A DNA stretch of 64,000 bases from Saprospiraceae bacterium (lineage in GTDB: Bacteria > Bacteroidota > Bacteroidia > Chitinophagales > Saprospiraceae). The stretch spans positions 1 to 64,000 of the forward strand of contig JALHRR010000025.1 of assembly GCA_022841345.1 (NCBI GenBank). The letters are read 5' to 3'. The translations under genes were made by a program, and so were the position numbers. Shown one piece after another: positions 1 to 64,000 of the stretch (position 1 is the first letter of the stretch; each line of letters begins with the position of its first letter). The notes below the pieces were generated by a model that saw nothing but the letters and a program-made list of their open reading frames with translations, was not told the origin of the DNA and ran no database searches.

Positions 1-19
1 CCTTGTCGTCGCGACAGCC

Positions 20-161
20 ATCACCTTTATATTTTCTAAGCAAAGCTGCAGAAAATATAAAGACATCACCTTTTCATGGCTTGCTCCATGAAAAGACATC
101 ACCTTTCAAGCCGAAGGTTTAGAAAGACATCACTTCGCTTCGACTATATCTACGGATATAG
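20..161. repeat. Hairpin array 1 (ATCACC-punctuated palindromes)
   Basis: The hexamer ATCACC (usually within GACATCACC) occurs at 20-25, 65-70 and 98-103, with a variant ATCACT at 129-134. Between successive copies lies a self-complementary segment. The first has 11-bp stems TTATATTTTCT/AGAAAATATAA around 27-60, the second has TTTTCATGG/CCATGAAAA around 71-94, the third is an imperfect TTTC..CC/GG..GAAA stem. A fourth stem, CTATATC/GATATAG, lies at 144-161. The stem sequences are unrelated to one another, while the linker is constant. The array may begin left of the window. Related arrays are at 41892-42319 and 45180-45299. Function is unknown to me. Confidence 0.75.
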
Positions 162-215
162 CTGCAAATAATTGCCGACTAAGTTGGGCGTCGGTTGCGA
201 GTGCAAAAGTGAATC

Positions 216-740
216 CTATCCCTGCCCATAATTCAAAGTTTTACTTTGCTGTAGTATTAATTTGAATCTCTCAATTTGTCTTCTATGCTTTAATATGTGG
301 ACTATAGCATGCTCCATTAATTGTTCGATATCATAAGATTGGCCCCAGGGAACCTTTATTTTTAAGTCATTATCGAACTCTTCCAATTGGGAATCGACAA
401 TTCCTGCAAAAACAATCTTGTTAAATGGAATAATTTTTTTCAGATTTTCAATATAGGCTGAAGCACTTGTATAAAGTGTCTTATCCGGTCTTATATTTTG
501 GTGTCCTTTATAGGTATAAATGTAATGGGCGTATCCGAACCCACTATAAACAACATGAGATAATATAGTTTGAATGGATTTGCAATCGGGGTCCTTTGTT
601 TCATGATCTACAATTTCAATTAAATCTGAGTCAGAAATGTCACTCAGGACGACAACCAATTCATTAATTGCTTTTTCATATTCATCTAATAAAGCGCCAA
701 TTGATCCGGTTTTGTGTACGGTTAATTTCATGATATTCAT
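216..740 (-). CDS. DinB-like four-helix putative metalloprotein
   Basis: A 174-residue protein with the look of the DinB/DfrB-like superfamily, a four-helix bundle that usually binds a divalent metal through three histidines. His62 (SHVVYSG) and the C-terminal helix HAIVHILKHRRQIERF, with His144, His148 and His152, are the likely ligands. Some members are thiol-dependent S-transferases and others have no known activity, so no reaction can be assigned. It is the last gene of a minus-strand run (RDD, GNAT, GrpB, DinB), 19 nt after the GrpB gene. Translation could begin at Met1 or Met4. The closest alternatives are other DinB-superfamily branches. Confidence 0.75.
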   Translation of the reverse strand: MNIMKLTVHKTGSIGALLDEYEKAINELVVVLSDISDSDLIEIVDHETKDPDCKSIQTILSHVVYSGFGYAHYIYTYKGHQNIRPDKTLYTSASAYIENLKKIIPFNKIVFAGIVDSQLEEFDNDLKIKVPWGQSYDIEQLMEHAIVHILKHRRQIERFKLILQQSKTLNYGQG

Positions 741-759
741 TTGATTAAATTTAAATCAT

Positions 760-1359
760 TCACTTACTTTTTTCTAATTGTAAATACCATTCAATTGCCA
801 GGGCTTCAGTTTTCTTAATAAAATCATTTTTCCCACCGTTGTATTCCATAACGTCTTTCCATTCCCGTGTGCTAAGGGAAAGTTTAAGATCCTGGTATTC
901 ATCTTTTGCTTCAGCGAAACTTCTGAGATAATCCCGAAATGCAATGTGGCGGATCCAATGTTCAGAATTATATGCGAGAATATGAATATGTGCCCACTTA
1001 TGGTCGTTAATGACATCAGTATTTTGCAGAGCATGGGAGATCAGTAATTCATAATCCAGATCTTTTGCTGAATCTTTCATCTTGACAAATAATCTTCTGT
1101 AAGGCATGACAGCATTATGCTTTTCGTAATAGGGAAAGCCTGCTGACATCATTGGACGAACCACTTCATCCAAATGTTTCCCGGATTCTATTCCCAGTAA
1201 AATATCTATAAAAGGTTTGGCTGCCAGACCCACTACCGAGGTACTTCCGATATGTTCGATATAAGGATTGAAATCAGCAAGAACCATTTCTAATTCTTTT
1301 TTAATGACTGCGAATTCCAGCGGCCAGGAATCATTGTAAGGTAAAACTTCAACAATCAT
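760..1359 (-). CDS. GrpB family protein (UPF0157, nucleotidyltransferase-like)
   Basis: This 199-residue protein carries the GrpB signature HIGSTSVVGLAAKPFIDI at residues 36-53, which resembles the GS...D motif of the nucleotidyltransferase fold. GrpB proteins are widespread and are often fused or adjacent to acetyltransferases or CoaE; their substrate is not settled. Its start codon overlaps the stop of the upstream GNAT gene by four bases (ATGA), which indicates translational coupling and a shared transcript. The length is normal for the family and no lesion is visible. Confidence 0.85.
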   Translation of the reverse strand: MIVEVLPYNDSWPLEFAVIKKELEMVLADFNPYIEHIGSTSVVGLAAKPFIDILLGIESGKHLDEVVRPMMSAGFPYYEKHNAVMPYRRLFVKMKDSAKDLDYELLISHALQNTDVINDHKWAHIHILAYNSEHWIRHIAFRDYLRSFAEAKDEYQDLKLSLSTREWKDVMEYNGGKNDFIKKTEALAIEWYLQLEKSK

Positions 1360-1988
1360 TTATTCATATTTTCTAAATATTTGATATTCAATTGATGAGC
1401 AGCATTGTTGAGAATTTCATGGAATACAGGATCCGACTGAACTTCAGCAGAAGACTTAATAAGTCCCGGGGCTTCACCGGTATCGTCCAAATGCATTTGA
1501 AACCAACCTGTATCATGCCAGGAGCCAAATTTATAGCCAATTTTTTTGAATACACCAACTTCATAGAAACCCATTGATTGATGAAGACGTACACTTTTTT
1601 CATTGGGCAAAGTAATTCCTGCATATATATTTCTGTATCCCTGAAGCCGAAGAATGTCAAAAAGTGCTGAATAAATCACTTTGCCCATCCCTAATCCCTG
1701 GTAGATTTGCTCTATGTACACTGTAGATTCAACTGACCAACTATAAGCAGTCCTATAGCGATGTTTTGAGGCGTAAGCATATCCAATAATCCTATTCTCA
1801 TATTCAAGAATCAGCCAGGGATATTCCAGAATTATGGCATTTATCCTATCCTTCCATTCGTTTTGAGATGGAACCAGATACTCAAATGAAGCAGTGCTGG
1901 CCTCAATATAGTGCCTGTACAAATCCCGGGTTCCGGCAAAATCTCCGGGGGTAATAGGCCGAATTATAAAGGTTGAATTACTCGTCAT
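1356..1988 (-). CDS. GNAT N-acetyltransferase, phosphinothricin acetyltransferase-like
   Basis: A GNAT-fold acetyltransferase. The region after FIIRPITPGDF contains strand and turn features of the PAT/YncA-type branch, including the acetyl-CoA loop region QIYQGLGMGKVIYSAL and the C-terminal NEKSVRLHQSMGFYEVG. PAT-type enzymes acetylate small amines such as phosphinothricin, methionine sulfoximine or polyamines; the substrate here is unknown. The open frame extends upstream to 2087, but I place the start at 1988 (MTSNSTFIIRP) because the longer form overlaps the RDD gene by 56 nt and adds residues that do not belong to the domain. It is the second gene of the operon. Confidence 0.85.
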   Translation of the reverse strand: MTSNSTFIIRPITPGDFAGTRDLYRHYIEASTASFEYLVPSQNEWKDRINAIILEYPWLILEYENRIIGYAYASKHRYRTAYSWSVESTVYIEQIYQGLGMGKVIYSALFDILRLQGYRNIYAGITLPNEKSVRLHQSMGFYEVGVFKKIGYKFGSWHDTGWFQMHLDDTGEAPGLIKSSAEVQSDPVFHEILNNAAHQLNIKYLENMNK

Positions 1989-2031
1989 ATTTCTGTTTTC
2001 AGGCAATCTAAAAGGAACAGATTGAATGATT

Positions 2032-2541
2032 TTAAGATTCCGATGGTTCAGAGGTAATATTTTGATAAATGTATTTTGGTTTCTCAATTACAAAAGTCTT
2101 TGCAATCAGATCATGCCATCCTTGCTTTTTTTTAGAAAAAAGAATCCATATAAATCCGAGCCCAAAAACAAGAGCTGAGAGCACCTTGGATGAGTTTCTT
2201 TTTATAGATTCATCAAAACTCATCCGCTGACCTTCTTTGTTTACTACTATTATACCCACTATTTGCTTACCGAATGTTCCCTGCCTGCTGGTGGATTCCA
2301 TAATTGTGCAATAAATTATGAAGCAAAGAAGGGTTATATTTCTAATATAGTTTCTTTGGGTCAGAAAATCTATTCTGGCTTCTGTAGAAAAACTGTTTTC
2401 CCTGAAATTCCCAAGCACCACATCAAAACCCAGAAAAAAGTAAAATACAGCGCATACAGTAAGTGTAATCGGAACTATATCAAGGAAATAGGCAATAAAT
2501 CTTTTTCTCGCCTGTGCAATAATTTTTTGTGGTTCTTCCAT
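2032..2541 (-). CDS. RDD family membrane protein
   Basis: A 169-residue integral membrane protein of the RDD family. The defining features are present: RKRFIAYFLDIVPITL at the start of the first transmembrane segment, a glycine-lysine turn GTFGKQIVGI in the middle, and GWHDLIAKT near the end. Three hydrophobic segments are visible, at about residues 15-38, 70-85 and 125-142. RDD proteins are poorly characterised; some have been linked to ion transport or envelope stress. It is the first gene of the minus-strand operon and is divergent from maf. Confidence 0.8.
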   Translation of the reverse strand: MEEPQKIIAQARKRFIAYFLDIVPITLTVCAVFYFFLGFDVVLGNFRENSFSTEARIDFLTQRNYIRNITLLCFIIYCTIMESTSRQGTFGKQIVGIIVVNKEGQRMSFDESIKRNSSKVLSALVFGLGFIWILFSKKKQGWHDLIAKTFVIEKPKYIYQNITSEPSES

Positions 2542-2670
2542 AGAATCTTGTTTTGAAAATTAAAATTCCAAATTTCAGATGTATTTGGCATCCAAATATA
2601 TTCAATATTTTTACATCTGTTGTTGATTAAATTCCAGTTGATGAGTTCATCTTCCTGAATTTGGAAGGAC

Positions 2671-2678
2671 TATATTTG
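2671..2678 (+). promoter_or_regulatory. Putative -7 box upstream of maf
   Basis: TATATTTG matches the Bacteroidota sigma-ABfr -7 consensus TAnnTTTG, about 50 nt before the maf start codon. I see no convincing -33 TTTG at the right spacing. An AAGAGGTGG purine stretch lies just upstream of the ATG. Confidence 0.5.
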
Positions 2679-2727
2679 CACTGAATATGAAAATGGTCCT
2701 GTATAAACAAATTAAGAGGTGGATTAA

Positions 2728-3309
2728 ATGAACAATCACAATAAACTAATCCTTGCTTCCGGTTCACCCCGCAGAAAACAATTACTTGAAGAAAACGGCT
2801 TCAACATAGAAGTAATAGCTTCCCAAGTAGAAGAGATCATACAGGATCATTGGTCTGTAGAAGATGTTGCAGTTGAATTAGCTGATTTGAAGGCTTTAGA
2901 TATTTATGAAAAAATCGGTAAACCATCTAAAACGATTGTTATCGGAGCTGATACTATTGTGGTCTGGAATGATCAGATTCTTGGTAAACCAAAGGATAAA
3001 GCAGAGGCTTTTACCATGTTGAAAAATCTAAGCGGGACATCGCATCTTGTTTACACAGGTGTTTCCTTTCGTGGTGAGATTGACTTACAAATCCTGGAAA
3101 AAACGATCGTATATTTTGCACCAATATCTGAGGAACAGATAAACTATTATATCACCCATTATAATCCTATGGACAAAGCGGGAGCATATGGAATCCAGGA
3201 ATGGCTGGGAATTTGCTTTGTTGAAAAGATTGAGGGTTGCTATACAAATGTGATGGGATTACCTATGAGAAGGGTGTTTGAGGTGCTGGAGAGTATTATA
3301 GAGTTTTGA
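2728..3309 (+). CDS. maf: Maf-type nucleoside triphosphate pyrophosphatase
   Basis: A house-cleaning pyrophosphatase of the Maf/YhdE family that hydrolyses non-canonical or excess NTPs (dTTP/UTP-type in the YhdE branch) to the monophosphate. The N-terminal signature LILASGSPRRKQLL (residues 7-20) is intact, followed by the catalytic-site IGADTIVVWNDQILGKP and the C-terminal KAGAYGIQEWLG. Length 193 aa is normal. It is divergent from the RDD operon and convergent with the transposase gene. A purine-rich ribosome-binding-like sequence precedes the ATG, which is unusual for this genome. Confidence 0.95.
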   Translation: MNNHNKLILASGSPRRKQLLEENGFNIEVIASQVEEIIQDHWSVEDVAVELADLKALDIYEKIGKPSKTIVIGADTIVVWNDQILGKPKDKAEAFTMLKNLSGTSHLVYTGVSFRGEIDLQILEKTIVYFAPISEEQINYYITHYNPMDKAGAYGIQEWLGICFVEKIEGCYTNVMGLPMRRVFEVLESIIEF

Positions 3310-3424
3310 ACGTCTTACCTATCCCAATTTTTAACAATAATATTTTAGAGATTTCAAATTTTTTAAAATTTAACTCCTATGGTTTGGGGGAAGAGTGGAG
3401 TTGATGGAAAAATGGGTTCTTTAA

Positions 3425-4411
3425 TTATGTTCTAAAAAACATATTGATATTTTTACTTTTAAAATCAAACCAGGCACGATCTGCACTTAAAGCTAAATAG
3501 GCCACAGTTTGAATTTTATTAGTTGAATACCTTATCTTCTCTAACATCAAAAACCAGTTCATGTAGTTTTGAAGATATTTTGTGGCAACACCATGAAAAG
3601 GGCTCATAAAGTCCATGAGACTGAAATACATCTTCTTAACATTGCGAATGTGGCAGGTTGAATCAGCTTTCTTCTGCCTTTTATCTGCTGCAAATACCTT
3701 CAGTTCTAATTTTATTTCATCACTTGACAGATGACATGGTTGAAGGTTATCTTTCACCAGAACTTCAGCTTTTCTAATCCTGCCATTCAGAACTTTTGAA
3801 ATGTCTTCATCTTTGAGACACCCTTTGGTAATAACCCTCAAATCTTCCGTACCACTGCGATCACATGTTGCAATAACTGCAACTAGTTTTTCTGATTCCC
3901 CGTTGCTGCTTGCTATTTTGCTCTGTGGCTTATCTGAGCTACGTTTACCTTTTTCTGAATATATAAAAAACAGATCATACATTTCTACGATACCCCGAAA
4001 GGCATCTGGTAATACTGTCTTGAAACTGGTGAGCAATTTATGACGCCAGTCAAATGAGGTTTGTATAGAAATTCCGGTCAGGGCAGCGCTTTTGCGTATA
4101 CTAAATCCGGAGAACAGACAATACAAATACCTGGAAAGAAGCTCACGTTTCTTAAGGGCAAACCAAAATCTCCCCGTTGAAAGGCTGAAGTTCTTCCCGC
4201 AATCCTTGCATACATATCGTTGCATTCCTTTGAGCTTTCCGTTTCCTCTCACAGATCTGCTTCTGCAATGAGGACATTTCAGAATTTCAAATTCGGCTTG
4301 CTCAGGCAGGCTTTCATTTTGCATGGTAAGCATCAATAATTCCTCAATGATCTTTTGCTGCTGCAGCTGAGTACTCGCAGTAAAATATTCTGAAAAATCT
4401 TTGGGTATCAT
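3425..4411 (-). CDS. IS1595-like transposase, possibly inactive
   Basis: A 328-residue transposase. It has an N-terminal CX2C-CX2C zinc ribbon (Cys46, Cys49, Cys68, Cys71), a helix-turn-helix-like stretch (SIRKSAALTGISIQTSFDWR, about 104-123) and an RNase H-like DDE region ending in YLQNYMNW, typical of the IS1595 family. The first catalytic motif, which in this branch I recall as VEMDE, reads VEMYD (residues 142-146). The aspartate is therefore replaced by Tyr and the following Glu by Asp, and activity is doubtful. I could not find clear terminal inverted repeats or target duplications. It stands alone between maf and prmA, so this is either an immobile relic or a domesticated copy. Confidence 0.8.
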   Translation of the reverse strand: MIPKDFSEYFTASTQLQQQKIIEELLMLTMQNESLPEQAEFEILKCPHCRSRSVRGNGKLKGMQRYVCKDCGKNFSLSTGRFWFALKKRELLSRYLYCLFSGFSIRKSAALTGISIQTSFDWRHKLLTSFKTVLPDAFRGIVEMYDLFFIYSEKGKRSSDKPQSKIASSNGESEKLVAVIATCDRSGTEDLRVITKGCLKDEDISKVLNGRIRKAEVLVKDNLQPCHLSSDEIKLELKVFAADKRQKKADSTCHIRNVKKMYFSLMDFMSPFHGVATKYLQNYMNWFLMLEKIRYSTNKIQTVAYLALSADRAWFDFKSKNINMFFRT

Positions 4412-4653
4412 ATGATTCGAGTTTTATCAAAAATACAATATTTTTATTAGAACAATCTAAAATAATGCTCCCCCGATAAAATGATCCCCCTCTATTCAAA
4501 ACCTGCGAATGGCCTAAAGCCGGGACGCATTCAACATGGATACTCCCGGGCAAAAAAAGTGCATTCCCGGGGTAAGGAAACGCTCTATCAGATCACCGAA
4601 AGGTGTTCATCTAAAAGTTCGTTGAGCATCCAAAATGAAAGAAGATTTATTCA

Positions 4654-5487
4654 TCAAATCTTTCTGAAGATAATACAAGACCAACCCGATTCCTCTTTTG
4701 TTTCCAGCCATTCAAGCTGATAATTGACATAGTGGTCGATGAGCAGATCCGCATTCTGTGCCAGCACTCCCGAAGCCAGCAGAATTCCTCCTGAAACCAG
4801 TGATTCTAATAAAATTGGAGCATGGTCTCGCAACACATTCAATTGGATATTTCCCAGAATGACATCAAACGGGCCTTTTCTATTATTGATCTCCTCAAGT
4901 GTCTCACCGGTAAAATCGATAGGTTTGACAGGATTCAGCAGAACATTTTCAAGACTATTTTCAACGGCCGGCGGTTCGTTATCAATACCTGAAACAGGAT
5001 CTGCTCCCTTGATTGCTGCAAAAATGGCCAGAATTCCTGTCCCACAACCGAAGTCCAAAACCGATTTTCCTTTCAGCTCGAGCTCATGAATAGACTCAAT
5101 CATCATTTTGGTCGTGGCATGATGCCCTGTTCCAAAAGACATTCGCGGCTGAATCATGACATCATATTCAAATCCGGCCTCCTTCTTATGAAATGGAGCA
5201 CGTATGATAGCAAGGCTTCCGATTCTTACCGGCTCAAAATTGTCTTCCCAGGCTTTGTTCCAGTTTACATCTTCGATCGTTTTAAATGTAAAAGACCATT
5301 TGTGCTCTTTACAAATTCTGGCCATTTCCCGATCGGCGCCGGAATCCCACAAGGTCTCCTGCACCCAGGCAATCAACTCTGTATCACGCTCTTCAAATGC
5401 CTCGAAAGGTAACTCACTCAGATAAGCCAGTGCAAATTCCACTTGTTCTGCTTGTGTACACTGGATATCAAATTGTATATATTGCAT
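4654..5487 (-). CDS. prmA: Ribosomal protein L11 methyltransferase
   Basis: PrmA transfers methyl groups from S-adenosylmethionine to lysines and the N-terminus of ribosomal protein L11. The N-terminal substrate-recognition domain is followed by RMSFGTGHHATTKMM and the SAM-binding motif VLDFGCGTGILAIFAA, then the acidic loop SGIDNEPPAVENS and a GNIQLNVL strand in the place of the usual (A)NI(L) motif. Length 277 aa matches Bacteroidota PrmA. It lies 10 nt downstream of folD and is almost certainly co-transcribed with it. Downstream, a 240-bp spacer separates it from the transposase gene. Confidence 0.93.
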   Translation of the reverse strand: MQYIQFDIQCTQAEQVEFALAYLSELPFEAFEERDTELIAWVQETLWDSGADREMARICKEHKWSFTFKTIEDVNWNKAWEDNFEPVRIGSLAIIRAPFHKKEAGFEYDVMIQPRMSFGTGHHATTKMMIESIHELELKGKSVLDFGCGTGILAIFAAIKGADPVSGIDNEPPAVENSLENVLLNPVKPIDFTGETLEEINNRKGPFDVILGNIQLNVLRDHAPILLESLVSGGILLASGVLAQNADLLIDHYVNYQLEWLETKEESGWSCIIFRKI

Positions 5488-5497
5488 AAATAATTGA

Positions 5498-6373
5498 CTA
5501 AAAACGGGAATTGTAAGCTTGTAAGGTATTGTGAATCAACGCGAATACTGTCATAGGACCAACGCCTCCCGGAACAGGAGTAATTGCTGATGCATTCACA
5601 GAAGCCCCTGTAAAATCCACATCACCGGTCAAGCGATATCCTTTTGAATTACCAGGGTCTTCTACCCTGTTCATACCTACGTCTATAACTACTGCTCCGG
5701 ATTTGATCCAATCACCCTTGACAAACTCTGCGATTCCTATTGCCGCAATGACTATATCTGCCTGCCTGACCAAGCCTGGAAGATCTTGCGTTCGGCTGTG
5801 AGCCAGGGTAACAGTGGCATCACCCGGATATCCTTTTCGGCTCATCAATATACTGACCGGGGTTCCGACAATATTGCTTCTGCCGACAACTACGCAATGC
5901 TTTCCCGATGTTTCAATCCCGTAATTTTCCAGCATTATCATGATGCCAAGTGGTGTAGCAGGTCTGTACCCCGGCAATCCAAGAGTCATTTTACCGATAT
6001 TTTCCGGATGAAATCCGTCGACATCTTTGGTGGGACTTATGGCATTTAACACCTTCTGTTCATCAATATGCTTAGGGAGTGGCAACTGTACAATGTAACC
6101 ATCCAGATCAGGATCATCGTTGAATTTTTTAATCAAAATCAGCAATTCTTCTTCCGTACAATTAATATCTCTTTCAACCAGACTGGATTTGAACCCGGCT
6201 TTCTCACAGAGTTTCATTTTATTACCAACATATGCTCTGCTTGCCGGATTATTTCCTACTAATATGGCAGCTAAATGAGGTGCTCGTTTTCCCTCAGATG
6301 TAATTTGATCTACTTCAGTTCTGATTTTTATAACCAACTCATTGGCCAAATTCTTTCCATCCAAAATTGTCAT
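5498..6373 (-). CDS. folD: Bifunctional methylenetetrahydrofolate dehydrogenase / cyclohydrolase FolD
   Basis: FolD interconverts 5,10-methylene-, methenyl- and 10-formyl-tetrahydrofolate in one-carbon metabolism, using NADP. The catalytic-lysine motif SRAYVGNKMK is at residues 45-54, followed by YIVQLPLPKHI, KDVDGFHPENIG, the cofactor-loop SGKHCVVVGRSNIVGTP and the C-terminal PVPGGVGPMT. The PCTP motif of other phyla reads PATP here; as far as I recall this is usual in Bacteroidota and not a lesion. It heads a two-gene unit with prmA and is divergent from the efflux operon. Confidence 0.96.
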   Translation of the reverse strand: MTILDGKNLANELVIKIRTEVDQITSEGKRAPHLAAILVGNNPASRAYVGNKMKLCEKAGFKSSLVERDINCTEEELLILIKKFNDDPDLDGYIVQLPLPKHIDEQKVLNAISPTKDVDGFHPENIGKMTLGLPGYRPATPLGIMIMLENYGIETSGKHCVVVGRSNIVGTPVSILMSRKGYPGDATVTLAHSRTQDLPGLVRQADIVIAAIGIAEFVKGDWIKSGAVVIDVGMNRVEDPGNSKGYRLTGDVDFTGASVNASAITPVPGGVGPMTVFALIHNTLQAYNSRF

Positions 6374-6785
6374 TCTTGCTACTTTTTAGAATTTCAAAGG
6401 TAGATAACTCTTTAATAAGTTCAACTGAATTATGAATGGAATATAATTATTTGTACATGGGAAACATATTCAATTGACTAACCTTAAACTTGAAAATGGG
6501 CCGTAAAAAATCCTTTTTTGCGAAATTAATGTTCCTTTCTTTGTAGCTTTCTATTTCATTGTCTATAAATTAATGGCATTAGTCGAAAAACAAAACACTA
6601 TCCGGCAGTCCTCCATCGGAAAAAAGTATGATCAGCAAAATTTAATATAATTTTCGAGTCGTTAAGCCACAATATAATTCCAGAAAACCTTCATATTTTA
6701 CTATAATGTACTTTGAAAACTAAAATAGTACTAAAAGTTTCCATTTGAATAAAATGATATACATTTGCGGACTATATAATATTAC
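6374..6785. other. Divergent intergenic region folD / efflux operon
   Basis: This 412-bp AT-rich stretch separates folD from the TetR gene. It must hold the folD promoter and the regulated promoter of the efflux operon. One short open frame at 6573-6650 (25 codons, plus strand) has no recognisable product. I see no RNA gene and no clear terminator. Confidence 0.5.
6760..6767 (+). promoter_or_regulatory. Putative -7 box of the TetR-RND efflux operon
   Basis: TACATTTG is a perfect TAnnTTTG match ending 18 nt before the regulator's ATG, giving a very short leader. An operator for the TetR protein would be expected to overlap it, but I do not see an unambiguous palindrome there. Confidence 0.6.
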
Positions 6786-7400
6786 ATGTCCCAACTTAAA
6801 AATCAAATTAAAGAAAAGGCTCTGAAGTGCTTTATGCAATTCGGATTCCGAAGTGTAACTATGGATGACCTTGCAAGGGAGCTTGGAATGTCTAAGAAAA
6901 CCTTGTATCAAAATTTTGAAAACAAAGAAGATCTTCTGATTGAAGTGTTGGAATCTTGTGACGAGACCAAAAAAAGTCACATGGAAGAATTAAGTAAAAC
7001 GGCAGCCAATCCTGTAGAAATGGTTTACCTGGTTTTTCAATATCTCTTAAATGATTCTGACAAAAAAAATCCCAATTATATATATGACCTGAAGAAATAT
7101 TACCATCAGGTCTGGCAAAAATTCATCATGGGGTCTGAGCAATTTACCACTGAAAAAATAATCCTGAACCTGAATGCGGGCAAAGAAGCAGGACTCTACA
7201 GACCTGAAATGAATGAACGGATAATTGCAAAGATGTTCTATCACAAAACAACAATTTTTATGGATAAGGACATTTTTCCGGAAGATATTTTTCTGAAAAA
7301 GGAAATTATCAAAGAAATGCTGGAATACCATCTCCATGGGATTTGTACTGATAAAGGACGTGAACTCATCCCGATTTACACTAAAAAATACTTCAACTAA
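6786..7400 (+). CDS. TetR/AcrR family transcriptional regulator
   Basis: A 204-residue repressor-type regulator. The N-terminal DNA-binding domain is clear: ALKCFMQFGFRSVTMDDLAR, then the recognition-helix segment LGMSKKTLYQNFENKEDLL at about residues 34-52. The C-terminal helical ligand domain is divergent. It is the first gene of the operon, with the outer-membrane factor starting five bases after its stop, so it probably controls its own expression together with the efflux pump. The inducing compound cannot be read from sequence. Confidence 0.92.
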   Translation: MSQLKNQIKEKALKCFMQFGFRSVTMDDLARELGMSKKTLYQNFENKEDLLIEVLESCDETKKSHMEELSKTAANPVEMVYLVFQYLLNDSDKKNPNYIYDLKKYYHQVWQKFIMGSEQFTTEKIILNLNAGKEAGLYRPEMNERIIAKMFYHKTTIFMDKDIFPEDIFLKKEIIKEMLEYHLHGICTDKGRELIPIYTKKYFN

Positions 7401-7405
7401 TTTTT

Positions 7406-8749
7406 ATGAAACATAATCAGATGCTTAAAATATTTTCATGCTTTATTTTGACCATTTCGGCCTTTTTACCGGTCTATGCCCAACAGGCTTTTACAGTGGA
7501 AGAAGCTGTTCAATATGGTATAAAAAATCACGCTTCCATTAAGTATGACGCCATTAAAGTAAAAGATGCTGATGAGCAAATCCGGGCTCTTAAGGCAAGT
7601 GGTCTGCCTCAGGTAAGCGGAGCGGTCGATTACAACTATTTCCTTGAAGTGCCTCAATTAGTAATTCCACCTGAATTCGACCCCACCGGTATGGGAGGAT
7701 CAGTGTCGTTTCAACTAAGAAACTCACTGGCAATGGGAATCAACATGGGGATGCTGGCCTTTGATGGTTCTTATACTGTTGCCATCAAAGCTGCAAAATT
7801 ATACCGCGATTTTATCGCTTTGCAAAATGAGCAAACTCCAATAAATCTGAGGATTGCCATCACGCAGGCATATTATTCAGTTTTGATAGCGCAGAGAAAT
7901 AAGGAACAATTGAATAAAAATTTACTTGTTCTGCAAGATCTCAGAAAAGAGACAGCAGCTATACAGGAAAGTGGTCTCATTGAAAAACTGGATGTAGATC
8001 GGATAGATCTAAGTATCAGTACTTTGGAAGCAACAATGAAAAACCTGGATCGCGGTTTGGAGGTTGTGAAAAGTCTCCTGAAGTTTCAGATGCAGTATCC
8101 TGATAATCAGGACATAACTTTGACTGATTCTTTTGAAAATTTGTATGAACTGGCTGTCATAGCAGATCAGCAGAGCGTCACTCAGCACAATATCAAAAAT
8201 CGGATCGAGTATAGTATCATTGACAAGGGAATTGAGCTGGCTAATATTGATATCACCCGATACAGAAAGGGCTACTTACCTTCTCTTACCTTAATCGGTA
8301 GCTTTCAAAGAACATTTCAATCTGACAATTTCTTCAAGGAAGGCGGTTTTTGGTTGCCTACAAGTGTAGTGGGGTTTTCATTAAATGTACCCATTTTTGA
8401 TGGATTCGCAAAAGAGGCCAATATAGCAAGAGCTAAATTGACACTTGAAAAATCCAGACTGGACAAATCAGAGTTCGAAAGAGCAGTAGGTCTCGAAGTT
8501 AAAAATGCGCGGGAATCTTATCTCAATGCCATTGAAACAGTGCGGGACAGAGAAAAAGCAATCGTCCTGGCTGAGGAAATATTCCGGGTAGCTCAAATAA
8601 AATACAAGGAAGGTATCGGATCCAGCTTCGAGGTGAAGCAGGCAGAATCCGACTTATATGGGGCCCAGGCTAATCTGATAAGCGCACAATACGAAGTCAT
8701 CAACTCCAGATTCACACTACAAAAAGCCCTTGGGGTATATAATAAATAA
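7406..8749 (+). CDS. TolC-family outer membrane efflux protein
   Basis: A 447-residue outer-membrane channel component of a tripartite efflux pump. The signal peptide ends at about residue 25 (FLPVYA|QQ). The mature part has the two tandem OEP repeats, beginning TVEEAVQYGIKNH and ending with long alpha-helical stretches such as EKAIVLAEEIFRVAQIKYKE and EGIGSSFEVKQAESDLYGAQ, which form the periplasmic tunnel. It follows the TetR gene by five bases and precedes the membrane-fusion protein gene. Length and organisation are typical. Confidence 0.93.
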   Translation: MKHNQMLKIFSCFILTISAFLPVYAQQAFTVEEAVQYGIKNHASIKYDAIKVKDADEQIRALKASGLPQVSGAVDYNYFLEVPQLVIPPEFDPTGMGGSVSFQLRNSLAMGINMGMLAFDGSYTVAIKAAKLYRDFIALQNEQTPINLRIAITQAYYSVLIAQRNKEQLNKNLLVLQDLRKETAAIQESGLIEKLDVDRIDLSISTLEATMKNLDRGLEVVKSLLKFQMQYPDNQDITLTDSFENLYELAVIADQQSVTQHNIKNRIEYSIIDKGIELANIDITRYRKGYLPSLTLIGSFQRTFQSDNFFKEGGFWLPTSVVGFSLNVPIFDGFAKEANIARAKLTLEKSRLDKSEFERAVGLEVKNARESYLNAIETVRDREKAIVLAEEIFRVAQIKYKEGIGSSFEVKQAESDLYGAQANLISAQYEVINSRFTLQKALGVYNK

Positions 8750-8802
8750 CAAAACAATCAATCATCAACCGACTTTTCATTAACAAGATAATCCACATTC
8801 AT

Positions 8803-9954
8803 ATGAGATCGAAATTATTTTCCGTACTCGTCATACTGACTCTGATCATACAGGCTTGCGGGTCCGGTGCATCTGATGACAACAATTTGGCCGCAAAACA
8901 GACAAAACTTACCAATCTCCTTGCTGAGAAAACTAAGATTGAAGCTGAGATTGCAAAACTAGAAACAGAAATTGCTGTGCTGGATACAACTGAGAAGGTT
9001 CAGGTCAGCAAATTGGTTGCATTGACACCTGTCAGCACCGGAGCATTTTCTTCACAGGTAGAGGTCATGGGTAAAATTGATGCAGACGCAAATGCTACCA
9101 TTTCTGCTTCCATGCCGGGAACTGTTACCAAAATCTTCGTGAAAGAAGGAACTTATGTACAAACTGGTCAGACTCTTGCAACTGTAGATAATGGAGTATT
9201 GCAGCAGAATATTGCTCAAACAAAGCAACAACTGGATTTTGCAACTGATATTTATAATAAGCAAAAATCTCTTTGGGATCAAAAAATTGGATCTGAAGTT
9301 CAATTTCTGACTGCCAAGAATAACAAGGAATCACTGGAATCTGCTTTGAATATCCTGAATGAGCAGAATGACATGTACAAAATCAAGTCTCTTTATCCGG
9401 GTGTTGTGGATGCAGTATCTGTCAAATTGGGCCAAACAATAGCTCCCGGAATGCCTGCTTTCAGAATTGTAGGTACTCAGGGATTAAAAATGAAAGCAGA
9501 AGTTCCGGAATCTTATGCTGCAAAGATCAAGCAAGGAGCATCTGTGGTGATCTATATGCCTGACCTGGACAAAGAAATCAATGGGAAAGTCAACTATATC
9601 TCTAAAATTGTAGATCCAATGAACCGGACATTCACAGCTGAGATACTGATAGGCGGCAATCGCTCAGATATTAAAACTAATATGGTGGGTATATTGAGAA
9701 TCAAGGATTATAATAATCCTACAGCGATAACCATTCCGATCAAAACCTTACAAAGAAATACGGAAGGTTATTTTGTGTACATCATGAAAGAAGAGGATGG
9801 CAAAAAGCTGGCTAAACAAGTGAACATTACCACCGGAGTTGTCAGCGGCAACGATGTAGAAGTGTTGAGTGGATTGAAAGCAGGTGATATGCTGATTACT
9901 TCAGGATACCAGAGTATAACAGACGGTGATCTTTTGAATATAGCTGAAAATTAA
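8803..9954 (+). CDS. RND efflux periplasmic adaptor (membrane fusion lipoprotein)
   Basis: A 383-residue HlyD/AcrA-type adaptor that bridges the inner-membrane pump and the TolC-like channel. The lipobox LTLIIQAC puts the lipidated cysteine at residue 19. A coiled coil (about residues 30-60, rich in KTKIEAEIAKLETEIA) precedes the barrel-sandwich half-motif MPGTVTKIFVKEGTYVQTGQ. A second hairpin, a lipoyl-like return strand and the beta-barrel (PEVPESYAAKIKQG-type region) follow. It sits 53 nt after the TolC gene and 91 nt before the RND gene in the same operon. Confidence 0.93.
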   Translation: MRSKLFSVLVILTLIIQACGSGASDDNNLAAKQTKLTNLLAEKTKIEAEIAKLETEIAVLDTTEKVQVSKLVALTPVSTGAFSSQVEVMGKIDADANATISASMPGTVTKIFVKEGTYVQTGQTLATVDNGVLQQNIAQTKQQLDFATDIYNKQKSLWDQKIGSEVQFLTAKNNKESLESALNILNEQNDMYKIKSLYPGVVDAVSVKLGQTIAPGMPAFRIVGTQGLKMKAEVPESYAAKIKQGASVVIYMPDLDKEINGKVNYISKIVDPMNRTFTAEILIGGNRSDIKTNMVGILRIKDYNNPTAITIPIKTLQRNTEGYFVYIMKEEDGKKLAKQVNITTGVVSGNDVEVLSGLKAGDMLITSGYQSITDGDLLNIAEN

Positions 9955-10045
9955 TTTCCAACTCAAACCAAAATGGATTCGTGTACCATGCCGAATGATT
10001 TTATACATCCGGTACACATCCAAACTATAAACAGAATAGCTAACC

Positions 10046-13000
10046 ATGGAAGATTATAATGCCGAATTTAAGCCCACAACATGGGCTATCAAAAATAAGA
10101 CCAGTATCTATCTGGCCACGCTCTTTATTTCGATTTTGGGTATCATCACTTATAATAGTTTACCAAAGGAAAATTTCCCGGAAGTAGTCATTCCTCAAAT
10201 ATTTGTAGCCACCATTTATGCCGGTACAGGACCTGCAGATATGGAGAATGTAGTCACCAAAGTTCTGGAGAAAGAAATCAAATCCATCAGTGGAGTCAAG
10301 AAGATCACTTCTAATTCCATGCAGGATTTCTCCACTATTATAGTTGAATTTAATACAGGAATTAAGATTGATGTCGCTAAGCAAAAAGTCAAAGATGCGG
10401 TTGATAAAGCCAGAACTGACCTGCCCAATGACCTGACTGCGGATCCTGAAGTGATTGATATCAATTTGGCGGATTTGCCCATCATGAATGTGAACCTTTC
10501 AGGTGATGTGGATCTCCTTCAACTAAAGGAATATGCAGAGGATATTAAGGACAGATTTGAATCTATTAAGGAGATCAACAGAGTCGATATTGTCGGAGCC
10601 TTAGAACGAGAAATTCAGGTCAATGTCGATATGTATAAAATGGCTGCAGCAGGAGCCAGTTTTATGGATATTGAAAATGCTATCCGGTTTGAAAATATGA
10701 CAATCTCAGGCGGTGAAATCAATATTGACGGAACGAAATGGGCAGTCAGTGTTAAAGGAGAATATAAGAATCCGCTTCTCCTGAATGATCTGATCATACG
10801 CACAAGTATGGGTGGAACCATATATCTGCGTGATATCGCAGAAATAGTAGATACCACTAAAGAGCAGGAAAGTTATGCACGTCTGAATAATAAAAATGTA
10901 ATCACACTCAACGTTGTAAAAAGATCAGGTGAAAACCTGATTTCTGCCTCTGATAATATCAAGAACGAGATAGATTATATCAAAGCAAACGTTTTACCTA
11001 AAAATGTAGATGTAACTGTAACGCAGGATCAGTCTGTACAGACCGAAACAACGCTGCATGATTTGATCAACACCATTATTCTTGGATTCTTGTTTGTGAC
11101 ATTGGTATTAATGTTTTTCATGGGAACATCCAATGCACTATTCGTCGGCTTAAGTGTTCCCTTATCTGCATTCCTGGCATTTCTGGTATTGCAGATGTTT
11201 GGTTATACGATGAACATGATTGTATTGTTCTCATTCCTTCTGGGTTTGGGGATTGTGGTAGATGACGCGGTGGTAGTTATTGAAAACACGCACAGGATTT
11301 ATGCGAATGGTAAAATGTCCATTTTCAAAGCAGTGAGAATAGCAGCCGGTGAAGTATTCCTGCCGGTATTTACCGGTACAATTGTAACGCTGTTGCCTTT
11401 CGTTCCTCTCCTATTCTGGCCGGGAGTAATTGGTGATTTCATGTACTATCTGCCATTCACATTGATTATCATGCTATTAGCCTCATTGTTGGTGGCTTAT
11501 ATTATCAATCCTGTATTTGCAGTTGATTTCATGAAACCACACAAAACGGTGAAGGAATCAAGAGCGATCACCAGAGGATTCAAAATGATGTGTCTGGCAT
11601 TTCTTGGAATCATAGTTGTTGGATATATGGTCAATTTTGGTCTGGGTAATCTGATGCTGGTGCTGTTCTTTTTAATCCTGCTCAACAAATTTGTATTCTC
11701 CTGGGCGATAGAAAGATTCCAGACAAGAACATGGCCGGCTTTCCAAAACAGGTATCACAATATGGTAACTTTTGTTTTGAAGGGCAAAAGACCCATTCTC
11801 GTATTGGTCGGAGGAATAGTTCTGTTCATAATTTCAATTGTATTTACAGTCATACGTCAGCCAAAGGTGGATTTCTTTCCTAAAAGTGACCCTAATTATA
11901 TTATTACATACTTGAGATTGCCCATCGGAACACACCAGACCGTCACAGACTCCATTACAAAGATTTTGGAAGAAAGAATTTATGGTGTAATTGGTGAGGA
12001 TAATCCTATGGTTCAATCAGTTATTTCCAATGTAGCCATCGGTGCAGGAACGCAGGATGACAATCAGACTCAAGCCATGCCACACCTTGGAAAAGTGACT
12101 GTTGCATTTGTCGAATTTGCCAAAAGAAATGGCCAGTCTACTGTAGAATATCTTGACAAAATCAGACAAGCTACTCAGGGTATCGCAGGAGCGGAAATAA
12201 CCGTAGATCAGGAAGAAAGCGGTCCTCCAACAGGAAAGCCTATTAATATTGAAATATCTGGTGACAATTTTGATGAACTGATCGATAATGCAAATAAGCT
12301 CAAATCTTACATTCAGGACAAACAAATCGGAGGTATAGAGGAATTGAGATCTGACTTCCAGGCCAATAAGCCTGAGATTATTGTCACTATTGACAGAAGA
12401 AGGGCCAATCAGGAAGGAATTTCTACTGCTCAAATCGGTAGTGAATTGAGAACATCCATTTTTGGTAAAGAAATCTCAAAGTATCGCGATGACAAGGATG
12501 AGTATGAGATTAATCTGAGAGTCAGAGAAGATCAGCGGGGTAATATCAGCAATATTCTAAATATTCCATTGACATACAGGGACATGGGAATGGGGGGCAT
12601 CATCCGTCAGGTACCATTATCTTCCGTAGCTAAGGTGGAGTATTCAAATACCTATGCAGGTATCAAGCGTATCAATAAAAAGCGTGTGATCAGTTTGTCT
12701 TCCAATGTGCTGACTGGTTTCACAGCTAATGAAGTGGTAGCCAATATCCAGGCTGCTGTCAATCAGTTTGATCATCCGGATACTATCGGTATCAGAATGA
12801 CGGGTGAGCAGGAAGATCAGGCTGAAACTTCCGGCTTCCTGGGATATGCTTTCCTTGTGGCATTTGGATTGATTTTCCTTGTACTTGTAATGCAGTTCAA
12901 CTCTACATCCAAACCGTTGATCATCCTTTCAGAAATCGTGTTCAGTTTGACAGGAGTATTGCTTGGATTCTCTATATTCAACATGAATATCTCCATTGTT

Positions 13001-13495
13001 ATGACGGGTGTAGGTGTATTCGCACTTGCAGGAATCATTGTTAGAAACGGTATCCTTCTGGTTGAATTCACGGACCTGCTATTAAGTCAGGGAATGGAAT
13101 TGCGACAAGCTGCAGCAGAAGCAGCGAAAACTAGGATGACTCCGGTTATATTGACGGCTATTTCAGCCATTCTCGGTCTTATTCCGCTGGCAGTAGGACT
13201 TAATATGGACTTTGTGAAGCTATTTACCGAGCTGGATCCACATTTATATTTCGGAGGTGACAATGTTGCTTTCTGGGGACCTCTCAGCTGGACGATGATC
13301 TTTGGATTGATCTTTGGAACGTTCCTTACATTGATCATGGTACCTAGCTTATTGGTTTTGATTGAAAAATCAAAAACAAGAGTATTCAGATTATTTGGAA
13401 GAGAATATTCAGCTGAGAAAGCAGCGCTGAGAAAAGCGAATATGGATTATGATGATCCAAAGCCTGAGGAAACAGACCATACTTCACATCACTAA
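10046..13495 (+). CDS. RND family inner-membrane efflux transporter (AcrB/HAE-like)
   Basis: A 1149-residue proton-driven pump. TM1 (TSIYLATLFISILGIITYNS) is followed by the periplasmic porter domain, then TM2-TM6. TM4 contains the proton-relay pair in GIVVDDAVVVIENTHR at about residue 405. The duplicated second half starts at about residue 580 and ends with TM8-TM12 (ALAGIIVRNGILLVEFTDL). It is somewhat longer than E. coli AcrB because of a longer linker between halves and a hydrophilic tail ending in a His-rich stretch. Last gene of the operon, followed by a terminator. Substrate range is not predictable; the family split between drug and metal pumps favours drugs or lipophiles here. Confidence 0.93.
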   Translation: MEDYNAEFKPTTWAIKNKTSIYLATLFISILGIITYNSLPKENFPEVVIPQIFVATIYAGTGPADMENVVTKVLEKEIKSISGVKKITSNSMQDFSTIIVEFNTGIKIDVAKQKVKDAVDKARTDLPNDLTADPEVIDINLADLPIMNVNLSGDVDLLQLKEYAEDIKDRFESIKEINRVDIVGALEREIQVNVDMYKMAAAGASFMDIENAIRFENMTISGGEINIDGTKWAVSVKGEYKNPLLLNDLIIRTSMGGTIYLRDIAEIVDTTKEQESYARLNNKNVITLNVVKRSGENLISASDNIKNEIDYIKANVLPKNVDVTVTQDQSVQTETTLHDLINTIILGFLFVTLVLMFFMGTSNALFVGLSVPLSAFLAFLVLQMFGYTMNMIVLFSFLLGLGIVVDDAVVVIENTHRIYANGKMSIFKAVRIAAGEVFLPVFTGTIVTLLPFVPLLFWPGVIGDFMYYLPFTLIIMLLASLLVAYIINPVFAVDFMKPHKTVKESRAITRGFKMMCLAFLGIIVVGYMVNFGLGNLMLVLFFLILLNKFVFSWAIERFQTRTWPAFQNRYHNMVTFVLKGKRPILVLVGGIVLFIISIVFTVIRQPKVDFFPKSDPNYIITYLRLPIGTHQTVTDSITKILEERIYGVIGEDNPMVQSVISNVAIGAGTQDDNQTQAMPHLGKVTVAFVEFAKRNGQSTVEYLDKIRQATQGIAGAEITVDQEESGPPTGKPINIEISGDNFDELIDNANKLKSYIQDKQIGGIEELRSDFQANKPEIIVTIDRRRANQEGISTAQIGSELRTSIFGKEISKYRDDKDEYEINLRVREDQRGNISNILNIPLTYRDMGMGGIIRQVPLSSVAKVEYSNTYAGIKRINKKRVISLSSNVLTGFTANEVVANIQAAVNQFDHPDTIGIRMTGEQEDQAETSGFLGYAFLVAFGLIFLVLVMQFNSTSKPLIILSEIVFSLTGVLLGFSIFNMNISIVMTGVGVFALAGIIVRNGILLVEFTDLLLSQGMELRQAAAEAAKTRMTPVILTAISAILGLIPLAVGLNMDFVKLFTELDPHLYFGGDNVAFWGPLSWTMIFGLIFGTFLTLIMVPSLLVLIEKSKTRVFRLFGREYSAEKAALRKANMDYDDPKPEETDHTSHH

Positions 13496-13516
13496 ATATA
13501 AAAATCCGTCTTAAAT

Positions 13517-13553
13517 AAAAAGCCATTTCTTCAATTTGAGGGAATGGCTTTTT
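13517..13553. terminator. Rho-independent terminator after the RND operon
   Basis: An 11-bp stem AAAAAGCCATT/AATGGCTTTTT with a 15-nt loop lies 21 nt after the RND stop codon, with T-rich sequence after it and A-rich before it. It could work on both strands. Confidence 0.8.
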
Positions 13554-13581
13554 ATATATTTTTTTCAGTATTTTTATCCGG

Positions 13582-14493
13582 ATGGATGATAAAATACACA
13601 ATCCGCATGACAAATTTTTTAAAAGTCTCATGGATGACAGGTCTATCGCCATTGCTTTCCTGGAAGAGTTTCTTCCTGAAAATGTCAAAAATCTCCTGGC
13701 ACTTGAGCAATTGACGCATACATCTTCCTCTTTTATCACACCTGAGCTGCAAGAATATCTGGCAGATGTTGTATTCAATGTACCATTAAGAATTGAGATT
13801 CCGGATATGAAGTCCTGTTACGTTTCTATTTTGCTGGAACATAAATCTTACATAGATCACTACATAGATTTCCAGATACTTCAATATCTGGCGCAATCTT
13901 ACAGGCAGCAGATACAAAATCGTCAAAAGCTTCAATTAGTAATACCATTCTTGTATTATCACGGAGAAACAAATTGGCAGATAAGAACGCTTTCAGATTT
14001 TTTTCCGGGAATTCCTGAACATCTGTATTCCTATTTCCCTTCATTTTCCAAAGTATTCATAGATCTGAATGATCTCAATAATGAGCAAATAGATGAATTA
14101 AGAAATACCTTTGTCCGGGCTGCTCTTTCAATTCAGAAACTTTCCCGACAGGGAGATCAAATTTTAGATTCTGTGTTCCGGATTTTGCATTCATTAGAGC
14201 TGGAGGCAGACAGGAACTTTGCGAGGGTCCTGCTTGTTTATTCGTTACATATCACTAGAATTACAAAAGAAACTCTACAAAATAAAATTAAACATATGAC
14301 TCCTCAGATCAAATCAGAAATCCTTTCCACTTATGATCAGATTAAGATAGAAGGAGAATTGAAAGCTAAATCTGAAGTTGTTCTAAACCTTCATGATGCC
14401 GGAATGGATGTTGAATTCATTGTCAAGGTTACAGAACTTAGCCGCTCAGTGGTGGAAGAAATCATTAGTAATAACGGCAAAAATGAGCATTAG
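13582..14493 (+). CDS. Rpn-family (YhgA-like) PD-(D/E)XK nuclease
   Basis: A 303-residue member of the Rpn/YhgA-like family (older annotations call it transposase_31 or a PD-(D/E)XK transposase-like protein). The catalytic core fits LADVVF (Asp62) and SILLEHKS (Glu86, Lys88), the D...ExK pattern of PD-(D/E)XK nucleases. A helical C-terminal region follows. E. coli Rpn proteins are recombination-promoting nucleases; the cellular role here is unknown. The gene starts 28 nt after the efflux terminator and stands alone. It is followed by a decaying stretch with two damaged genes, which suggests an accessory or recently acquired location. Confidence 0.8.
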   Translation: MDDKIHNPHDKFFKSLMDDRSIAIAFLEEFLPENVKNLLALEQLTHTSSSFITPELQEYLADVVFNVPLRIEIPDMKSCYVSILLEHKSYIDHYIDFQILQYLAQSYRQQIQNRQKLQLVIPFLYYHGETNWQIRTLSDFFPGIPEHLYSYFPSFSKVFIDLNDLNNEQIDELRNTFVRAALSIQKLSRQGDQILDSVFRILHSLELEADRNFARVLLVYSLHITRITKETLQNKIKHMTPQIKSEILSTYDQIKIEGELKAKSEVVLNLHDAGMDVEFIVKVTELSRSVVEEIISNNGKNEH

Positions 14494-14579
14494 AAGCTGT
14501 TCATAAATCCTCTTCCCCTCCCAACAATTTACTTTGGATCCAGATCTGTCTCAATGACAGTTTTGACCACAAATGGGTC

Positions 14580-14909
14580 TTATTTACTAATTGCTTCAAC
14601 CTGTTTCATAAAGTTTGCAACCAATGGATCACTGTACATTCAATAAGCATCCACAATTGTCCCTTTTTCACCTTCAGTAGTTTCAATAGCATATAGAATG
14701 GCATTATCATCCGGGTCAGATTCACCTTCATATCGGTAGAAGTTTACCACCTTGACCTGATCAGGTTGATATGTTTTCTGTGTAGCCCATGAAATTAAGC
14801 CTTCATCTGTAATTTTAAATTGCGTGCTAAATTCAGACAGCTTCCCTGATGCCAGAAGAGAACCAAGTGATTTCATTTCAATTTTTTCTTTTGAGCTTTT
14901 ATTTTCCAT
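14580..14909 (-). pseudogene. Small conserved Bacteroidota protein interrupted by an in-frame TGA
   Basis: The frame from 14909 (MENKSSKEKIEM; an alternative ATG is at 14921) encodes about 89 residues to a TGA at 14640-14642. The same frame then continues for 19 more codons (MYSDPLVANFMKQVEAISK) to TAA at 14580-14582. The block NFYRYEGESDPDDNAILYAI and the end KGTIVDAY match a family of about 100 residues that databases often label phosphoribosylpyrophosphate synthetase, without any PRPP synthetase motif. In that family, as I recall it, VDAY is followed by Gly and then a YxDP-like sequence. A single GGA-to-TGA change therefore explains the break. It could be a real nonsense mutation, a sequencing error or read-through. 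Confidence 0.65.
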
Positions 14910-15092
14910 TTGAATAAGCAATATTAATAAATATATATAGAAGATATCGCACTGCTAAAATCCGCAGCCGCAACTATAACGAATTGGATGTAAATCGAAT
15001 GTCTTAATGTAAAAGTGGCCCAATTCTGAAAGGAAAACATTATACTAATTTGTAAATAAGTTGTATTATTTACGGATTAATATCCTTTAGAA

Positions 15093-15351
15093 TTAATAGT
15101 AAAGTCCTCTGTTAGAATAGAAATTGAGAAGTTCTCCAATTAATTCATATACCAACCTGTGTTCTTTGCTGATCCTTCGAGACCATTTACCGGATATCTC
15201 GAATCTTAATGGTTCAGGTTTTCCAAGACCACTAAAAGGATTCTCAGTGCAATCATTTATCAAAGAAAATATTTTTTAAAATTCTTTTGTTTCCGGAATG
15301 TACCCAAAAATCAAGATCTGCTTTTGCCTGTGGAGTATAAATTACTTGCAT
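15093..15351 (-). pseudogene. yoeB: YoeB/Txe-type toxin, frameshifted
   Basis: The reverse strand encodes MQVIYTPQAKADLDFWVHSG, then NKRILKNIF in the first frame. After a +1 shift near the T-run at about 15266-15273, it continues [40 protein letters not shown] and [17 protein letters not shown] to TAA at 15093-15095. This aligns along its whole length with E. coli YoeB, an mRNA-cleaving RelE-superfamily toxin (GKGKPEPLK...SGFWSRRITEEHRLVY). The 259-nt span is one base more than 86 codons, which fits a single inserted base. The C-terminal catalytic-histidine region of YoeB (RYHY) reads RGLYY. The start overlaps the antitoxin stop. Confidence 0.8.
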
Positions 15352-15455
15352 AAATTCTCCAGCTCTTTCAAGGACAATGAAATGCCCTTTCCTTCTTTGA
15401 GATCTAATTCTCCTTGTTTGACCTTTGCTACAAAGTCCTGCTTATACTTTTTCAT
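15342..15455 (-). CDS. Small antitoxin partner of the YoeB-like toxin
   Basis: A 37-codon frame (MKKYKQDFVAKVKQGELDLK, then EGKGISLSLKELENLCK) ends inside the start of the toxin gene: the sequence TTATGCAAGTAA holds both the toxin ATG and the antitoxin TAA. Short lysine- and glutamate-rich antitoxins ending in a leucine-rich helix are common partners of YoeB/Txe toxins in Bacteroidota. The gene is much shorter than E. coli YefM (about 80 aa), so an upstream start or a lost N-terminus cannot be excluded. With the toxin broken, the pair is probably a relic. Confidence 0.55.
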   Translation of the reverse strand: MKKYKQDFVAKVKQGELDLKEGKGISLSLKELENLCK

Positions 15456-15513
15456 TTGATTTGATCTAAAAATTGATTTTAAGTGCTTTAAGAAAAGCTT
15501 TTACTGCTTCCCC

Positions 15514-15978
15514 TCACTCCTGCTTCAGCATCTTCACATCAAATGGATGCAGAGCAGTACCTTTTACATTCGCTCGGGCTTCAATCCGATAATCAGAATT
15601 GACACCTTTGATGAATTTAGCAGCATTAATCACGCCACGTGTTATGAAGTTTTTTTCCTGAAACATATCCATTTCGGATTTCAATGGCTCAAATGGAAGC
15701 ACGAAGTCAACAAAGACTTCCTCATTGGCATTGACTATAAATGGTTCCTGAAGAACGATCTCTCCCAATGTGTATTCGTCGATGAGTTTTTTACCCCGGC
15801 GACCGCGTTTGTATTTTTCAATGAATTTCAATTCTACCGCAGTCACCTGCTGATCAGCCATGCTGATGAATCTGAGTTTACCGGCTAATGTGCCGCTGTT
15901 TAACTGAAAAAATTCAGGTACGATAATTTCCACTTTCACACCTTCGATGCCCAGCCATCTTTTTACTTTCCCAAACAT
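15514..15978 (-). CDS. Spo0M-like arrestin-fold protein
   Basis: From MFGKVKRWLGIEGVKVEIIV at 15978, this 154-residue protein resembles sporulation-control Spo0M proteins. These have an arrestin-like beta-sandwich and occur well outside sporulating bacteria. Strands such as VKVEIIVPEFFQLNSGTLAG and ITRGVINAAKFIKG fit that fold. The open frame extends to 16032, but that start would overlap the upstream gene by 43 nt and adds residues lacking the motif, so 15978 is preferred. It is the last gene of a four-gene minus-strand operon. Function in this setting is unknown. Confidence 0.7.
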   Translation of the reverse strand: MFGKVKRWLGIEGVKVEIIVPEFFQLNSGTLAGKLRFISMADQQVTAVELKFIEKYKRGRRGKKLIDEYTLGEIVLQEPFIVNANEEVFVDFVLPFEPLKSEMDMFQEKNFITRGVINAAKFIKGVNSDYRIEARANVKGTALHPFDVKMLKQE

Positions 15979-15989
15979 AATTATCTGAT

Positions 15990-16484
15990 TTATAAAAATC
16001 TGCGATGCCAGCTTTCTCGCAATGGAACCCACCAGTTGTTTTTGAAGTCCCCGTAAGTACTTACCAGTGTATTTGCAAACAGCGTATCATTTGTAATGAC
16101 ACCTTTCTGGTAAGCATGGGCCAGCTCTTCCTTGTGAATGGGTTGCAGCACTCCTGCAGCATCTTTAAAGTAGAAAGTTAGGCGATCGAACAGTTCCAGA
16201 TCATATTTTTGGCCCAATTCACGTAAAAAAGCGACAGACGAATCGATGGAGCATCCACTTGCTCCTGCCTGAGATTCATCCACCATCAGCAGCAGGAATC
16301 GTTTGTCTTCTATCCAGCCTTTTGCAAGTAATGCCTGTGCATGAGCTGTCCATTCCTTCGCAAAATAGTTAAGATCCTTTTCGATTTGAAGGATTTCTTC
16401 TGCACTTAATTGTCGGGAAGCGCTATAAATCCAGATTCTGGACTCATCTGAAAATACCTGATCTTTTTTAGTGGAGGCTGTCAT
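15990..16484 (-). CDS. Conserved Bacteroidota protein (often mislabelled ABC transporter ATPase)
   Basis: A 164-residue soluble protein. The blocks SRIWIYSASRQLSAEEILQI, RFLLLMVDESQAGASGCSID and FDRLTFYFKD match a small conserved family in Bacteroidota that databases frequently call ABC transporter ATPase. There is no Walker A, Walker B or ABC signature, so that label is not supported. The conserved cysteine in SGCSIDSSV is the most notable possible functional residue. Its start overlaps the stop of the HdrB-like gene by four bases (ATGA), tying its expression to the Fe-S proteins. Confidence 0.7.
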   Translation of the reverse strand: MTASTKKDQVFSDESRIWIYSASRQLSAEEILQIEKDLNYFAKEWTAHAQALLAKGWIEDKRFLLLMVDESQAGASGCSIDSSVAFLRELGQKYDLELFDRLTFYFKDAAGVLQPIHKEELAHAYQKGVITNDTLFANTLVSTYGDFKNNWWVPLRESWHRRFL

Positions 16485-17263
16485 AACTGATTTTGTTGAA
16501 CGATTAATTCCGACAAGTCATATACCATTATCTCATCCTGCTTTTCGTACGCTTTCACTCCGTCACTCATCATTGTAAGGCAAAAAGGACAGTTGACTGC
16601 AATCACCGAAGCTCCTGTGGCAATCGCTTCTTCTGTTCTCTCTATATTAATACGTTTTTTTCCGGGTTCGTCTTCTTTCCACATTTGTGCTCCTCCGGCT
16701 CCGCAACATAATCCGGTGGTTCTGCAGCGTTTCATTTCTTTCAATTCCACATCCAGAGCTTCTAATACCTCCCTTGGTGCTTCATAAATCTGGTTGGCTC
16801 TTCCAAGATAACAAGAATCATGATAAGTGATGGATTTGCCTTTGAAAGGTCCTCCATCTGCAATTTTCAACCTTCCTTCATCAATTAATGATTGCAGATA
16901 ACTTGTATGATGGATAACATCATAATGGCCACCAAGTTCAGGATATTCATTTTTAAATGTGTTAAAACAATGCGGACAGGTGGTTACTATCTTTTTGACA
17001 CCATATCCATTGAGAACTTGTATGTTTTGATTGGCCAGCATTTGAAAAACAAATTCATTTCCGGCACGTCTGGCCGGATCTCCTGTGCACGCTTCTTCAT
17101 TCCCTAAAATGGCAAATGATATATCAAGATGGTTCAAAATTTTACAAAAAGCTTTTGTCACTTTTTGTGCTCTGGCATCGAAACTACCGGCGCAGCCCAC
17201 CCAAAAAAGAATATCAGGCGAAGTACCATTGGCAGTCATTTCTGCTAAAGTTGGAATATTCAT
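16481..17263 (-). CDS. HdrB/LldE-like CCG-domain Fe-S oxidoreductase subunit
   Basis: A 260-residue protein with two cysteine-rich CCG-type domains. The first contains WVGCAGSFDARAQ, GNEEACTGDPARR and TTCPHCFNTFKNEYPE. The second contains TYHDSCYLGRANQIYEAPRE, TGLCCGAGGAQMW and AVNCPFCLTMMSDG. Such domains bind non-cubane Fe-S clusters in HdrB, GlpC, LldE and related electron carriers. It lies 26 nt after the membrane Fe-S gene and is almost certainly its soluble partner. The physiological electron donor and acceptor cannot be inferred from this window. Confidence 0.88.
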   Translation of the reverse strand: MNIPTLAEMTANGTSPDILFWVGCAGSFDARAQKVTKAFCKILNHLDISFAILGNEEACTGDPARRAGNEFVFQMLANQNIQVLNGYGVKKIVTTCPHCFNTFKNEYPELGGHYDVIHHTSYLQSLIDEGRLKIADGGPFKGKSITYHDSCYLGRANQIYEAPREVLEALDVELKEMKRCRTTGLCCGAGGAQMWKEDEPGKKRINIERTEEAIATGASVIAVNCPFCLTMMSDGVKAYEKQDEIMVYDLSELIVQQNQL

Positions 17264-17289
17264 ATTTTTCTATAAAAGATTAATAAAAT

Positions 17290-18660
17290 TTAAGCTTCAC
17301 GAGCATCCTTGGCCCATTGATCCCTATCCACCGGCATTTGCCAGACAGAGCCATTATTTTCCATACTGGTAAACATAGGAACCCATTCCGATGGCCCTGC
17401 AGAAAGCGTTAGTATCTCATATCTACGCATTTTCAAAATAATTTCGAGTGGGTCTATTAAAATCGGACAAGCTTCCACACAAGCATTACAGGTTGTGCAT
17501 GCGTGTAATTCTTCGGGGGTGATGTAATCAAATAATGATTTGCCATCATCATAATTTTGAGGAGACAGTATAGCGCCGTCTTTACGTTTGTCAGATTTAA
17601 TGAATTTCTCATCTGCACTGTCCAGATTAGCCCCAACTTCTTCTGCCCTGTCCCGCACATCCATCATAATCTTTCTGGGTGATAGTTTTTTACCGGTGAT
17701 ATTTGCCGGGCACTGAGCCGTACATCGCCCACATTCCGTGCAGCTGTAGGCATCCAGAATATTTTTCCAGGATAAATTGAAAACATCATTCGAACCAAAT
17801 TCAGGAATTTCTTCCATAGGAGCTGCAGCTGCATCCGGTGTAGAAATTCCCATCATGGATTGCACTTCCTGCATGATATCAGGCATGTTCTCCATTTTTC
17901 CATTCTTTCTTACGCGGGCAAACCAGGTATTTGGAAATGCCAGAACGATGTGAAGATGCTTTGAAAATGGCAGGTACAATAAGAATCCAAACACAGTTAA
18001 AATGTGAAGCCACCAACCTGCTCTTTCCAGAAAGACAAGTGCATCTTTGTTCATCCATCCAAAAACTGCAGGACCAATAAATGAACTGATAATTAGGTTG
18101 CCGGAATCAGGATAATGGGTTGGATCTATTTCCTGCAATAATACATCTGTTCCATTCATCGTAAAGATTCCAAACAAAAGTACCAGTTCTAAGCCCAAAA
18201 TTATATTTGCGTCCCGTGAAGGCCAGCCTTTCATTTCAGGTTTTTGAAATCTTGCGACCCTGAGAATATTTCTTCTGGCCAGGAATGCAATTGTCCCTAT
18301 AAAAGCCAGAACTGATAATATTTCAATGGTATTAATGGCAATAGTATAAATAACTCCCAGATAGGGTGCAAAAAATCTGTGACTGCCGGTAAATCCATCG
18401 ATAAAGATTTCAATTAACTCAATCTGGGTAAAGAGAAAAGCCACATAAATAAAGAGATGCAGTACAGCAGGAATCCAGTTTTTAAACATTTTCTTCTGGC
18501 CAAAAGCCACCAAAAGCACATTTTTCCAGCGCTTTCCTTCGTTGCCGGTTATCAATTCATCCTTGCCCAGATTGATATTTCTTCTGATAGCCATGAATCT
18601 TCTGGCAGCAATAGAAAAGGTAAGTATGAATACCAGTGAAAAAGCGATGATACCTAACAT
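17290..18660 (-). CDS. Membrane-bound 4Fe-4S dicluster protein (HdrC/DsrK-like with NarI-like domain)
   Basis: A 456-residue protein. The N-terminal half has several transmembrane segments (MLGIIAFSLVFILTFSIAAR; AVLHLFIYVAFLFTQIELIE; others to about residue 250) and resembles the cytochrome b/NarI-like module. The C-terminal half holds two ferredoxin-type motifs, CTECGRCTAQCP and CTTCNACVEACP. The arrangement is that of membrane electron-transfer proteins related to HdrDE/DsrMK, feeding quinones or a partner CCG protein. It is the first gene of the operon that continues with the CCG protein, the small conserved protein and the Spo0M-like protein. Confidence 0.85.
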   Translation of the reverse strand: MLGIIAFSLVFILTFSIAARRFMAIRRNINLGKDELITGNEGKRWKNVLLVAFGQKKMFKNWIPAVLHLFIYVAFLFTQIELIEIFIDGFTGSHRFFAPYLGVIYTIAINTIEILSVLAFIGTIAFLARRNILRVARFQKPEMKGWPSRDANIILGLELVLLFGIFTMNGTDVLLQEIDPTHYPDSGNLIISSFIGPAVFGWMNKDALVFLERAGWWLHILTVFGFLLYLPFSKHLHIVLAFPNTWFARVRKNGKMENMPDIMQEVQSMMGISTPDAAAAPMEEIPEFGSNDVFNLSWKNILDAYSCTECGRCTAQCPANITGKKLSPRKIMMDVRDRAEEVGANLDSADEKFIKSDKRKDGAILSPQNYDDGKSLFDYITPEELHACTTCNACVEACPILIDPLEIILKMRRYEILTLSAGPSEWVPMFTSMENNGSVWQMPVDRDQWAKDAREA

Positions 18661-18829
18661 TATAAATCAGTTCTGTTATTTAAAGAGAAGCTTTATCCTG
18701 CGGTTCAGGAATCCACATAGCTTACTTAAAGGTAAATATATAATATAAAATCAGAACCAATTAGTTGAATTTCTGTCATTCAAAATATTAATCTATACTA
18801 AATCAAAACTGAGTTAATCAGTAAAATCT

Positions 18830-18837
18830 TAGCTTTG
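18830..18837 (+). promoter_or_regulatory. Putative -7 box upstream of the PRTase gene
   Basis: TAGCTTTG matches TAnnTTTG exactly and predicts transcription from about 18843, leaving a 60-nt leader before the ATG at 18903. The -33 region is not obvious. Confidence 0.55.
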
Positions 18838-18902
18838 CATCATGGGCTATCCCAAAAAGATGTCTTGAAAAAGAAAAGCTTTCAAATCAAATCGAAAAAG
18901 TC

Positions 18903-19394
18903 ATGCAAGTATTGAATGATCGCGAGATAAGACAAAAAATCAGGAGACTGGCTATACAAATCCTGGAGCAAAATCACCATGAATCAGAGATCTATCTGGC
19001 AGGAATCAATAACAATGGTTTTCATTTTGCTCAATTGTTGTATCAGGACTTATTATACATAGGAAAAGTACCTATTAATCTGATCAATATTCGTCTCAAC
19101 CCGGCCAATCCACTTGCACAGGAAGTTCAACTGGATATTCCAATTGATAAATTAAGTGGTTCTACTATTGTGATAGCAGATGATGTAGCCAATACCGGCA
19201 GAACTTTGTTTTATGCCATGAAGCCATTGATGGAAATTTTGCCCAGGAAAATCGAAGTAGCTGTACTGGTAGATCGCAAGCATAAGGCATTTCCAATTCA
19301 TGTGAATTATGTGGGACTTGCGCTTGCAACAACACTGAAGGATCATATACAGGTAGACCTGAAGGAAAATGTGTATTCAGCGTATTTGATGTGA
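18903..19394 (+). CDS. PyrR-like phosphoribosyltransferase
   Basis: A 163-residue type I phosphoribosyltransferase. The PRPP-binding motif is TIVIADDVANTGRTLFYA, about residues 86-103, flanked by the flexible hood (INLINIRLNPANPLAQ). The size and the C-terminal VDLKENVYSAYLM resemble the PyrR/hypoxanthine-type branch. PyrR binds pyr mRNA and has uracil phosphoribosyltransferase activity in Gram-positive bacteria; no pyr genes lie nearby, so regulation of pyrimidine synthesis is only a possibility. It is monocistronic and convergent with the asparaginase gene, 23 nt away. Confidence 0.8.
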   Translation: MQVLNDREIRQKIRRLAIQILEQNHHESEIYLAGINNNGFHFAQLLYQDLLYIGKVPINLINIRLNPANPLAQEVQLDIPIDKLSGSTIVIADDVANTGRTLFYAMKPLMEILPRKIEVAVLVDRKHKAFPIHVNYVGLALATTLKDHIQVDLKENVYSAYLM

Positions 19395-19417
19395 TCTATT
19401 TTGAAGGAAAGTTGGTC

Positions 19418-19924
19418 TTACCGCACACTCATCCGCTCACTCAATTCCTCAAAATTACCGGTCTTGGTGTTTTTATAAACATTATCCCAGTTGAAGTAGC
19501 GGCCATTCATTACAACATATACTCCATGCGGAAGGGATTGTACGAAAGCCAAAGCACTTCCAAGATTAAAGAAACCATCTGAAGAAGTACCAAAGGCATA
19601 GGGAATCATGGCCCCGGTCAAGACGATAGTTTTTTCGATTTCCTGTGAAGCTAATTCCCTCGCAGTTTCTACCATCCTGTCAGTCCCGTGGGTTACGATG
19701 ATTTTATCAGCCTGTGATCTTTTACAGTTGTGCTGAATAATTTCAATATCCTCGGGCGTCATTTCAAGACTATCCACCATCATTAAGGTCTTGACATCAA
19801 TATCTAATGTGCATCTGCCTCTGTCAAACATCTCAGGCAGGTGAGTATCTTTAAAGAAGAGTTCCCCTGTGGTAAAATTGTAATCCTTGTCGAATGTACC
19901 TCCGGTAACAAATACCTGAATCAT
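19418..19924 (-). CDS. Single-domain asparaginase-like protein
   Basis: A 168-residue protein equal to the N-terminal domain of type I/II asparaginases. The first catalytic threonine region is VTGGTFDKDYNFTTG (residues 6-20), and the second is THGTDRMVET (about 78-87), in place of the usual HGTDTM. The C-terminal domain of the roughly 330-aa enzymes is absent, and the gene looks intact instead of truncated, since Bacteroidota and some proteobacteria have a separate small asparaginase-domain family. Hydrolysis of asparagine or another amide is plausible but unproven. Confidence 0.8.
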   Translation of the reverse strand: MIQVFVTGGTFDKDYNFTTGELFFKDTHLPEMFDRGRCTLDIDVKTLMMVDSLEMTPEDIEIIQHNCKRSQADKIIVTHGTDRMVETARELASQEIEKTIVLTGAMIPYAFGTSSDGFFNLGSALAFVQSLPHGVYVVMNGRYFNWDNVYKNTKTGNFEELSERMSVR

Positions 19925-19956
19925 GTAAACAAATTAAAGCAGCTTAGTGATCATTA

Positions 19957-21075
19957 TTAATCGCCGGCAAAAATACCACTTTCCCGCATCCAGACTATAC
20001 CTGCAATAAATAAAACAAAAATTAGAAACACCAAAATTACCTTCCACCAGGCTATAGGCTTTTGTCCATGGACCTTTCCTGTTTGTCCATTAATGACAAA
20101 GCGATAGATTTTTTCATTGAATCTATAGGAACAAAGCCAAATAGGAAGAATTACATGTTTGTATGTCTCATTGCACTTTTCGGTTTTGACATTGAGATTT
20201 CTTTGAGTATCTCCGCCAAGTTCCTGCATACACATGAACCGCAATTGCTCATCCATGATTTCATTACCTTTTTTCCAGCCTTTGTCCAGCTCAACTCCAT
20301 AAATCTCTGACTCCCAGCCTACCATCAGTCTTGCATCAAAATTGACTGTTTGATCCATTTTGAAAGGTAAAATTCTGTCCAGGAACCTTTGATCCAGGTT
20401 TGTTGAAGCAGAAACTATCACATCATCAAAGAAATGATTTATGTGTCCGCTTCTCCATTCCCAGCGAGTTTTTTGGACTTGTTGTTGCTGATAATTATCT
20501 CCTACCTTGACCCGGACCGTCTCATAGTAATTGAATCCGGCCTCCCCTTTCCAATCGCTGGAAGTCTCAGCATCAAATGTCCAAAATGGAATATAAACGC
20601 CATGAAGACCATCTAAACGGGCAAGTTTCTTCAACTTACCCGGATGAAACCAGCCTTTTCCCACCCAATCCTGGAAGAGGTCTTCTGCTTTCTTTTTGGG
20701 AACTTCAAATGGTAAAATCCCCGAGGGTTGAATATACTTATGATCAAAAGCCTCCAAATTGACATTTTCAGAGCCGCAGAATCCGCAATTCACTCTGGTC
20801 TTATCTACATCCACCATGAATTTGGCCCCACAGCTCTTACAGTCATATACCTTCCTGTCCGTTTTTTCAGGAACAAAGTAACTTAATTGCTTAAGTGCAG
20901 CATTTAAGTCCAGCTCAATAACCTGTCCATTGTCCCGCTGATAATCCTCCTTGTAGCCACAATGATGGCAGGAGATCTGACGATGCTCTGCCGAATAAAA
21001 CAATTTGGAGCCACAGGAAGGACAATCAACGTCGAGTAACTTTTCTATTTGCTTAGATTCTTCAAAATCTGACAT
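19957..21075 (-). CDS. Double zinc-ribbon membrane protein (YdjG-like)
   Basis: A 372-residue protein with two zinc ribbons in the first 110 residues: CPSCG...CHHCG (about 19-40) and CKSCG...CGFCG (about 79-101). A middle domain rich in aromatic residues (GVYIPFWTFDAETSSDWKGE) and a single C-terminal transmembrane helix (WKVILVFLIFVLFIAGIVWM) follow. The zinc ribbons resemble TFIIB-type fingers. Homologues commonly sit beside SPFH genes, as here, where the SPFH gene ends 8 nt upstream. In Bacillus the YdjG-YdjI set is linked to PspA-type membrane stress; applying that here is inference. Confidence 0.75.
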   Translation of the reverse strand: MSDFEESKQIEKLLDVDCPSCGSKLFYSAEHRQISCHHCGYKEDYQRDNGQVIELDLNAALKQLSYFVPEKTDRKVYDCKSCGAKFMVDVDKTRVNCGFCGSENVNLEAFDHKYIQPSGILPFEVPKKKAEDLFQDWVGKGWFHPGKLKKLARLDGLHGVYIPFWTFDAETSSDWKGEAGFNYYETVRVKVGDNYQQQQVQKTRWEWRSGHINHFFDDVIVSASTNLDQRFLDRILPFKMDQTVNFDARLMVGWESEIYGVELDKGWKKGNEIMDEQLRFMCMQELGGDTQRNLNVKTEKCNETYKHVILPIWLCSYRFNEKIYRFVINGQTGKVHGQKPIAWWKVILVFLIFVLFIAGIVWMRESGIFAGD

Positions 21076-21083
21076 GCGATGGA

Positions 21084-22106
21084 TTAAAGTTTGGCCAGTA
21101 ATTCTTTTTTCTTCGCATCGAATTCCTCATCTGTGAGGATTCCTTCAGTTTTTAATTCGCCCAGATCTTTCAGCAGTTTCATGATCTCTTCTTTGGATTG
21201 AGTGGTATTAGCGGCATTTTGATTCTGCAGAGAATTTGCTTGCTGCTGTTGCATTTGCTGTTGCTGCTGCATCATCGTCTGAGCCATACCGAATCCCATC
21301 CCCATGCCAAGACCCTCGCCTGCTCCGCCCGGATTATTGGAAGCATTTTCAATTGCCTGTGCTGTCTGGAACTGTTGAAATTTATTCATATCACCGACCA
21401 TATTCATATTGGTCATTTTATCATAAAACTCTTCCACTTCTTTCGGTAATGAAGTCGAAGAAATCTGAAATTTGGTTAATTCCAAACCAAATGCATCAAA
21501 GTCAGCCTGAAGCAAAGGAGCAATACGATCTCCCAATTCCGTATAATTGGCCACCATATCCATCACAGATACATTAGCATTGGCGATGGCCTCTGCAAAT
21601 TTTGGAGAAACCAATTCACGCAGTTTTTCCTCTAATTCCTGGATTTTAAGCGTTCTGGAAGTTCCGGCAAATTCTCTGAAGAATAGGTCCGGATGTTTGA
21701 CCCGAATAAAATATACGCCGAACGCTTTTACTCTTACTTGTTTGAATTCAGGATCTCTAAGTATGATAGGGTTTGGTGTACCCCATTTTAATCCTGTAAA
21801 CTGTCGGGTACTCACATAGTATATATCAACCTTAAACGGAGATTTAAACCCTTTATCCCAATTTTTCAAACTGGTAAGGACAGGCATGTTTGCAGTTACC
21901 AATTCAAATCTTCCAGGCTCAAATGTATCGGCAAGTACCCCTTCATTTACAAAAAGAGCAGTTTGGGCCTCTCTGACGATGAGATTAGCTCCGTACTTAA
22001 TATTGTCTTTGTCATGTGGCCATTTATGAATGACGGTATCTCTATCGTCTTCAATCCAGTCAATGACTTCAACCAATTCATTCTTAATAAAATCAAATAG
22101 TCCCAT
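21084..22106 (-). CDS. SPFH-domain protein with C-terminal SHOCT motif (YdjI-like)
   Basis: A 340-residue cytoplasmic protein. The SPFH/band-7-like domain spans about residues 25-220, with the characteristic NIKYGANLIVREAQTALFVN and FEPGRFELVTANMP. It is followed by a Gln/Met-rich linker (QTMMQQQQQMQQQQANS) and a SHOCT module (GELKTEGILTDEEFDAKKKE) at the end. Older annotations call this family virion core protein because of poxvirus similarity. SPFH proteins scaffold membrane complexes. It is co-transcribed with the zinc-ribbon gene and precedes it. Confidence 0.85.
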   Translation of the reverse strand: MGLFDFIKNELVEVIDWIEDDRDTVIHKWPHDKDNIKYGANLIVREAQTALFVNEGVLADTFEPGRFELVTANMPVLTSLKNWDKGFKSPFKVDIYYVSTRQFTGLKWGTPNPIILRDPEFKQVRVKAFGVYFIRVKHPDLFFREFAGTSRTLKIQELEEKLRELVSPKFAEAIANANVSVMDMVANYTELGDRIAPLLQADFDAFGLELTKFQISSTSLPKEVEEFYDKMTNMNMVGDMNKFQQFQTAQAIENASNNPGGAGEGLGMGMGFGMAQTMMQQQQQMQQQQANSLQNQNAANTTQSKEEIMKLLKDLGELKTEGILTDEEFDAKKKELLAKL

Positions 22107-22132
22107 TTTCTAATTTTTTAAATTATGAAAAA

Positions 22133-22140
22133 CAAATATA
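22133..22140 (-). promoter_or_regulatory. Putative -7 box of the SPFH / zinc-ribbon unit
   Basis: On the minus strand TATATTTG matches TAnnTTTG, 26 nt before the SPFH start codon. It suggests the two-gene unit has its own promoter despite following the lemA-DUF2207 genes on the same strand. Confidence 0.5.
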
Positions 22141-22239
22141 ACACTTTTGAAACGAGGATAATTTCCATAAAATTACCTGCTTCTCAAACTTAGTACAGTG
22201 CTGTTAAATTGCTATAAATCAATAAATAATTCAGCCTTA

Positions 22240-25227
22240 CTACCAGGAGCTTCCTCCTCCTCCTCCAAATCCTCCACCACCAGAAAATCCTCCGCCAAAT
22301 GAACTTCCACCACTACCACCGGATGTGGCCGGCATACTGGACATGACTGAACCTATACTATTCATACTTTGCTGTAAGGAGGAAGCAAAATATATTGTGC
22401 TAAATGTGGTATGATCCGGTGACCTGTACCAATCCGGAGGCTCTATTGCCAAATCAGAAAATTTATCAGCCCAGCTTTCAGCCATTCCGAATGCAACAGC
22501 ATAAGCAATCGTTTTGCTAAAATAATCCGGATGCTCATCCAGGAGTTTCTTCAGCCGGTCTGCTTCAGCTTTGTCCATGAATTCCTTAAAACCAATTAAT
22601 TGCTCATATCTCTCATGTCCTAACTGGCCTTTTTTAGGCATTATTCTCCCAAATATAAATAATAAAACTGCTGTTCCTACAGCTGCAACTGCAAAGGAAT
22701 AATCACCCCAAAAATATCCCACACCGAAACTCAGCAATGAGAAAATCAAGACAATCACACCTAACACTACCAGACATGTTCCAAATCCTCTTGTCCCCGG
22801 CAGATAAAACTTCTCTTGCTTACCATGCTTTTCCAGCTCAGACTTTGCTGTTTTTAATTTAGTATAGAAAGTATTTTTTAAATCATCAGTAGTTACATCC
22901 TGTCCTTTGCTGAATATGCCATTGAACATTGTTCTCTCATAGTCTTTAGCACTGGAGGGGAGATTCTGAAGTTTAATGAAGCGGTACTTCTTTTTTCTTT
23001 TTCCATCAGGAATTTCTTCAATAATCATGTGGCCATTGGCTGCCCAGTAAAAAATCAAACTGATCAAATCCCTTTGGTCAATCCTGTCATCATACAACCA
23101 TCCCACTTCGGCCGGAGTCATGCCTGCCGGGGGATTATATTGTACATTGAGCAACACCTTCCTGTCTCTGCCTATAAACCACCATAGCCCAAAGAGCGCC
23201 AAACCAATAAAGAACATGATTACCAGGTAAGTATTATTCTCAATAATCAGACTGAAATGCCTGAAAAAAGACATACTGATATTATCAGAAGGTGCTGTAA
23301 TGGACAAAATCACATTTTCGGACAACCCGGTAACATGGGAGAAATTGCCTGAAGGATTAGAACCATTCGAACTTTCAATTATATTTCCCTTATCATTGAC
23401 AATCCGCCAGCCCGACAGCGGATCTCCCTGTGCTTCTGAAGTGATGTTAAAACGTGTATTTATAACGGGTTCAGGTATGTGAAAAATGATGGGATAGTTG
23501 ATAACCCAATTGCCCCCTTCTTTCCGCGTGAATCCGCTTAATGTATATCGGAGTGTTGTCTCAACGACTCTTGAATTACCGGCTGTACTTTTGAATTCCA
23601 GGCCTCTGTTGAAATTATCGTCTTTTGTAACTTTAAACAGAGAGGTGTCGTACTCGAAGTCCTCCAAATGAATCTGAGTGTACTTAGAGAAAACATTATA
23701 GTTAGGGAATTTTATTTCAGTACCGTCACTTACTTTGAAACTTGAAACCAGATCGGGAAGCGGTAAATGAAAATAGACAGCATGAGCAGGGTCCAACAAA
23801 TCTATTTCAAGTTTTTTGCTTACCTCAAGCTTGCCATTAGCAAGAATCTTCAATTCCTGATCAATTTTTTTGAACACGTAGTAATTGGCAAAAACCTGAT
23901 ACGGGATGGAGTTTAAAGCAAGATATGCTCTGTTCATGCTCAACTGAATACTTCCTGATGAGCCGTTTAACTGTTGATTAGTAGCGCCATATGACAATGA
24001 ATTGTCATCCTGTTGAAGCTTGGGCCATCCTGTACCCATATTCAGAAACTCGGGCCAATAAGACCAATTTCCTTCAACATCTGCGTGTTTAAATATTTTA
24101 ATCTCTGCCTTCTCTATTGGAGCAACTCCGTCAATACCGGTGTACGGCAGAATCACTGAATACACACCGGAAAGTAAGGTATCCTGAATCACTGCTCCCC
24201 ATAAGCGGTAAGTCATTTTCAAATTTCGTTCAGAAGTACCCGGAGTAAAATTAGCATAGAGCTCTTCAGAACGATCCTGCCTGTGCCACTGGGCATTTAC
24301 TTTCAGATTACTGACCGCATCTTTAAGTTGTAAATCTTCGAGATAATATCTTTGTCCATGTGAGCTCAGGATATCAGGTGCAGCCCATGTGATCCGAAAC
24401 AATCCCTGGAATCTGGAAGTAAATCCAACTTTCATGATCTCTTCAACCAATACAGATCCGTCTTCATCCAGTCTGTAACTTACCTTATGATCTTTCAGCC
24501 AATATTGATCAGCAAACTCAGTAATAGGTATTGATGTTTGATCAAAATAACCTTTGGGAAATCGTAAAGCAATAGATATTCCTTCATATTCACTAAGCGA
24601 TTTGGTTAATTTACCTGAAACTCCCTGTCTGTCAATACTTGTGGTCAAATTGGCTTCTCTGCTCCCCAGGCCTCCTGTATAAGCCAGAAAGTCTTCTTTC
24701 TTAATTGTAATAGGGGTATGGAAATGAACTTTAAAACTAGCTTCTTCAATGGGAACATCCCAACCCTGACCAATTACATTGAAAGGAAATTCCACATTTT
24801 CTGAGAAAGCATTCAGCGTACCCCAAATAGTGTAGCTGATCACGTAAGTGACCCTGCCTTTCAGATAAACATCAGGATCACCTATTCTAATCTTAAGCTC
24901 ATGCCCTTCTTCGTAAGATGTAAAATGATGATCCTCCACCTTCACATCCTTGATACGGGTGGTGTATACTCCTCCTGACTGCTCTCTCTGAGCTCTTTCG
25001 CCTTCAATAGACGCTACCTGATAACGAACCGGGATAGCTCTGATGATGCCTCTTTTCTTTTCTTTGAAGCGGGCATCAATGGTTTCCTTCACCTTGATAC
25101 TACCGTTCTTTTGCAAATAGACCTGGACATCATAATTTTCTATGATATAGCCCTGAGCACCCGCAACTAATGATAAAAGCAGACTAAGCGCAAAAAATGT
25201 CAGTTTAATAAAATGAGTTCTTTGCAT
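22240..25227 (-). CDS. DUF2207 domain-containing membrane protein
   Basis: A 995-residue exported or membrane protein. A signal peptide (residues 1-24) leads into paired extracytoplasmic beta domains, each with a similar opening (IENYDVQVYLQKNGSIKVKE; later VSYRLDEDGSVLVEEIMKVG). A transmembrane segment lies at about 668-690, another hydrophobic pair at about 825-870, and the tail ends in a Gly/Ser-rich run (GGSSFGGGFSGGGGFGGGGG). This is the DUF2207 architecture, whose genes almost always pair with lemA, as here with no gap. The biochemical function is unknown; the Gly-rich tail is typical and not a repeat expansion. Confidence 0.88.
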   Translation of the reverse strand: MQRTHFIKLTFFALSLLLSLVAGAQGYIIENYDVQVYLQKNGSIKVKETIDARFKEKKRGIIRAIPVRYQVASIEGERAQREQSGGVYTTRIKDVKVEDHHFTSYEEGHELKIRIGDPDVYLKGRVTYVISYTIWGTLNAFSENVEFPFNVIGQGWDVPIEEASFKVHFHTPITIKKEDFLAYTGGLGSREANLTTSIDRQGVSGKLTKSLSEYEGISIALRFPKGYFDQTSIPITEFADQYWLKDHKVSYRLDEDGSVLVEEIMKVGFTSRFQGLFRITWAAPDILSSHGQRYYLEDLQLKDAVSNLKVNAQWHRQDRSEELYANFTPGTSERNLKMTYRLWGAVIQDTLLSGVYSVILPYTGIDGVAPIEKAEIKIFKHADVEGNWSYWPEFLNMGTGWPKLQQDDNSLSYGATNQQLNGSSGSIQLSMNRAYLALNSIPYQVFANYYVFKKIDQELKILANGKLEVSKKLEIDLLDPAHAVYFHLPLPDLVSSFKVSDGTEIKFPNYNVFSKYTQIHLEDFEYDTSLFKVTKDDNFNRGLEFKSTAGNSRVVETTLRYTLSGFTRKEGGNWVINYPIIFHIPEPVINTRFNITSEAQGDPLSGWRIVNDKGNIIESSNGSNPSGNFSHVTGLSENVILSITAPSDNISMSFFRHFSLIIENNTYLVIMFFIGLALFGLWWFIGRDRKVLLNVQYNPPAGMTPAEVGWLYDDRIDQRDLISLIFYWAANGHMIIEEIPDGKRKKKYRFIKLQNLPSSAKDYERTMFNGIFSKGQDVTTDDLKNTFYTKLKTAKSELEKHGKQEKFYLPGTRGFGTCLVVLGVIVLIFSLLSFGVGYFWGDYSFAVAAVGTAVLLFIFGRIMPKKGQLGHERYEQLIGFKEFMDKAEADRLKKLLDEHPDYFSKTIAYAVAFGMAESWADKFSDLAIEPPDWYRSPDHTTFSTIYFASSLQQSMNSIGSVMSSMPATSGGSGGSSFGGGFSGGGGFGGGGGSSW

Positions 25228-25770
25228 TTAGAAACTGATTTTGGGTACTTCCTTCTGAGCCGCTTCAATTTCAAAAAATGGCTGAGTAGTAAATCCAAAT
25301 AAGCCGGCAAATACATTGCCGGGGAAAGTCTCCACTATATTATTATTGTCTCTGACTACAGCATTGTAGTATCTTCTGGACATTTGAAGATCATCTTCAA
25401 CTTTGCCTAATTGTTCCTGCAATTGCTGGAAATTGGCGTTTGCCTTCAAATCAGGATATGCCTCTGAAAGTGCGAACAAGCTTTTCAAAGATTGAGAGAT
25501 CATGTTTTCTGCGGCTTGCTGATCATTGATATTACCTGCACCGATTGCCGCATTACGGGCTTTTGCCAAATTTTCAAAAATCTCCCGTTCGTGTGTAGCA
25601 TATCCTTTGACCGTTTCTACAAGGTTAGGAATGAGATCATATCTTCTTTTTAGCTGGACATCAATTGCACCCCAGGCATCTCCCATTTTATTTTTGCTCC
25701 TTACGAACCGGTTATAAAAACTCATTACAACCAGACCCAGAACTACCAGTAAACCAATAAGATATAACAT
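25228..25770 (-). CDS. lemA: LemA family protein
   Basis: A 180-residue LemA protein with one N-terminal transmembrane helix (MLYLIGLLVVLGLVVMSFYN) and a coiled-coil-rich helical bundle. Diagnostic blocks are DVQLKRRYDLIPNLVETVKG, KARNAAIGAGN, EAYPDLKANANFQQLQEQLG and RRYYNAVVRDNN. LemA proteins are membrane-anchored and of uncertain function, with links to envelope maintenance. The DUF2207 start codon directly follows the lemA stop codon, so the two are translationally adjacent and probably form a complex. Confidence 0.93.
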   Translation of the reverse strand: MLYLIGLLVVLGLVVMSFYNRFVRSKNKMGDAWGAIDVQLKRRYDLIPNLVETVKGYATHEREIFENLAKARNAAIGAGNINDQQAAENMISQSLKSLFALSEAYPDLKANANFQQLQEQLGKVEDDLQMSRRYYNAVVRDNNNIVETFPGNVFAGLFGFTTQPFFEIEAAQKEVPKISF

Positions 25771-26041
25771 GTTTTGTTTGTTTTAAATGATTTTAAATTT
25801 ATTTGAATCCAGGAGAATCCTTTCATTCCTGCAAATTGAATTTTCAGGGCTTAGCTGCTCACTAAGTACATATTCTTTCAAAATATCCACCTGACTCTAT
25901 ACTGCGGAAATGAAGGTTCCTCCTTCTTAAATTCCTGACTAAATTACACTATATCAACGATACCAATAAAATAAAACAGATTAAAATAGTCCAATATCCG
26001 ATCAATATGTATCTAATGAAAGAATGAAACGGAGTCCCCTG

Positions 26042-28489
26042 TTATTTACTCATGCTCATTTCTACCTGGATATTGATCATTTCTGCCAATGAAACCAGAG
26101 CTGATTTCTGCACAGGGAGTGTGCTGAACTCCATTAAAATCTGATTTTCAAACTTCAATAGATAGAAAACCACATTTTGCAATTCATGAAGATGGGGATT
26201 AATATTTAATTGACCCAATAAAGATAACAGTTCTGTGATATACAAAACCTGCTTATCAATTTTATCAGTTTCTGCTTTTTCCAGCGTATAAGCGAGTTGG
26301 TTTAATCTCTTAGTAGACAGATAGTTAAGCCTGATCGTGTCAATTACCAGTTGCCATTGAATAACTTCCATTACCTGCTCCTTAAGAGTAAGCAATGAAA
26401 GTGAATTACCATTTTTCAGAAGTTTTTCTAACTTAATGGAAGTAAGAGCTGACATATGCTTTTGAAAATACATGGGCACCTGCAACTTAAAATCCTTCAT
26501 CATTGACATCATCGGATATACCCTGGCATTTATCGCTTCATAATTCTGAACGATACTATCCAGATTCTGATCTATGGCTGTGCTCAGTAAACTCAACTGC
26601 TCATCTCTGAACAGATCATGGAATGAAAAGCTTTTATTAAAGAAATTGAAGCGCATAATTTCCAACAATGCTGAGAGGTTACCTTCCAGAAACGATTTGA
26701 CAGCCTGAGTTCGCACTGTTTCCAAAGATTCTGCTGACATGTCAGTTGCAGTATTCCCGATTAAATGGTGATTGCCCAGGTATATCAACAGAAACCTGAA
26801 TTGCTCACTATTGTAAGTGATACGGGAAACTACCTGAATACTCCCGCAAGATAAAATATAGGATCCTGATTTATAACGCTTTATATCCTGTTGATCGCAG
26901 TCATAGTTTAATACTTTTAATTGTTCAGTTTCATTGAAAAGGGAATGAACAGCAAAGTGCATTCCGATCTGGGTGAGAGATAATTTCTTGGGAATTACAT
27001 ACTGCAGGTAAATTAAACTTCCATCACCGTACTCCGGGAGATTACTTTTAGCATTGCCCAGATTTTGTATGAATTCGGCTTCTATATCATTGAATCCGCA
27101 AAGTTCTGCCAATTGAATGGCACGTGCAGCATACTGCAGAATCTGAATGGTTTCTATGCCAGAAATTTCATTAAAAAACCAACCGCAGCTGGTAAACATA
27201 AGCATAGCCTGCCTTTGCATTTCCAGTAGTCTGATAATCCTGGTCAATTGCTCCTGAGAAGCGTCGATCTTAAAGTGCCTTTTAACAAATGCGTTGGTAT
27301 TGTCCTTACTCCTGTTAGCAAACAAATGAATGTAATCGTTTCTCACAAGCCAGGGATCGACTCCATAGCCTGCAAGTTCATCTACATAAATAATTGCCAG
27401 CCTTTGATTCAGTTGGTCCAGGGCATTTCTCAATCCTATCCTCCACTCCTGATTCCAATGTGGCTCCCCTCCTGTTTTACAGCCGCAATCTGAGCGCCAT
27501 CTCTCTACACCATGAACACAGCTCCAGGAGGAGTTTTCGACAATCTGTACTTCATGAGTGACAGGAACCAAATCCAGATACTCAGCATAATTAGTTATGG
27601 TGGCTAACTGATTTTTTTCTATATGCTCCAGACAAAAGGCCAAAGCCATATCCCCATGTCTGTGATGATGTCCAAAGGTCTCACCATCAGTAGCTATATG
27701 TACAAGCCTTGAACCGGATTCTGAAGCAGGGAAAGTATTCATTAACTCCTGAACAAATCGTTGTCCGGAATTCAATAATCCTCCGAAGGCAACTTTCTGG
27801 GAAAGCTCCCCATCATAGAAAAATAAATAAATAGACTTGCCTGAAGGAAGATGGCAGATATATGCCTGCCTGCTGTTGATTCCATTGATCCATTTTTCAG
27901 ATCCAGTTTCTCTGAAAGCTTTGGCCTGATAGGGAGAAAGAACTGTGAAACGAATATCATTTTCTGCCAATACTTCCAGTGTCTCTGTATCTACCGCTGT
28001 TTCAGCTAGCCACATACCTTCAGGGGCTCTGTTGAAACGTTTTTTGAAGTCATAGATTCCCCATTTTACCTGAGTCTCTTTGTCTCTCCTGGATGCCAAT
28101 GGCATGATGATGTGGTTGTAAACCTGAGCGATCGCTGAGCCATGACCACCGAACCTGGAAATACTTCTTCTATCTGCATCCAGAATGCGCTGATACACCC
28201 TGGGCTGATGGCGCTCCATCCAGCTTAATAAAGTCGGCCCAAAATTGAAACTTATCCTGGTAAAATTGGACATAATATTTACAATCCTGTCCTTAGGTCC
28301 CAGAATTCTGGATACACAGTTGGGGGCGTAACATTCATCTGTGATACGGTCATTCCAGTCGTGGTATGGTGCCGCCGACTCCTGTATTTCAATTTCATCC
28401 AGCCAGGCATTTTCTCGCGGAGGCTGGTAAAAATGGCCGTGAATGCAGATATATTTTTTCTGCAGTGTGTCTTTCATAATTGTATTCAA
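26042..28489 (-). CDS. GH57 glycoside hydrolase with DUF3536
   Basis: An 815-residue cytoplasmic protein. The N-terminal glycosyl hydrolase family 57 barrel opens with YICIHGHFYQPPRENAWLDE. The putative nucleophile region GMWLAETAVDTETLEVLA is at about residues 157-174, and ATDGETFGHHHRHGD lies near residue 275. The remainder matches the DUF3536 extension of this group. GH57 enzymes act on alpha-glucans (amylase, branching or 4-alpha-glucanotransferase); the DUF3536 group is uncharacterised as far as I know. The gene starts nine bases after the glgB stop codon, so it probably works on the same glycogen-like polymer. Confidence 0.88.
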   Translation of the reverse strand: MNTIMKDTLQKKYICIHGHFYQPPRENAWLDEIEIQESAAPYHDWNDRITDECYAPNCVSRILGPKDRIVNIMSNFTRISFNFGPTLLSWMERHQPRVYQRILDADRRSISRFGGHGSAIAQVYNHIIMPLASRRDKETQVKWGIYDFKKRFNRAPEGMWLAETAVDTETLEVLAENDIRFTVLSPYQAKAFRETGSEKWINGINSRQAYICHLPSGKSIYLFFYDGELSQKVAFGGLLNSGQRFVQELMNTFPASESGSRLVHIATDGETFGHHHRHGDMALAFCLEHIEKNQLATITNYAEYLDLVPVTHEVQIVENSSWSCVHGVERWRSDCGCKTGGEPHWNQEWRIGLRNALDQLNQRLAIIYVDELAGYGVDPWLVRNDYIHLFANRSKDNTNAFVKRHFKIDASQEQLTRIIRLLEMQRQAMLMFTSCGWFFNEISGIETIQILQYAARAIQLAELCGFNDIEAEFIQNLGNAKSNLPEYGDGSLIYLQYVIPKKLSLTQIGMHFAVHSLFNETEQLKVLNYDCDQQDIKRYKSGSYILSCGSIQVVSRITYNSEQFRFLLIYLGNHHLIGNTATDMSAESLETVRTQAVKSFLEGNLSALLEIMRFNFFNKSFSFHDLFRDEQLSLLSTAIDQNLDSIVQNYEAINARVYPMMSMMKDFKLQVPMYFQKHMSALTSIKLEKLLKNGNSLSLLTLKEQVMEVIQWQLVIDTIRLNYLSTKRLNQLAYTLEKAETDKIDKQVLYITELLSLLGQLNINPHLHELQNVVFYLLKFENQILMEFSTLPVQKSALVSLAEMINIQVEMSMSK

Positions 28490-28498
28490 TTGAACTAA

Positions 28499-30457
28499 TC
28501 AGGAAGAGGATTTTGAAGAAATACCTCTTTTACGTCCTGCGCTTTTAGCTTGAATTTTATAAATTAGTGTTGCTAATGGCGGTAATTCCACCAGGCTTGA
28601 TTGAGATTTACCATTAGAAGGAATATCCTCAGTTGTAAGATGTGCTGAAATTGCCATATTACTTCCCCAGTACTCAGGATCATCTGAATTCAACAGGATA
28701 TTCCATCCTTTTGAATGGGGTACTCCTACTCTGTAAGCACTTCTAGGCACCGGGGTCAGGTTGATGACAGCCAGTAAAGTGTCAGCCGGATTTTTACTGT
28801 AGCGAACAAATGCAAGGACAGAGTTTGTGAAATCTCCTACAACCATCCATTCAAAACCTGCTTCTTCATAGTTTAGTTCATAAAGCGCGGGTTCATTACG
28901 AAATGTGCGGTTCAAATCTCTGACCCATCTGCGCACTCCCTCATGTGAAATATATTGTAATAATTCCCAGCTGAGACTTCTGGCATAATTCCATTCTTTC
29001 ATTTGAGCGATTTCTCCCCCCATAAAAAGCAATTTACTTCCGGGATGTGCAAACATGTATCCGTAAAGCGTCCTCAGATGGGCAAACTTCTGCCAGTCAT
29101 CTCCGGGCATTTTTAAGATCAGAGATGCTTTCCCATGCACGACCTCATCGTGCGAGAGCGGCAACATATAATTTTCGGACCAGGCATAAACGATACTGAA
29201 TGTAATCTGGCCATGGTGAAACTTCCTGTGGATGGGGTCCATTTTAAAATAACTCAATGTATCATTCATCCAACCCATCATCCATTTCATGCCGAAGCCC
29301 AGCCCTCCATCATAAATAGGCCGGCTGACTTTCGGAAATGCTGTTGAGTCTTCGGCGATCATTTGGACATCCGGAAAAGTTCTGTAAACCTCTGTATTCA
29401 AATCCTTTAAAAAAGAAATCGCTTCCAGATTCTCATTTCCCCCATGGATATTGGGTATCCACTCCCCTTCTTTTCTCGCATAATCCAGGAATATCATGGA
29501 GGCTATAGCATCCACACGCAATCCATCAGCATGATATTGTTCCAGCCAAAAAATCGCATTACTGATCAGAAATGACCGCACTTCAAATCTTCCGTAATTG
29601 AATATATAACTATTCCACTCGGGATGGTAGCCCAGGCGGTGATCTTCATGTTCATATTGCGATGTCCCATCAAAAAGATGGAGACCATGAATATCGCCGG
29701 GATAATGGGATGGAACCCAGTCCAGAAAAACGCCTATACCTGCCTGATGAAGTCTGTCTATCAATGACATAAGAGCCTGTGGATCGCCAAAACGGGATGA
29801 TGCCGCAAAAAAACCACAGATCTGATAACCCCAGGAAGGATAATAAGGATGTTCCATGACAGGCATAAATTCTACATGTGTGAAACCCATTTCCTGAATG
29901 TAGGGTATCAGCCTGTCTCCAATTTCGTCATAAGAATAGAAACTGAGCTCTGCTTCTTCCGGTTTTTTCCATGATCCGAGGTGCAATTCATATACAGAAA
30001 CAGGGCTTTTCAGGCTATTATGCTGATGCCGTTGTTGCATCCAGGTTTTATCATTCCATCTATACTGATTGTCCCATACAATGGAGGCTGTAGCAGGCGG
30101 CTCTTCCCATTTACGGGCGTAGGGGTCGCCTTTGTACAATTGTATGCCCTTATTATGTGAAAGAACATAATATTTATAAACTGTGCCATGACCTAGTCCC
30201 GGTAAAAATCCTTCCCAGATACCTGTACCATCCAGCCTTGGATGCAGAACATGGGCTGAAGTATTCCATTGATTGAAATCACCTACCACACTTACTGTCT
30301 GAGCATTAGGAGCCCAAACTGCGAAGAACACACCGGATTTACCATTATGATGGACGATATGTGATCCAAGTTTTTCATACAAGCGATAGTGCTTACCGAC
30401 GCGCAACAAACTAATATCATATTCTGTCAATAAACTATAGGGGATTACGGAAGCCAT
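28499..30457 (-). CDS. glgB: 1,4-alpha-glucan branching enzyme
   Basis: A 652-residue GH13 enzyme that creates alpha-1,6 branches in glycogen. An N-terminal CBM48 (GVFFAVWAPNAQTVSVVGDF) precedes the barrel. Conserved regions are VYELHLGSWKKPEEAELSFY, TGF-type region MGFTHVEFMPVMEHPYYPSW, the nucleophile in GLRVDAIASMIFLDY (Asp near 316), the acid/base in MIAEDSTAFP (Glu near 367) and LPLSHDEVVHGK. The C-terminal beta domain ends in a basic Ser/Lys tail. It heads a two-gene unit with the GH57 enzyme. No glycogen synthase or phosphorylase gene is in the window. Confidence 0.95.
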   Translation of the reverse strand: MASVIPYSLLTEYDISLLRVGKHYRLYEKLGSHIVHHNGKSGVFFAVWAPNAQTVSVVGDFNQWNTSAHVLHPRLDGTGIWEGFLPGLGHGTVYKYYVLSHNKGIQLYKGDPYARKWEEPPATASIVWDNQYRWNDKTWMQQRHQHNSLKSPVSVYELHLGSWKKPEEAELSFYSYDEIGDRLIPYIQEMGFTHVEFMPVMEHPYYPSWGYQICGFFAASSRFGDPQALMSLIDRLHQAGIGVFLDWVPSHYPGDIHGLHLFDGTSQYEHEDHRLGYHPEWNSYIFNYGRFEVRSFLISNAIFWLEQYHADGLRVDAIASMIFLDYARKEGEWIPNIHGGNENLEAISFLKDLNTEVYRTFPDVQMIAEDSTAFPKVSRPIYDGGLGFGMKWMMGWMNDTLSYFKMDPIHRKFHHGQITFSIVYAWSENYMLPLSHDEVVHGKASLILKMPGDDWQKFAHLRTLYGYMFAHPGSKLLFMGGEIAQMKEWNYARSLSWELLQYISHEGVRRWVRDLNRTFRNEPALYELNYEEAGFEWMVVGDFTNSVLAFVRYSKNPADTLLAVINLTPVPRSAYRVGVPHSKGWNILLNSDDPEYWGSNMAISAHLTTEDIPSNGKSQSSLVELPPLATLIYKIQAKSAGRKRGISSKSSS

Positions 30458-30592
30458 AGGTGTATTTCTTAAGTAAGATTGATAGCGTAAGGTAAATAAA
30501 GTTTGGGAAATTAGGAGCTTACCAGTATAGATACGGAGTTGTGGAGGTTAGTAAATAGCCGGGAATCGGTTATTTGGTTAAACTGGGTGTGA

Positions 30593-30715
30593 GTGTGAGT
30601 ATTTTGTGGTGGGTTCGAGAAGATTGATAAGATTGGTGTGCTGAGTGTGAGTATTTTGTGGGGAGTTTGGGAAGATTGATAAGATTGAGGTTGTAGGTGT
30701 GAGTGGTGTGTGGTT
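30593..30715. repeat. 52-bp G/T-rich tandem repeat
   Basis: Units start at 30593, 30645 and 30697 with GTGTGAGT followed by ATTTTGTGG in the first two. The first two units share GTGTGAGTATTTTGTGG and AAGATTGATAAGATTG and the third is partial. The G/C strand asymmetry is strong. Confidence 0.8.
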
Positions 30716-30780
30716 CGTTGAGGCGTTTAGAGGTCAAGGCGTTGAATCGTAAAATGCCATTTATTTTTTTTGAACAGGAT

Positions 30781-30840
30781 TTAGCCCTGAAGGGGCGACA
30801 TATACAAGCGAGGCGGTGCAACCCCTCGCGAAAAAGCCGG
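30781..30840 (+). repeat. Dispersed 60-bp element, copy 1
   Basis: The segment starts TTAGCCCTGAAGGGGCGACA and ends ACCCCTCGCGAAAAAGCCGG. Its reverse complement recurs at 37452-37510 with most positions kept. An internal CCCTGAAGGGG palindrome can form a small hairpin. It is noncoding and placed between genes, like a REP- or MITE-sized repeat. Confidence 0.8.
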
Positions 30841-31047
30841 TTGCAGCCCCTAGTTGAGATGGTAACTCGTTTATGCGTTGAGGCGGAGTGTGGTGGGTTG
30901 ATCCTCAGAATATTGGCGGTGGTTGGATAAAGAGTTTAGAAGTTAGGAGTTTAATCAATAATGATTCTTGCCTGACGATTGAGTCCGTACCAAATGGATT
31001 ATCAAGAACTATTTGACTAAGTAAGGTACCAATCTGCTGGATTATGC

Positions 31048-31548
31048 TTAAATCTTGACAAATTTATACGTCTGAGGCAATACATTTCCGGCATTGATTT
31101 GAATCAGGTAAACCCCGCTGACCAGGTCATTAACCTGTATACTATGCTGATGAAGCATTGTTGGGTCAAGAACTCCATCACGAACTGGCTTACCGTGGGA
31201 GGTGTAAACTGTGTATTTTATTTTTTCGGCAGCGACAAATGATTCTGTGTCCAGGTAAATCACATTCTCTGCCAGAGTGGGATAGATTCTTACAGATTCC
31301 AATCGAAGGTAATTAGCAAATTTTGCCGCTTGATATAATGGCTGATGAAAACCCTCTGTGATGTATACATTATCTGTAAACCCGGTCGAAATACAAGGTT
31401 CTCCCAAGGACCAATACACCTGAATCTCGCTGGTGGGATTAATTACAAGGTTGCTGGCCGGAGTAAACAAGGTCTGTGAATTAGCCTGCACGCTAAACAT
31501 AGTAATGAATAAGAACAGAGAACTTATTTTAATATATAATGAATGCAT
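31048..31548 (-). CDS. Small T9SS type A sorting-domain protein
   Basis: A 166-residue secreted protein. A signal peptide ends at about residue 24 (FSVQANSQ). A short region with VYWSLGEPCISTGF and YITEGFHQPLYQ, a pattern common in small Bacteroidota surface proteins, leads into a T9SS type A domain (VRIYPTLAENVIYLD ... SGVYLIQINAG ... YKFVKI). The protein is therefore exported by Sec and then by T9SS to the surface. It is the last gene of a probable three-gene unit with the two genes to its right. No enzymatic domain is visible. Confidence 0.8.
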   Translation of the reverse strand: MHSLYIKISSLFLFITMFSVQANSQTLFTPASNLVINPTSEIQVYWSLGEPCISTGFTDNVYITEGFHQPLYQAAKFANYLRLESVRIYPTLAENVIYLDTESFVAAEKIKYTVYTSHGKPVRDGVLDPTMLHQHSIQVNDLVSGVYLIQINAGNVLPQTYKFVKI

Positions 31549-31571
31549 GCCTTGTTAAATTTTTATGTAAG

Positions 31572-32150
31572 TTATTGTTTGTTTTTGGCCTGATTTCGCT
31601 GAGCATAAATCTGATCCACAATTGCTTTTGTGGCCATTAATTTATGCTCAGCAATATCCGGTCTTAATACTTCTTTTGTTTTGCCATTTTCAATACTAAA
31701 TACCTGAGGATCAAAGGCTGAATAAGTATAGAAGGTTGCAGTGAGTATCTTTTCCATTTCAAAGATCTGATCAAATGGAACGATCATCTTAAGTACCAGC
31801 TCCTTATTCTGAGGATCAGCATAATACAGATTGATCAAATGCCAAAACATGGGTTTGAACATTTTGCGTTGCATTAAAGCCTGTACAATATTCCATGAGT
31901 ACACTTCAGGGTAAATAATTTTCCTATAGTTACTGTCCGCTACAATCAATCTGGCTTCATCATTAAAATGTACGGAGTCACCCTTAATTTCAACGCCTAC
32001 AGAATACATATTATCCACCCAATTTTTAGCAGCAGCTTCCTGCCTTAAAAGCGAAGCGCTGTCAAGGGGTTGCTTTACTTCCTTCTGCCCCATTGCAAAA
32101 AAAGGTAAAAGCACACATAAAATACTGCTAAGTAATAACTTAAGCTTCAT
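31572..32150 (-). CDS. Exported hypothetical protein
   Basis: Starting at 32150 (MKLKLLLSSILCVLLPFFAM) the product has a clean signal peptide ending near GQK and a mature part of about 170 residues without a recognised domain. The annotated frame can extend 11 codons upstream, but the added residues would spoil the signal peptide. The mature protein is mixed helical and polar, with no lipobox and no T9SS domain, so it is likely periplasmic. It lies between the fibre-like protein and the small T9SS protein in a compact unit and may be an accessory to one of them. Confidence 0.65.
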   Translation of the reverse strand: MKLKLLLSSILCVLLPFFAMGQKEVKQPLDSASLLRQEAAAKNWVDNMYSVGVEIKGDSVHFNDEARLIVADSNYRKIIYPEVYSWNIVQALMQRKMFKPMFWHLINLYYADPQNKELVLKMIVPFDQIFEMEKILTATFYTYSAFDPQVFSIENGKTKEVLRPDIAEHKLMATKAIVDQIYAQRNQAKNKQ

Positions 32151-32186
32151 TCCACACCTTATATCCTGACGCAAGCTGTACATACA

Positions 32187-34349
32187 TTAATTTTGATTCT
32201 CCGAATTGTTCATTCTTTCAAGAAGCAAATCTACTTTAGATTCCAGATTTTCTATCCTCGAAGCAGAGTCTACAGACATTTCATTCAAACGAGCCTCAGT
32301 AGACCGGAGTCTTTCCTCGTATCTTTTTAAAATTTTAGAATAATCACCATTATGAACTCCCACCACTGTATTGACCATTTTAGGTCCCTCTGCAGGCATG
32401 TTCTCCCATGATCTGCCGACAACAAGAGGCATATCCTCTATTGTTAACTCACTTTGAGATTTGGCGATTCCATAACCAGGAACTTTACTATCAGCGATGA
32501 TATAATCTCCTGATTTGACAGGACCAAATATTTTTACAGGAATTTGTCCCATGAATGCAACATTATTACCCTGATATACTTTTCCAGCTTCCGGCATATT
32601 TCCAAGAACAATCGGATATTCTGAAACAGCCATGACTTGTTCTGCATTTTCAAGATTTTTGGTAATCTTACCTCCTTTAACAGCTACTATATCTCCCCTG
32701 CTGATAATTTCATTATGATCTGCTCTTTCAAGCCATTCTGCATAATCACCATGTCCTGATGCATATTCAACACCAATACTATTATGGCTATCTACAATAT
32801 CAGTAAACTCTTTAAGTGCACTTAAAATAGCATCCAGCGGATCCAGCGATGCCACATTGGAAACGAAATGTATCAGATAACGACCGTCGAAAAAATCATT
32901 ACCCCATTCAGTAACTCCCATTGCTCTGATAGAGCCTAGTTCTCTATTGTCTTTGTCTTTAAAGCTTACGAATTGATTAGCGTTTGTAAGTGAATTAGAT
33001 ACATTGACAAAACTAATGTTAGGAATTGAAAAGCCAGGTAGCACATCACAGCCTAAATCTGTAGGGAATCCAAGATCGAAGGCGGGAATTATGGTTGTCG
33101 GATTGTCTGGTCTCCAGGAATCTGCAATTAAATCATCCGCAAATGAATTGGCTGCGTCAAAAATATCTATATCTGTTAGGCCACCCAGTGATACAGGTAA
33201 TCCTAATGCATCATTCAATTCACCACTTAAATTTTCTACAATTCTGCATGCTGTACCCGCAATGAGCGCATTTGGTATGAAATTTAATACATCTGTAACT
33301 TCAAACGGGTTACCTTCCACCCAGCCCCGGATCGTCTGAATACTGCCATCAATATATTCTGCTAAAGGATTAGTGGCTACAAGATAAGAGCCATTATTCC
33401 ATGCAGGGTGTGTTTTTCCCAGCCTGATCTCAAGACCATCTCCATTACTTTCATCCGCATTATAAATGTGTGCCATGAAACCAGATGAAGTACCTTCTAC
33501 TCCTAATAAACCTCCAATATTCAAATTTTTCTCAATACCTACACCACCTTCAATGACCACAGCTCCATTATCTTTGGTGGTTGATTCGGTTATATTCTTA
33601 AAATATGTAAGCCCATCAATATTCACATCATTTTCAACATCGAGATCATGTTCTATTAAAACATCATTACCTACACTCAAATTATTTTCAACTCTTAAAT
33701 CATTATTGATTTGGGCATCATTGCCAACAAGTAAATCTACTCCTACTTCAAGGCTTCCACCCATATCAATCTCGCCATCTTTAGTGATCACGAGTCTTTC
33801 TATATTGTTTGTTTTAAATACCAAATCCTTCAGGTCCCTTGTACCTATGAATTGGGTAGGGGGAAAAGTTCCAATATTCCCACTTACACTCCAATAAAAT
33901 TGAGCGCCATTGAGCGTTTCAGTTCCTGCACCTGAAAATCTGGATGCAGTTCCGGCATGCATTGCGTATGGTACCGAATATAATCTGGTTTTGCTGATAC
34001 TGGAATAAACATCATCCCTTCCATGAGAGATGGCAATATCAATCCACATTTTGTCTTTATCCCATAGTATCATGGAGAATATTCCGAATTCAGGCTTTCC
34101 TTCACCAATCACAAGACTGAAAAGACCCATATCATTTGTGACGGTCTCATGAAATTCAGTGTACACCAGCATTTCTCCTTTTTCACCGGAATAAAAGCTC
34201 GCTTTCAACCGGATGTTAGCGTTTTTTAGAGATGCTCCATTTTTGTCCCAGGCCTGCGCCTGATATTTCATTCCCAAAGGTTCCTGTGTTTGTCCATATG
34301 CAGACACAAGACAAAGCATAAAAATGAGTGATAAGTAAAGCTGTTTCAT
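32187..34349 (-). CDS. Tail-fibre-like exported protein with Peptidase_G2-like segment
   Basis: A 720-residue protein with a signal peptide (residues 1-19). The N-terminal beta domain (EPLGMKYQAQAWDKNGASLK) is common in Bacteroidota surface proteins. It is followed by a short repeat region reading VGNDAQINNDLRVENNLSVG-like units (about 200-250), consistent with a beta-helix or trimeric fibre. Near residue 535 the sequence GDYAEWLERADHNEIISRGD, then SEYPIVLGN, resembles Peptidase_G2, the autoproteolytic chaperone domain of phage tail fibres. The C-terminus is a coiled coil (RLRSTEARLNEMSVDSASRI). The likely product is a trimeric fibre at the cell surface. No T9SS domain is present. Confidence 0.65.
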   Translation of the reverse strand: MKQLYLSLIFMLCLVSAYGQTQEPLGMKYQAQAWDKNGASLKNANIRLKASFYSGEKGEMLVYTEFHETVTNDMGLFSLVIGEGKPEFGIFSMILWDKDKMWIDIAISHGRDDVYSSISKTRLYSVPYAMHAGTASRFSGAGTETLNGAQFYWSVSGNIGTFPPTQFIGTRDLKDLVFKTNNIERLVITKDGEIDMGGSLEVGVDLLVGNDAQINNDLRVENNLSVGNDVLIEHDLDVENDVNIDGLTYFKNITESTTKDNGAVVIEGGVGIEKNLNIGGLLGVEGTSSGFMAHIYNADESNGDGLEIRLGKTHPAWNNGSYLVATNPLAEYIDGSIQTIRGWVEGNPFEVTDVLNFIPNALIAGTACRIVENLSGELNDALGLPVSLGGLTDIDIFDAANSFADDLIADSWRPDNPTTIIPAFDLGFPTDLGCDVLPGFSIPNISFVNVSNSLTNANQFVSFKDKDNRELGSIRAMGVTEWGNDFFDGRYLIHFVSNVASLDPLDAILSALKEFTDIVDSHNSIGVEYASGHGDYAEWLERADHNEIISRGDIVAVKGGKITKNLENAEQVMAVSEYPIVLGNMPEAGKVYQGNNVAFMGQIPVKIFGPVKSGDYIIADSKVPGYGIAKSQSELTIEDMPLVVGRSWENMPAEGPKMVNTVVGVHNGDYSKILKRYEERLRSTEARLNEMSVDSASRIENLESKVDLLLERMNNSENQN

Positions 34350-34405
34350 TGAAGGTTAGGTTAAAGTAATAGAATCTTAAAGCTGAATGTATTACGGGGG
34401 AGACG

Positions 34406-34413
34406 CAAAGTTA
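34406..34413 (-). promoter_or_regulatory. Putative -7 box of the fibre-protein unit
   Basis: The minus-strand sequence TAACTTTG matches TAnnTTTG exactly, 56 nt before the fibre-like protein's start codon. It would drive the three genes that follow on that strand. Confidence 0.5.
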
Positions 34414-34553
34414 TCAAAAGAAACAAAATCTGTATAAAAATTTCAAATTTTAAAATTTAACATATAATATATATGCCATATCTAACAAATAGAATTTTTA
34501 TTTATTTTAGAATGCCAGATATATATGAGGTGCGTAATGAACAGGTAGGAAGA

Positions 34554-35420
34554 TTAACTGATTTTCTTTGCCAGCAGGATTAGATCAGGTTCGCGAATTT
34601 CAAGAGAAAGCACCTTTTCATTTTCAATTGTAAAAAAGATTTCCAAAGAAGAGATTCCATTGTAACTGAACAAATTGTCACTTTTTCTATAGAGTGAGCC
34701 ACCGGATTTTCCAATTTTTCCCAGGGAAAGGAACTTTCTGCTGTTTATTTTTATACTAAAACCTTCGTTTGGTTCATCTCCATATTTATAATCACCAAGA
34801 TATTTTTCCATTTCCGGATCTGACATTGCAGCGTGTTGTGGTCTGGGGTCGGCATCCCCTAGTTCTTCTAGATAATGGAGTAGCTTCTTGTAATCTTCCT
34901 TTTGTGAGCTCAATACTGTATCGGATTCTAATCCGTTTTTTACATGCTGCAGAAGACTGATTCCATGAGGACCATATGTAGATTGAATCCCGGGAGTAGC
35001 TGCAATCATGGCCTTCACAGCTGCAAAAGAACCTAACATTGCATAAGTGAAAATATCTGGTCGGGCCCCCTTGCTTATTAGAAATTCTACAATGTCTCTT
35101 CTGCCTACATGTGATGCCGCACCAATAGCAGATTCCCAATCACCAAAACCCCAATCCCAGTTAGCTTTGGCGAGATCTATTCTGCGATTCACCAATTCCC
35201 GAAGTCTGTCAAGATTAAAATGTGAGACGCCCACTACCTCAGCAACAATCGCATCATCAATTGCAGGATATCGGTGAAACAAAGCAGGTGTCTGTGCGGC
35301 AGTTGAAGCAATACTGTCCATTTTTTGTGCAAAAAGGACTGAAGGAATTGATGCTGTGATCAATCCGAAAAATGAGCTCTGAACCAGTGCTCTCCTGGAA
35401 ATTAAATTATTTTGATCCAT
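34554..35420 (-). CDS. Tat-exported ankyrin-repeat protein
   Basis: A 288-residue protein with a twin-arginine-type signal (ISRRALVQSSFFGLITASIP), so it is folded before export. The following region has ankyrin-like helices (ESAIGAASHVGRRDIVEFLI, then SKGARPDIFTYAMLGSFAAV) up to about residue 170. The C-terminal 90 residues (YLGDYKYGDEPNEGFSIKIN) form a separate beta-rich domain seen in exported Bacteroidota hydrolase-associated proteins. Ankyrin repeats suggest protein binding in the periplasm. It is a single gene with about 200 bp of empty sequence on each side. Confidence 0.75.
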   Translation of the reverse strand: MDQNNLISRRALVQSSFFGLITASIPSVLFAQKMDSIASTAAQTPALFHRYPAIDDAIVAEVVGVSHFNLDRLRELVNRRIDLAKANWDWGFGDWESAIGAASHVGRRDIVEFLISKGARPDIFTYAMLGSFAAVKAMIAATPGIQSTYGPHGISLLQHVKNGLESDTVLSSQKEDYKKLLHYLEELGDADPRPQHAAMSDPEMEKYLGDYKYGDEPNEGFSIKINSRKFLSLGKIGKSGGSLYRKSDNLFSYNGISSLEIFFTIENEKVLSLEIREPDLILLAKKIS

Positions 35421-35622
35421 GATCCTTGAATTTGTGGTTAATGAATAACTACAGAAATCGATTATTTAAGGTCGATTGGACTCATGGCAGGGCTTGATGT
35501 AAAAGTATAAAAATTAAATGTACAACAATCCGTATTGTACGGAAAGGACTTTTCTACATATGATATATGCTGATCGATAAAAAGTATCAGCCCGGAAAAA
35601 GCCGATACTCTTTGATGATATG

Positions 35623-37128
35623 TTACTTTTTTATCAGCTTTCTGCTGCTAAGAACCTGACCATCTGCACTTTTTATAAGTAAAATGTAAGGGCCGGGGAT
35701 AAGATGGGCTACATTGACAGGAGTATTCAGATGTACTTGTTGATTTAAACAAAGTATACCCGAATTATTAAAAATTTGAGCACGCAGGAATGTAGCATTC
35801 AGATCTTCAAAATCCACCTGGATATATTCAGAGAAAGGATTTGGAAATATTTTAAAAATCTCAGAAACTAACTCAATTGTAGAGTTGGGTTCTACAAGTT
35901 TGAAAATATACTCTTGTCTTGAGTTAATTGCCGGAGCCGGATTAATTTGATTAATCTGAACAGCTGTTTGCATATAGTAATTAGGGTTGAAATCAATATT
36001 AGGATTAATGAAAGATCCGGGTTCAAAATCAAGATCATAAGTAAAATCTGTCATCCTGCTAATCAGCCAGGAATCCGGGACCGACAGAGGTGTGTATTCA
36101 GATGTAGTCAATAGATTTCCGAAAGAATCGTACTCATAATCTGTTTTAGTTGTCACATTCCACGCCTGAGATGCCAAACTCCAGGTCTCACGTAAAATGG
36201 ATTCGATTATGAGTGTTTCTGAATATGTATAAGATGTTCTCGTTGCATTTCGCCAGATATTCATACCATCTGTGGCAGGTAATGACAGGATTTCCTGAAC
36301 TCTTGACCCATTTAAATCATACTCAATTTCTACCTTCTGAAAGGGTCTCAAAGCAAAATCCGGTGCACTTGCAATAAAGGATGAAAAGAATGTCATTTGC
36401 CCCGATGAGTTAAATTCTCTGGTAATTTCCTGAGTAAGTCTCAACATACCCATTGCCAAAGTTTCCAGTTTATAGAGTACATTGTTTCCGGAGGCATCAT
36501 ATTCATAATTATCGACCCTGTCTATCACAAAAGCCATCGTTCCTGCATTCCAGGTTTTTCTCGTCTGCGTAATCAAAAATCCGTTTTCAAGCACACGGTC
36601 TATCATGACATCAGGCAACCACTTTTGCTCATTATTATCCCATTTCTCTGTAATCGTACCTATCCAGATGCCATCTCCATTATACAGCAATTGCCTCTTG
36701 ATGTCCAATATCCGTTCACCGGTATTTAAATTAAATACATAGGTAGTATCACTTAATAGTTGATTATCTTCATTATACACCCCAAAGATCTCACTGTTAG
36801 GCAAAATTGTACCCGCATCGGATACGAAGGATAAATTTCTTCGAAAATTAAGGTTATAGTTAGCATCATAACCGTAATGTGTCTCCAATGTCTGTCTGTA
36901 GATTCCTGATGATGGGGCAAATCTTTTGAAGGTATCGAGGACTGCTCTTACAGAAGATCGCTGAGGATTGAACAAATAAAAATTTTCGTAAACATCTGAT
37001 TCAATGCTACCCCATGCATTGGGTGAAAATTGAGCAAATGCATCATCATTATCAAAATTAAAATCCTGAGCAGATAAGCTACTGACAACCAATAGAAAAG
37101 AAAATAGGATAGGTAAAGACTTAAGCAT
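35623..37128 (-). CDS. T9SS type A secreted protein with YD-like repeats
   Basis: From MLKSLPILFSFLLVVSSLSA at 37128 the product is about 501 residues with a signal peptide. The annotated frame extends 26 codons further, but the extra N-terminus is not a signal. The middle has repeated tyrosine-aspartate units such as YEYDASGN, EYDLNGS and YEYDSFGN, spaced by antiparallel strands, which resemble the beta-sheet repeats of YD/RHS-like proteins. The C-terminal 75 residues are a T9SS sorting domain (FKIFPNPFSEYIQVDF ... GPYILLIKSADG ... SRKLIKK). It is a surface or secreted structural protein with no visible catalytic residues. Confidence 0.78.
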   Translation of the reverse strand: MLKSLPILFSFLLVVSSLSAQDFNFDNDDAFAQFSPNAWGSIESDVYENFYLFNPQRSSVRAVLDTFKRFAPSSGIYRQTLETHYGYDANYNLNFRRNLSFVSDAGTILPNSEIFGVYNEDNQLLSDTTYVFNLNTGERILDIKRQLLYNGDGIWIGTITEKWDNNEQKWLPDVMIDRVLENGFLITQTRKTWNAGTMAFVIDRVDNYEYDASGNNVLYKLETLAMGMLRLTQEITREFNSSGQMTFFSSFIASAPDFALRPFQKVEIEYDLNGSRVQEILSLPATDGMNIWRNATRTSYTYSETLIIESILRETWSLASQAWNVTTKTDYEYDSFGNLLTTSEYTPLSVPDSWLISRMTDFTYDLDFEPGSFINPNIDFNPNYYMQTAVQINQINPAPAINSRQEYIFKLVEPNSTIELVSEIFKIFPNPFSEYIQVDFEDLNATFLRAQIFNNSGILCLNQQVHLNTPVNVAHLIPGPYILLIKSADGQVLSSRKLIKK

Positions 37129-37206
37129 AGTTACACTTTTTAGTTTATTAAAATAATAAATGCTCACAAGTCTGATGAATTGAATCAAGGCAAAAACGTA
37201 GCACAA

Positions 37207-37678
37207 GATAAGCTATAGTATTGAAAAGGTAAAAACCTTAAATCTGCTTTCCTGAGTTCTGCCCGTACTAATGATACGCCTCGTTGGTCTAAGTCTGTGA
37301 CTTATATCTAATATTTAATGAATTTGTAATTCATTTAAGAGAATATACATTTTAAAACCCGGCTACTTTCACCGTTGCCCGGACGTAACCCGATAAACGA
37401 AATTGAAGACATATCCAGCCTTATCATGATGGGCGGGTAGGTATATTCAAACCGGCTTTTTCGCGAGGGGATTTACCGCCTCTCTAATTTATGCCGCCCC
37501 TTCAGGGATTGTAGCAACTTTCAAGGGACTTTCGGCCAAAAGTCAGCAGCAGCTATTCAGGATGTTCCCACAGTTTAATTTTCAATTGTTCATTATCAAT
37601 TGTCAATTTTTTCGCCTTACTACGGCTGTTCGCTAGCAGCCAAAGGCCAAAAGCTAAAAGCTGCTCCCATCCCCTCCC
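37207..37678. other. Repeat-bearing intergenic region
   Basis: A 470-bp stretch between two minus-strand genes. It contains the inverted copy of the dispersed 60-bp element and low-complexity words (AATTTTCAATTG...CAATTGTCAATT near 37577-37611; GGCCAAAAGCTAAAAGCTG near 37643). I see no gene in it. Confidence 0.6.
37452..37510 (-). repeat. Dispersed 60-bp element, copy 2 (inverted)
   Basis: Read on the minus strand it begins AATCCCTGAAGGGGCGGCAT and ends CCCCTCGCGAAAAAGCCGG, colinear with copy 1 at 30781-30840. The two ends and the GAGGCGGT block are conserved and the middle varies. Confidence 0.8.
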
Positions 37679-38458
37679 CTAAAACTTATACCCTATACCA
37701 TTTCTTACCAAATAAATCAATTGAGGAATTCCTGACGGTGGTCTGGTATCATATATCATCTCAAATGAAGTTGTATAAGTCAAATGCTTTGTGATTTTAA
37801 ACTCCAGGCGAAGGTCTTCCATCAGCCTGTAATCTTCAAGCAATGTGAGAATGGGCTGGAAATAGGTTGTAGATTTTAGAGTAAAATTTTCTCCCGGAAG
37901 GATTGAAAAAGAAAAATAATTGCTCCATCTGTGGTTAAATTCTTCCCGATTGTCCTGAAAACCACGTTCATGCTCATAAATGTAAGTGGTACCCAAATAG
38001 AATCTGTATTTAATGTTCTCAGACAATTTAAATCTGAATCCTGTGCCATACAGGTAACGGGCTTCAATGTCGATTAGAGGATTTCTCTGAAATTGCATCA
38101 GAGCTTCCCATTTGAGCCAGTCTGTCAGGAATCGTGTGTTATATCTCAGATGTCCCAGATACCTGTTAATAAGGTCAACCCCTCCTGATCTGACAATCCC
38201 GGCATCTGCCATGAAAAGAAAAAGATGCCGGTTATTTCTGGTTTTGTACTGGATTAAAGAATTACCGCTGATATTTAACAACTGAGAAACATTCTTTTCC
38301 AATGACATTCCAAGATCAATATGACCGGCAAATCCGGATGTATCTGTATGAATTCTCTTGCCCTCAATATTGACAACCTGAGCGCTTATTGTACAAAAAA
38401 CACTAAGGAAGATAAAATTCAGGACAGTTAAGAAGTATTTAATTTTACAATTACACAT
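37679..38458 (-). CDS. DUF481-type outer membrane beta-barrel protein
   Basis: From MCNCKIKYFLTVLNFIFLSV at 38458 the product is about 259 residues with a signal peptide cleaved near FCTISAQ. The mature protein is made of alternating amphipathic strands (RWSNYFSFSILPGENFTLKS, LRLEFKITKHLTYTTSFEMI) and ends in a phenylalanine (GIGYKF), which suits an outer-membrane barrel of the DUF481/YdiY type. The open frame extends to 38506, but that N-terminus lacks a signal character. Function unknown. It is a single gene between two repeat-containing or promoter-containing spacers. Confidence 0.75.
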   Translation of the reverse strand: MCNCKIKYFLTVLNFIFLSVFCTISAQVVNIEGKRIHTDTSGFAGHIDLGMSLEKNVSQLLNISGNSLIQYKTRNNRHLFLFMADAGIVRSGGVDLINRYLGHLRYNTRFLTDWLKWEALMQFQRNPLIDIEARYLYGTGFRFKLSENIKYRFYLGTTYIYEHERGFQDNREEFNHRWSNYFSFSILPGENFTLKSTTYFQPILTLLEDYRLMEDLRLEFKITKHLTYTTSFEMIYDTRPPSGIPQLIYLVRNGIGYKF

Positions 38459-38506
38459 AGAAATCTTATTATCAGGTACATAAAGATTTACAACCCAAAA
38501 ATACAA

Positions 38507-38915
38507 TAGTATAAGGCTATTCCAAGAAAACTCAGAATAAAAATTGGCAGAAGATATTTAAACAGAATCGAAGCTGATGAAAACGAAATTGTTGCCAAAT
38601 AAAAATAAATGTTAAGAGTTGTTAACAAACATTAATTCTGTGTTATTGTCAAATATGGATAGTTCACAAACATATATTTTGTTATACCTTCGCAGAGTAA
38701 TTCATGACATTTGTCGAGTAAACTTGATACAAGAACAAAGTCATCGCACATTTGTATCGTGAAACAAAACAGATAAAAAGTTATCTGAAAAAAAATTCAA
38801 ACATTTTGTAACCCCCTTTCGATGAAATGCATCTATAGATTTGAAAGCGCAAAAATTGAAATTCACAAACGATATATTGAAATTTAAAGATACTGATATA
38901 TAAATATTAAAAATT
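38507..38915. other. Divergent intergenic region (DUF481 / GIN genes)
   Basis: This 409-bp AT-rich stretch should hold promoters for both flanking genes. A possible pair for the GIN gene is TTG at 38724-38726 and CACATTTG at 38747-38754, with 20 nt between them and one mismatch to TAnnTTTG (plus strand). I see no RNA gene. Confidence 0.4.
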
Positions 38916-39581
38916 ATGAAAACAACAATCAAACAATTAATTCTGAGTTTATCCATTTTATTTTTCGCCTTTAATGGCAAAGCTGAAATCGTAAACGGAA
39001 CCGGTAATGTAACCATACATACCTACAGTATAAATACTGTGAAAAAACTGATAGTAGAAGGAAACTTCGATGTCATCCTTACTTATGGTACTCAATCTGC
39101 ACTTTCAGTTGAAACTGATTCTAACCTGCAGGAAAACATCCTTGTCAATGATGAAAATGGTGTATTACACATCAGAATCAAAGAAAACACAGGAAAGAGC
39201 ACAAAAATGAACCTATACTTAACTATCAACCAATTGGAAAGCATGGGATTTCAGGATGTATTAAGTGTAAAAACTACTAACTTCCTTTGGTTCAACAATA
39301 TCGACCTTACATTGAATACGATAGGTAAAACAGATTTGAAACTGGCTGCCAACAAGATGTCTATTCAACTGGAAGGCGCAGGTGACCTTCACCTATCCGG
39401 TAATGTTCATGAACTAAAAATTATCAACAGTGGTCTGGGTACTATCGTTACCAGGGATTTGGTTTCTGAAAACCTGACGATCGTTCAGCCTAAAAACAGA
39501 AATGTGGAGTTGAAAATGGGCAAACAAGAATCTTTGGAAGTCAAAATGAGTGCTACTCCAGTGGCTTCCCCAAAAGCATAA
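38916..39581 (+). CDS. GIN-domain (DUF2807) exported protein
   Basis: A 221-residue protein with a signal peptide (residues 1-23, ending FNGKA). The rest is one GIN/DUF2807 domain, a right-handed beta-helix-like fold also called putative auto-transporter adhesin head domain. It is recognised by VKKLIVEGNFDVILTYGTQS, LHIRIKENTGK and the stacked turns LNTIGKTDLKLAANKMSIQL and LEGAGDLHLSGN. Such proteins are common in Bacteroidota periplasm or on the surface, and their role is unclear. A strong terminator follows, so it is monocistronic. Confidence 0.85.
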   Translation: MKTTIKQLILSLSILFFAFNGKAEIVNGTGNVTIHTYSINTVKKLIVEGNFDVILTYGTQSALSVETDSNLQENILVNDENGVLHIRIKENTGKSTKMNLYLTINQLESMGFQDVLSVKTTNFLWFNNIDLTLNTIGKTDLKLAANKMSIQLEGAGDLHLSGNVHELKIINSGLGTIVTRDLVSENLTIVQPKNRNVELKMGKQESLEVKMSATPVASPKA

Positions 39582-39634
39582 TCATCTGTAACAACAGACA
39601 GGTTTTTCATACGCTTTATTTAGGAGTTGAACAA

Positions 39635-39662
39635 AAAAAGGCCCTCAAAGGAGGGCCTTTTT
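39635..39662. terminator. Rho-independent terminator after the GIN gene
   Basis: A perfect 12-bp stem AAAAAGGCCCTC/GAGGGCCTTTTT with a tetraloop AAAG, ending in a T-run, 53 nt after the stop codon. Confidence 0.93.
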
Positions 39663-39772
39663 CTATTTGTGCAAAACGCTGCCCGGGTAACAACCTATAC
39701 TATATTCGGAAACTTGTACCCACGTCCGGCAAAATCACGTCAACACCATTGCAGTTCATTGCAATTTCAAGT

Positions 39773-39780
39773 TATCTTTA
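39773..39780 (+). promoter_or_regulatory. Putative -7 box of the cyanophycinase-like gene
   Basis: TATCTTTA differs from TAnnTTTG in its last base and lies 18 nt before the start codon. TTG at 39749-39751 is at a suitable distance for a -33 element. Confidence 0.4.
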
Positions 39781-39798
39781 CTCAATAACTTTTTAGAT

Positions 39799-41127
39799 AT
39801 GAAAGGGACTATTACGATCATTCTCCTGCTGACTTATTCCGCCATGCTTCATGCGCAGGGATATCAATCCTGGCTTACCGGCAGCAGCAATGACATCAAT
39901 ACCAATCATGAGCCAGGTCTGGTTCTGGCAGGGGGCGGAACTGACAATGATTTTGCCATGCAATGGATGCTTCAAAAAGCACAGGGCGGAGACGTAGTTA
40001 TTATACGGACGACGGGATCCAACGGATATAATAGTTACTTCTTTTCTGAGCTTGGCATAAGCCTCAACTCTGTTGAAAGTATTCGGATTGACAACCGTGA
40101 GGGTGCCAATCAAGACTATGTGGCACAGAGAATCAGAGGGGCTGAGGTTCTTTTTATAGCCGGAGGCGATCAAACTACCTATTATGACAACTGGCTGAAT
40201 ACTAAGGTTCATGAGGCCATTTTGTACCTTATTAATGAAAAAAAAGTCACTATAGGTGGCACCAGTGCCGGAATGGCCGTGCTCAGCGAATTCTTTTATG
40301 TGCCTACCGGATCCAGTCTGGTATCCACTGAAGCTTTAGCCAATCCTTACCACCCAAATTCTAATAATATCGGGTCAGCTAATTTCATCTCCCATCCTCA
40401 GTTGGGAAATACTATCACTGATACACATTTTGATAATCGGACCAGAGCAGGCAGAACGGTATCCTTTCTGGCGAGAATGGCAAAAGATAGCAATATCAAT
40501 CCCAGGGGAATCGCATGCAATGAAAGAACTGCAGTTTGCGTGTCGCCCAATGGCGTGGCCAGGGTCTTTGGAGTGGATAGCAATCCAAATACTTTTGCCT
40601 ATTTCATACAGACCAATTGTCTCATCCCGGAATCAATTCCGGAAAATTGTGAGCGGGGAGAAAAACTGCATTGGGTAAAAGATAATAAAGCCCTCAAAGT
40701 GTATAGAGTAAAAGGCGATCAGACAGGTTCCGCTTCCTTCAATATTGCAAACTGGACAAATGGAAACGGTGGAGAATGGTTTCACTGGTATGTGAATAAT
40801 GGGGTTCTGATTCAGGAAGCCGGAGACGCTGAACTATGCAGCACCACTTCAATTCAAGATACAGCGTCAGGAACAAAGGATTTTCAAATTTATCCCATCC
40901 CAGGTGACAGCGTTCTGAAAGTAGCGGTGCACTATACCCCGCCCGGAGGTTTTCACAAATTAATTATCAGCAACAGTCAGGGCGGCCATGTCAAAACCAT
41001 GACAGTAGAGCATGGTACAGGAATCCTCAGCATTGATATCAGCAAATTTAAACCTGGAGTGTACACGCTTTGTATGCAAAGAAATAATACTTCCAATGCC
41101 GGATGTCAGACTTTTTTGAAAATGTAG
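39799..41127 (+). CDS. Cyanophycinase-like S51 peptidase with T9SS domain
   Basis: A 442-residue secreted protein. A signal peptide (residues 1-19, MLHAQ) is followed by an S51 peptidase domain. Its landmarks are LVLAGGGTDNDFAMQW, AEVLFIAGGDQTTYYDNW, the nucleophile elbow IGGTSAGMAVLSEFF and the family-typical TDTHFDNRTRAGR. Cyanophycinases cut the Asp-Arg polymer cyanophycin; exported S51 members may act on other peptides. The last 75 residues are a T9SS type A domain (FQIYPIPGDSVLKVAV ... PGVYTLCMQRNN ... FLKM). It is surface-directed. No cyanophycin synthetase is present in the window. Confidence 0.88.
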   Translation: MKGTITIILLLTYSAMLHAQGYQSWLTGSSNDINTNHEPGLVLAGGGTDNDFAMQWMLQKAQGGDVVIIRTTGSNGYNSYFFSELGISLNSVESIRIDNREGANQDYVAQRIRGAEVLFIAGGDQTTYYDNWLNTKVHEAILYLINEKKVTIGGTSAGMAVLSEFFYVPTGSSLVSTEALANPYHPNSNNIGSANFISHPQLGNTITDTHFDNRTRAGRTVSFLARMAKDSNINPRGIACNERTAVCVSPNGVARVFGVDSNPNTFAYFIQTNCLIPESIPENCERGEKLHWVKDNKALKVYRVKGDQTGSASFNIANWTNGNGGEWFHWYVNNGVLIQEAGDAELCSTTSIQDTASGTKDFQIYPIPGDSVLKVAVHYTPPGGFHKLIISNSQGGHVKTMTVEHGTGILSIDISKFKPGVYTLCMQRNNTSNAGCQTFLKM

Positions 41128-41139
41128 ATGAGAGATGAG

Positions 41140-41219
41140 AGATAAGAGATAAGAGATAAGAGATAAGGTGAACAGCCCTTGGGAGTTATCAGTTATGAGT
41201 TATGAGTTATGAATTATGA
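41140..41219. repeat. Two heptamer microsatellites
   Basis: Four exact copies of AGATAAG run from 41140 to 41167. Three copies of GTTATGA and one ATTATGA run from 41192 to 41219. They start directly after the cyanophycinase stop codon. Degenerate relatives (TTATGAGTTA, AACAGCCGG) recur near 44850-45000. Confidence 0.85.
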
Positions 41220-41224
41220 GTGGA

Positions 41225-41655
41225 ACAGCCGGTTAATATATGAGAAAGTGCAAATTACCATTTGCCCGGCTTGAAAGCTGAATTAATATTCGTTCATGAT
41301 TTTATTGTAGAGACGCAATGCATTGCGTCTCCTCTCTGCACAAACTGCCAGTTAATACATGAGAAAGGGCAAATTATCATTTGCACGACTTGAAAGACGA
41401 ATTAATATTCTTTCATGATTTCATTGTAGAGATGCAAATGCATTGCGTCTCCTCTCTGCACAAACAGCCGGTTAATACTTGAGAAAGGGCAAATTACCAT
41501 TTGCCCGGCTTGAAAGCTGAATTAATATTCGTTCATGATTTTATTGTAGAGACGCAATGCATTGCGTCTCGTTTCTGCACAAACGGACGGTTAATACATG
41601 AGTAAGGGCAAATTGTAATCTGCCTGCCATAGAAGAAGCAAATTAATATTTGTGC
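41225..41655. repeat. 120-bp tandem repeat, 3.6 copies
   Basis: Units begin at 41225, 41344, 41464 and 41583 (lengths 119, 120, 119 and a partial unit of about 73). Each full unit contains two palindromes: GGGCAAAT-TACC-ATTTGCCC (varied between units) and GAGACGCAATGCATTGCGTC, a nearly continuous 22-bp inverted repeat. Units 1 and 3 are closest to each other. No open frame persists through the repeats. Confidence 0.92.
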
Positions 41656-41673
41656 CCAGATGCAGACATGGAT

Positions 41674-41847
41674 TTACTGCTTGATAAATTTTGAAATCAG
41701 ATATTTTCCATCATCATCCATGACCAAAAAGTAAATTCCGGGTTTCAGGTCTCCTACATTTATCTCTGGGTTTCCGCCAAATCCTGTTCTGACAATTGCT
41801 CCTGACACATTCGCGATTTTATTACCTGAATTCCGGACTGAAATCCT
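41674..41847 (-). pseudogene. Orphan T9SS type A sorting-domain fragment
   Basis: The minus strand encodes ISVRNSGNKIANVSGAIVRT, then GFGGNPEINVGDLKPGIYFL and VMDDDGKYLISKFIKQ, ending in TAA at 41674-41676. That is the last two-thirds of a T9SS sorting domain, including the typical LKPGIYFL strand and basic C-terminus. Upstream in frame there is a stop codon at 41848-41850 and no start, so the rest of the gene has been lost. The fragment lies between the 120-bp repeat and hairpin array 2. Confidence 0.85.
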
Positions 41848-41891
41848 TTACAAAAAGGCTGGAGTATTATACAAGCTTTGGTCGTAGTGCG

Positions 41892-42319
41892 GGTGACGCC
41901 CCGGCACGGCTGCGCCTGGCCGGGGTGACGCCTCTTCACTGCTACGCAGTAAAGAGGTGACGCCTGCGAATATGATCAACGGCTGAGCCGTTGATCGTAT
42001 TCGCAGGTGACGTTCCGGAGTTAATTTTGCCAATGGCAAAATCAACGGACGCGGGAAAGGAGGAGCTTATAAAAAGGGAATTTGGAAACTTGCCAATTTT
42101 GCCTGCGGCAAAATTGTTGCTGATAGTTGATTCTACACAAAAAATGTCGCTTACGCAGAAACGTCACTCTTGCCATCGCAGATGGAAAGAATGTCACCTT
42201 TTGCCGCAGGCAAAAGGCGTCACCCCATGCCGGCAAAGCAGGCATGGGGCGTCACCCGTGATACGAATAAGCTCCGGTATTACCCTCAAGCCGGGTACTC
42301 GTATGCCCGTAGCGGTGAC
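41892..42319. repeat. Hairpin array 2 (two arms in opposite orientation)
   Basis: The left arm has GGTGAC at 41892, 41924, 41956 and 42006. The right arm has the complement GTCACC at 42193, 42219 and 42251 and GTCACT at 42163. A final GGTGAC lies at 42314. Between them are hairpins with different stems, for example CCTCTTcACTG/CAGTaAAGAGG, GCGAATA-GATCAACGG/CCGTTGATC-TATTCGC, AATTTTGCC/GGCAAAAT (two versions), CCTTTTGCC/GGCAAAAGG and CCCCATGCC/GGCATGGGG. The orientation switch makes a roughly mirror-symmetric structure centred near 42090. The composition is much more GC-rich than the surroundings. Confidence 0.8.
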
Positions 42320-42475
42320 AGCAAATCAGGGGAATCCCCGGTAGAAGTTGCCCGCGTGAAGGATGCGCAAGGTGGCCGCAGGCCAGTCCACAAGCATTGG
42401 GGACCGAAGCGAAGCGGAGCCTGGAGCAGCCTGACCCGACGAAGGAGGGGCACGCCCAAAGCATTTTTATTTTAA
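42320..42475 (+). other. GC-rich, possibly structured noncoding element
   Basis: Directly after array 2 lies about 155 bp of strongly GC-rich sequence. It contains short perfect hairpins, GGGG-AAT-CCCC at 42329-42339 and TGGCC-GCA-GGCCA at 42373-42385, a direct repeat CGAAGCGAAGCGG, and a GGG-CACG-CCC hairpin followed by T-rich sequence (42447-42474). An open frame crosses it, but the translation is compositionally odd and shared with the hairpin array, so I treat it as noncoding. I cannot name the element. It ends just before the promoter of the S9 peptidase gene. Confidence 0.45.
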
Positions 42476-42486
42476 GGACAAAATTT

Positions 42487-42494
42487 TATCTTTG
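42487..42494 (+). promoter_or_regulatory. Putative -7 box of the S9 peptidase gene
   Basis: TATCTTTG matches TAnnTTTG exactly, with T-rich TTTT at 42464-42467 about 19 nt upstream. Transcription from about 42500 would exclude the ATG at 42492 and supports translation from 42570. Confidence 0.6.
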
Positions 42495-42569
42495 ATGCCT
42501 GATCCAAAAGTTGAAGGGACAAGTATTCAGGAATATTCCTGCTCAAAGTACTGCTTAAACCTGCCTCGT

Positions 42570-44843
42570 ATGAAAAATCAATTATTAGGCGTACTATTTT
42601 TACTATTTATGACAAGCATGACTACATCTGCACAGGGAATCATCGGAGACTGGAAAGGCGAGCTCGATGTCCAGGGAACGAAACTGGAAATCATTTTTCA
42701 CATCTCCTCTTCAGATGGTGCATATGCCACCAACATGGATGTCCCGGCACAGGGTGCTGCCGGTATCCCACTTGATGTGACTGAATTTGCTGATAATAAA
42801 CTGACACTGAAGGCACCTCAAATGGGGATTACGTACACCGGGGATCTCAATGGACAGACCATTACCGGACAATTCAAGCAGGCGGGAATGGAGTTTCCGC
42901 TGGTGCTGACAAAATTTGAGAGTAAATTGCCGGGAGACCTCAGTCTTCCAAGCTCAGCTGAGGTGCTGACTCAGCTGGCAGCGCAGGATAAGGGCGATTA
43001 CAAATATCAGGTGAAGGATTACTTTGCAAAACCTAAGGCATCGGGCTTCCAGCTTTCTCCAAATGGAAAATACATATCGTACAAGGAGAAGGACTCTGAG
43101 AATAAAAATCATGTCTATGTGAAAGAAACGGCTACCGGCAAAGTGACCCGTGCAATAGAGGAAAAAGATGAATTGATCAAAGGATATGGCTGGATCAATG
43201 ACGAGCGGATGTTTTTTGCGATGGATAAAGGGGGGGATGAGAATTTTCACATATATGCGACCAATCTGGATGGCAGTAATTCAATTGATCTGACTCCATT
43301 TGACGGGGTGACTGCAAGTATCACCAACATTCTGAGAGAACAGAAGGACTTTGTGATCATCTCGATGAATAAAAATAATAAGCAAATATTTGAGCCATTT
43401 AAACTGAATGTGGTTACCGGTGAATTGACTCAGCTATACGAAAATACTGATGTGGCCAATCCAATCCAGGGGTTTGAGTTTGATAAGGATGGCAACCTGC
43501 GCGGCTATACCAAGCTGGTGAATGGAGTGGAAAATGAATTGTATTATAAGGACCTTGAGACCGGAGAATTCAAGCTGGTGAAGAAAACGGCCTGGGATGA
43601 CAATTTTAGTATTCTGTCATTCAACTACGCCTCTGCGAATAAGGATGAGGCATATGTGATGACTAATCTGGAGGGGGATAAAACGAGTATTGAGCTTTAT
43701 GATTTCAAGAAAAATAAGGTAGTCAGAGAAATATATGCGCATCCTACATTTGACGTAGGTGGAATGGGCTTATCGAAAAAAAGAAATTATGAAATTGACT
43801 ACTTCTACTATGAAGGGGAAAAGATCACAATTACTCCTGTAAGTGCTTTCTATAAGGATCTGAACGCTAGAATGGAGAAGGAATTTGCGGGAAAGCAGTT
43901 TTATCCGACCGGTCATGATGAGGATGAAACGAAGTTTCTGATCATCGTGCAGAGTGATAAGCTGTACGGGACTTACTATGAGTATGATGTGAATACAAAG
44001 AAATTCACACTGCTGTATGATCTGATGCCGCAGCTGAAGGAGGAGGATATGGCGGAGATGCGTCCGATCAAATTCAAGAGCCGTGATGGTCTGGATATTT
44101 ATGGATATATCACATTGCCCAAAGCCGCTCTGGAAGGTAAGAAAGTGCCGCTTGTAGTGAATCCGCACGGTGGTCCGCAAGGCGTCAGAGATTCATGGGG
44201 GTTCAATCCTGAGACGCAGTTGTTCGCCAGCAGAGGCTATGCGACACTGCAGGTGAATTTCAGAATTTCGGGAGGATTCGGGAAGGAATTTTTGCGGGCC
44301 GGATTCAAGCAGATCGGTCGCAAACTGATGGAAGATGTGGAGGATGGCGTACAATATGTTATCGCACAAGGCTGGGTAGATAAGGATAAAATCGCTATTT
44401 ACGGGGGTAGCCACGGAGGATATGCTACATTGATGGGACTTGTGAAAACTCCCGATCTTTATACCTGTGGAGTTAATTATGTGGGTGTGTCTAATATTGA
44501 GACATTCTTTGAGTCCTTCCCTGAATACTGGAAGCCGTATAAAGAAATCGTCAAACAGATCTGGTATGATCTGGACAATCCGGAAGAAGCTAAAATCGCC
44601 AGAGAAGTTTCTCCAGTCTTCCAGGTGGATAAGATCAAAAAACCGTTGTTTGTCATCCAGGGAGCTAATGATCCGAGGGTGAAAATTGCGGAATCAGATC
44701 AGATCGTCACTGCATTGAGAAAGAAAGGTTTTGATGTGCCTTATATGGTCAAATACAATGAGGGACATGGATTTCAGAGGGAGGAAAATTCTATGGAATT
44801 GTATGCTTGCATGCTGGGATTTTTGGCGGAGCATTTGAAGTAG
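42570..44843 (+). CDS. Exported S9-family prolyl oligopeptidase
   Basis: From 42570 the product is about 757 residues with a signal peptide MKNQLLGVLFLLFMTSMTTS ending at SAQ. A short N-terminal beta domain (GDWKGELDVQGTKLEIIFHI) is followed by a seven-bladed propeller and an alpha/beta-hydrolase domain. The triad is in GGSHGGYATLMG (Ser near 614), QGANDPRVKIAESD (Asp near 700) and NEGHGFQREEN (His near 733). This is the acylaminoacyl-/dipeptidyl-peptidase-like branch, acting on short peptides in the periplasm. The frame opens at 42492, but that ATG lies inside the predicted promoter. No T9SS domain is present. Confidence 0.9.
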   Translation: MKNQLLGVLFLLFMTSMTTSAQGIIGDWKGELDVQGTKLEIIFHISSSDGAYATNMDVPAQGAAGIPLDVTEFADNKLTLKAPQMGITYTGDLNGQTITGQFKQAGMEFPLVLTKFESKLPGDLSLPSSAEVLTQLAAQDKGDYKYQVKDYFAKPKASGFQLSPNGKYISYKEKDSENKNHVYVKETATGKVTRAIEEKDELIKGYGWINDERMFFAMDKGGDENFHIYATNLDGSNSIDLTPFDGVTASITNILREQKDFVIISMNKNNKQIFEPFKLNVVTGELTQLYENTDVANPIQGFEFDKDGNLRGYTKLVNGVENELYYKDLETGEFKLVKKTAWDDNFSILSFNYASANKDEAYVMTNLEGDKTSIELYDFKKNKVVREIYAHPTFDVGGMGLSKKRNYEIDYFYYEGEKITITPVSAFYKDLNARMEKEFAGKQFYPTGHDEDETKFLIIVQSDKLYGTYYEYDVNTKKFTLLYDLMPQLKEEDMAEMRPIKFKSRDGLDIYGYITLPKAALEGKKVPLVVNPHGGPQGVRDSWGFNPETQLFASRGYATLQVNFRISGGFGKEFLRAGFKQIGRKLMEDVEDGVQYVIAQGWVDKDKIAIYGGSHGGYATLMGLVKTPDLYTCGVNYVGVSNIETFFESFPEYWKPYKEIVKQIWYDLDNPEEAKIAREVSPVFQVDKIKKPLFVIQGANDPRVKIAESDQIVTALRKKGFDVPYMVKYNEGHGFQREENSMELYACMLGFLAEHLK

Positions 44844-45036
44844 GGGTAAGGGATAAGGCGTAAGTGAACAGCCGGCTTCTAGCTTCTGGCTTCTGGTCGC
44901 AGATAGAGACCGAAGTATGAGTGTCTCTGCCTCTAGCTCAACAGCCAAACAGCCGGGAAGTTATGAGTTAGGAGTGATGAATGATGAGTGAACAGCCGGG
45001 AAGAAGCCACATGCAGAGTCAGTAATCGAAGTGTTT

Positions 45037-45068
45037 GTGTAGGGGCGATTCATGAATCGCCCCTACAC
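45037..45068. repeat. Perfect 32-bp palindrome
   Basis: GTGTAGGGGCGATTCA is followed at once by its exact reverse complement TGAATCGCCCCTACAC, with no loop. Such a sequence could be a cruciform, a protein-binding site or a mobile palindromic repeat. Confidence 0.95.
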
Positions 45069-45179
45069 TGGCGTTTCCTCGTTGTTAGCTAAATATCGCC
45101 CTTTCGGGAGATGAATAATCATGAAAAAGCCAACAAGATGTAATGTAAGTGACCTGCCTGCTTGTATTGAGCGCCAGCT

Positions 45180-45299
45180 GTCACCTTCGAAATAAATTGG
45201 CTGCGTAGCAGTAAATTTATTTCGGAGATGTCACCTTATGCCGCAGGCATAAGATGTCACCTTGCAAGCGCAGCGAGCAAGATGTCACCCGTGCTACGA
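45180..45299. repeat. Hairpin array 3 (GTCACC-punctuated)
   Basis: GTCACC occurs at 45180, 45230, 45256 and 45284, three times within GATGTCACC. The intervening hairpins are AAATAAATT..AATTTATTT (about 45190-45222, with loop GGCTGCGTAGCAGT), TTATGCC-GCA-GGCATAA (45236-45252) and CTTGC-AAGCGCAGC-GAGCAAG-like (45261-45282). The array ends in CACCCGTGCTACGATG, which resembles both an end of array 2 (GTCACCCGTGATACGA at 42251) and, complemented, its left edge at 41881-41897. Confidence 0.85.
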
Positions 45300-45383
45300 T
45301 GAAATCCTTATGAGTGTTGCTAAAAACGGAGGATCCAGCCTGGGGAGGAAGATCTGTTTACGATTAAACATTTATTCAGAACA

Positions 45384-48300
45384 TCACATCTTCACCACCT
45401 TCCCTCTAAACACCTTCTCCCCTGTCTTCATCATTAACAAATAAGTTCCGGGAGCGCATTTGCTGATATCAATCAGGTTGTCATGATAGCTGATCTTTTG
45501 CGAAAGAATCAGCTTTCCGTGGATATTATAAATCATGAAATCCTGGGGTTTATCGGTGAGGGCATTTCCAGAGATATACACAAGGCCATTAGCAGGATTT
45601 GGGAAAGCCGTGATGGACTCGAAAGAGTGTTCATTTATATTCAAAGGTTGTCCAATAACTGTGACAACTTCTTCTGTAATAATGGGTTCATTGAAATCAA
45701 AATAGATTCCTGCCAGGTTTTTCACTTCATCACCCCTGCTTGTCAGACTGTCCAACTTAATTTCAAATTTGATAAATCCATGAGAAGCAGGTTCATTTTT
45801 GAAACTGTCTACTAATTGAATATCTTCAAAAAGGACAACAAGTAAACTATTACTTACAGTCCATTGATAGTCATGTGAAGAGGCTATGGGACGAATAGAA
45901 CTAATATCAAATTTGGAGCTGATAGGGTCTTCAATTCTGACTGTGAATGCAGTGTCAGTGCCCGTATTTTGAAAGCGAATTAAATATTCGATTTTGTCAC
46001 CCGGTTCAATATAGGACTGATTGCGGTTGCCGTTGACAAAAATGTTTTTGTCATTTGGGTCATAGGCTCCGATATTTTCCTGGCATTCTACATATTCATT
46101 TCTGATGGTAGCTTGTGTACAATCCGGCGCATCGGTAGTAGTTGTGGCGGATATACAATGTTCCATTCCGAGTTCTGATCTGCAGTTTATATTGATTGTA
46201 AAATGAAATCTTACACAATCTGCTACCGGAATATTCCCTGCATCCAGAATGAGCGTATTTTCCACCAGCGATATAATGGGTAAGCTAGCAGAAATGAAAT
46301 CAAATAATGTATCCAGAGTTACGACAATTTCTGTGTTGAAAGATTCAATATTGCCTTCATTGCATACGGTGCCTGAATAAGTGTTGTCGAAGCATCTGCG
46401 TAAAAAAGGTGTCGAAATTCCAACAATTGGATTGGCGCAATAAACAGAAACTTTGAGAGGTATATTGAGAAATATTTCTTGTTCAGTATCTGAGAAATTG
46501 ACTGGATATGAAACCTCACAGTTCTCATACAAGTCTGAATTATAGATAACTTTTACTTCATTAATATCTGAATGCAAGAGAAAAATGGCCTTCCCGGTAT
46601 AATCCAGTTCCTGCATATATTTATTATTTACAAGTATCTTCATTCCTTTTAATACTGGTTCATCGGGTTCTACCTGACAATTTTTGTTTTGTTCATCAAG
46701 TACCGTAACAAGTAATCTGTTGGGTTGGCGCAATTGCATATTATATTTCAAAACCCCCATACCAAGAGTAGATAGATATATATAATTATCAGGGCTGATT
46801 TCAACATCGAGAATCTTAAGCAATTCAGGAAATTCGGGAGAAATATTATGCCAGCTATCCCCCTGATCTTCAGAGTAAAAAATTTGTTTATGGCTAAAGG
46901 CGTAAATGTTATTCAACTTGTCAGTTTTTAAATTAAATCCTGTGTTTAAGTTGAAACCACTTATAGGTTTATACGTAAAAGTTTCACCAAAATCTGTAGA
47001 AGTGGCAAGGTACGTTTCATTTATGCCTGATATACCGTATAGCGTTTCATTATAATACGAAGTTGCAAAAAAACTTACGCTTCCAGTGTAAGGGTTGGGT
47101 AGCTGTTCTTTGGTTGAAAAGTTGTAATAAACCATTTCTGATCTGACAGGATGAAGATGATGAATAATATGCAGACCGAAATTATAGTAATGAGAATAAG
47201 AGTTTGGCAGTATACCAAATATTTGCTGATCTATACCTTGCACAGCCGACCAGTTTCTCCCATAATCTGTGGAGAAGTAAAGAGAGTCTTTTGACCATTG
47301 ATATAATGCGTCAAACTTCTCTTCCATTTTTGTGTTTTCCGGGATTGAAATATATTGATCAGAGAGTGACTCCCAGGATTTACCTCTATCCTTTGTTTGG
47401 TATAATTCATTAAAAGAGGAAAGCGCAATAATAGCTCCATTTGAGAGGCTTTTGGGGTGGGACAATCTCCCTTCAGGGCCTGCGATAAATTTCCATTCTG
47501 CATTCTCATTCTCCTTGTAGTAGGAATATTCATCATAAAACGCAAAGAGGTTTTCTTCTATTCCAGCTGCAAAAGCAGGCATATATGGTATTCCAGCATG
47601 GAATGGGATTAAGCTCCAACTAATTCCTGAATTATCCGAAGTATAAATCACAGGCACTACATGGTCATGCGAGGTGACAATGACTCCATTTGGATCGGAT
47701 TTTATGAAGTTACAATAGGGTGCTGGCAAACTTCGCTGAATAAAAGTATTACCATTATCATTCGAGATATACAATTGAAATTCAGAAATATAAAACACTC
47801 GCTCATCCATTCCTACATCGAAATATGAAATATTAGTTTGCGGCGGCAGATTCAGAGCGGTCCAGTTTATTCCATCGTCGGAATAAGTATCTTTTCTGAA
47901 AAATCTATTGTTGGACCGACTTATAGAAATGTCACCCCATTGAGTAACAGTACTTACTTCCTGAACAACACTTAAATCTTCGTTAAACTGCAATAGCACA
48001 TGGTAAATTCCATAAGTTACCTGGACAAAATGATTTTCATTTGTATCATCCATCAGAAACTGAGTTTTATTTGCTATCCATTCATAGCTATTTAAAAGTT
48101 GCCAATCCGCAGAATACAATTTTAAATTGTAAAAATGTGCCACTAAAATATTCCCGTTTTTTAGAACAGTAAAGTTGTACACTTCAAAGTTAGCCACTTG
48201 TTGGTACTCCAAATTTATTGGATTAAACTTATGGATTCCATATCCATTTGCAATAAGAATATCTCCATTCTGGTCTTCACGAATTATTAATTTTTCACTG

Positions 48301-48551
48301 AAGGCTATTCCAAGTTCATCAGGCATTGCTCTCCATGATTGACCATTATTATCAGAAAAGAACCATTGATTTGTAAAAATTAATTGCCCAAATAAATATC
48401 CATGGCTGGTTTGATGCTTTAAATGGATAGTAGTCTTAAACGGACTTCCTATTTGTTTCCAATCCTGACTCTGCCCGAATACAAAATTCTGAACTTGAGT
48501 TAGAATAACCATGGCTAAAACTGTCTGGAAAAAGATTTTTTTTAATTTCAT
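45384..48551 (-). CDS. Large T9SS propeller protein, paralogue A
   Basis: A 1055-residue surface or secreted protein. Its parts are a signal peptide (1-26); a propeller-like region to about 610 with many sialidase-type Asp-box motifs (SDNNGQSWR, SNDNGNTF, TKDRGKSWE, STDYGRNWS, SEDQGDSWH); an SdrD B-like segment (DEQNKNCQVEPDEPVLKGMK, about 617-700); and a cysteine-rich region. A DPNDK-type domain follows (about 830-965, PGDKIEYLIRFQNTGTDTAF; I believe now DUF7619), then a T9SS type A domain (975-1055, GTYLLMMKTGEKVFRGK). It is the last of four tandem paralogues. No sialidase catalytic set is evident, so a binding or photosynthesis-system-II-like propeller role is more likely than hydrolysis. 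Confidence 0.85.
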   Translation of the reverse strand: MKLKKIFFQTVLAMVILTQVQNFVFGQSQDWKQIGSPFKTTIHLKHQTSHGYLFGQLIFTNQWFFSDNNGQSWRAMPDELGIAFSEKLIIREDQNGDILIANGYGIHKFNPINLEYQQVANFEVYNFTVLKNGNILVAHFYNLKLYSADWQLLNSYEWIANKTQFLMDDTNENHFVQVTYGIYHVLLQFNEDLSVVQEVSTVTQWGDISISRSNNRFFRKDTYSDDGINWTALNLPPQTNISYFDVGMDERVFYISEFQLYISNDNGNTFIQRSLPAPYCNFIKSDPNGVIVTSHDHVVPVIYTSDNSGISWSLIPFHAGIPYMPAFAAGIEENLFAFYDEYSYYKENENAEWKFIAGPEGRLSHPKSLSNGAIIALSSFNELYQTKDRGKSWESLSDQYISIPENTKMEEKFDALYQWSKDSLYFSTDYGRNWSAVQGIDQQIFGILPNSYSHYYNFGLHIIHHLHPVRSEMVYYNFSTKEQLPNPYTGSVSFFATSYYNETLYGISGINETYLATSTDFGETFTYKPISGFNLNTGFNLKTDKLNNIYAFSHKQIFYSEDQGDSWHNISPEFPELLKILDVEISPDNYIYLSTLGMGVLKYNMQLRQPNRLLVTVLDEQNKNCQVEPDEPVLKGMKILVNNKYMQELDYTGKAIFLLHSDINEVKVIYNSDLYENCEVSYPVNFSDTEQEIFLNIPLKVSVYCANPIVGISTPFLRRCFDNTYSGTVCNEGNIESFNTEIVVTLDTLFDFISASLPIISLVENTLILDAGNIPVADCVRFHFTININCRSELGMEHCISATTTTDAPDCTQATIRNEYVECQENIGAYDPNDKNIFVNGNRNQSYIEPGDKIEYLIRFQNTGTDTAFTVRIEDPISSKFDISSIRPIASSHDYQWTVSNSLLVVLFEDIQLVDSFKNEPASHGFIKFEIKLDSLTSRGDEVKNLAGIYFDFNEPIITEEVVTVIGQPLNINEHSFESITAFPNPANGLVYISGNALTDKPQDFMIYNIHGKLILSQKISYHDNLIDISKCAPGTYLLMMKTGEKVFRGKVVKM

Positions 48552-48624
48552 TAAATAAAAACATATAATTCAATCGATTTAAAATAATTGACAGGCAAAA
48601 AGCATTCCACTCTTTGATCTGGAC

Positions 48625-51600
48625 TCACATTTTGAGTAACTTCCCTCTAAACACCTTCTCCCCTGACTTCATCATCAACAAATAAGTTCCGGGAGCGCAT
48701 TTGCTGATATCAATCAGGTTGTCATGATAGCTGATCTTTTGCGAAAGAATCAGCTTTCCGTGGATATCATAAATCATCAAATCTTGCGGTTTATCGCTCA
48801 GGGCATCTCCTGATATATACACAAGGCCATTAGCAGGATTTGGGAAAGCCGTGATGGACTCGAAAGAATGTTCTTTTGTATTCAGAGGTTGTCCGATAAC
48901 CGTTACAACTTCTTCAGTGATGATAGCTTTATTGAAATCAAAAAAGATTCCTGCCAGGTTTTTCACATCATCTCCCCGAAGCGTAAGACTATCAAGTTGT
49001 ATTTCAAATTTGATAAATCCATGCGAAGCAGGCTCATTTTTGAAGCTGTCTACTAACTGGATATCTTCAAATATAACAACGAGCATTCCATTGTTGACTG
49101 ACCAGGTGTAGTCATGTGAAGCAGCTACAGGTTTGAGGGAGCTGATATTAAATTTCTTCGTGATCGGATCTTCAATTCTGACCGTGAAAGCAGTATCGGT
49201 TCCGGTGTTTTGAAAGCGTATCAAATACTCGATTTTATCTCCCGGTTCGATGTAAGTTTGATTACGATTTCCATTGACAAATATGTTTTTATCGTTTGGA
49301 TCGTAAGCCCCAATGTTTTCCTGGCAATCGACATATGCATCTCTGGCAGTGGGGATTTCTCCACAATCCTCAGAATCTGTACTCGTATAGGCTGAGATAC
49401 AATGTTCCTGACCCAATTCAGCGTCGCAATTAACATTCACTACAAAATGAAAACTTTGACATTCACCGGGCTGAATATGACCGGCATCTAAAATCAGTGT
49501 TTGTCCATTAATTGATTTAACAGGAAGACTGGCCGATATAAAATCGAAGAATGGATCCAGTGTAATTTCTATTTCAGTATTGATGGACTCAATATTCCCT
49601 TCATTACAAACAGAGCCTGAATAAATATTGTCGAAACATCTTCTTAGGAATGGAACTGAGATACCTACTACCGGATCAGCACAGTATTTCAGAACTTTAA
49701 GTGGGATATCCAGGTGTAGTTCGGTATCAGTCTCTTCAAAAATAACCGGATAAACCGAAGCACATTCACCATACAATTCATCACTGTATATCACTTTGAC
49801 TGTGTTATTCAAAGCATGAATCAGGAAAGAACTTACACCATCAGAATCCGGAGTATTCAAACTAAGTCCATTTAACAGTACTTTTATTCCATTCAATGTC
49901 ACTTCATTGATGTCTGCAATACAGTTCAAATTTTCATCATCAATTACCCTTACATGTAATTTCTTCGGGGCTACCAGCTGACTGTTGTATTTCAAAATGC
50001 CTTTTCCAATGGTTGATATATAAATGTAGTTATCAAAGCTAATGTCAAGATTAGTAATTTTCCAAACGTCGCTAAAATCCGGGGTAATATTGGACCATGA
50101 ATTACCGTCATCGCTGGAGTAAAATATTTGTTTGTCGGTATATACATAAATATTACCAAGGTGGTCAGTTTTTATTTTACGGGAATTCTGATCCATCAGG
50201 CCTTCAATTCGTTTAAAGGTAAAAGTTAAACCATGATTCTTTGTAATGCATATAGCGATTGTGCCATTATCATTTCTTAGGCCATAAAGTGCTTCATCAC
50301 TATAAGATGTGGCAAAAGGATAAATGTCTGGTCGTTCAGCGCTAACAACTTTTTCTCCAGTCAGCCAATTGAAATAAACTAATCGTGAAGGATTTGTGAA
50401 ATCAGTAACGAAATGATAAGAACCAAAATTCACCCCGGATATATAACTGACTATTGGAGACAATATCATATCAGGATCCGTAGTAATAATCGTATTCCAG
50501 CTTTCTCCAAAATTGACTGAATAGAGCATTTTATCGTATTGCTGGAAATAAAGCACGCCTGATTTTTCAACAACTGAAATGTCATTGAACCAACTTAAAT
50601 TTTGATTCGATTTAAGCTCCCAATCCGTACCTTTATTTTGAGTTCCATACATCCTGGCAATGTTTGTAATACCAACACTTGAACCATCTGAGAAACTCAT
50701 AAATTGCTCAAACGAAAGCATAGGAGGAGCACTGGATACTGCCCAGGGGGACCAGGAATTTTTTTTATAGAAGAACTCTGAATGTCCATAATCGCCTGGC
50801 ACATACAGGTTTTCATCTAAACCGGCTTCAAAATCGATGATGGATGGAACTCCAGGATAATGTGGCCCATCTTCCCAATTTTCTCCTGAATCATTAGACA
50901 GCAAATAAACAGGTTTGCTTTGTCTGGAATCAGAAATTACAATTTGACCTGATAAATCTGATGAAATATAGTTTGAATTGCTGACAGGTTTATTGACCTG
51001 ATTAAAGGAATTACCATTATCCTCGGAAATGAATAGATTGTTTTCAGTTACCACAAAAAGTCTGCCATCATGCCCAATGTTGATTGTAGTCAAATTGTTG
51101 ATGAATTGATGGTCAAAATTTAGCCACGTTGATCCGGCATTGTCTGAATATTGATGTCCGTTAAATAATCTATCTCCATTTCGAAGTAATATTGGATAAG
51201 GTCCAGCGCTTGTTTTATTACTGATAAAGGATAAATCATCATTGAATTCAATGATAGTCTGGCCTGCCCCCAGCGTGTTCAAAACAAAATTCATTTGACC
51301 TGTCCGGTCCAAAAGAAATCTTGCAGTGTGGGTCCACCAGCTGTGCTGTTTGATCAAGACTCCTGTTTTGGAATACGAGCTTAAAAACCCTGTTGTAGCA
51401 ATTACAATTGTTCCATTTTTGAGAATTGAAAAATCAAGAAAGCTGTTTTCAGATGCTTGAATGATTTGATTGATCTCAAGCGTTTGAGGATCAAAACTAC
51501 AAATCTTACCATTGCTTACCTGGTACAGGTTTCCGTCTATATCTTCTCTAATTACAAAATAATCACTGTCTCCCTTACCAAAGTCATCTGGTAATTGCCT

Positions 51601-51804
51601 CCAGCTATGCCCGGTATCGTTTGAAAAAAATATTTGATTGGTATAACTCATCTTACCAAAAAGATAACCCTGACTAGTTTGGTGCAAAATGTAAATGGAT
51701 GTTTTAATTGGTAATTCAATCTGATTCCAATCCTGATTTTGAGCAAGTGTAATGCACGGAATTATGCTCACGAAAATCGTGGCTATCAATATTCTTAAAA
51801 ACAT
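48625..51804 (-). CDS. Large T9SS propeller protein, paralogue B
   Basis: A 1059-residue paralogue with the same order of parts as its neighbours. Asp-box examples are SNDTGHSWR, SEDNGNSF, SNDSGENWE and SSDDGNSWS. The SdrD-like segment starts near DDENLNCIADINEVTLNGIK. Its C-terminal third is nearly identical to parts of paralogues A, C and D, while the propeller is much more diverged. The T9SS end is GTYLLMMKSGEKVFRGKLLK. The gap to paralogue A is 73 nt. An independent promoter is not obvious, so the four genes may be co-transcribed. Confidence 0.85.
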   Translation of the reverse strand: MFLRILIATIFVSIIPCITLAQNQDWNQIELPIKTSIYILHQTSQGYLFGKMSYTNQIFFSNDTGHSWRQLPDDFGKGDSDYFVIREDIDGNLYQVSNGKICSFDPQTLEINQIIQASENSFLDFSILKNGTIVIATTGFLSSYSKTGVLIKQHSWWTHTARFLLDRTGQMNFVLNTLGAGQTIIEFNDDLSFISNKTSAGPYPILLRNGDRLFNGHQYSDNAGSTWLNFDHQFINNLTTINIGHDGRLFVVTENNLFISEDNGNSFNQVNKPVSNSNYISSDLSGQIVISDSRQSKPVYLLSNDSGENWEDGPHYPGVPSIIDFEAGLDENLYVPGDYGHSEFFYKKNSWSPWAVSSAPPMLSFEQFMSFSDGSSVGITNIARMYGTQNKGTDWELKSNQNLSWFNDISVVEKSGVLYFQQYDKMLYSVNFGESWNTIITTDPDMILSPIVSYISGVNFGSYHFVTDFTNPSRLVYFNWLTGEKVVSAERPDIYPFATSYSDEALYGLRNDNGTIAICITKNHGLTFTFKRIEGLMDQNSRKIKTDHLGNIYVYTDKQIFYSSDDGNSWSNITPDFSDVWKITNLDISFDNYIYISTIGKGILKYNSQLVAPKKLHVRVIDDENLNCIADINEVTLNGIKVLLNGLSLNTPDSDGVSSFLIHALNNTVKVIYSDELYGECASVYPVIFEETDTELHLDIPLKVLKYCADPVVGISVPFLRRCFDNIYSGSVCNEGNIESINTEIEITLDPFFDFISASLPVKSINGQTLILDAGHIQPGECQSFHFVVNVNCDAELGQEHCISAYTSTDSEDCGEIPTARDAYVDCQENIGAYDPNDKNIFVNGNRNQTYIEPGDKIEYLIRFQNTGTDTAFTVRIEDPITKKFNISSLKPVAASHDYTWSVNNGMLVVIFEDIQLVDSFKNEPASHGFIKFEIQLDSLTLRGDDVKNLAGIFFDFNKAIITEEVVTVIGQPLNTKEHSFESITAFPNPANGLVYISGDALSDKPQDLMIYDIHGKLILSQKISYHDNLIDISKCAPGTYLLMMKSGEKVFRGKLLKM

Positions 51805-51883
51805 AAAATTCTATTTAGGTTAAATAAGTAATCTGATTCATTTCAGAATCAATTCATAAGACACTTACTCTACATGTAATTAA

Positions 51884-54800
51884 TTACATCTTTACCAACT
51901 TCCCTCTAAACACCTTCTCACCGGACTTCATCATCAACAGATAAGTCCCCGGAGCCACTTTGCTGATATCAATACTGTTGGAGTAATAGCTGATTTTTTG
52001 CGAAAGAATCAGCTTTCCGTGGATATTATAAATCATCAAATCTTGCGGTTTATCGCTCAGGGCATCTCCTGATATATACACAAGGCCATTAGCAGGATTT
52101 GGGAATGCGGTGATGGATTCAAAAGAATGATCTTTAGTCTTCAGAGGCTGACCAATAATCGTCATCACTTCATCTGTAATGATAGGATCATTGAAATCAA
52201 AAAAGATTCCAGCCAGGTTTTTCACATCGTCTCCACGCAGTGTAAGACTGTCCAGTTGTATTTCAAATTTGATAAATCCATGAGAAGCAGGCTCATTTTT
52301 GAAGCTGTCCACTAATTGAATATCCTCAAATATTACGACAAGCATTCCATTGTTGACTGACCAGGTGTAGTCATGTGAAGCAGCTACAGGTTTGAGGGAG
52401 CTGATATTAAATTTCTTCGTAATCGGATCTTCAATTCTTACTGTTATTGCAGTGTCCTTTCCAGTGTTTTGGAAACGAATCAAGTACTCAATTTTGTCTC
52501 CATGCCCGATATATGATTGATTGCAGTTGCCATTGACAAATATGTTTTTGTCATTAGAATTATAATCATCGATATTTTTCTGACATTCCACATAAGCAAC
52601 TTTTGTCTCAATATCTTCACAATTAAAAGACCTTGTTTTCGCAGTAGCAGAAATGCAATGCTCCTGACCCGGTTCGGAGTTGCAATCAACGTATACTACT
52701 AAATTAAAGCTCCTGCATTCTCCGGGTTGTAAGTAATCTGCATCCAAAACAAGGATGTGTCCTGTCAAAGATTTCACAGGAAGACTTGCTGAAACAAAAT
52801 CGAAAGAAGGATCAAGGATTATTTCAATTTCAGTATTTATTGATTCGATATTACCCTCATTGCAAACTGATCCGTGATAAGTATTATCAAAACATCTTCT
52901 AAGGAATGGAACAGAAAGTCCAATCACGGGACTTGCACAATATTCTGAGATCTTCAGTGGAATGTTCAGATGCATTTCTGTGTCGTTAGCTTCAAACTCA
53001 ACTGTGTAGAAAGATTCGCATTCTTCGTAAAGGTTTGGATTGTAGATGACCTTCACTTCATTGATTAGTGAATTCACAGTGAAAATAGCTATTCCTTGTT
53101 CATCCGGCGCTCTTAAGCTTATCCCGTTCACTAAAATATTTACATTGTGTAATGGAATTTCATTATCATCTGCTAAGCAATTTTTGTTTTGATCATTCAT
53201 TACACTTATGGACAATGTTTTGGGGATTACGATTTGATTTTTGAATTTCAATATTCCTTTTCCTTTAGTGGATACATAAATGTAATTGTCAAAACTAACC
53301 TGCAAGTCATTGATACCTTGTATTTCCGGAAAATCAGGTGTGATATTTATCCAGCTAGTTCCCTCATTGAATGAATAAAAAACCTGTTTATCTGTGTATA
53401 CATAAATATTGTTGAGATGATCTATTTTGATGCTACGAGATGAATGAGTGATCAGTCCATTGATTTTTTTATTGGTAAATGTTGCCCCATGATCTTTTGA
53501 AATGAATAAAGCAAGAATGCCCTGATGTAATCCCATGCCATAAAGCGTTTCTTCACTATAAGACGCAACTAAATTATAAAAATTTGGTACTGCAGAATTT
53601 ATAGTTTTTTCTTTGGTTAAAAAATTATAGTAAATTAACTTATGCGGTTCCAAGATATCATTGGTGAAGTAGTACACGCCAAAGTTTGGAGCAAGAATCA
53701 CCTGAGGAAGAAATAATAAAAGCAGCGAAGTATCGGTATGCTGAATTGACTTCCAATTTCTTCCAAAATCCTCGGAGTAATTCATTTTATCATTATAAAG
53801 CGAATATAAAATTCCAGATTTTTCTTCCAGACTAATCCCGGATATCGATGAAAATGCGAGTTTATGATCAGTTAACAATTGCCAGTCAATTCCATTATTT
53901 TTAGTTTCGTGGATATGTCCAGATTGAGATATGGAAATAATAGTACCGTCGCTTAAATTCCTGATTCTGGAAAAACGATTACCATCCGGATGATTTGTAT
54001 GTTCCCAACCTGACCATGCAGTCTGCTTGTAAAATAATTGACTAAGGTTCAAATCATTTACATGATAAAGATTTTCATTTATTCCAGCTGAGAAAGCTGT
54101 CATGTATGGAATGCCAAATTCATGAATAACAAGATCCCAGTTTAATCCCATATCATTTGAGAGGTAAAACACAGGGGAATGTAAATTCTCACGGGTAATA
54201 ACTATTTCGCCTGATAGATCCGATGAAACATAACTTGGATTGATAATTGGTAAATCGACTGAAGTAAGTGTCATTCCATTATCCTGACTGATAAAAAGTT
54301 CCTCCCCGGATACAAAAAACAGGCTTCCATTGTGCCCCGAATTCATGAAAGAAATATTCATATTGGCCGGAAAATTCAAACTTTGCCAGATTATTCCATC
54401 ATCCGAATAAAATTTCCCCCAAAAGAACTTTTGTCCATTTCTAATCATTTCGCGAGCGTTGATATCTACATCTTCACCTACAAAAGATAGATCATCATTG
54501 AATTCTGCCAACTTATGACTAGATCCAAGACTTTTAATAACGTAATGTTTCTGACCTTCCTGGTCAAGCAAAAGGAGGCCAGAATGCGTCCACCAATCAT
54601 GTTGAATTAAAACAGAATCATGCCCGGAATAAATTGTCAGCCTCTTGGGATCTGCTACAATGAAATTACCATTTTTAAGAATGGCAAAATCAAGAAAATC
54701 CGATCGGATTATAATCCGGAGTGAAACCAGACTTATGGGATCCAGTTGGTAGATTCCACCTCCACCTGCATGAAAAACATTCCCTTCCATGTCTTCTCTG

Positions 54801-55054
54801 ATCATTAAACCTCCATTTCTGTGGTTACTAATATGCTGTGTTAATTCACTCCAGGTTTGTCCACGATCAATAGAAAAAAACAATTGGTTGGTTTCACTCA
54901 TCCTCCCAAAGAGGTATCCTTTATTAGTCTGATAAACTATGTATATCGATGATTCAAAAGGGCTAACAATCTGTTTCCAATCCTGACTTTGCCCGAAAGC
55001 AAAAAAAGAAATATGAACCAGAAAAATTAAAATTATCGATATTCTTAAAATCAT
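51884..55054 (-). CDS. Large T9SS propeller protein, paralogue C
   Basis: A 1056-residue paralogue. Asp-box examples are SIDRGQTWS, SNDMGLNWD, SEDFGRNWK and SKDHGATF. It differs from the others in the otherwise fixed DPNDK block, which reads DDYNSNDKNIFVNGNCNQSY; after it, PGDKIEYL becomes GHGDKIEYL. It also has a cysteine in NGNCNQ where the others have arginine. The stretch from ITKKFNISSLKPVAASHDYT through LAGIFFDFN is the same as in paralogue B. The T9SS end is intact (VFRGKLVKM). Relaxed constraint on one loop or a changed specificity is possible. Confidence 0.85.
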   Translation of the reverse strand: MILRISIILIFLVHISFFAFGQSQDWKQIVSPFESSIYIVYQTNKGYLFGRMSETNQLFFSIDRGQTWSELTQHISNHRNGGLMIREDMEGNVFHAGGGGIYQLDPISLVSLRIIIRSDFLDFAILKNGNFIVADPKRLTIYSGHDSVLIQHDWWTHSGLLLLDQEGQKHYVIKSLGSSHKLAEFNDDLSFVGEDVDINAREMIRNGQKFFWGKFYSDDGIIWQSLNFPANMNISFMNSGHNGSLFFVSGEELFISQDNGMTLTSVDLPIINPSYVSSDLSGEIVITRENLHSPVFYLSNDMGLNWDLVIHEFGIPYMTAFSAGINENLYHVNDLNLSQLFYKQTAWSGWEHTNHPDGNRFSRIRNLSDGTIISISQSGHIHETKNNGIDWQLLTDHKLAFSSISGISLEEKSGILYSLYNDKMNYSEDFGRNWKSIQHTDTSLLLLFLPQVILAPNFGVYYFTNDILEPHKLIYYNFLTKEKTINSAVPNFYNLVASYSEETLYGMGLHQGILALFISKDHGATFTNKKINGLITHSSRSIKIDHLNNIYVYTDKQVFYSFNEGTSWINITPDFPEIQGINDLQVSFDNYIYVSTKGKGILKFKNQIVIPKTLSISVMNDQNKNCLADDNEIPLHNVNILVNGISLRAPDEQGIAIFTVNSLINEVKVIYNPNLYEECESFYTVEFEANDTEMHLNIPLKISEYCASPVIGLSVPFLRRCFDNTYHGSVCNEGNIESINTEIEIILDPSFDFVSASLPVKSLTGHILVLDADYLQPGECRSFNLVVYVDCNSEPGQEHCISATAKTRSFNCEDIETKVAYVECQKNIDDYNSNDKNIFVNGNCNQSYIGHGDKIEYLIRFQNTGKDTAITVRIEDPITKKFNISSLKPVAASHDYTWSVNNGMLVVIFEDIQLVDSFKNEPASHGFIKFEIQLDSLTLRGDDVKNLAGIFFDFNDPIITDEVMTIIGQPLKTKDHSFESITAFPNPANGLVYISGDALSDKPQDLMIYNIHGKLILSQKISYYSNSIDISKVAPGTYLLMMKSGEKVFRGKLVKM

Positions 55055-55133
55055 ATATTCTTCTTATTCATAAAATATTAAAAAGATTTCAATGCCGAAC
55101 CATCAGGAATAGTAAGGGAATCTTAATTCAATC

Positions 55134-58100
55134 TCACATCTTCAGCACCTTCCCTCTGTACACCTTCTCCCCTGACTTCATCATCAACATATAAGTCCCC
55201 GGTGTGCATTTGCTCATATCGATCCAATTGTCATGATAGCTGATCTTTTGCGATAGAATCAGCCTGCCATGGATATCATAAATCATTAAATCCCGGGGCT
55301 TATCGCTTATTGCCTCTCCGGAGATATAGATATGTCCGTTACCTGGATTAGGGAAAGCAGTAATGGATTCGAAAGAATGCTCCTTTGTATTCAGAGGTTG
55401 TCCGATTACCGTGACAACTTCTTCCGTAATAATCGGGTCATTAAAATCAAAGAAGATTCCTGCAAGGTATTTTACATCATCTCCCCGAACTGTAAGACTG
55501 TCCAGCAGTATTTCAAACTTGATAAATCCATGTGATGCAGGCTCATTTTTAAAGCTATCAACTAATTGAATATCTTCAAATATAGCGACAAGCATCCCAT
55601 TGTTTACTGACCATGTATAGTCATGTGAAGCGGCTACAGGTTTAAGTGAGCTTACATTAAATTTCTTCGTGATCGGATCTTCAATTCTTACTGTGAAAGC
55701 TGTGTCTGTTCCTGTGTTTTGGAAGCGAATCAGATATTCGATTTTGTCGCCAGGTTCGATGTAGGTCTGATTGCGATTTCCATTGACAAAAATGTTTTTA
55801 TCATTTGGATCATATGCACCAATATTTTCCTGACAATCTACATATGCATCTCTGGCAGTAGGGATTTCTCCACAATCCTCAGAATCTGTGCTTGTGTAAG
55901 CTGAAATACAATGTTCCTGGCCCAACTCAGCGCTGCAATTAACATTCACTACAAAATGAAAACTCTGACAATCTCCGGGCTGAATATGACCGGCATCCAG
56001 AACCAGCGTTTGACCATTAATTGATTTAATAGGAAGACTGGCTGAAATAAAATCGAAGAATGGATCCAGTGTTATTTCTATTTCAGTATTGATAGATTCA
56101 ATATTTCCTTCGTTACAAACAGAACCATAATATGTATTGTCAAAACATCTTCTCAAAAAAGGTACTGAGAGGCCTACTACCGGATCTGCACAATACTTTT
56201 TTACCTTCAATGGAATGTCGAGATGCAATTCTGTGTCAGTGTCTTCAAATTCGACAGTGTAGGACGATTCGCATTCCTGGAAAAGATCGGAATTGTAGAT
56301 TACTTTTACTTCGTTGAGGGTAGTATGGATGTTAAATGTAGTTTTTCCGGAAGGACCCGGATGTTGGAGGTAATTACTGTTTACTAATACCTTCACTGAT
56401 TTAATTACTGGTTCATTCAAATCAACCGAACAATTCTTATTTTGATCATCCAGGACAGTTATAACTAATTTTCGGGGCTGTTTTAATTGAGGCCGATATT
56501 TCAATAAACCCATGCCCATTGTGGCAAGATATATATAATTGTCAAAACTGGTGCTCAGACCTTCTATTCTTTCAAATTCAGGAAATTCCGGAGAAATATT
56601 GTGCCAGCTGTTTCCCTGATCCTCCGTGTAAAAAATCTGTCTGTTTGAATAAACATATATATTATCAAGATGGTCAGTTTTCATATAATAATTTTGGCTT
56701 TCATTGAAGCCGGGAATTGGTTTTGAAGTAAATGAAGTACCAAAGTCTTCTGATATTTTTAATTGAAACACACCAGATGATTGACTTAAATAATAAAAAT
56801 TTGAATTGTAATATGATGTTGCAAAAACAATGTTGGGAGGAGGCAAAATATTTTTTACTTTTTCGCCACTCAAGGAATTATAATAAATTAATTCTTTATG
56901 TCCAACTTGTTGTGTTGATTTGTAGAAATATGTTCCAAAATTAGGTGCAATCAGTTTAGGGTTTTGACTAGGCAGTATTTCAGGATCTGTAATAGATATG
57001 AACTCCCAGGTTATGCCAAAATCTTTGGAATAATTCATTGTATCTTTATACCAAACATATACAGCATCGGCTTTTTGAATAAGGCCTTGATAATTTCCAA
57101 AAAACTTACGATCATCTGAATGTACTTCCCAGTAGTCACCATAATCTTTAGCTATGAATACTTGACCAGAATCAGAGAATGCAATGGTTGTTCCATTAGC
57201 CAAACTTGCTGGACTGTACAGATCGAGACCTTGCTGATTATCTGATTTACGCTGCCAGGGTGACAATGAATCTTTTTTATAACTGAACTTATTATGCACT
57301 GCTGAGAAATAAATGTTTTCATTTAATCCGGCTGCTATTCCGCCGTGAATAAATGATAGATGAGGTACTCCCACATTGGAATGTATCGATTCCCACGTCG
57401 ATCCCAGGTCAAATGACCGATAAAGTAATGGTTGAGAGCGATTTTCTGTTACTATAAAAACACCTTGTCTGTCACTGGAAATATATTCCATATTTGTAAC
57501 AGGAAAAGCTTTTTCTACAAATGTCATTCCATTATCTGTAGATATAAATAATTTGTACTGAGTCGAGTACAATAAAGTGCCATCCAATCCAATATTATTT
57601 CTGGAAAAAATTTCGTTGGGTAAATTCAGGTTTATCCAATCAATCCCGTTATCTGAATAGGTCTTTAAAGTAAATAATCTATTTCCATTTCTTAGAATTG
57701 GAGTAGATGTGTTAACAGGTATTTTATCCTTAATTTCTGTAAGGTTTCCGTTGAACTCAATTAGATCTGTTTTTCCATCTGATTTATGAACCACATAGTG
57801 CTTATCACCTGTCGGATCCATTAGGAGTTTGACAGAATCAGTTAACCAATGGTGTTCATTTATAACTGAACCCCCGGGCATTAATAATACTATTTTATAG
57901 GTTGAAACAATAATGATATTCCCATTAGTTAAGAAGGCAAAATCCTGAATCCCAGGCATTGTTAAAAATAGATGAGATTCATGTGTAAGGGGATTAAAAG
58001 AGTATAAACCGTGTGAACCAGCATAATAAAGTTCTCCAATATTATTTTCTCTAACTAAATCCCCATTGAAGCCGTAGAAAATGGATTCGTGTAATTCATG

Positions 58101-58298
58101 CCAAATACTACCATTATTCTTCGCGAAAACAAATCTGGCTGTTCCGCTCATTTGGCCAAATAAGTATCCACTTTTTGTTTGAATTCCTACATTAGGGGCT
58201 GTCTTCAGAGAACTTCCTATCTGCTTCCAATCCTGACTTTGAGCACTTGAGATAAAAGGAATTAAAAATATAATAAGAAGAGATACCAGTGTTTTCAT
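55134..58298 (-). CDS. Large T9SS propeller protein, paralogue D
   Basis: A 1054-residue paralogue and the first of the four in transcription order. Its signal peptide is MKTLVSLLIIFLIPFISSAQ. Asp-box examples are STDNGMTF, SFDLGSTWE, AKDYGDYWE and TEDQGNSWH. The SdrD-like segment reads DDQNKNCSVDLNEPVIKSVK. The block TSTDSEDCGEIPTARDAYVD and the DPNDK domain match paralogue B almost exactly. The T9SS domain differs slightly (GNGHIYISGEAISDKPRDLM). The upstream 220 bp are free of genes and must carry the promoter for D and possibly for all four. Confidence 0.85.
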   Translation of the reverse strand: MKTLVSLLIIFLIPFISSAQSQDWKQIGSSLKTAPNVGIQTKSGYLFGQMSGTARFVFAKNNGSIWHELHESIFYGFNGDLVRENNIGELYYAGSHGLYSFNPLTHESHLFLTMPGIQDFAFLTNGNIIIVSTYKIVLLMPGGSVINEHHWLTDSVKLLMDPTGDKHYVVHKSDGKTDLIEFNGNLTEIKDKIPVNTSTPILRNGNRLFTLKTYSDNGIDWINLNLPNEIFSRNNIGLDGTLLYSTQYKLFISTDNGMTFVEKAFPVTNMEYISSDRQGVFIVTENRSQPLLYRSFDLGSTWESIHSNVGVPHLSFIHGGIAAGLNENIYFSAVHNKFSYKKDSLSPWQRKSDNQQGLDLYSPASLANGTTIAFSDSGQVFIAKDYGDYWEVHSDDRKFFGNYQGLIQKADAVYVWYKDTMNYSKDFGITWEFISITDPEILPSQNPKLIAPNFGTYFYKSTQQVGHKELIYYNSLSGEKVKNILPPPNIVFATSYYNSNFYYLSQSSGVFQLKISEDFGTSFTSKPIPGFNESQNYYMKTDHLDNIYVYSNRQIFYTEDQGNSWHNISPEFPEFERIEGLSTSFDNYIYLATMGMGLLKYRPQLKQPRKLVITVLDDQNKNCSVDLNEPVIKSVKVLVNSNYLQHPGPSGKTTFNIHTTLNEVKVIYNSDLFQECESSYTVEFEDTDTELHLDIPLKVKKYCADPVVGLSVPFLRRCFDNTYYGSVCNEGNIESINTEIEITLDPFFDFISASLPIKSINGQTLVLDAGHIQPGDCQSFHFVVNVNCSAELGQEHCISAYTSTDSEDCGEIPTARDAYVDCQENIGAYDPNDKNIFVNGNRNQTYIEPGDKIEYLIRFQNTGTDTAFTVRIEDPITKKFNVSSLKPVAASHDYTWSVNNGMLVAIFEDIQLVDSFKNEPASHGFIKFEILLDSLTVRGDDVKYLAGIFFDFNDPIITEEVVTVIGQPLNTKEHSFESITAFPNPGNGHIYISGEAISDKPRDLMIYDIHGRLILSQKISYHDNWIDMSKCTPGTYMLMMKSGEKVYRGKVLKM

Positions 58299-58522
58299 GG
58301 GATAGGATTATACATGTTCTGAAAATGAAGCAAAATGAATAGAACCTGACCTACCTACTTGTACCGTTGAGTTACAATATTACGCAAAAATTAACGGTTG
58401 ACATAAGGTTTATAAAAAACTTGAAAAAACAAGATGGTAAAGTAAACAAAAAAAAGCAATTTTTAGAGCCCGGTTTTCTGCTGTTCAATTTTAATCAGGA
58501 TGACTGCTATGGATGAAAAAAA

Positions 58523-59725
58523 ATGTACTTTGCAAGAGTTACGCCATCATCCACCGGCTTTTTCAATCTGAGTTGTATGCATAATAATTCGCTATCCTCT
58601 TCATCCATCATCGATCTGGTCTACAGCGGCGATGATTATTTTGAAAGGCTGGCAGATTTAATTGAAACTGCAAGAACTGAAATCCATTTACAGACCTACA
58701 TTTTTGCCGGAGATGAAACAGGAGAACGAATATTTCACTTGCTTAAAAATGCAGCTCAAAGGGGAGTTAAAATTTACATGTTACTGGATGGATTTGCATC
58801 TGCTTCATTTCCTGAAATATGGGTGCATGATCTCAAAGAAAATGGTGTTCAAATCAGATTTTTCTCTCCCATTCCCGCTTCAAAAAGTTACTTTCTCGGT
58901 CGTAGGTTGCATCATAAAATTGTAGTAGCAGATGCTGAAATCGCATTGATCGGAGGCATTAATATTGCAGATAAATACAAAGGAACCAAAGATGAGAAAG
59001 CCTGGCTGGACTATGCTGTGCTGATAGCTGATCCGGTAATAGGAACTCAATTACAGAAGCTATGTCACAATCTGTTTGATGCTAAGAAGAAAAATATTCG
59101 CAAACGCATAGAAAGTAGTTTCTATAAAAATGAATCTCTGCAAATTACTGTCCTCAGAAATGACTGGTTCAAACGAAAAAACGAAATTGCCAAAGCCTAT
59201 ATCCAACACATTAAAGATGCGAAATCGGATGTAGTTATACTTGGATCATACTTCATTCCGGGTATCAGAATGACAAATGAGTTGAAACGGGCGGCAGGAA
59301 AAGGTGTTCGAATCAGATTAGTATTTGCTGGAATATCAGATGTACCTCTGATGAAAAGAGCAACTGCACATTTGTATAGAAAATTGCTCAAACAAGGTAT
59401 TGAATTGTATGAGTGGAACCAATCAGTGCTTCATGCCAAAACAGCTATAGTGGATGGCAAATGGACTACCATAGGTTCATTTAATCTGAACTATCTCAGC
59501 GCCTATGCCAGTATAGAAATGAATGTCGCCATTCAAAATGAAGAATTTACCATGATGTATTCCCGACATTTGGATGATATCATTGCTCAATGTGATCAGA
59601 TTACAATGGAAGACCTGCGGGGTATCAGCGGAATTTATTCCCCAATTCTGAACTGGATATCCTATAAAATTGTGCGATTTATTTTTATGATTCTGACTTA
59701 TAATCCCTATAAAAAAAGGCATTGA
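58523..59725 (+). CDS. Phospholipase D-like cardiolipin synthase family protein
   Basis: A 400-residue cytoplasmic or membrane-associated protein with two HKD motifs: LHHKIVVADAEIALIGG (first His near residue 130) and VLHAKTAIVDGKWTTIGSFN (His near residue 304). The pair of motifs with an NxA/N-type follow-up is typical of ClsB/YwiE-like cardiolipin synthases, which join phosphatidyl groups. No N-terminal transmembrane helices are present, as in ClsB. The start is uncertain: the frame opens at 58523, but MHNNSLSSSSIIDLVYSGDD at 58577 begins closer to the conserved domain. It lies 176 nt before the glycosyltransferase gene on the same strand. Confidence 0.85.
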   Translation: MYFARVTPSSTGFFNLSCMHNNSLSSSSIIDLVYSGDDYFERLADLIETARTEIHLQTYIFAGDETGERIFHLLKNAAQRGVKIYMLLDGFASASFPEIWVHDLKENGVQIRFFSPIPASKSYFLGRRLHHKIVVADAEIALIGGINIADKYKGTKDEKAWLDYAVLIADPVIGTQLQKLCHNLFDAKKKNIRKRIESSFYKNESLQITVLRNDWFKRKNEIAKAYIQHIKDAKSDVVILGSYFIPGIRMTNELKRAAGKGVRIRLVFAGISDVPLMKRATAHLYRKLLKQGIELYEWNQSVLHAKTAIVDGKWTTIGSFNLNYLSAYASIEMNVAIQNEEFTMMYSRHLDDIIAQCDQITMEDLRGISGIYSPILNWISYKIVRFIFMILTYNPYKKRH

Positions 59726-59900
59726 AATTATTGGCCGAAGCTCATTATTTTTTGCAACCCTGAAACAAAATCTAATATGGATTTTAATAATCCCAGAATG
59801 CAAATTTGACTACTTATTAAGATAATTATTAATATATGTAGAATCACTTTTTTTATTCATTTCATTCATTAACTTTAGGGCTTCTTAATGCAGCAAGCTA

Positions 59901-61328
59901 ATGCTTACAGACCCTATCGCTTCGGATCAACATCATTTATTAAAAAATAAATCTGCCAAAGACAAAATCCGGCCCGGGGTTAGGGCAATAATTTTCATTA
60001 GCATTAGTTGTCTTTTCGTCCTTTCTCTATTTTTCCCCTACTCCATTGGTCTGCCGGTTTTCTGCATTGGATTTATTAATTATATATATCTTTTGTTCTT
60101 CAGAGTGCAGAATAATACTTCTGTCATCCCGGAAGTAAAAAATGAATTTACAGAAAATCAGAATTGGATAAAACCTTCATTCTCCATCATCATCCCTCTG
60201 AAAAATGAAGATGAGGTCATTCGCGGCACACTGGACGCAATCAGGACATTGAATTATCCTGAAGAATTGAAGCAGATTATTATTGTGGTTGAAAATACGG
60301 ACCATCTAACCCTGAGTATTTTAACAGGGATGGATTTGGATGACAATATGCAAGTTGTGCTTATTCCTGAGGCAGCCCCTTTTACGAAAGGCAGAGCCTT
60401 ATTACACGGAATAAAAGCAGCTACCGGTGACATTCTTACGATTTATGACGCAGAATCAAGACCGGAACCAGATCAGCTTTTGAAAGCGGCTGCCAAATTG
60501 TCCAGTGAAGGGCCCGGACTCTGCCTGCAAGCCAAAATACATATATCCAATAAATCAACTAACTGGATCACCCGAAACTTCGCAGGAGAATATTATGAAT
60601 GGTATGAGCGGCATTTAAAGACACTGAGCCATGATGGATATTCTTTTGGTCTGGGTGGAAATTCATTTTTTATCAGAAGGAAAGAATTAATCAATGCCGG
60701 AGCCTGGGACCCTTTTAACGTCACTGAAGATGCAGATCTTGCTGTTCGACTGATAGAAAATGGAATACGCATTCGATTGTTTGACAGTATTACTACAGAA
60801 TCCTGCCCTGAACAATGGAGCGACTGGAGTAATCAGAGAACCCGATGGAATAAAGGTCTTTTTGTTACTCAACTGGTGCACCTTCCCGGTTCTATTATGA
60901 ACGGGAAGTTTAGTGTAAGTCAATGGGTAAACTTCTGGCTTCCAATGATCGGCTCTGCTATGGTACCCTTTTACAATTTATTTATACCTGTATTCATGGT
61001 GAGTGCAGGTCTTTCTTATTATACGCTGATAGCGATGAGCACCAGTCTTTGGGTTCTGCTGGGCCTCAATATTACAAGTTCAACCATTCTCAATCGAATC
61101 ACTTACCAAAGATTAAACATCAGTGCCAGCTTGTGGACTACATTGTCAGATGTATTGGCATATCTTTTGATTCACTTACTGGCAGGTTTTAAAGCTTATG
61201 CAGAGTATTTTATATCACCGCTTCATTGGCACAAAACGCAACATAAAGAGATTGAAAAGTCTGTCTCGTCTGATACATTATTACAAACAAAACAAGAAAT
61301 TCAACAATCATTTAAAGTAACTCTTTAA
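59901..61328 (+). CDS. Membrane glycosyltransferase family 2
   Basis: A 475-residue processive-type GT2. Two N-terminal transmembrane helices (about 29-75) are followed by the catalytic domain opening PSFSIIIPLKNEDEVIRGTL. It contains TIYDAESRPEPD (the DxD-like site), GLGGNSFFIRRKELI, FNVTEDADLAVRLIENG (the TED motif) and WSNQRTRWNKGLF (the QxxRW motif). Several C-terminal transmembrane helices follow. These features match cellulose/hyaluronan-synthase-like enzymes that make and export a polysaccharide. The polymer is unknown. A weak -7-like TAACTTTA lies at 59870-59877. Confidence 0.88.
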   Translation: MLTDPIASDQHHLLKNKSAKDKIRPGVRAIIFISISCLFVLSLFFPYSIGLPVFCIGFINYIYLLFFRVQNNTSVIPEVKNEFTENQNWIKPSFSIIIPLKNEDEVIRGTLDAIRTLNYPEELKQIIIVVENTDHLTLSILTGMDLDDNMQVVLIPEAAPFTKGRALLHGIKAATGDILTIYDAESRPEPDQLLKAAAKLSSEGPGLCLQAKIHISNKSTNWITRNFAGEYYEWYERHLKTLSHDGYSFGLGGNSFFIRRKELINAGAWDPFNVTEDADLAVRLIENGIRIRLFDSITTESCPEQWSDWSNQRTRWNKGLFVTQLVHLPGSIMNGKFSVSQWVNFWLPMIGSAMVPFYNLFIPVFMVSAGLSYYTLIAMSTSLWVLLGLNITSSTILNRITYQRLNISASLWTTLSDVLAYLLIHLLAGFKAYAEYFISPLHWHKTQHKEIEKSVSSDTLLQTKQEIQQSFKVTL

Positions 61329-61339
61329 TTTCTAAATGC

Positions 61340-64000
61340 ATGTCACATTTTTACTCTATTGCACTATCCCTTGCGGTCTCTATTCTCGGCATTATAGCGA
61401 CCAATCCCAAAGAAAACGCAGAAAATATTCAAAAACAAAATGAAATCTGTTCTGGGCAGGCTCAAAATACAATGTCACTCCTGGTCTGGCTTGGAAATAA
61501 CGGGACTGACTGGAATGATCCAAACAACTGGACTCCTTCTGAAGTCCCTGATTCGGGCAGTCTGACAGGACATCACGTGATCATCCCCGTATCTGTAAGT
61601 GGAAACTATCCAATTATTACCGGCAATTCATTTGCAAGATCAGTGACAGTTGCGAGCGGGGCATCTGTTACTATTGCTATCGGAGGTGACCTCAAAGTGT
61701 ACGGAAGTGATAACGATGGTTATATCAATGGTGGTACTTTGGTGAATAACGGTAATTTCAGGGTTGATTCCTCCTTTAATGATGCTCTGCGAAATTTGGT
61801 GGGTGCCAATATTACAAATTCGGGAATTTTTACGCTGAATAGTGGAACCGGCAACAGACTTGAAAATTATTCACAGATCACCAACACGGGCTCTTTTACT
61901 GTGGGTGGTGGATTGGGAATCAATATGATCAATCATCCCGGTTCTGTCGTAATAAATTCAGGAACATTTTCTATAAATTCAGGCTTACTGGGAAGACTGG
62001 TAAACTATGGCAAAATCGACAATTTTGCCACATTTCAGATAACAGGCTCCCTGGCTGGAGACGGTTTAGTTAACCAGGATTCTATCCTGAATCGGGCTGG
62101 CGCAACTTTTTCAGTAAATGGAGGAAATTCCAGATTATTGGATAATCATCATTACATTCTGAATTCCGGGACTATGAACCTGGTCGGCTGTTTTCCTATC
62201 ATTCCAGCTGAAGCTAATTATAACAGGGAAAACGCTACTTTTAGAAATACTACCGGGAGTTCAATAAATATGGCAAGTACAAATAAAATTGTATTCAGGA
62301 ATGAGGGATATTTTCATTTATCAGGGACAGGATCCATTGGAAGTGCATCGGCTACAAATATCCTGAATGATTCGCTTGGCGTGATGGATGTACTCAATAA
62401 CCTCACGGTTCAGGGATCCAGCTCACCGGGCTCCGCGGCTTTAATTAATTACGGCGTTATTAACATTGGAGCTGCTACAACGTTTAATGTGTCAAATTCC
62501 GGAGCCGCGGGTATTCACAACTATCATCAGATTAACTCAAATTCAGGCTGTGTTCTTACATCCGGAAGTTTATCGTCAAATTCAATCGTAAATTTCGAAG
62601 GAGCAGTATTTAGCAATAATTGCAGTTCTACATTCAATAATAGTGGAGGGACAAAAATCATCAATCAAGGTAGGTATATTCATAATAATGGTAGTATTAG
62701 TTCTTCCGGAGGTACAATTTTTCTGGAGAACTCAGGTTACTGCGAATTAAATGTACCGGCTTCTTTTACCAGCATGCCAAGATTATTTTTTAATACTGAT
62801 ACCTTGATATTAAATGCTGCTTGTACGGTTACTAATAGCAACGGTTTCGATCAGGTTTTCAGAAATGGATCCGGAGCATATTTATTTTCGGATGCCCAAT
62901 TCAATGTAAATAGTATGGGCTTCCAATATTTGGAGAACTACGGAAAGGCCATTCTGGGTGCCCAATCTTCTTTTACCGGAACCTTTCTTTCAAGTTCCGC
63001 CCCGGTAATTCAAAATACAGATTCATTATACATGAATGGAAATGTAAATATCAGGGCTTTTTCTGCATTAGGTATTTCTAATTCAGGATATATCAATCAT
63101 TCCGGGATATATTACTCGCATAATACCTCCAGAGGAATTCAATCAACAGGAGGGACTTTTATCAATTCAGGAAGCATGGAGATTGATTCTGTATTTCAGA
63201 ATGCCATAGACTTAAATGGAGATCTCAATTTCGAAAATTCAGACTCAGGCAGTATCTCGATCAATTATACACTTAATAATGGTATTCATGTCAGCTCGGC
63301 ATCCAGCTTCCTGAATGAAGGAATTATTGAAATCGGATTGACAGATAGTCTGGGAATGTCAGCAATTAATAACGCCGGCTCATTTGTGAACAGAAATACC
63401 ATCAATTTAGGTGGGGGTCGCATCCATGAACATGGTATAAATAATACAGGTTCAGGATCTTTTGTAAATAATGGGCCCCTGACAATAAATGAATCACCAA
63501 ATTCTATTCACGGATTTGGAATTAACAATGAAGCTTCCTTTATTAATAACTATTGTGGAAACCTTATCGTAAACAAGAATATCAGCAATAATAACAGTAT
63601 TGAGAATATTGGTCAATTTACTATTAACAGCAGTGAAAACTCAATTAATACAGGCACCTTTACGAATTTCAGAACTTTAAATGTTCTTGGTGGCGGAGTC
63701 TTACCAAATGTAATCGAAGATGAATTAATTCAACTTGAATGTCCGGATGACCAAATAGTTAAGTTCAGTGAATTTCTTGACTTAACAAGTCTGCCCAAAT
63801 TTCCTCTTGATGGATCGTTTTCCGGCCCGGGAGTCCAGAATAACGTATTTAACTCCTCAGCAGCAGGGTTAGGAAATCACATCATTTCCTACAACTATTT
63901 TTATGATGTTAATTGTTTTCAGTCCTGCACATTTAACATAGAAGTGATTCCTTTCTTACCTCCGGGATGGAGTCAAAATATAAACGGCATAGGATGTAAT
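61340..64000 (+). CDS. Very large exported beta-helix-like surface protein (partial)
   Basis: An open frame with no stop runs from ATG at 61340 to the window's end, exactly 887 codons. It starts with a signal-like segment MSHFYSIALSLAVSILGIIA. Next is a domain with LVWLGNNGTDWNDPNNWTPS and VPDSGSLTGHHVIIP, a typical opening of Bacteroidota surface proteins. About 700 residues follow with Asn-, Gly-, Ser- and Ile-rich short repeats of the form NSGxFxINxG, which suggest a long parallel beta-helix. The last part, GSFSGPGVQNNVFNSSAAGL, resembles an Ig-like unit found before T9SS ends. The gene begins 11 nt after the GT2 stop codon. The C-terminus, probably with a T9SS domain, lies outside. Confidence 0.88.
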   Translation, partial: MSHFYSIALSLAVSILGIIATNPKENAENIQKQNEICSGQAQNTMSLLVWLGNNGTDWNDPNNWTPSEVPDSGSLTGHHVIIPVSVSGNYPIITGNSFARSVTVASGASVTIAIGGDLKVYGSDNDGYINGGTLVNNGNFRVDSSFNDALRNLVGANITNSGIFTLNSGTGNRLENYSQITNTGSFTVGGGLGINMINHPGSVVINSGTFSINSGLLGRLVNYGKIDNFATFQITGSLAGDGLVNQDSILNRAGATFSVNGGNSRLLDNHHYILNSGTMNLVGCFPIIPAEANYNRENATFRNTTGSSINMASTNKIVFRNEGYFHLSGTGSIGSASATNILNDSLGVMDVLNNLTVQGSSSPGSAALINYGVINIGAATTFNVSNSGAAGIHNYHQINSNSGCVLTSGSLSSNSIVNFEGAVFSNNCSSTFNNSGGTKIINQGRYIHNNGSISSSGGTIFLENSGYCELNVPASFTSMPRLFFNTDTLILNAACTVTNSNGFDQVFRNGSGAYLFSDAQFNVNSMGFQYLENYGKAILGAQSSFTGTFLSSSAPVIQNTDSLYMNGNVNIRAFSALGISNSGYINHSGIYYSHNTSRGIQSTGGTFINSGSMEIDSVFQNAIDLNGDLNFENSDSGSISINYTLNNGIHVSSASSFLNEGIIEIGLTDSLGMSAINNAGSFVNRNTINLGGGRIHEHGINNTGSGSFVNNGPLTINESPNSIHGFGINNEASFINNYCGNLIVNKNISNNNSIENIGQFTINSSENSINTGTFTNFRTLNVLGGGVLPNVIEDELIQLECPDDQIVKFSEFLDLTSLPKFPLDGSFSGPGVQNNVFNSSAAGLGNHIISYNYFYDVNCFQSCTFNIEVIPFLPPGWSQNINGIGCN

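Follow-up and report, generated by a model that had tools for sequence, protein, structure and literature searches.

A dispersed two-armed hairpin array in a Saprospiraceae genome, probably a REP/BIME-type palindromic element with multi-hairpin arms

Contig JALHRR010000025.1 of a Saprospiraceae bacterium carries an array of short linkers and hairpins at 41892-42256, which raises the question whether it is a local product of fusion or inversion of two arrays, or one copy of a mobile unit with inverted ends, as the original prediction had offered side by side. The window, i.e. the whole stretch of DNA analysed (64,000 nucleotides), places the array between a peptidase S51-like ORF ending at 41127 and a prolyl oligopeptidase-like ORF starting near 42492. 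Four GGTGAC linkers stand opposite four GTCAC[CT] linkers with hairpins in between, and the window contains GGTGACGCC five times, while 0.05 occurrences are expected from shuffles. The linker positions given in the original prediction were correct, both for the left arm (GGTGAC at 41892, 41924, 41956 and 42006 of the plus strand) and for the right arm (GTCACC at 42193, 42219 and 42251, the variant at 42163 being GTCACT), and so was the flip in linker orientation between them. The folding of 41880-42330 that it had proposed gave structures far more stable than those of shuffled sequences, both as DNA (z -11.0) and as RNA (z -10.7).

The left arm (41892-42011, plus strand) consists of three hairpins, its linkers being spaced by 32, 32 and 50 nucleotides. 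H1 (41898-41926) has a 2x2 internal mismatch and a TGC loop, and the GGT that closes it already forms the first three bases of the next linker; H2 (41930-41958) has the loop TAC; H3 (41962-42008), corresponding to the inverted repeat I3, is long, with 22 pairs and a TGA loop. The outer end that precedes them (41874-41891, plus strand), AGCTTTGGTCGTAG-TGCG, resembles the outer ends of solo arms in an alignment of 53 arms (A1), with the consensus GGCTTTnGTCGTAGnnCG, and differs from that of seven other aligned two-armed copies, where it is GGCGCTGCC-like. The centre holds the neighbouring hairpins predicted to have common AATTTTGCC/GGCAAAAT stems, which were indeed found at 42023-42042 and 42095-42114; they are the cores of H4 (42020-42046, plus strand, AATTTTGCC..GGCAAAAT) and H5 (42094-42116, plus strand, AATTTTGCC..GGCAAAATT). 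The right arm (42163-42256) is of the same kind as the left one, lies on the minus strand and again has three hairpins, H6 (42168-42190), H7 (42197-42217) and H8 (42223-42249), all three delimited in the pairing test of eight copies. Its outer end (42257-42274, minus strand) is a diverged inverted copy of the left one and reads AGCTTATTCGTATCACG on the minus strand; the corresponding row of A1 spans 42193-42274. Together the two arms form an imperfect inverted repeat of 61 nucleotides with 72% complementarity. Directly to the right, 42327-42460 is GC-rich without a match in Rfam, and a 19-mer taken from it was present in three of the 358 loci searched, all of them this same stretch of the window.

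Pairing was followed in the eight two-armed copies and in the 53 arms. In the eight copies 94.5% of the cells of the local hairpins were paired and 29 of the 95 pairs had changed on both sides, the mean of the shuffled alignments being 11.0 and none of 500 shuffles reaching the observed value; in H3 such changes were found in 14 of the 22 pairs. The 53 arms gave a similar picture, with 74 cells changed on both sides as compared to 23.5 in shuffles (none of 500 as high), and one of the five measures of this test, pair types, did not exceed the shuffles (110 of 500). The inner helix of H2 was paired in 64.8% of the cells of this alignment, because several H2 types are aligned together there. The GGT of the linkers following H1 and H2 pairs with the RYC with which the hairpin begins. 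Since the T of the H1 loop is nearly invariant and T is also the first base of the H2 triloop in 45 of the 53 arms, the hairpins are directional. By text match, 32 of the 53 arms have a GTCGTA/ATCGTA or GTAG motif in their outer end, about 10 nucleotides from the first hairpin.

Pairing between the two arms behaved differently. It belongs to the more stable computed fold in all eight copies, but it showed no covariation beyond shuffles (5 versus 4.4; 227 of 500 shuffles). Since the local pairing is kept and the arm-to-arm pairing is unsupported, the element behaves like a chain of separate hairpins. The original prediction had gone further, and let a last GGTGAC at 42314 close a larger pairing with the linker at 42251. 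This GGTGAC is present on the plus strand, but it lies outside the element, the conserved part of which ends near 42274, with nothing evident in common with the seven other copies beyond that point. The large hairpin was thus rejected, also in view of the missing covariation of the long pairing.

A search of the own genome with the 451-base stretch gave 55 matches at E<=0.001, of which some overlap or are self-complementary; in 59 further genomes from its genus, family and order it had no match. R1, a covariance model of the two outer hairpins built from the 53 arms of A1, gave at least 133 matches in the own genome at E<=0.01, the 53 sequences used in building included; since 150 of 1,256 candidates were scored, the total may be higher. 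Both arms of the window copy are among these matches (41874-41961, 79.3 bits; 42193-42274 on the minus strand, 75.5 bits), and both stretches also belong to the model-building sequences. Clusters of at least three linkers numbered 63 in 66 genome segments, and 46 of them had exactly four linkers in one orientation, usually spaced by 29-33, then 26-27 (or 32), then 29-30 or about 50 nucleotides, so the arm is a stereotyped structure, typically a chain of three hairpins. A solo arm of this family lies in the window at 45180-45307 on the minus strand (R1 match 45230-45307, minus strand, 80.0 bits), and a candidate partial solo arm of a sister subfamily with GGTGATG linkers, having three linkers and absent from the 133 R1 matches, at 20-104 on the minus strand.

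Outside this genome the element was not recovered. Among the matches listed for 198 other genomes of the family, searched with stricter filters (23 candidates scored in the rows listed), R1 had none at E<=0.001. The plasmid and phage sequences searched gave no match to the element, the strict hairpin pattern hit no viral contig, and at the gathering score Rfam 15 had no family over the element, only tmRNA and tRNAs beside two copies. The looser linker-pair pattern matched in 80 of 150 family genomes; the matches listed outside the own genome and the family genomes G116 and G106, seven genomes being re-examined, resemble chance or coding repeats. The matches listed in pattern scans of a wider collection likewise resemble chance for the most part and were left out of the counts. 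G116 had 325 such matches, as compared to one for the reversed control; there (L132-L138) and in another Saprospiraceae contig (L200) they are 26-nucleotide tandem units headed by GGTGACG, in several loci forming facing arms, with no hairpin covariation in 31 units. G106 carries arrays of 18-nucleotide mini-hairpins with the same linker. To R1 the G116 and G106 arrays were weak matches (24 bits at best, with E 0.00019 in a small search), and the GGTGACG arrays, which were retrieved by a linker search, are a lead only. What the window contains is a single copy of a non-coding repeat that is dispersed in the genome and has so far been found in one species.

How the two arms came together can be approached from the other copies. 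Within 700 bases of each other 20 neighbour pairs of R1 matches were found, 17 of them facing, one reversed and two in the same direction. The original prediction had tied itself in advance to an orientation bias of the linkers in other arrays, and the flip indeed recurs genome-wide, although many of the 17 facing pairs go back to shared two-armed ancestors and so cannot be counted as independent. Solo arms are commoner, 96 of the 133 matches having no neighbour within 700 bases, though some partners may be cut off at the ends of contigs. Identity between the window copy and seven others, which have different flanks, is 69-76%, and all eight align at full length including the centre; the copy at C36 matches as two pieces (74 and 86%). 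Since two-armed copies recur and align through the centre, the two-armed form itself has multiplied as a unit. An old fusion that joined two different arms, with dispersal afterwards, would fit this, the mobility being suggested by the dispersal of the copies. Six of the 17 facing pairs belong to the GGTGATG sister subfamily; a central inverted repeat was located by the repeat finder in two of the three such pairs examined, and none in the third at the settings used.

The linkers also contain foreign material. A separate hairpin of about 31 nucleotides, CGAGGTTCGTTCCTCACTNCG, has 14 matches with at most two mismatches, while the reversed control has none. In eight of the 14 copies it is located within a linker, immediately behind GTGA (GGTGA in seven, AGTGA in one), and is followed by CATC or a near equivalent; four copies lie outside linkers in TCG-like flanks, and the remaining two are 9 bases past a GGTGA of the GGTGATG subfamily. 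One arm has the hairpin in two linkers, one copy being diverged, and more diverged copies were seen inside linkers. Since the majority of the copies begin directly after GTGA, the linkers look like joining sites. The arm at C8 has lost H3, and at C29 and C24 the outer end carries additional units in tandem; hairpins thus appear to have been gained and lost at linkers. Recombination or descent, instead of insertion, could also have spread CGAGGTTCGTTCCTCACTNCG.

The genomic surroundings were examined for the 64 better-scoring of the 96 unpaired arms, in the window or in regions no longer than 20 kb, with ORFs called by length only. Tandem gene gaps contained 39 of the arms, convergent gaps 12 and divergent gaps 5, seven were unassignable and one lay within an ORF, as against intergenic base shares of 62% tandem, 17% convergent and 20% divergent. 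Divergent gaps were thus somewhat avoided (5 of 56, p 0.04), and the median distance of the solo arms to 3' ends of genes was 166, versus 259 to 5' ends. Given this mild avoidance the arms may be linked to gene ends. In tandem gaps they were neutral to gene direction, 18 running along and 21 against it. GGTGAC was on the G-poor strand in 42 of the 64 solo arms, and the relation of arm strand to GC skew was significant in a contig-wise sign-flip test at all four sizes of the skew window. By rings around the arms, p was 1e-5 at 250-1000 bases, 0.03 at 1-3 kb and 0.22 to 0.43 beyond. With a signal strongest below 1 kb and gone beyond 3 kb, a replication-strand bias of the arms was rejected; being confined to 3 kb, the signal is ascribed to polar flanking repeats. 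The fork-strand bias that is expected for a single-strand transposon gave no sign in the GC skew beyond 3 kb.

Several other features were seen around the arms. Solo arms lie near RNA genes (tmRNA, tRNAs) at C16 near 44300 (L038) and at C98 near 2450 (L039). In the window, perfect palindromes GAGACGCAATGCATTGCGTCTC follow TTGTA at 41310-41331 and 41549-41570, at a distance of 239 bases, and an imperfect copy lies between them near 41430; they are another repeat with a spacing of its own. The palindrome GTGTAGGGGCGATTCATGAATCGCCCCTACAC at 45037-45068 recurs in the own genome at C3 59880-60480 and C22 1150-1500. Four adjacent minus-strand ORFs of 1054-1059 amino acids at 45384-58298 suggest a tandem gene family, the two that were tested both having DUF7619 and a Por secretion tail.

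A candidate for the mobilising enzyme was sought in the form of Y1 transposases. Four Y1 matches were found in the own genome, four in G116 (one below the family cut-off) and seven in G106. The flanks of these 15 loci, up to about 1.5 kb, contained isolated GGTGAC and no chains, and R1 had no match in them at E<=1. An adjoining RAYT gene was therefore rejected, none of the 15 Y1 matches of the three genomes standing beside arms. The own-genome Y1 genes (L051-L054) each have a distinct type of hairpin repeat. Like the arms, these are short hairpins, and the L052 repeats share GGTCGTAG (complement CTACGACC) with many arm ends, which is a lead only; in contrast to the arms, their hairpin sequences are different and form no GGTGAC chains. 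The L054-type repeat was seen downstream of four of the nine class-ii arms. L052 and L054 carry NHIH and L053 SHIH, with YIH[FL]NP in all three, and compared by eye with the accessible part of PMC6006769 these proteins may be near its subclass 2.6. Neither excision nor insertion of an element was observed. No clean empty site was found in a flank search covering 1.07 of the 5.87 million bases of the own genome; for 82 elements it gave five candidates, of which the three inspected were not clean and two were other copies of the element. The same-genus genome G001 has no DNA match to 5.2 kb around the site and is uninformative on its occupancy.

Among known systems the REP/BIME/REPIN repeats, mobilised by RAYT (TnpA-REP), are close in many respects. 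As far as the accessible text of PMC3116915, PMC6006769 and PMC8266576 goes, the likeness extends to high-copy extragenic palindromes with compensatory stem changes, inverted pairs as a recurrent unit, a fixed loop direction and GTAG motifs close to many of the outer ends. On the same footing, the differences are that a REP is one hairpin, whereas here arms of several hairpins share a GGTGAC linker; that the maintained pairing is local, pairing of the inverted units into one long hairpin having no support from covariation; and that no RAYT gene was found adjoining the repeats. The GT[AG]G tetranucleotide of RAYT-mobilised REPs is expected 0-2 nucleotides 5' of a stem-loop, and GTAG appears here to stand about 10 nucleotides away from the hairpin foot. 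The CGTC-tagged REPs, judged by the available portion of PMC3733652, are similar in the linkers of the opposite strand (here CGTCACC/TGTCACC), in the predominance of facing pairs and in having no dedicated transposase; their way of spreading is left open there. Their described 8-9 bp stem starting with AT, loop of 4-5 nucleotides and CCA tail were not seen in our element, which has regular hairpin chains, stems of variable length without the AT start and mostly 3-nucleotide loops. The tag itself is an unpaired CGTC (or TGTC) at one end of the hairpin; here linkers flank each hairpin on both sides, and their ACC is paired. In the open-access literature, as far as its texts were accessible, no description of such multi-hairpin arms was found.

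Taken as a whole, the array is probably a copy of a palindromic DNA element of the REP/BIME type that is interspersed and non-autonomous and has multi-hairpin arms. A REP/BIME-like working is the most likely one, yet RAYT-flanked REPs, REPINs and CGTC-tagged REPs each have defining features that the element shares in part. The strong RNA fold, the avoidance of divergent gaps and the covarying hairpins, with one-sided changes of the G-U type beside a fixed linker, would also suit a structured RNA that exists in many copies, as a UTR element or as a free non-coding RNA, and has hairpins acting as RNA. Neutrality to gene direction, the lack of an Rfam match, and more than a hundred diverged matches in one species, with none among those listed for the other family genomes under the stricter search, make this reading improbable.

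Still less probable is a MITE, moved by a DDE transposase via terminal inverted repeats with the hairpins as passengers: the arms do form an imperfect inverted repeat and the copies are dispersed, mostly between genes, but the unpaired majority of the arms would have no second terminal repeat, and the pairing between arms is not kept. Mobility might also be dispensed with, if slippage and recombination had multiplied hairpins and linkers and template-switch correction of quasi-palindromes had kept the stems perfect. Template switching is able to create compensatory changes without selection, and the extra tandem units at C29 and C24 and the H3-less arm at C8 resemble products of slippage. Such a process leaves unexplained why the repeat is dispersed over many intergenic positions while its hairpins keep one order and its ends are conserved, and we hold it for rather unlikely.

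For the REP/BIME-type element we infer a single-strand mechanism and enzyme. Its basic unit is the arm, which begins with an outer end (often GTCGTAG-N4) and continues, as a rule, with three hairpins that GGTGAC links together; the GGT of each linker closes the preceding hairpin, and about GAC remains as a spacer. Two different arms would have been joined around a short centre, and the two-armed form has multiplied as well. The single-stranded hairpin may be the recognition structure of a HUH-type single-strand endonuclease, e.g. a Y1 transposase of the REP-associated kind that acts in trans. The linker might be cut after GGTGA and hairpin modules joined or inserted there, by which arms could grow and swap hairpins. 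That GGTGA^Y is the cut-and-join site of the enzyme, modules ending in GGTGA being inserted after GGTGA so that the arms extend themselves and exchange modules, is a tentative and rather doubtful proposal; if true, the element would be a modular transposable array, unlike the single-unit REPs.

REP-type repeats that have no dedicated transposase have no known route of spreading, the question being open for the CGTC-tagged REPs according to the available portion of PMC3733652. With its many diverged copies of fixed architecture, its sister subfamily in which the linker has changed to GGTGATG, and a foreign hairpin that stands precisely within linkers, the family described here makes the growth and dispersal of palindromic arrays testable within one genome.
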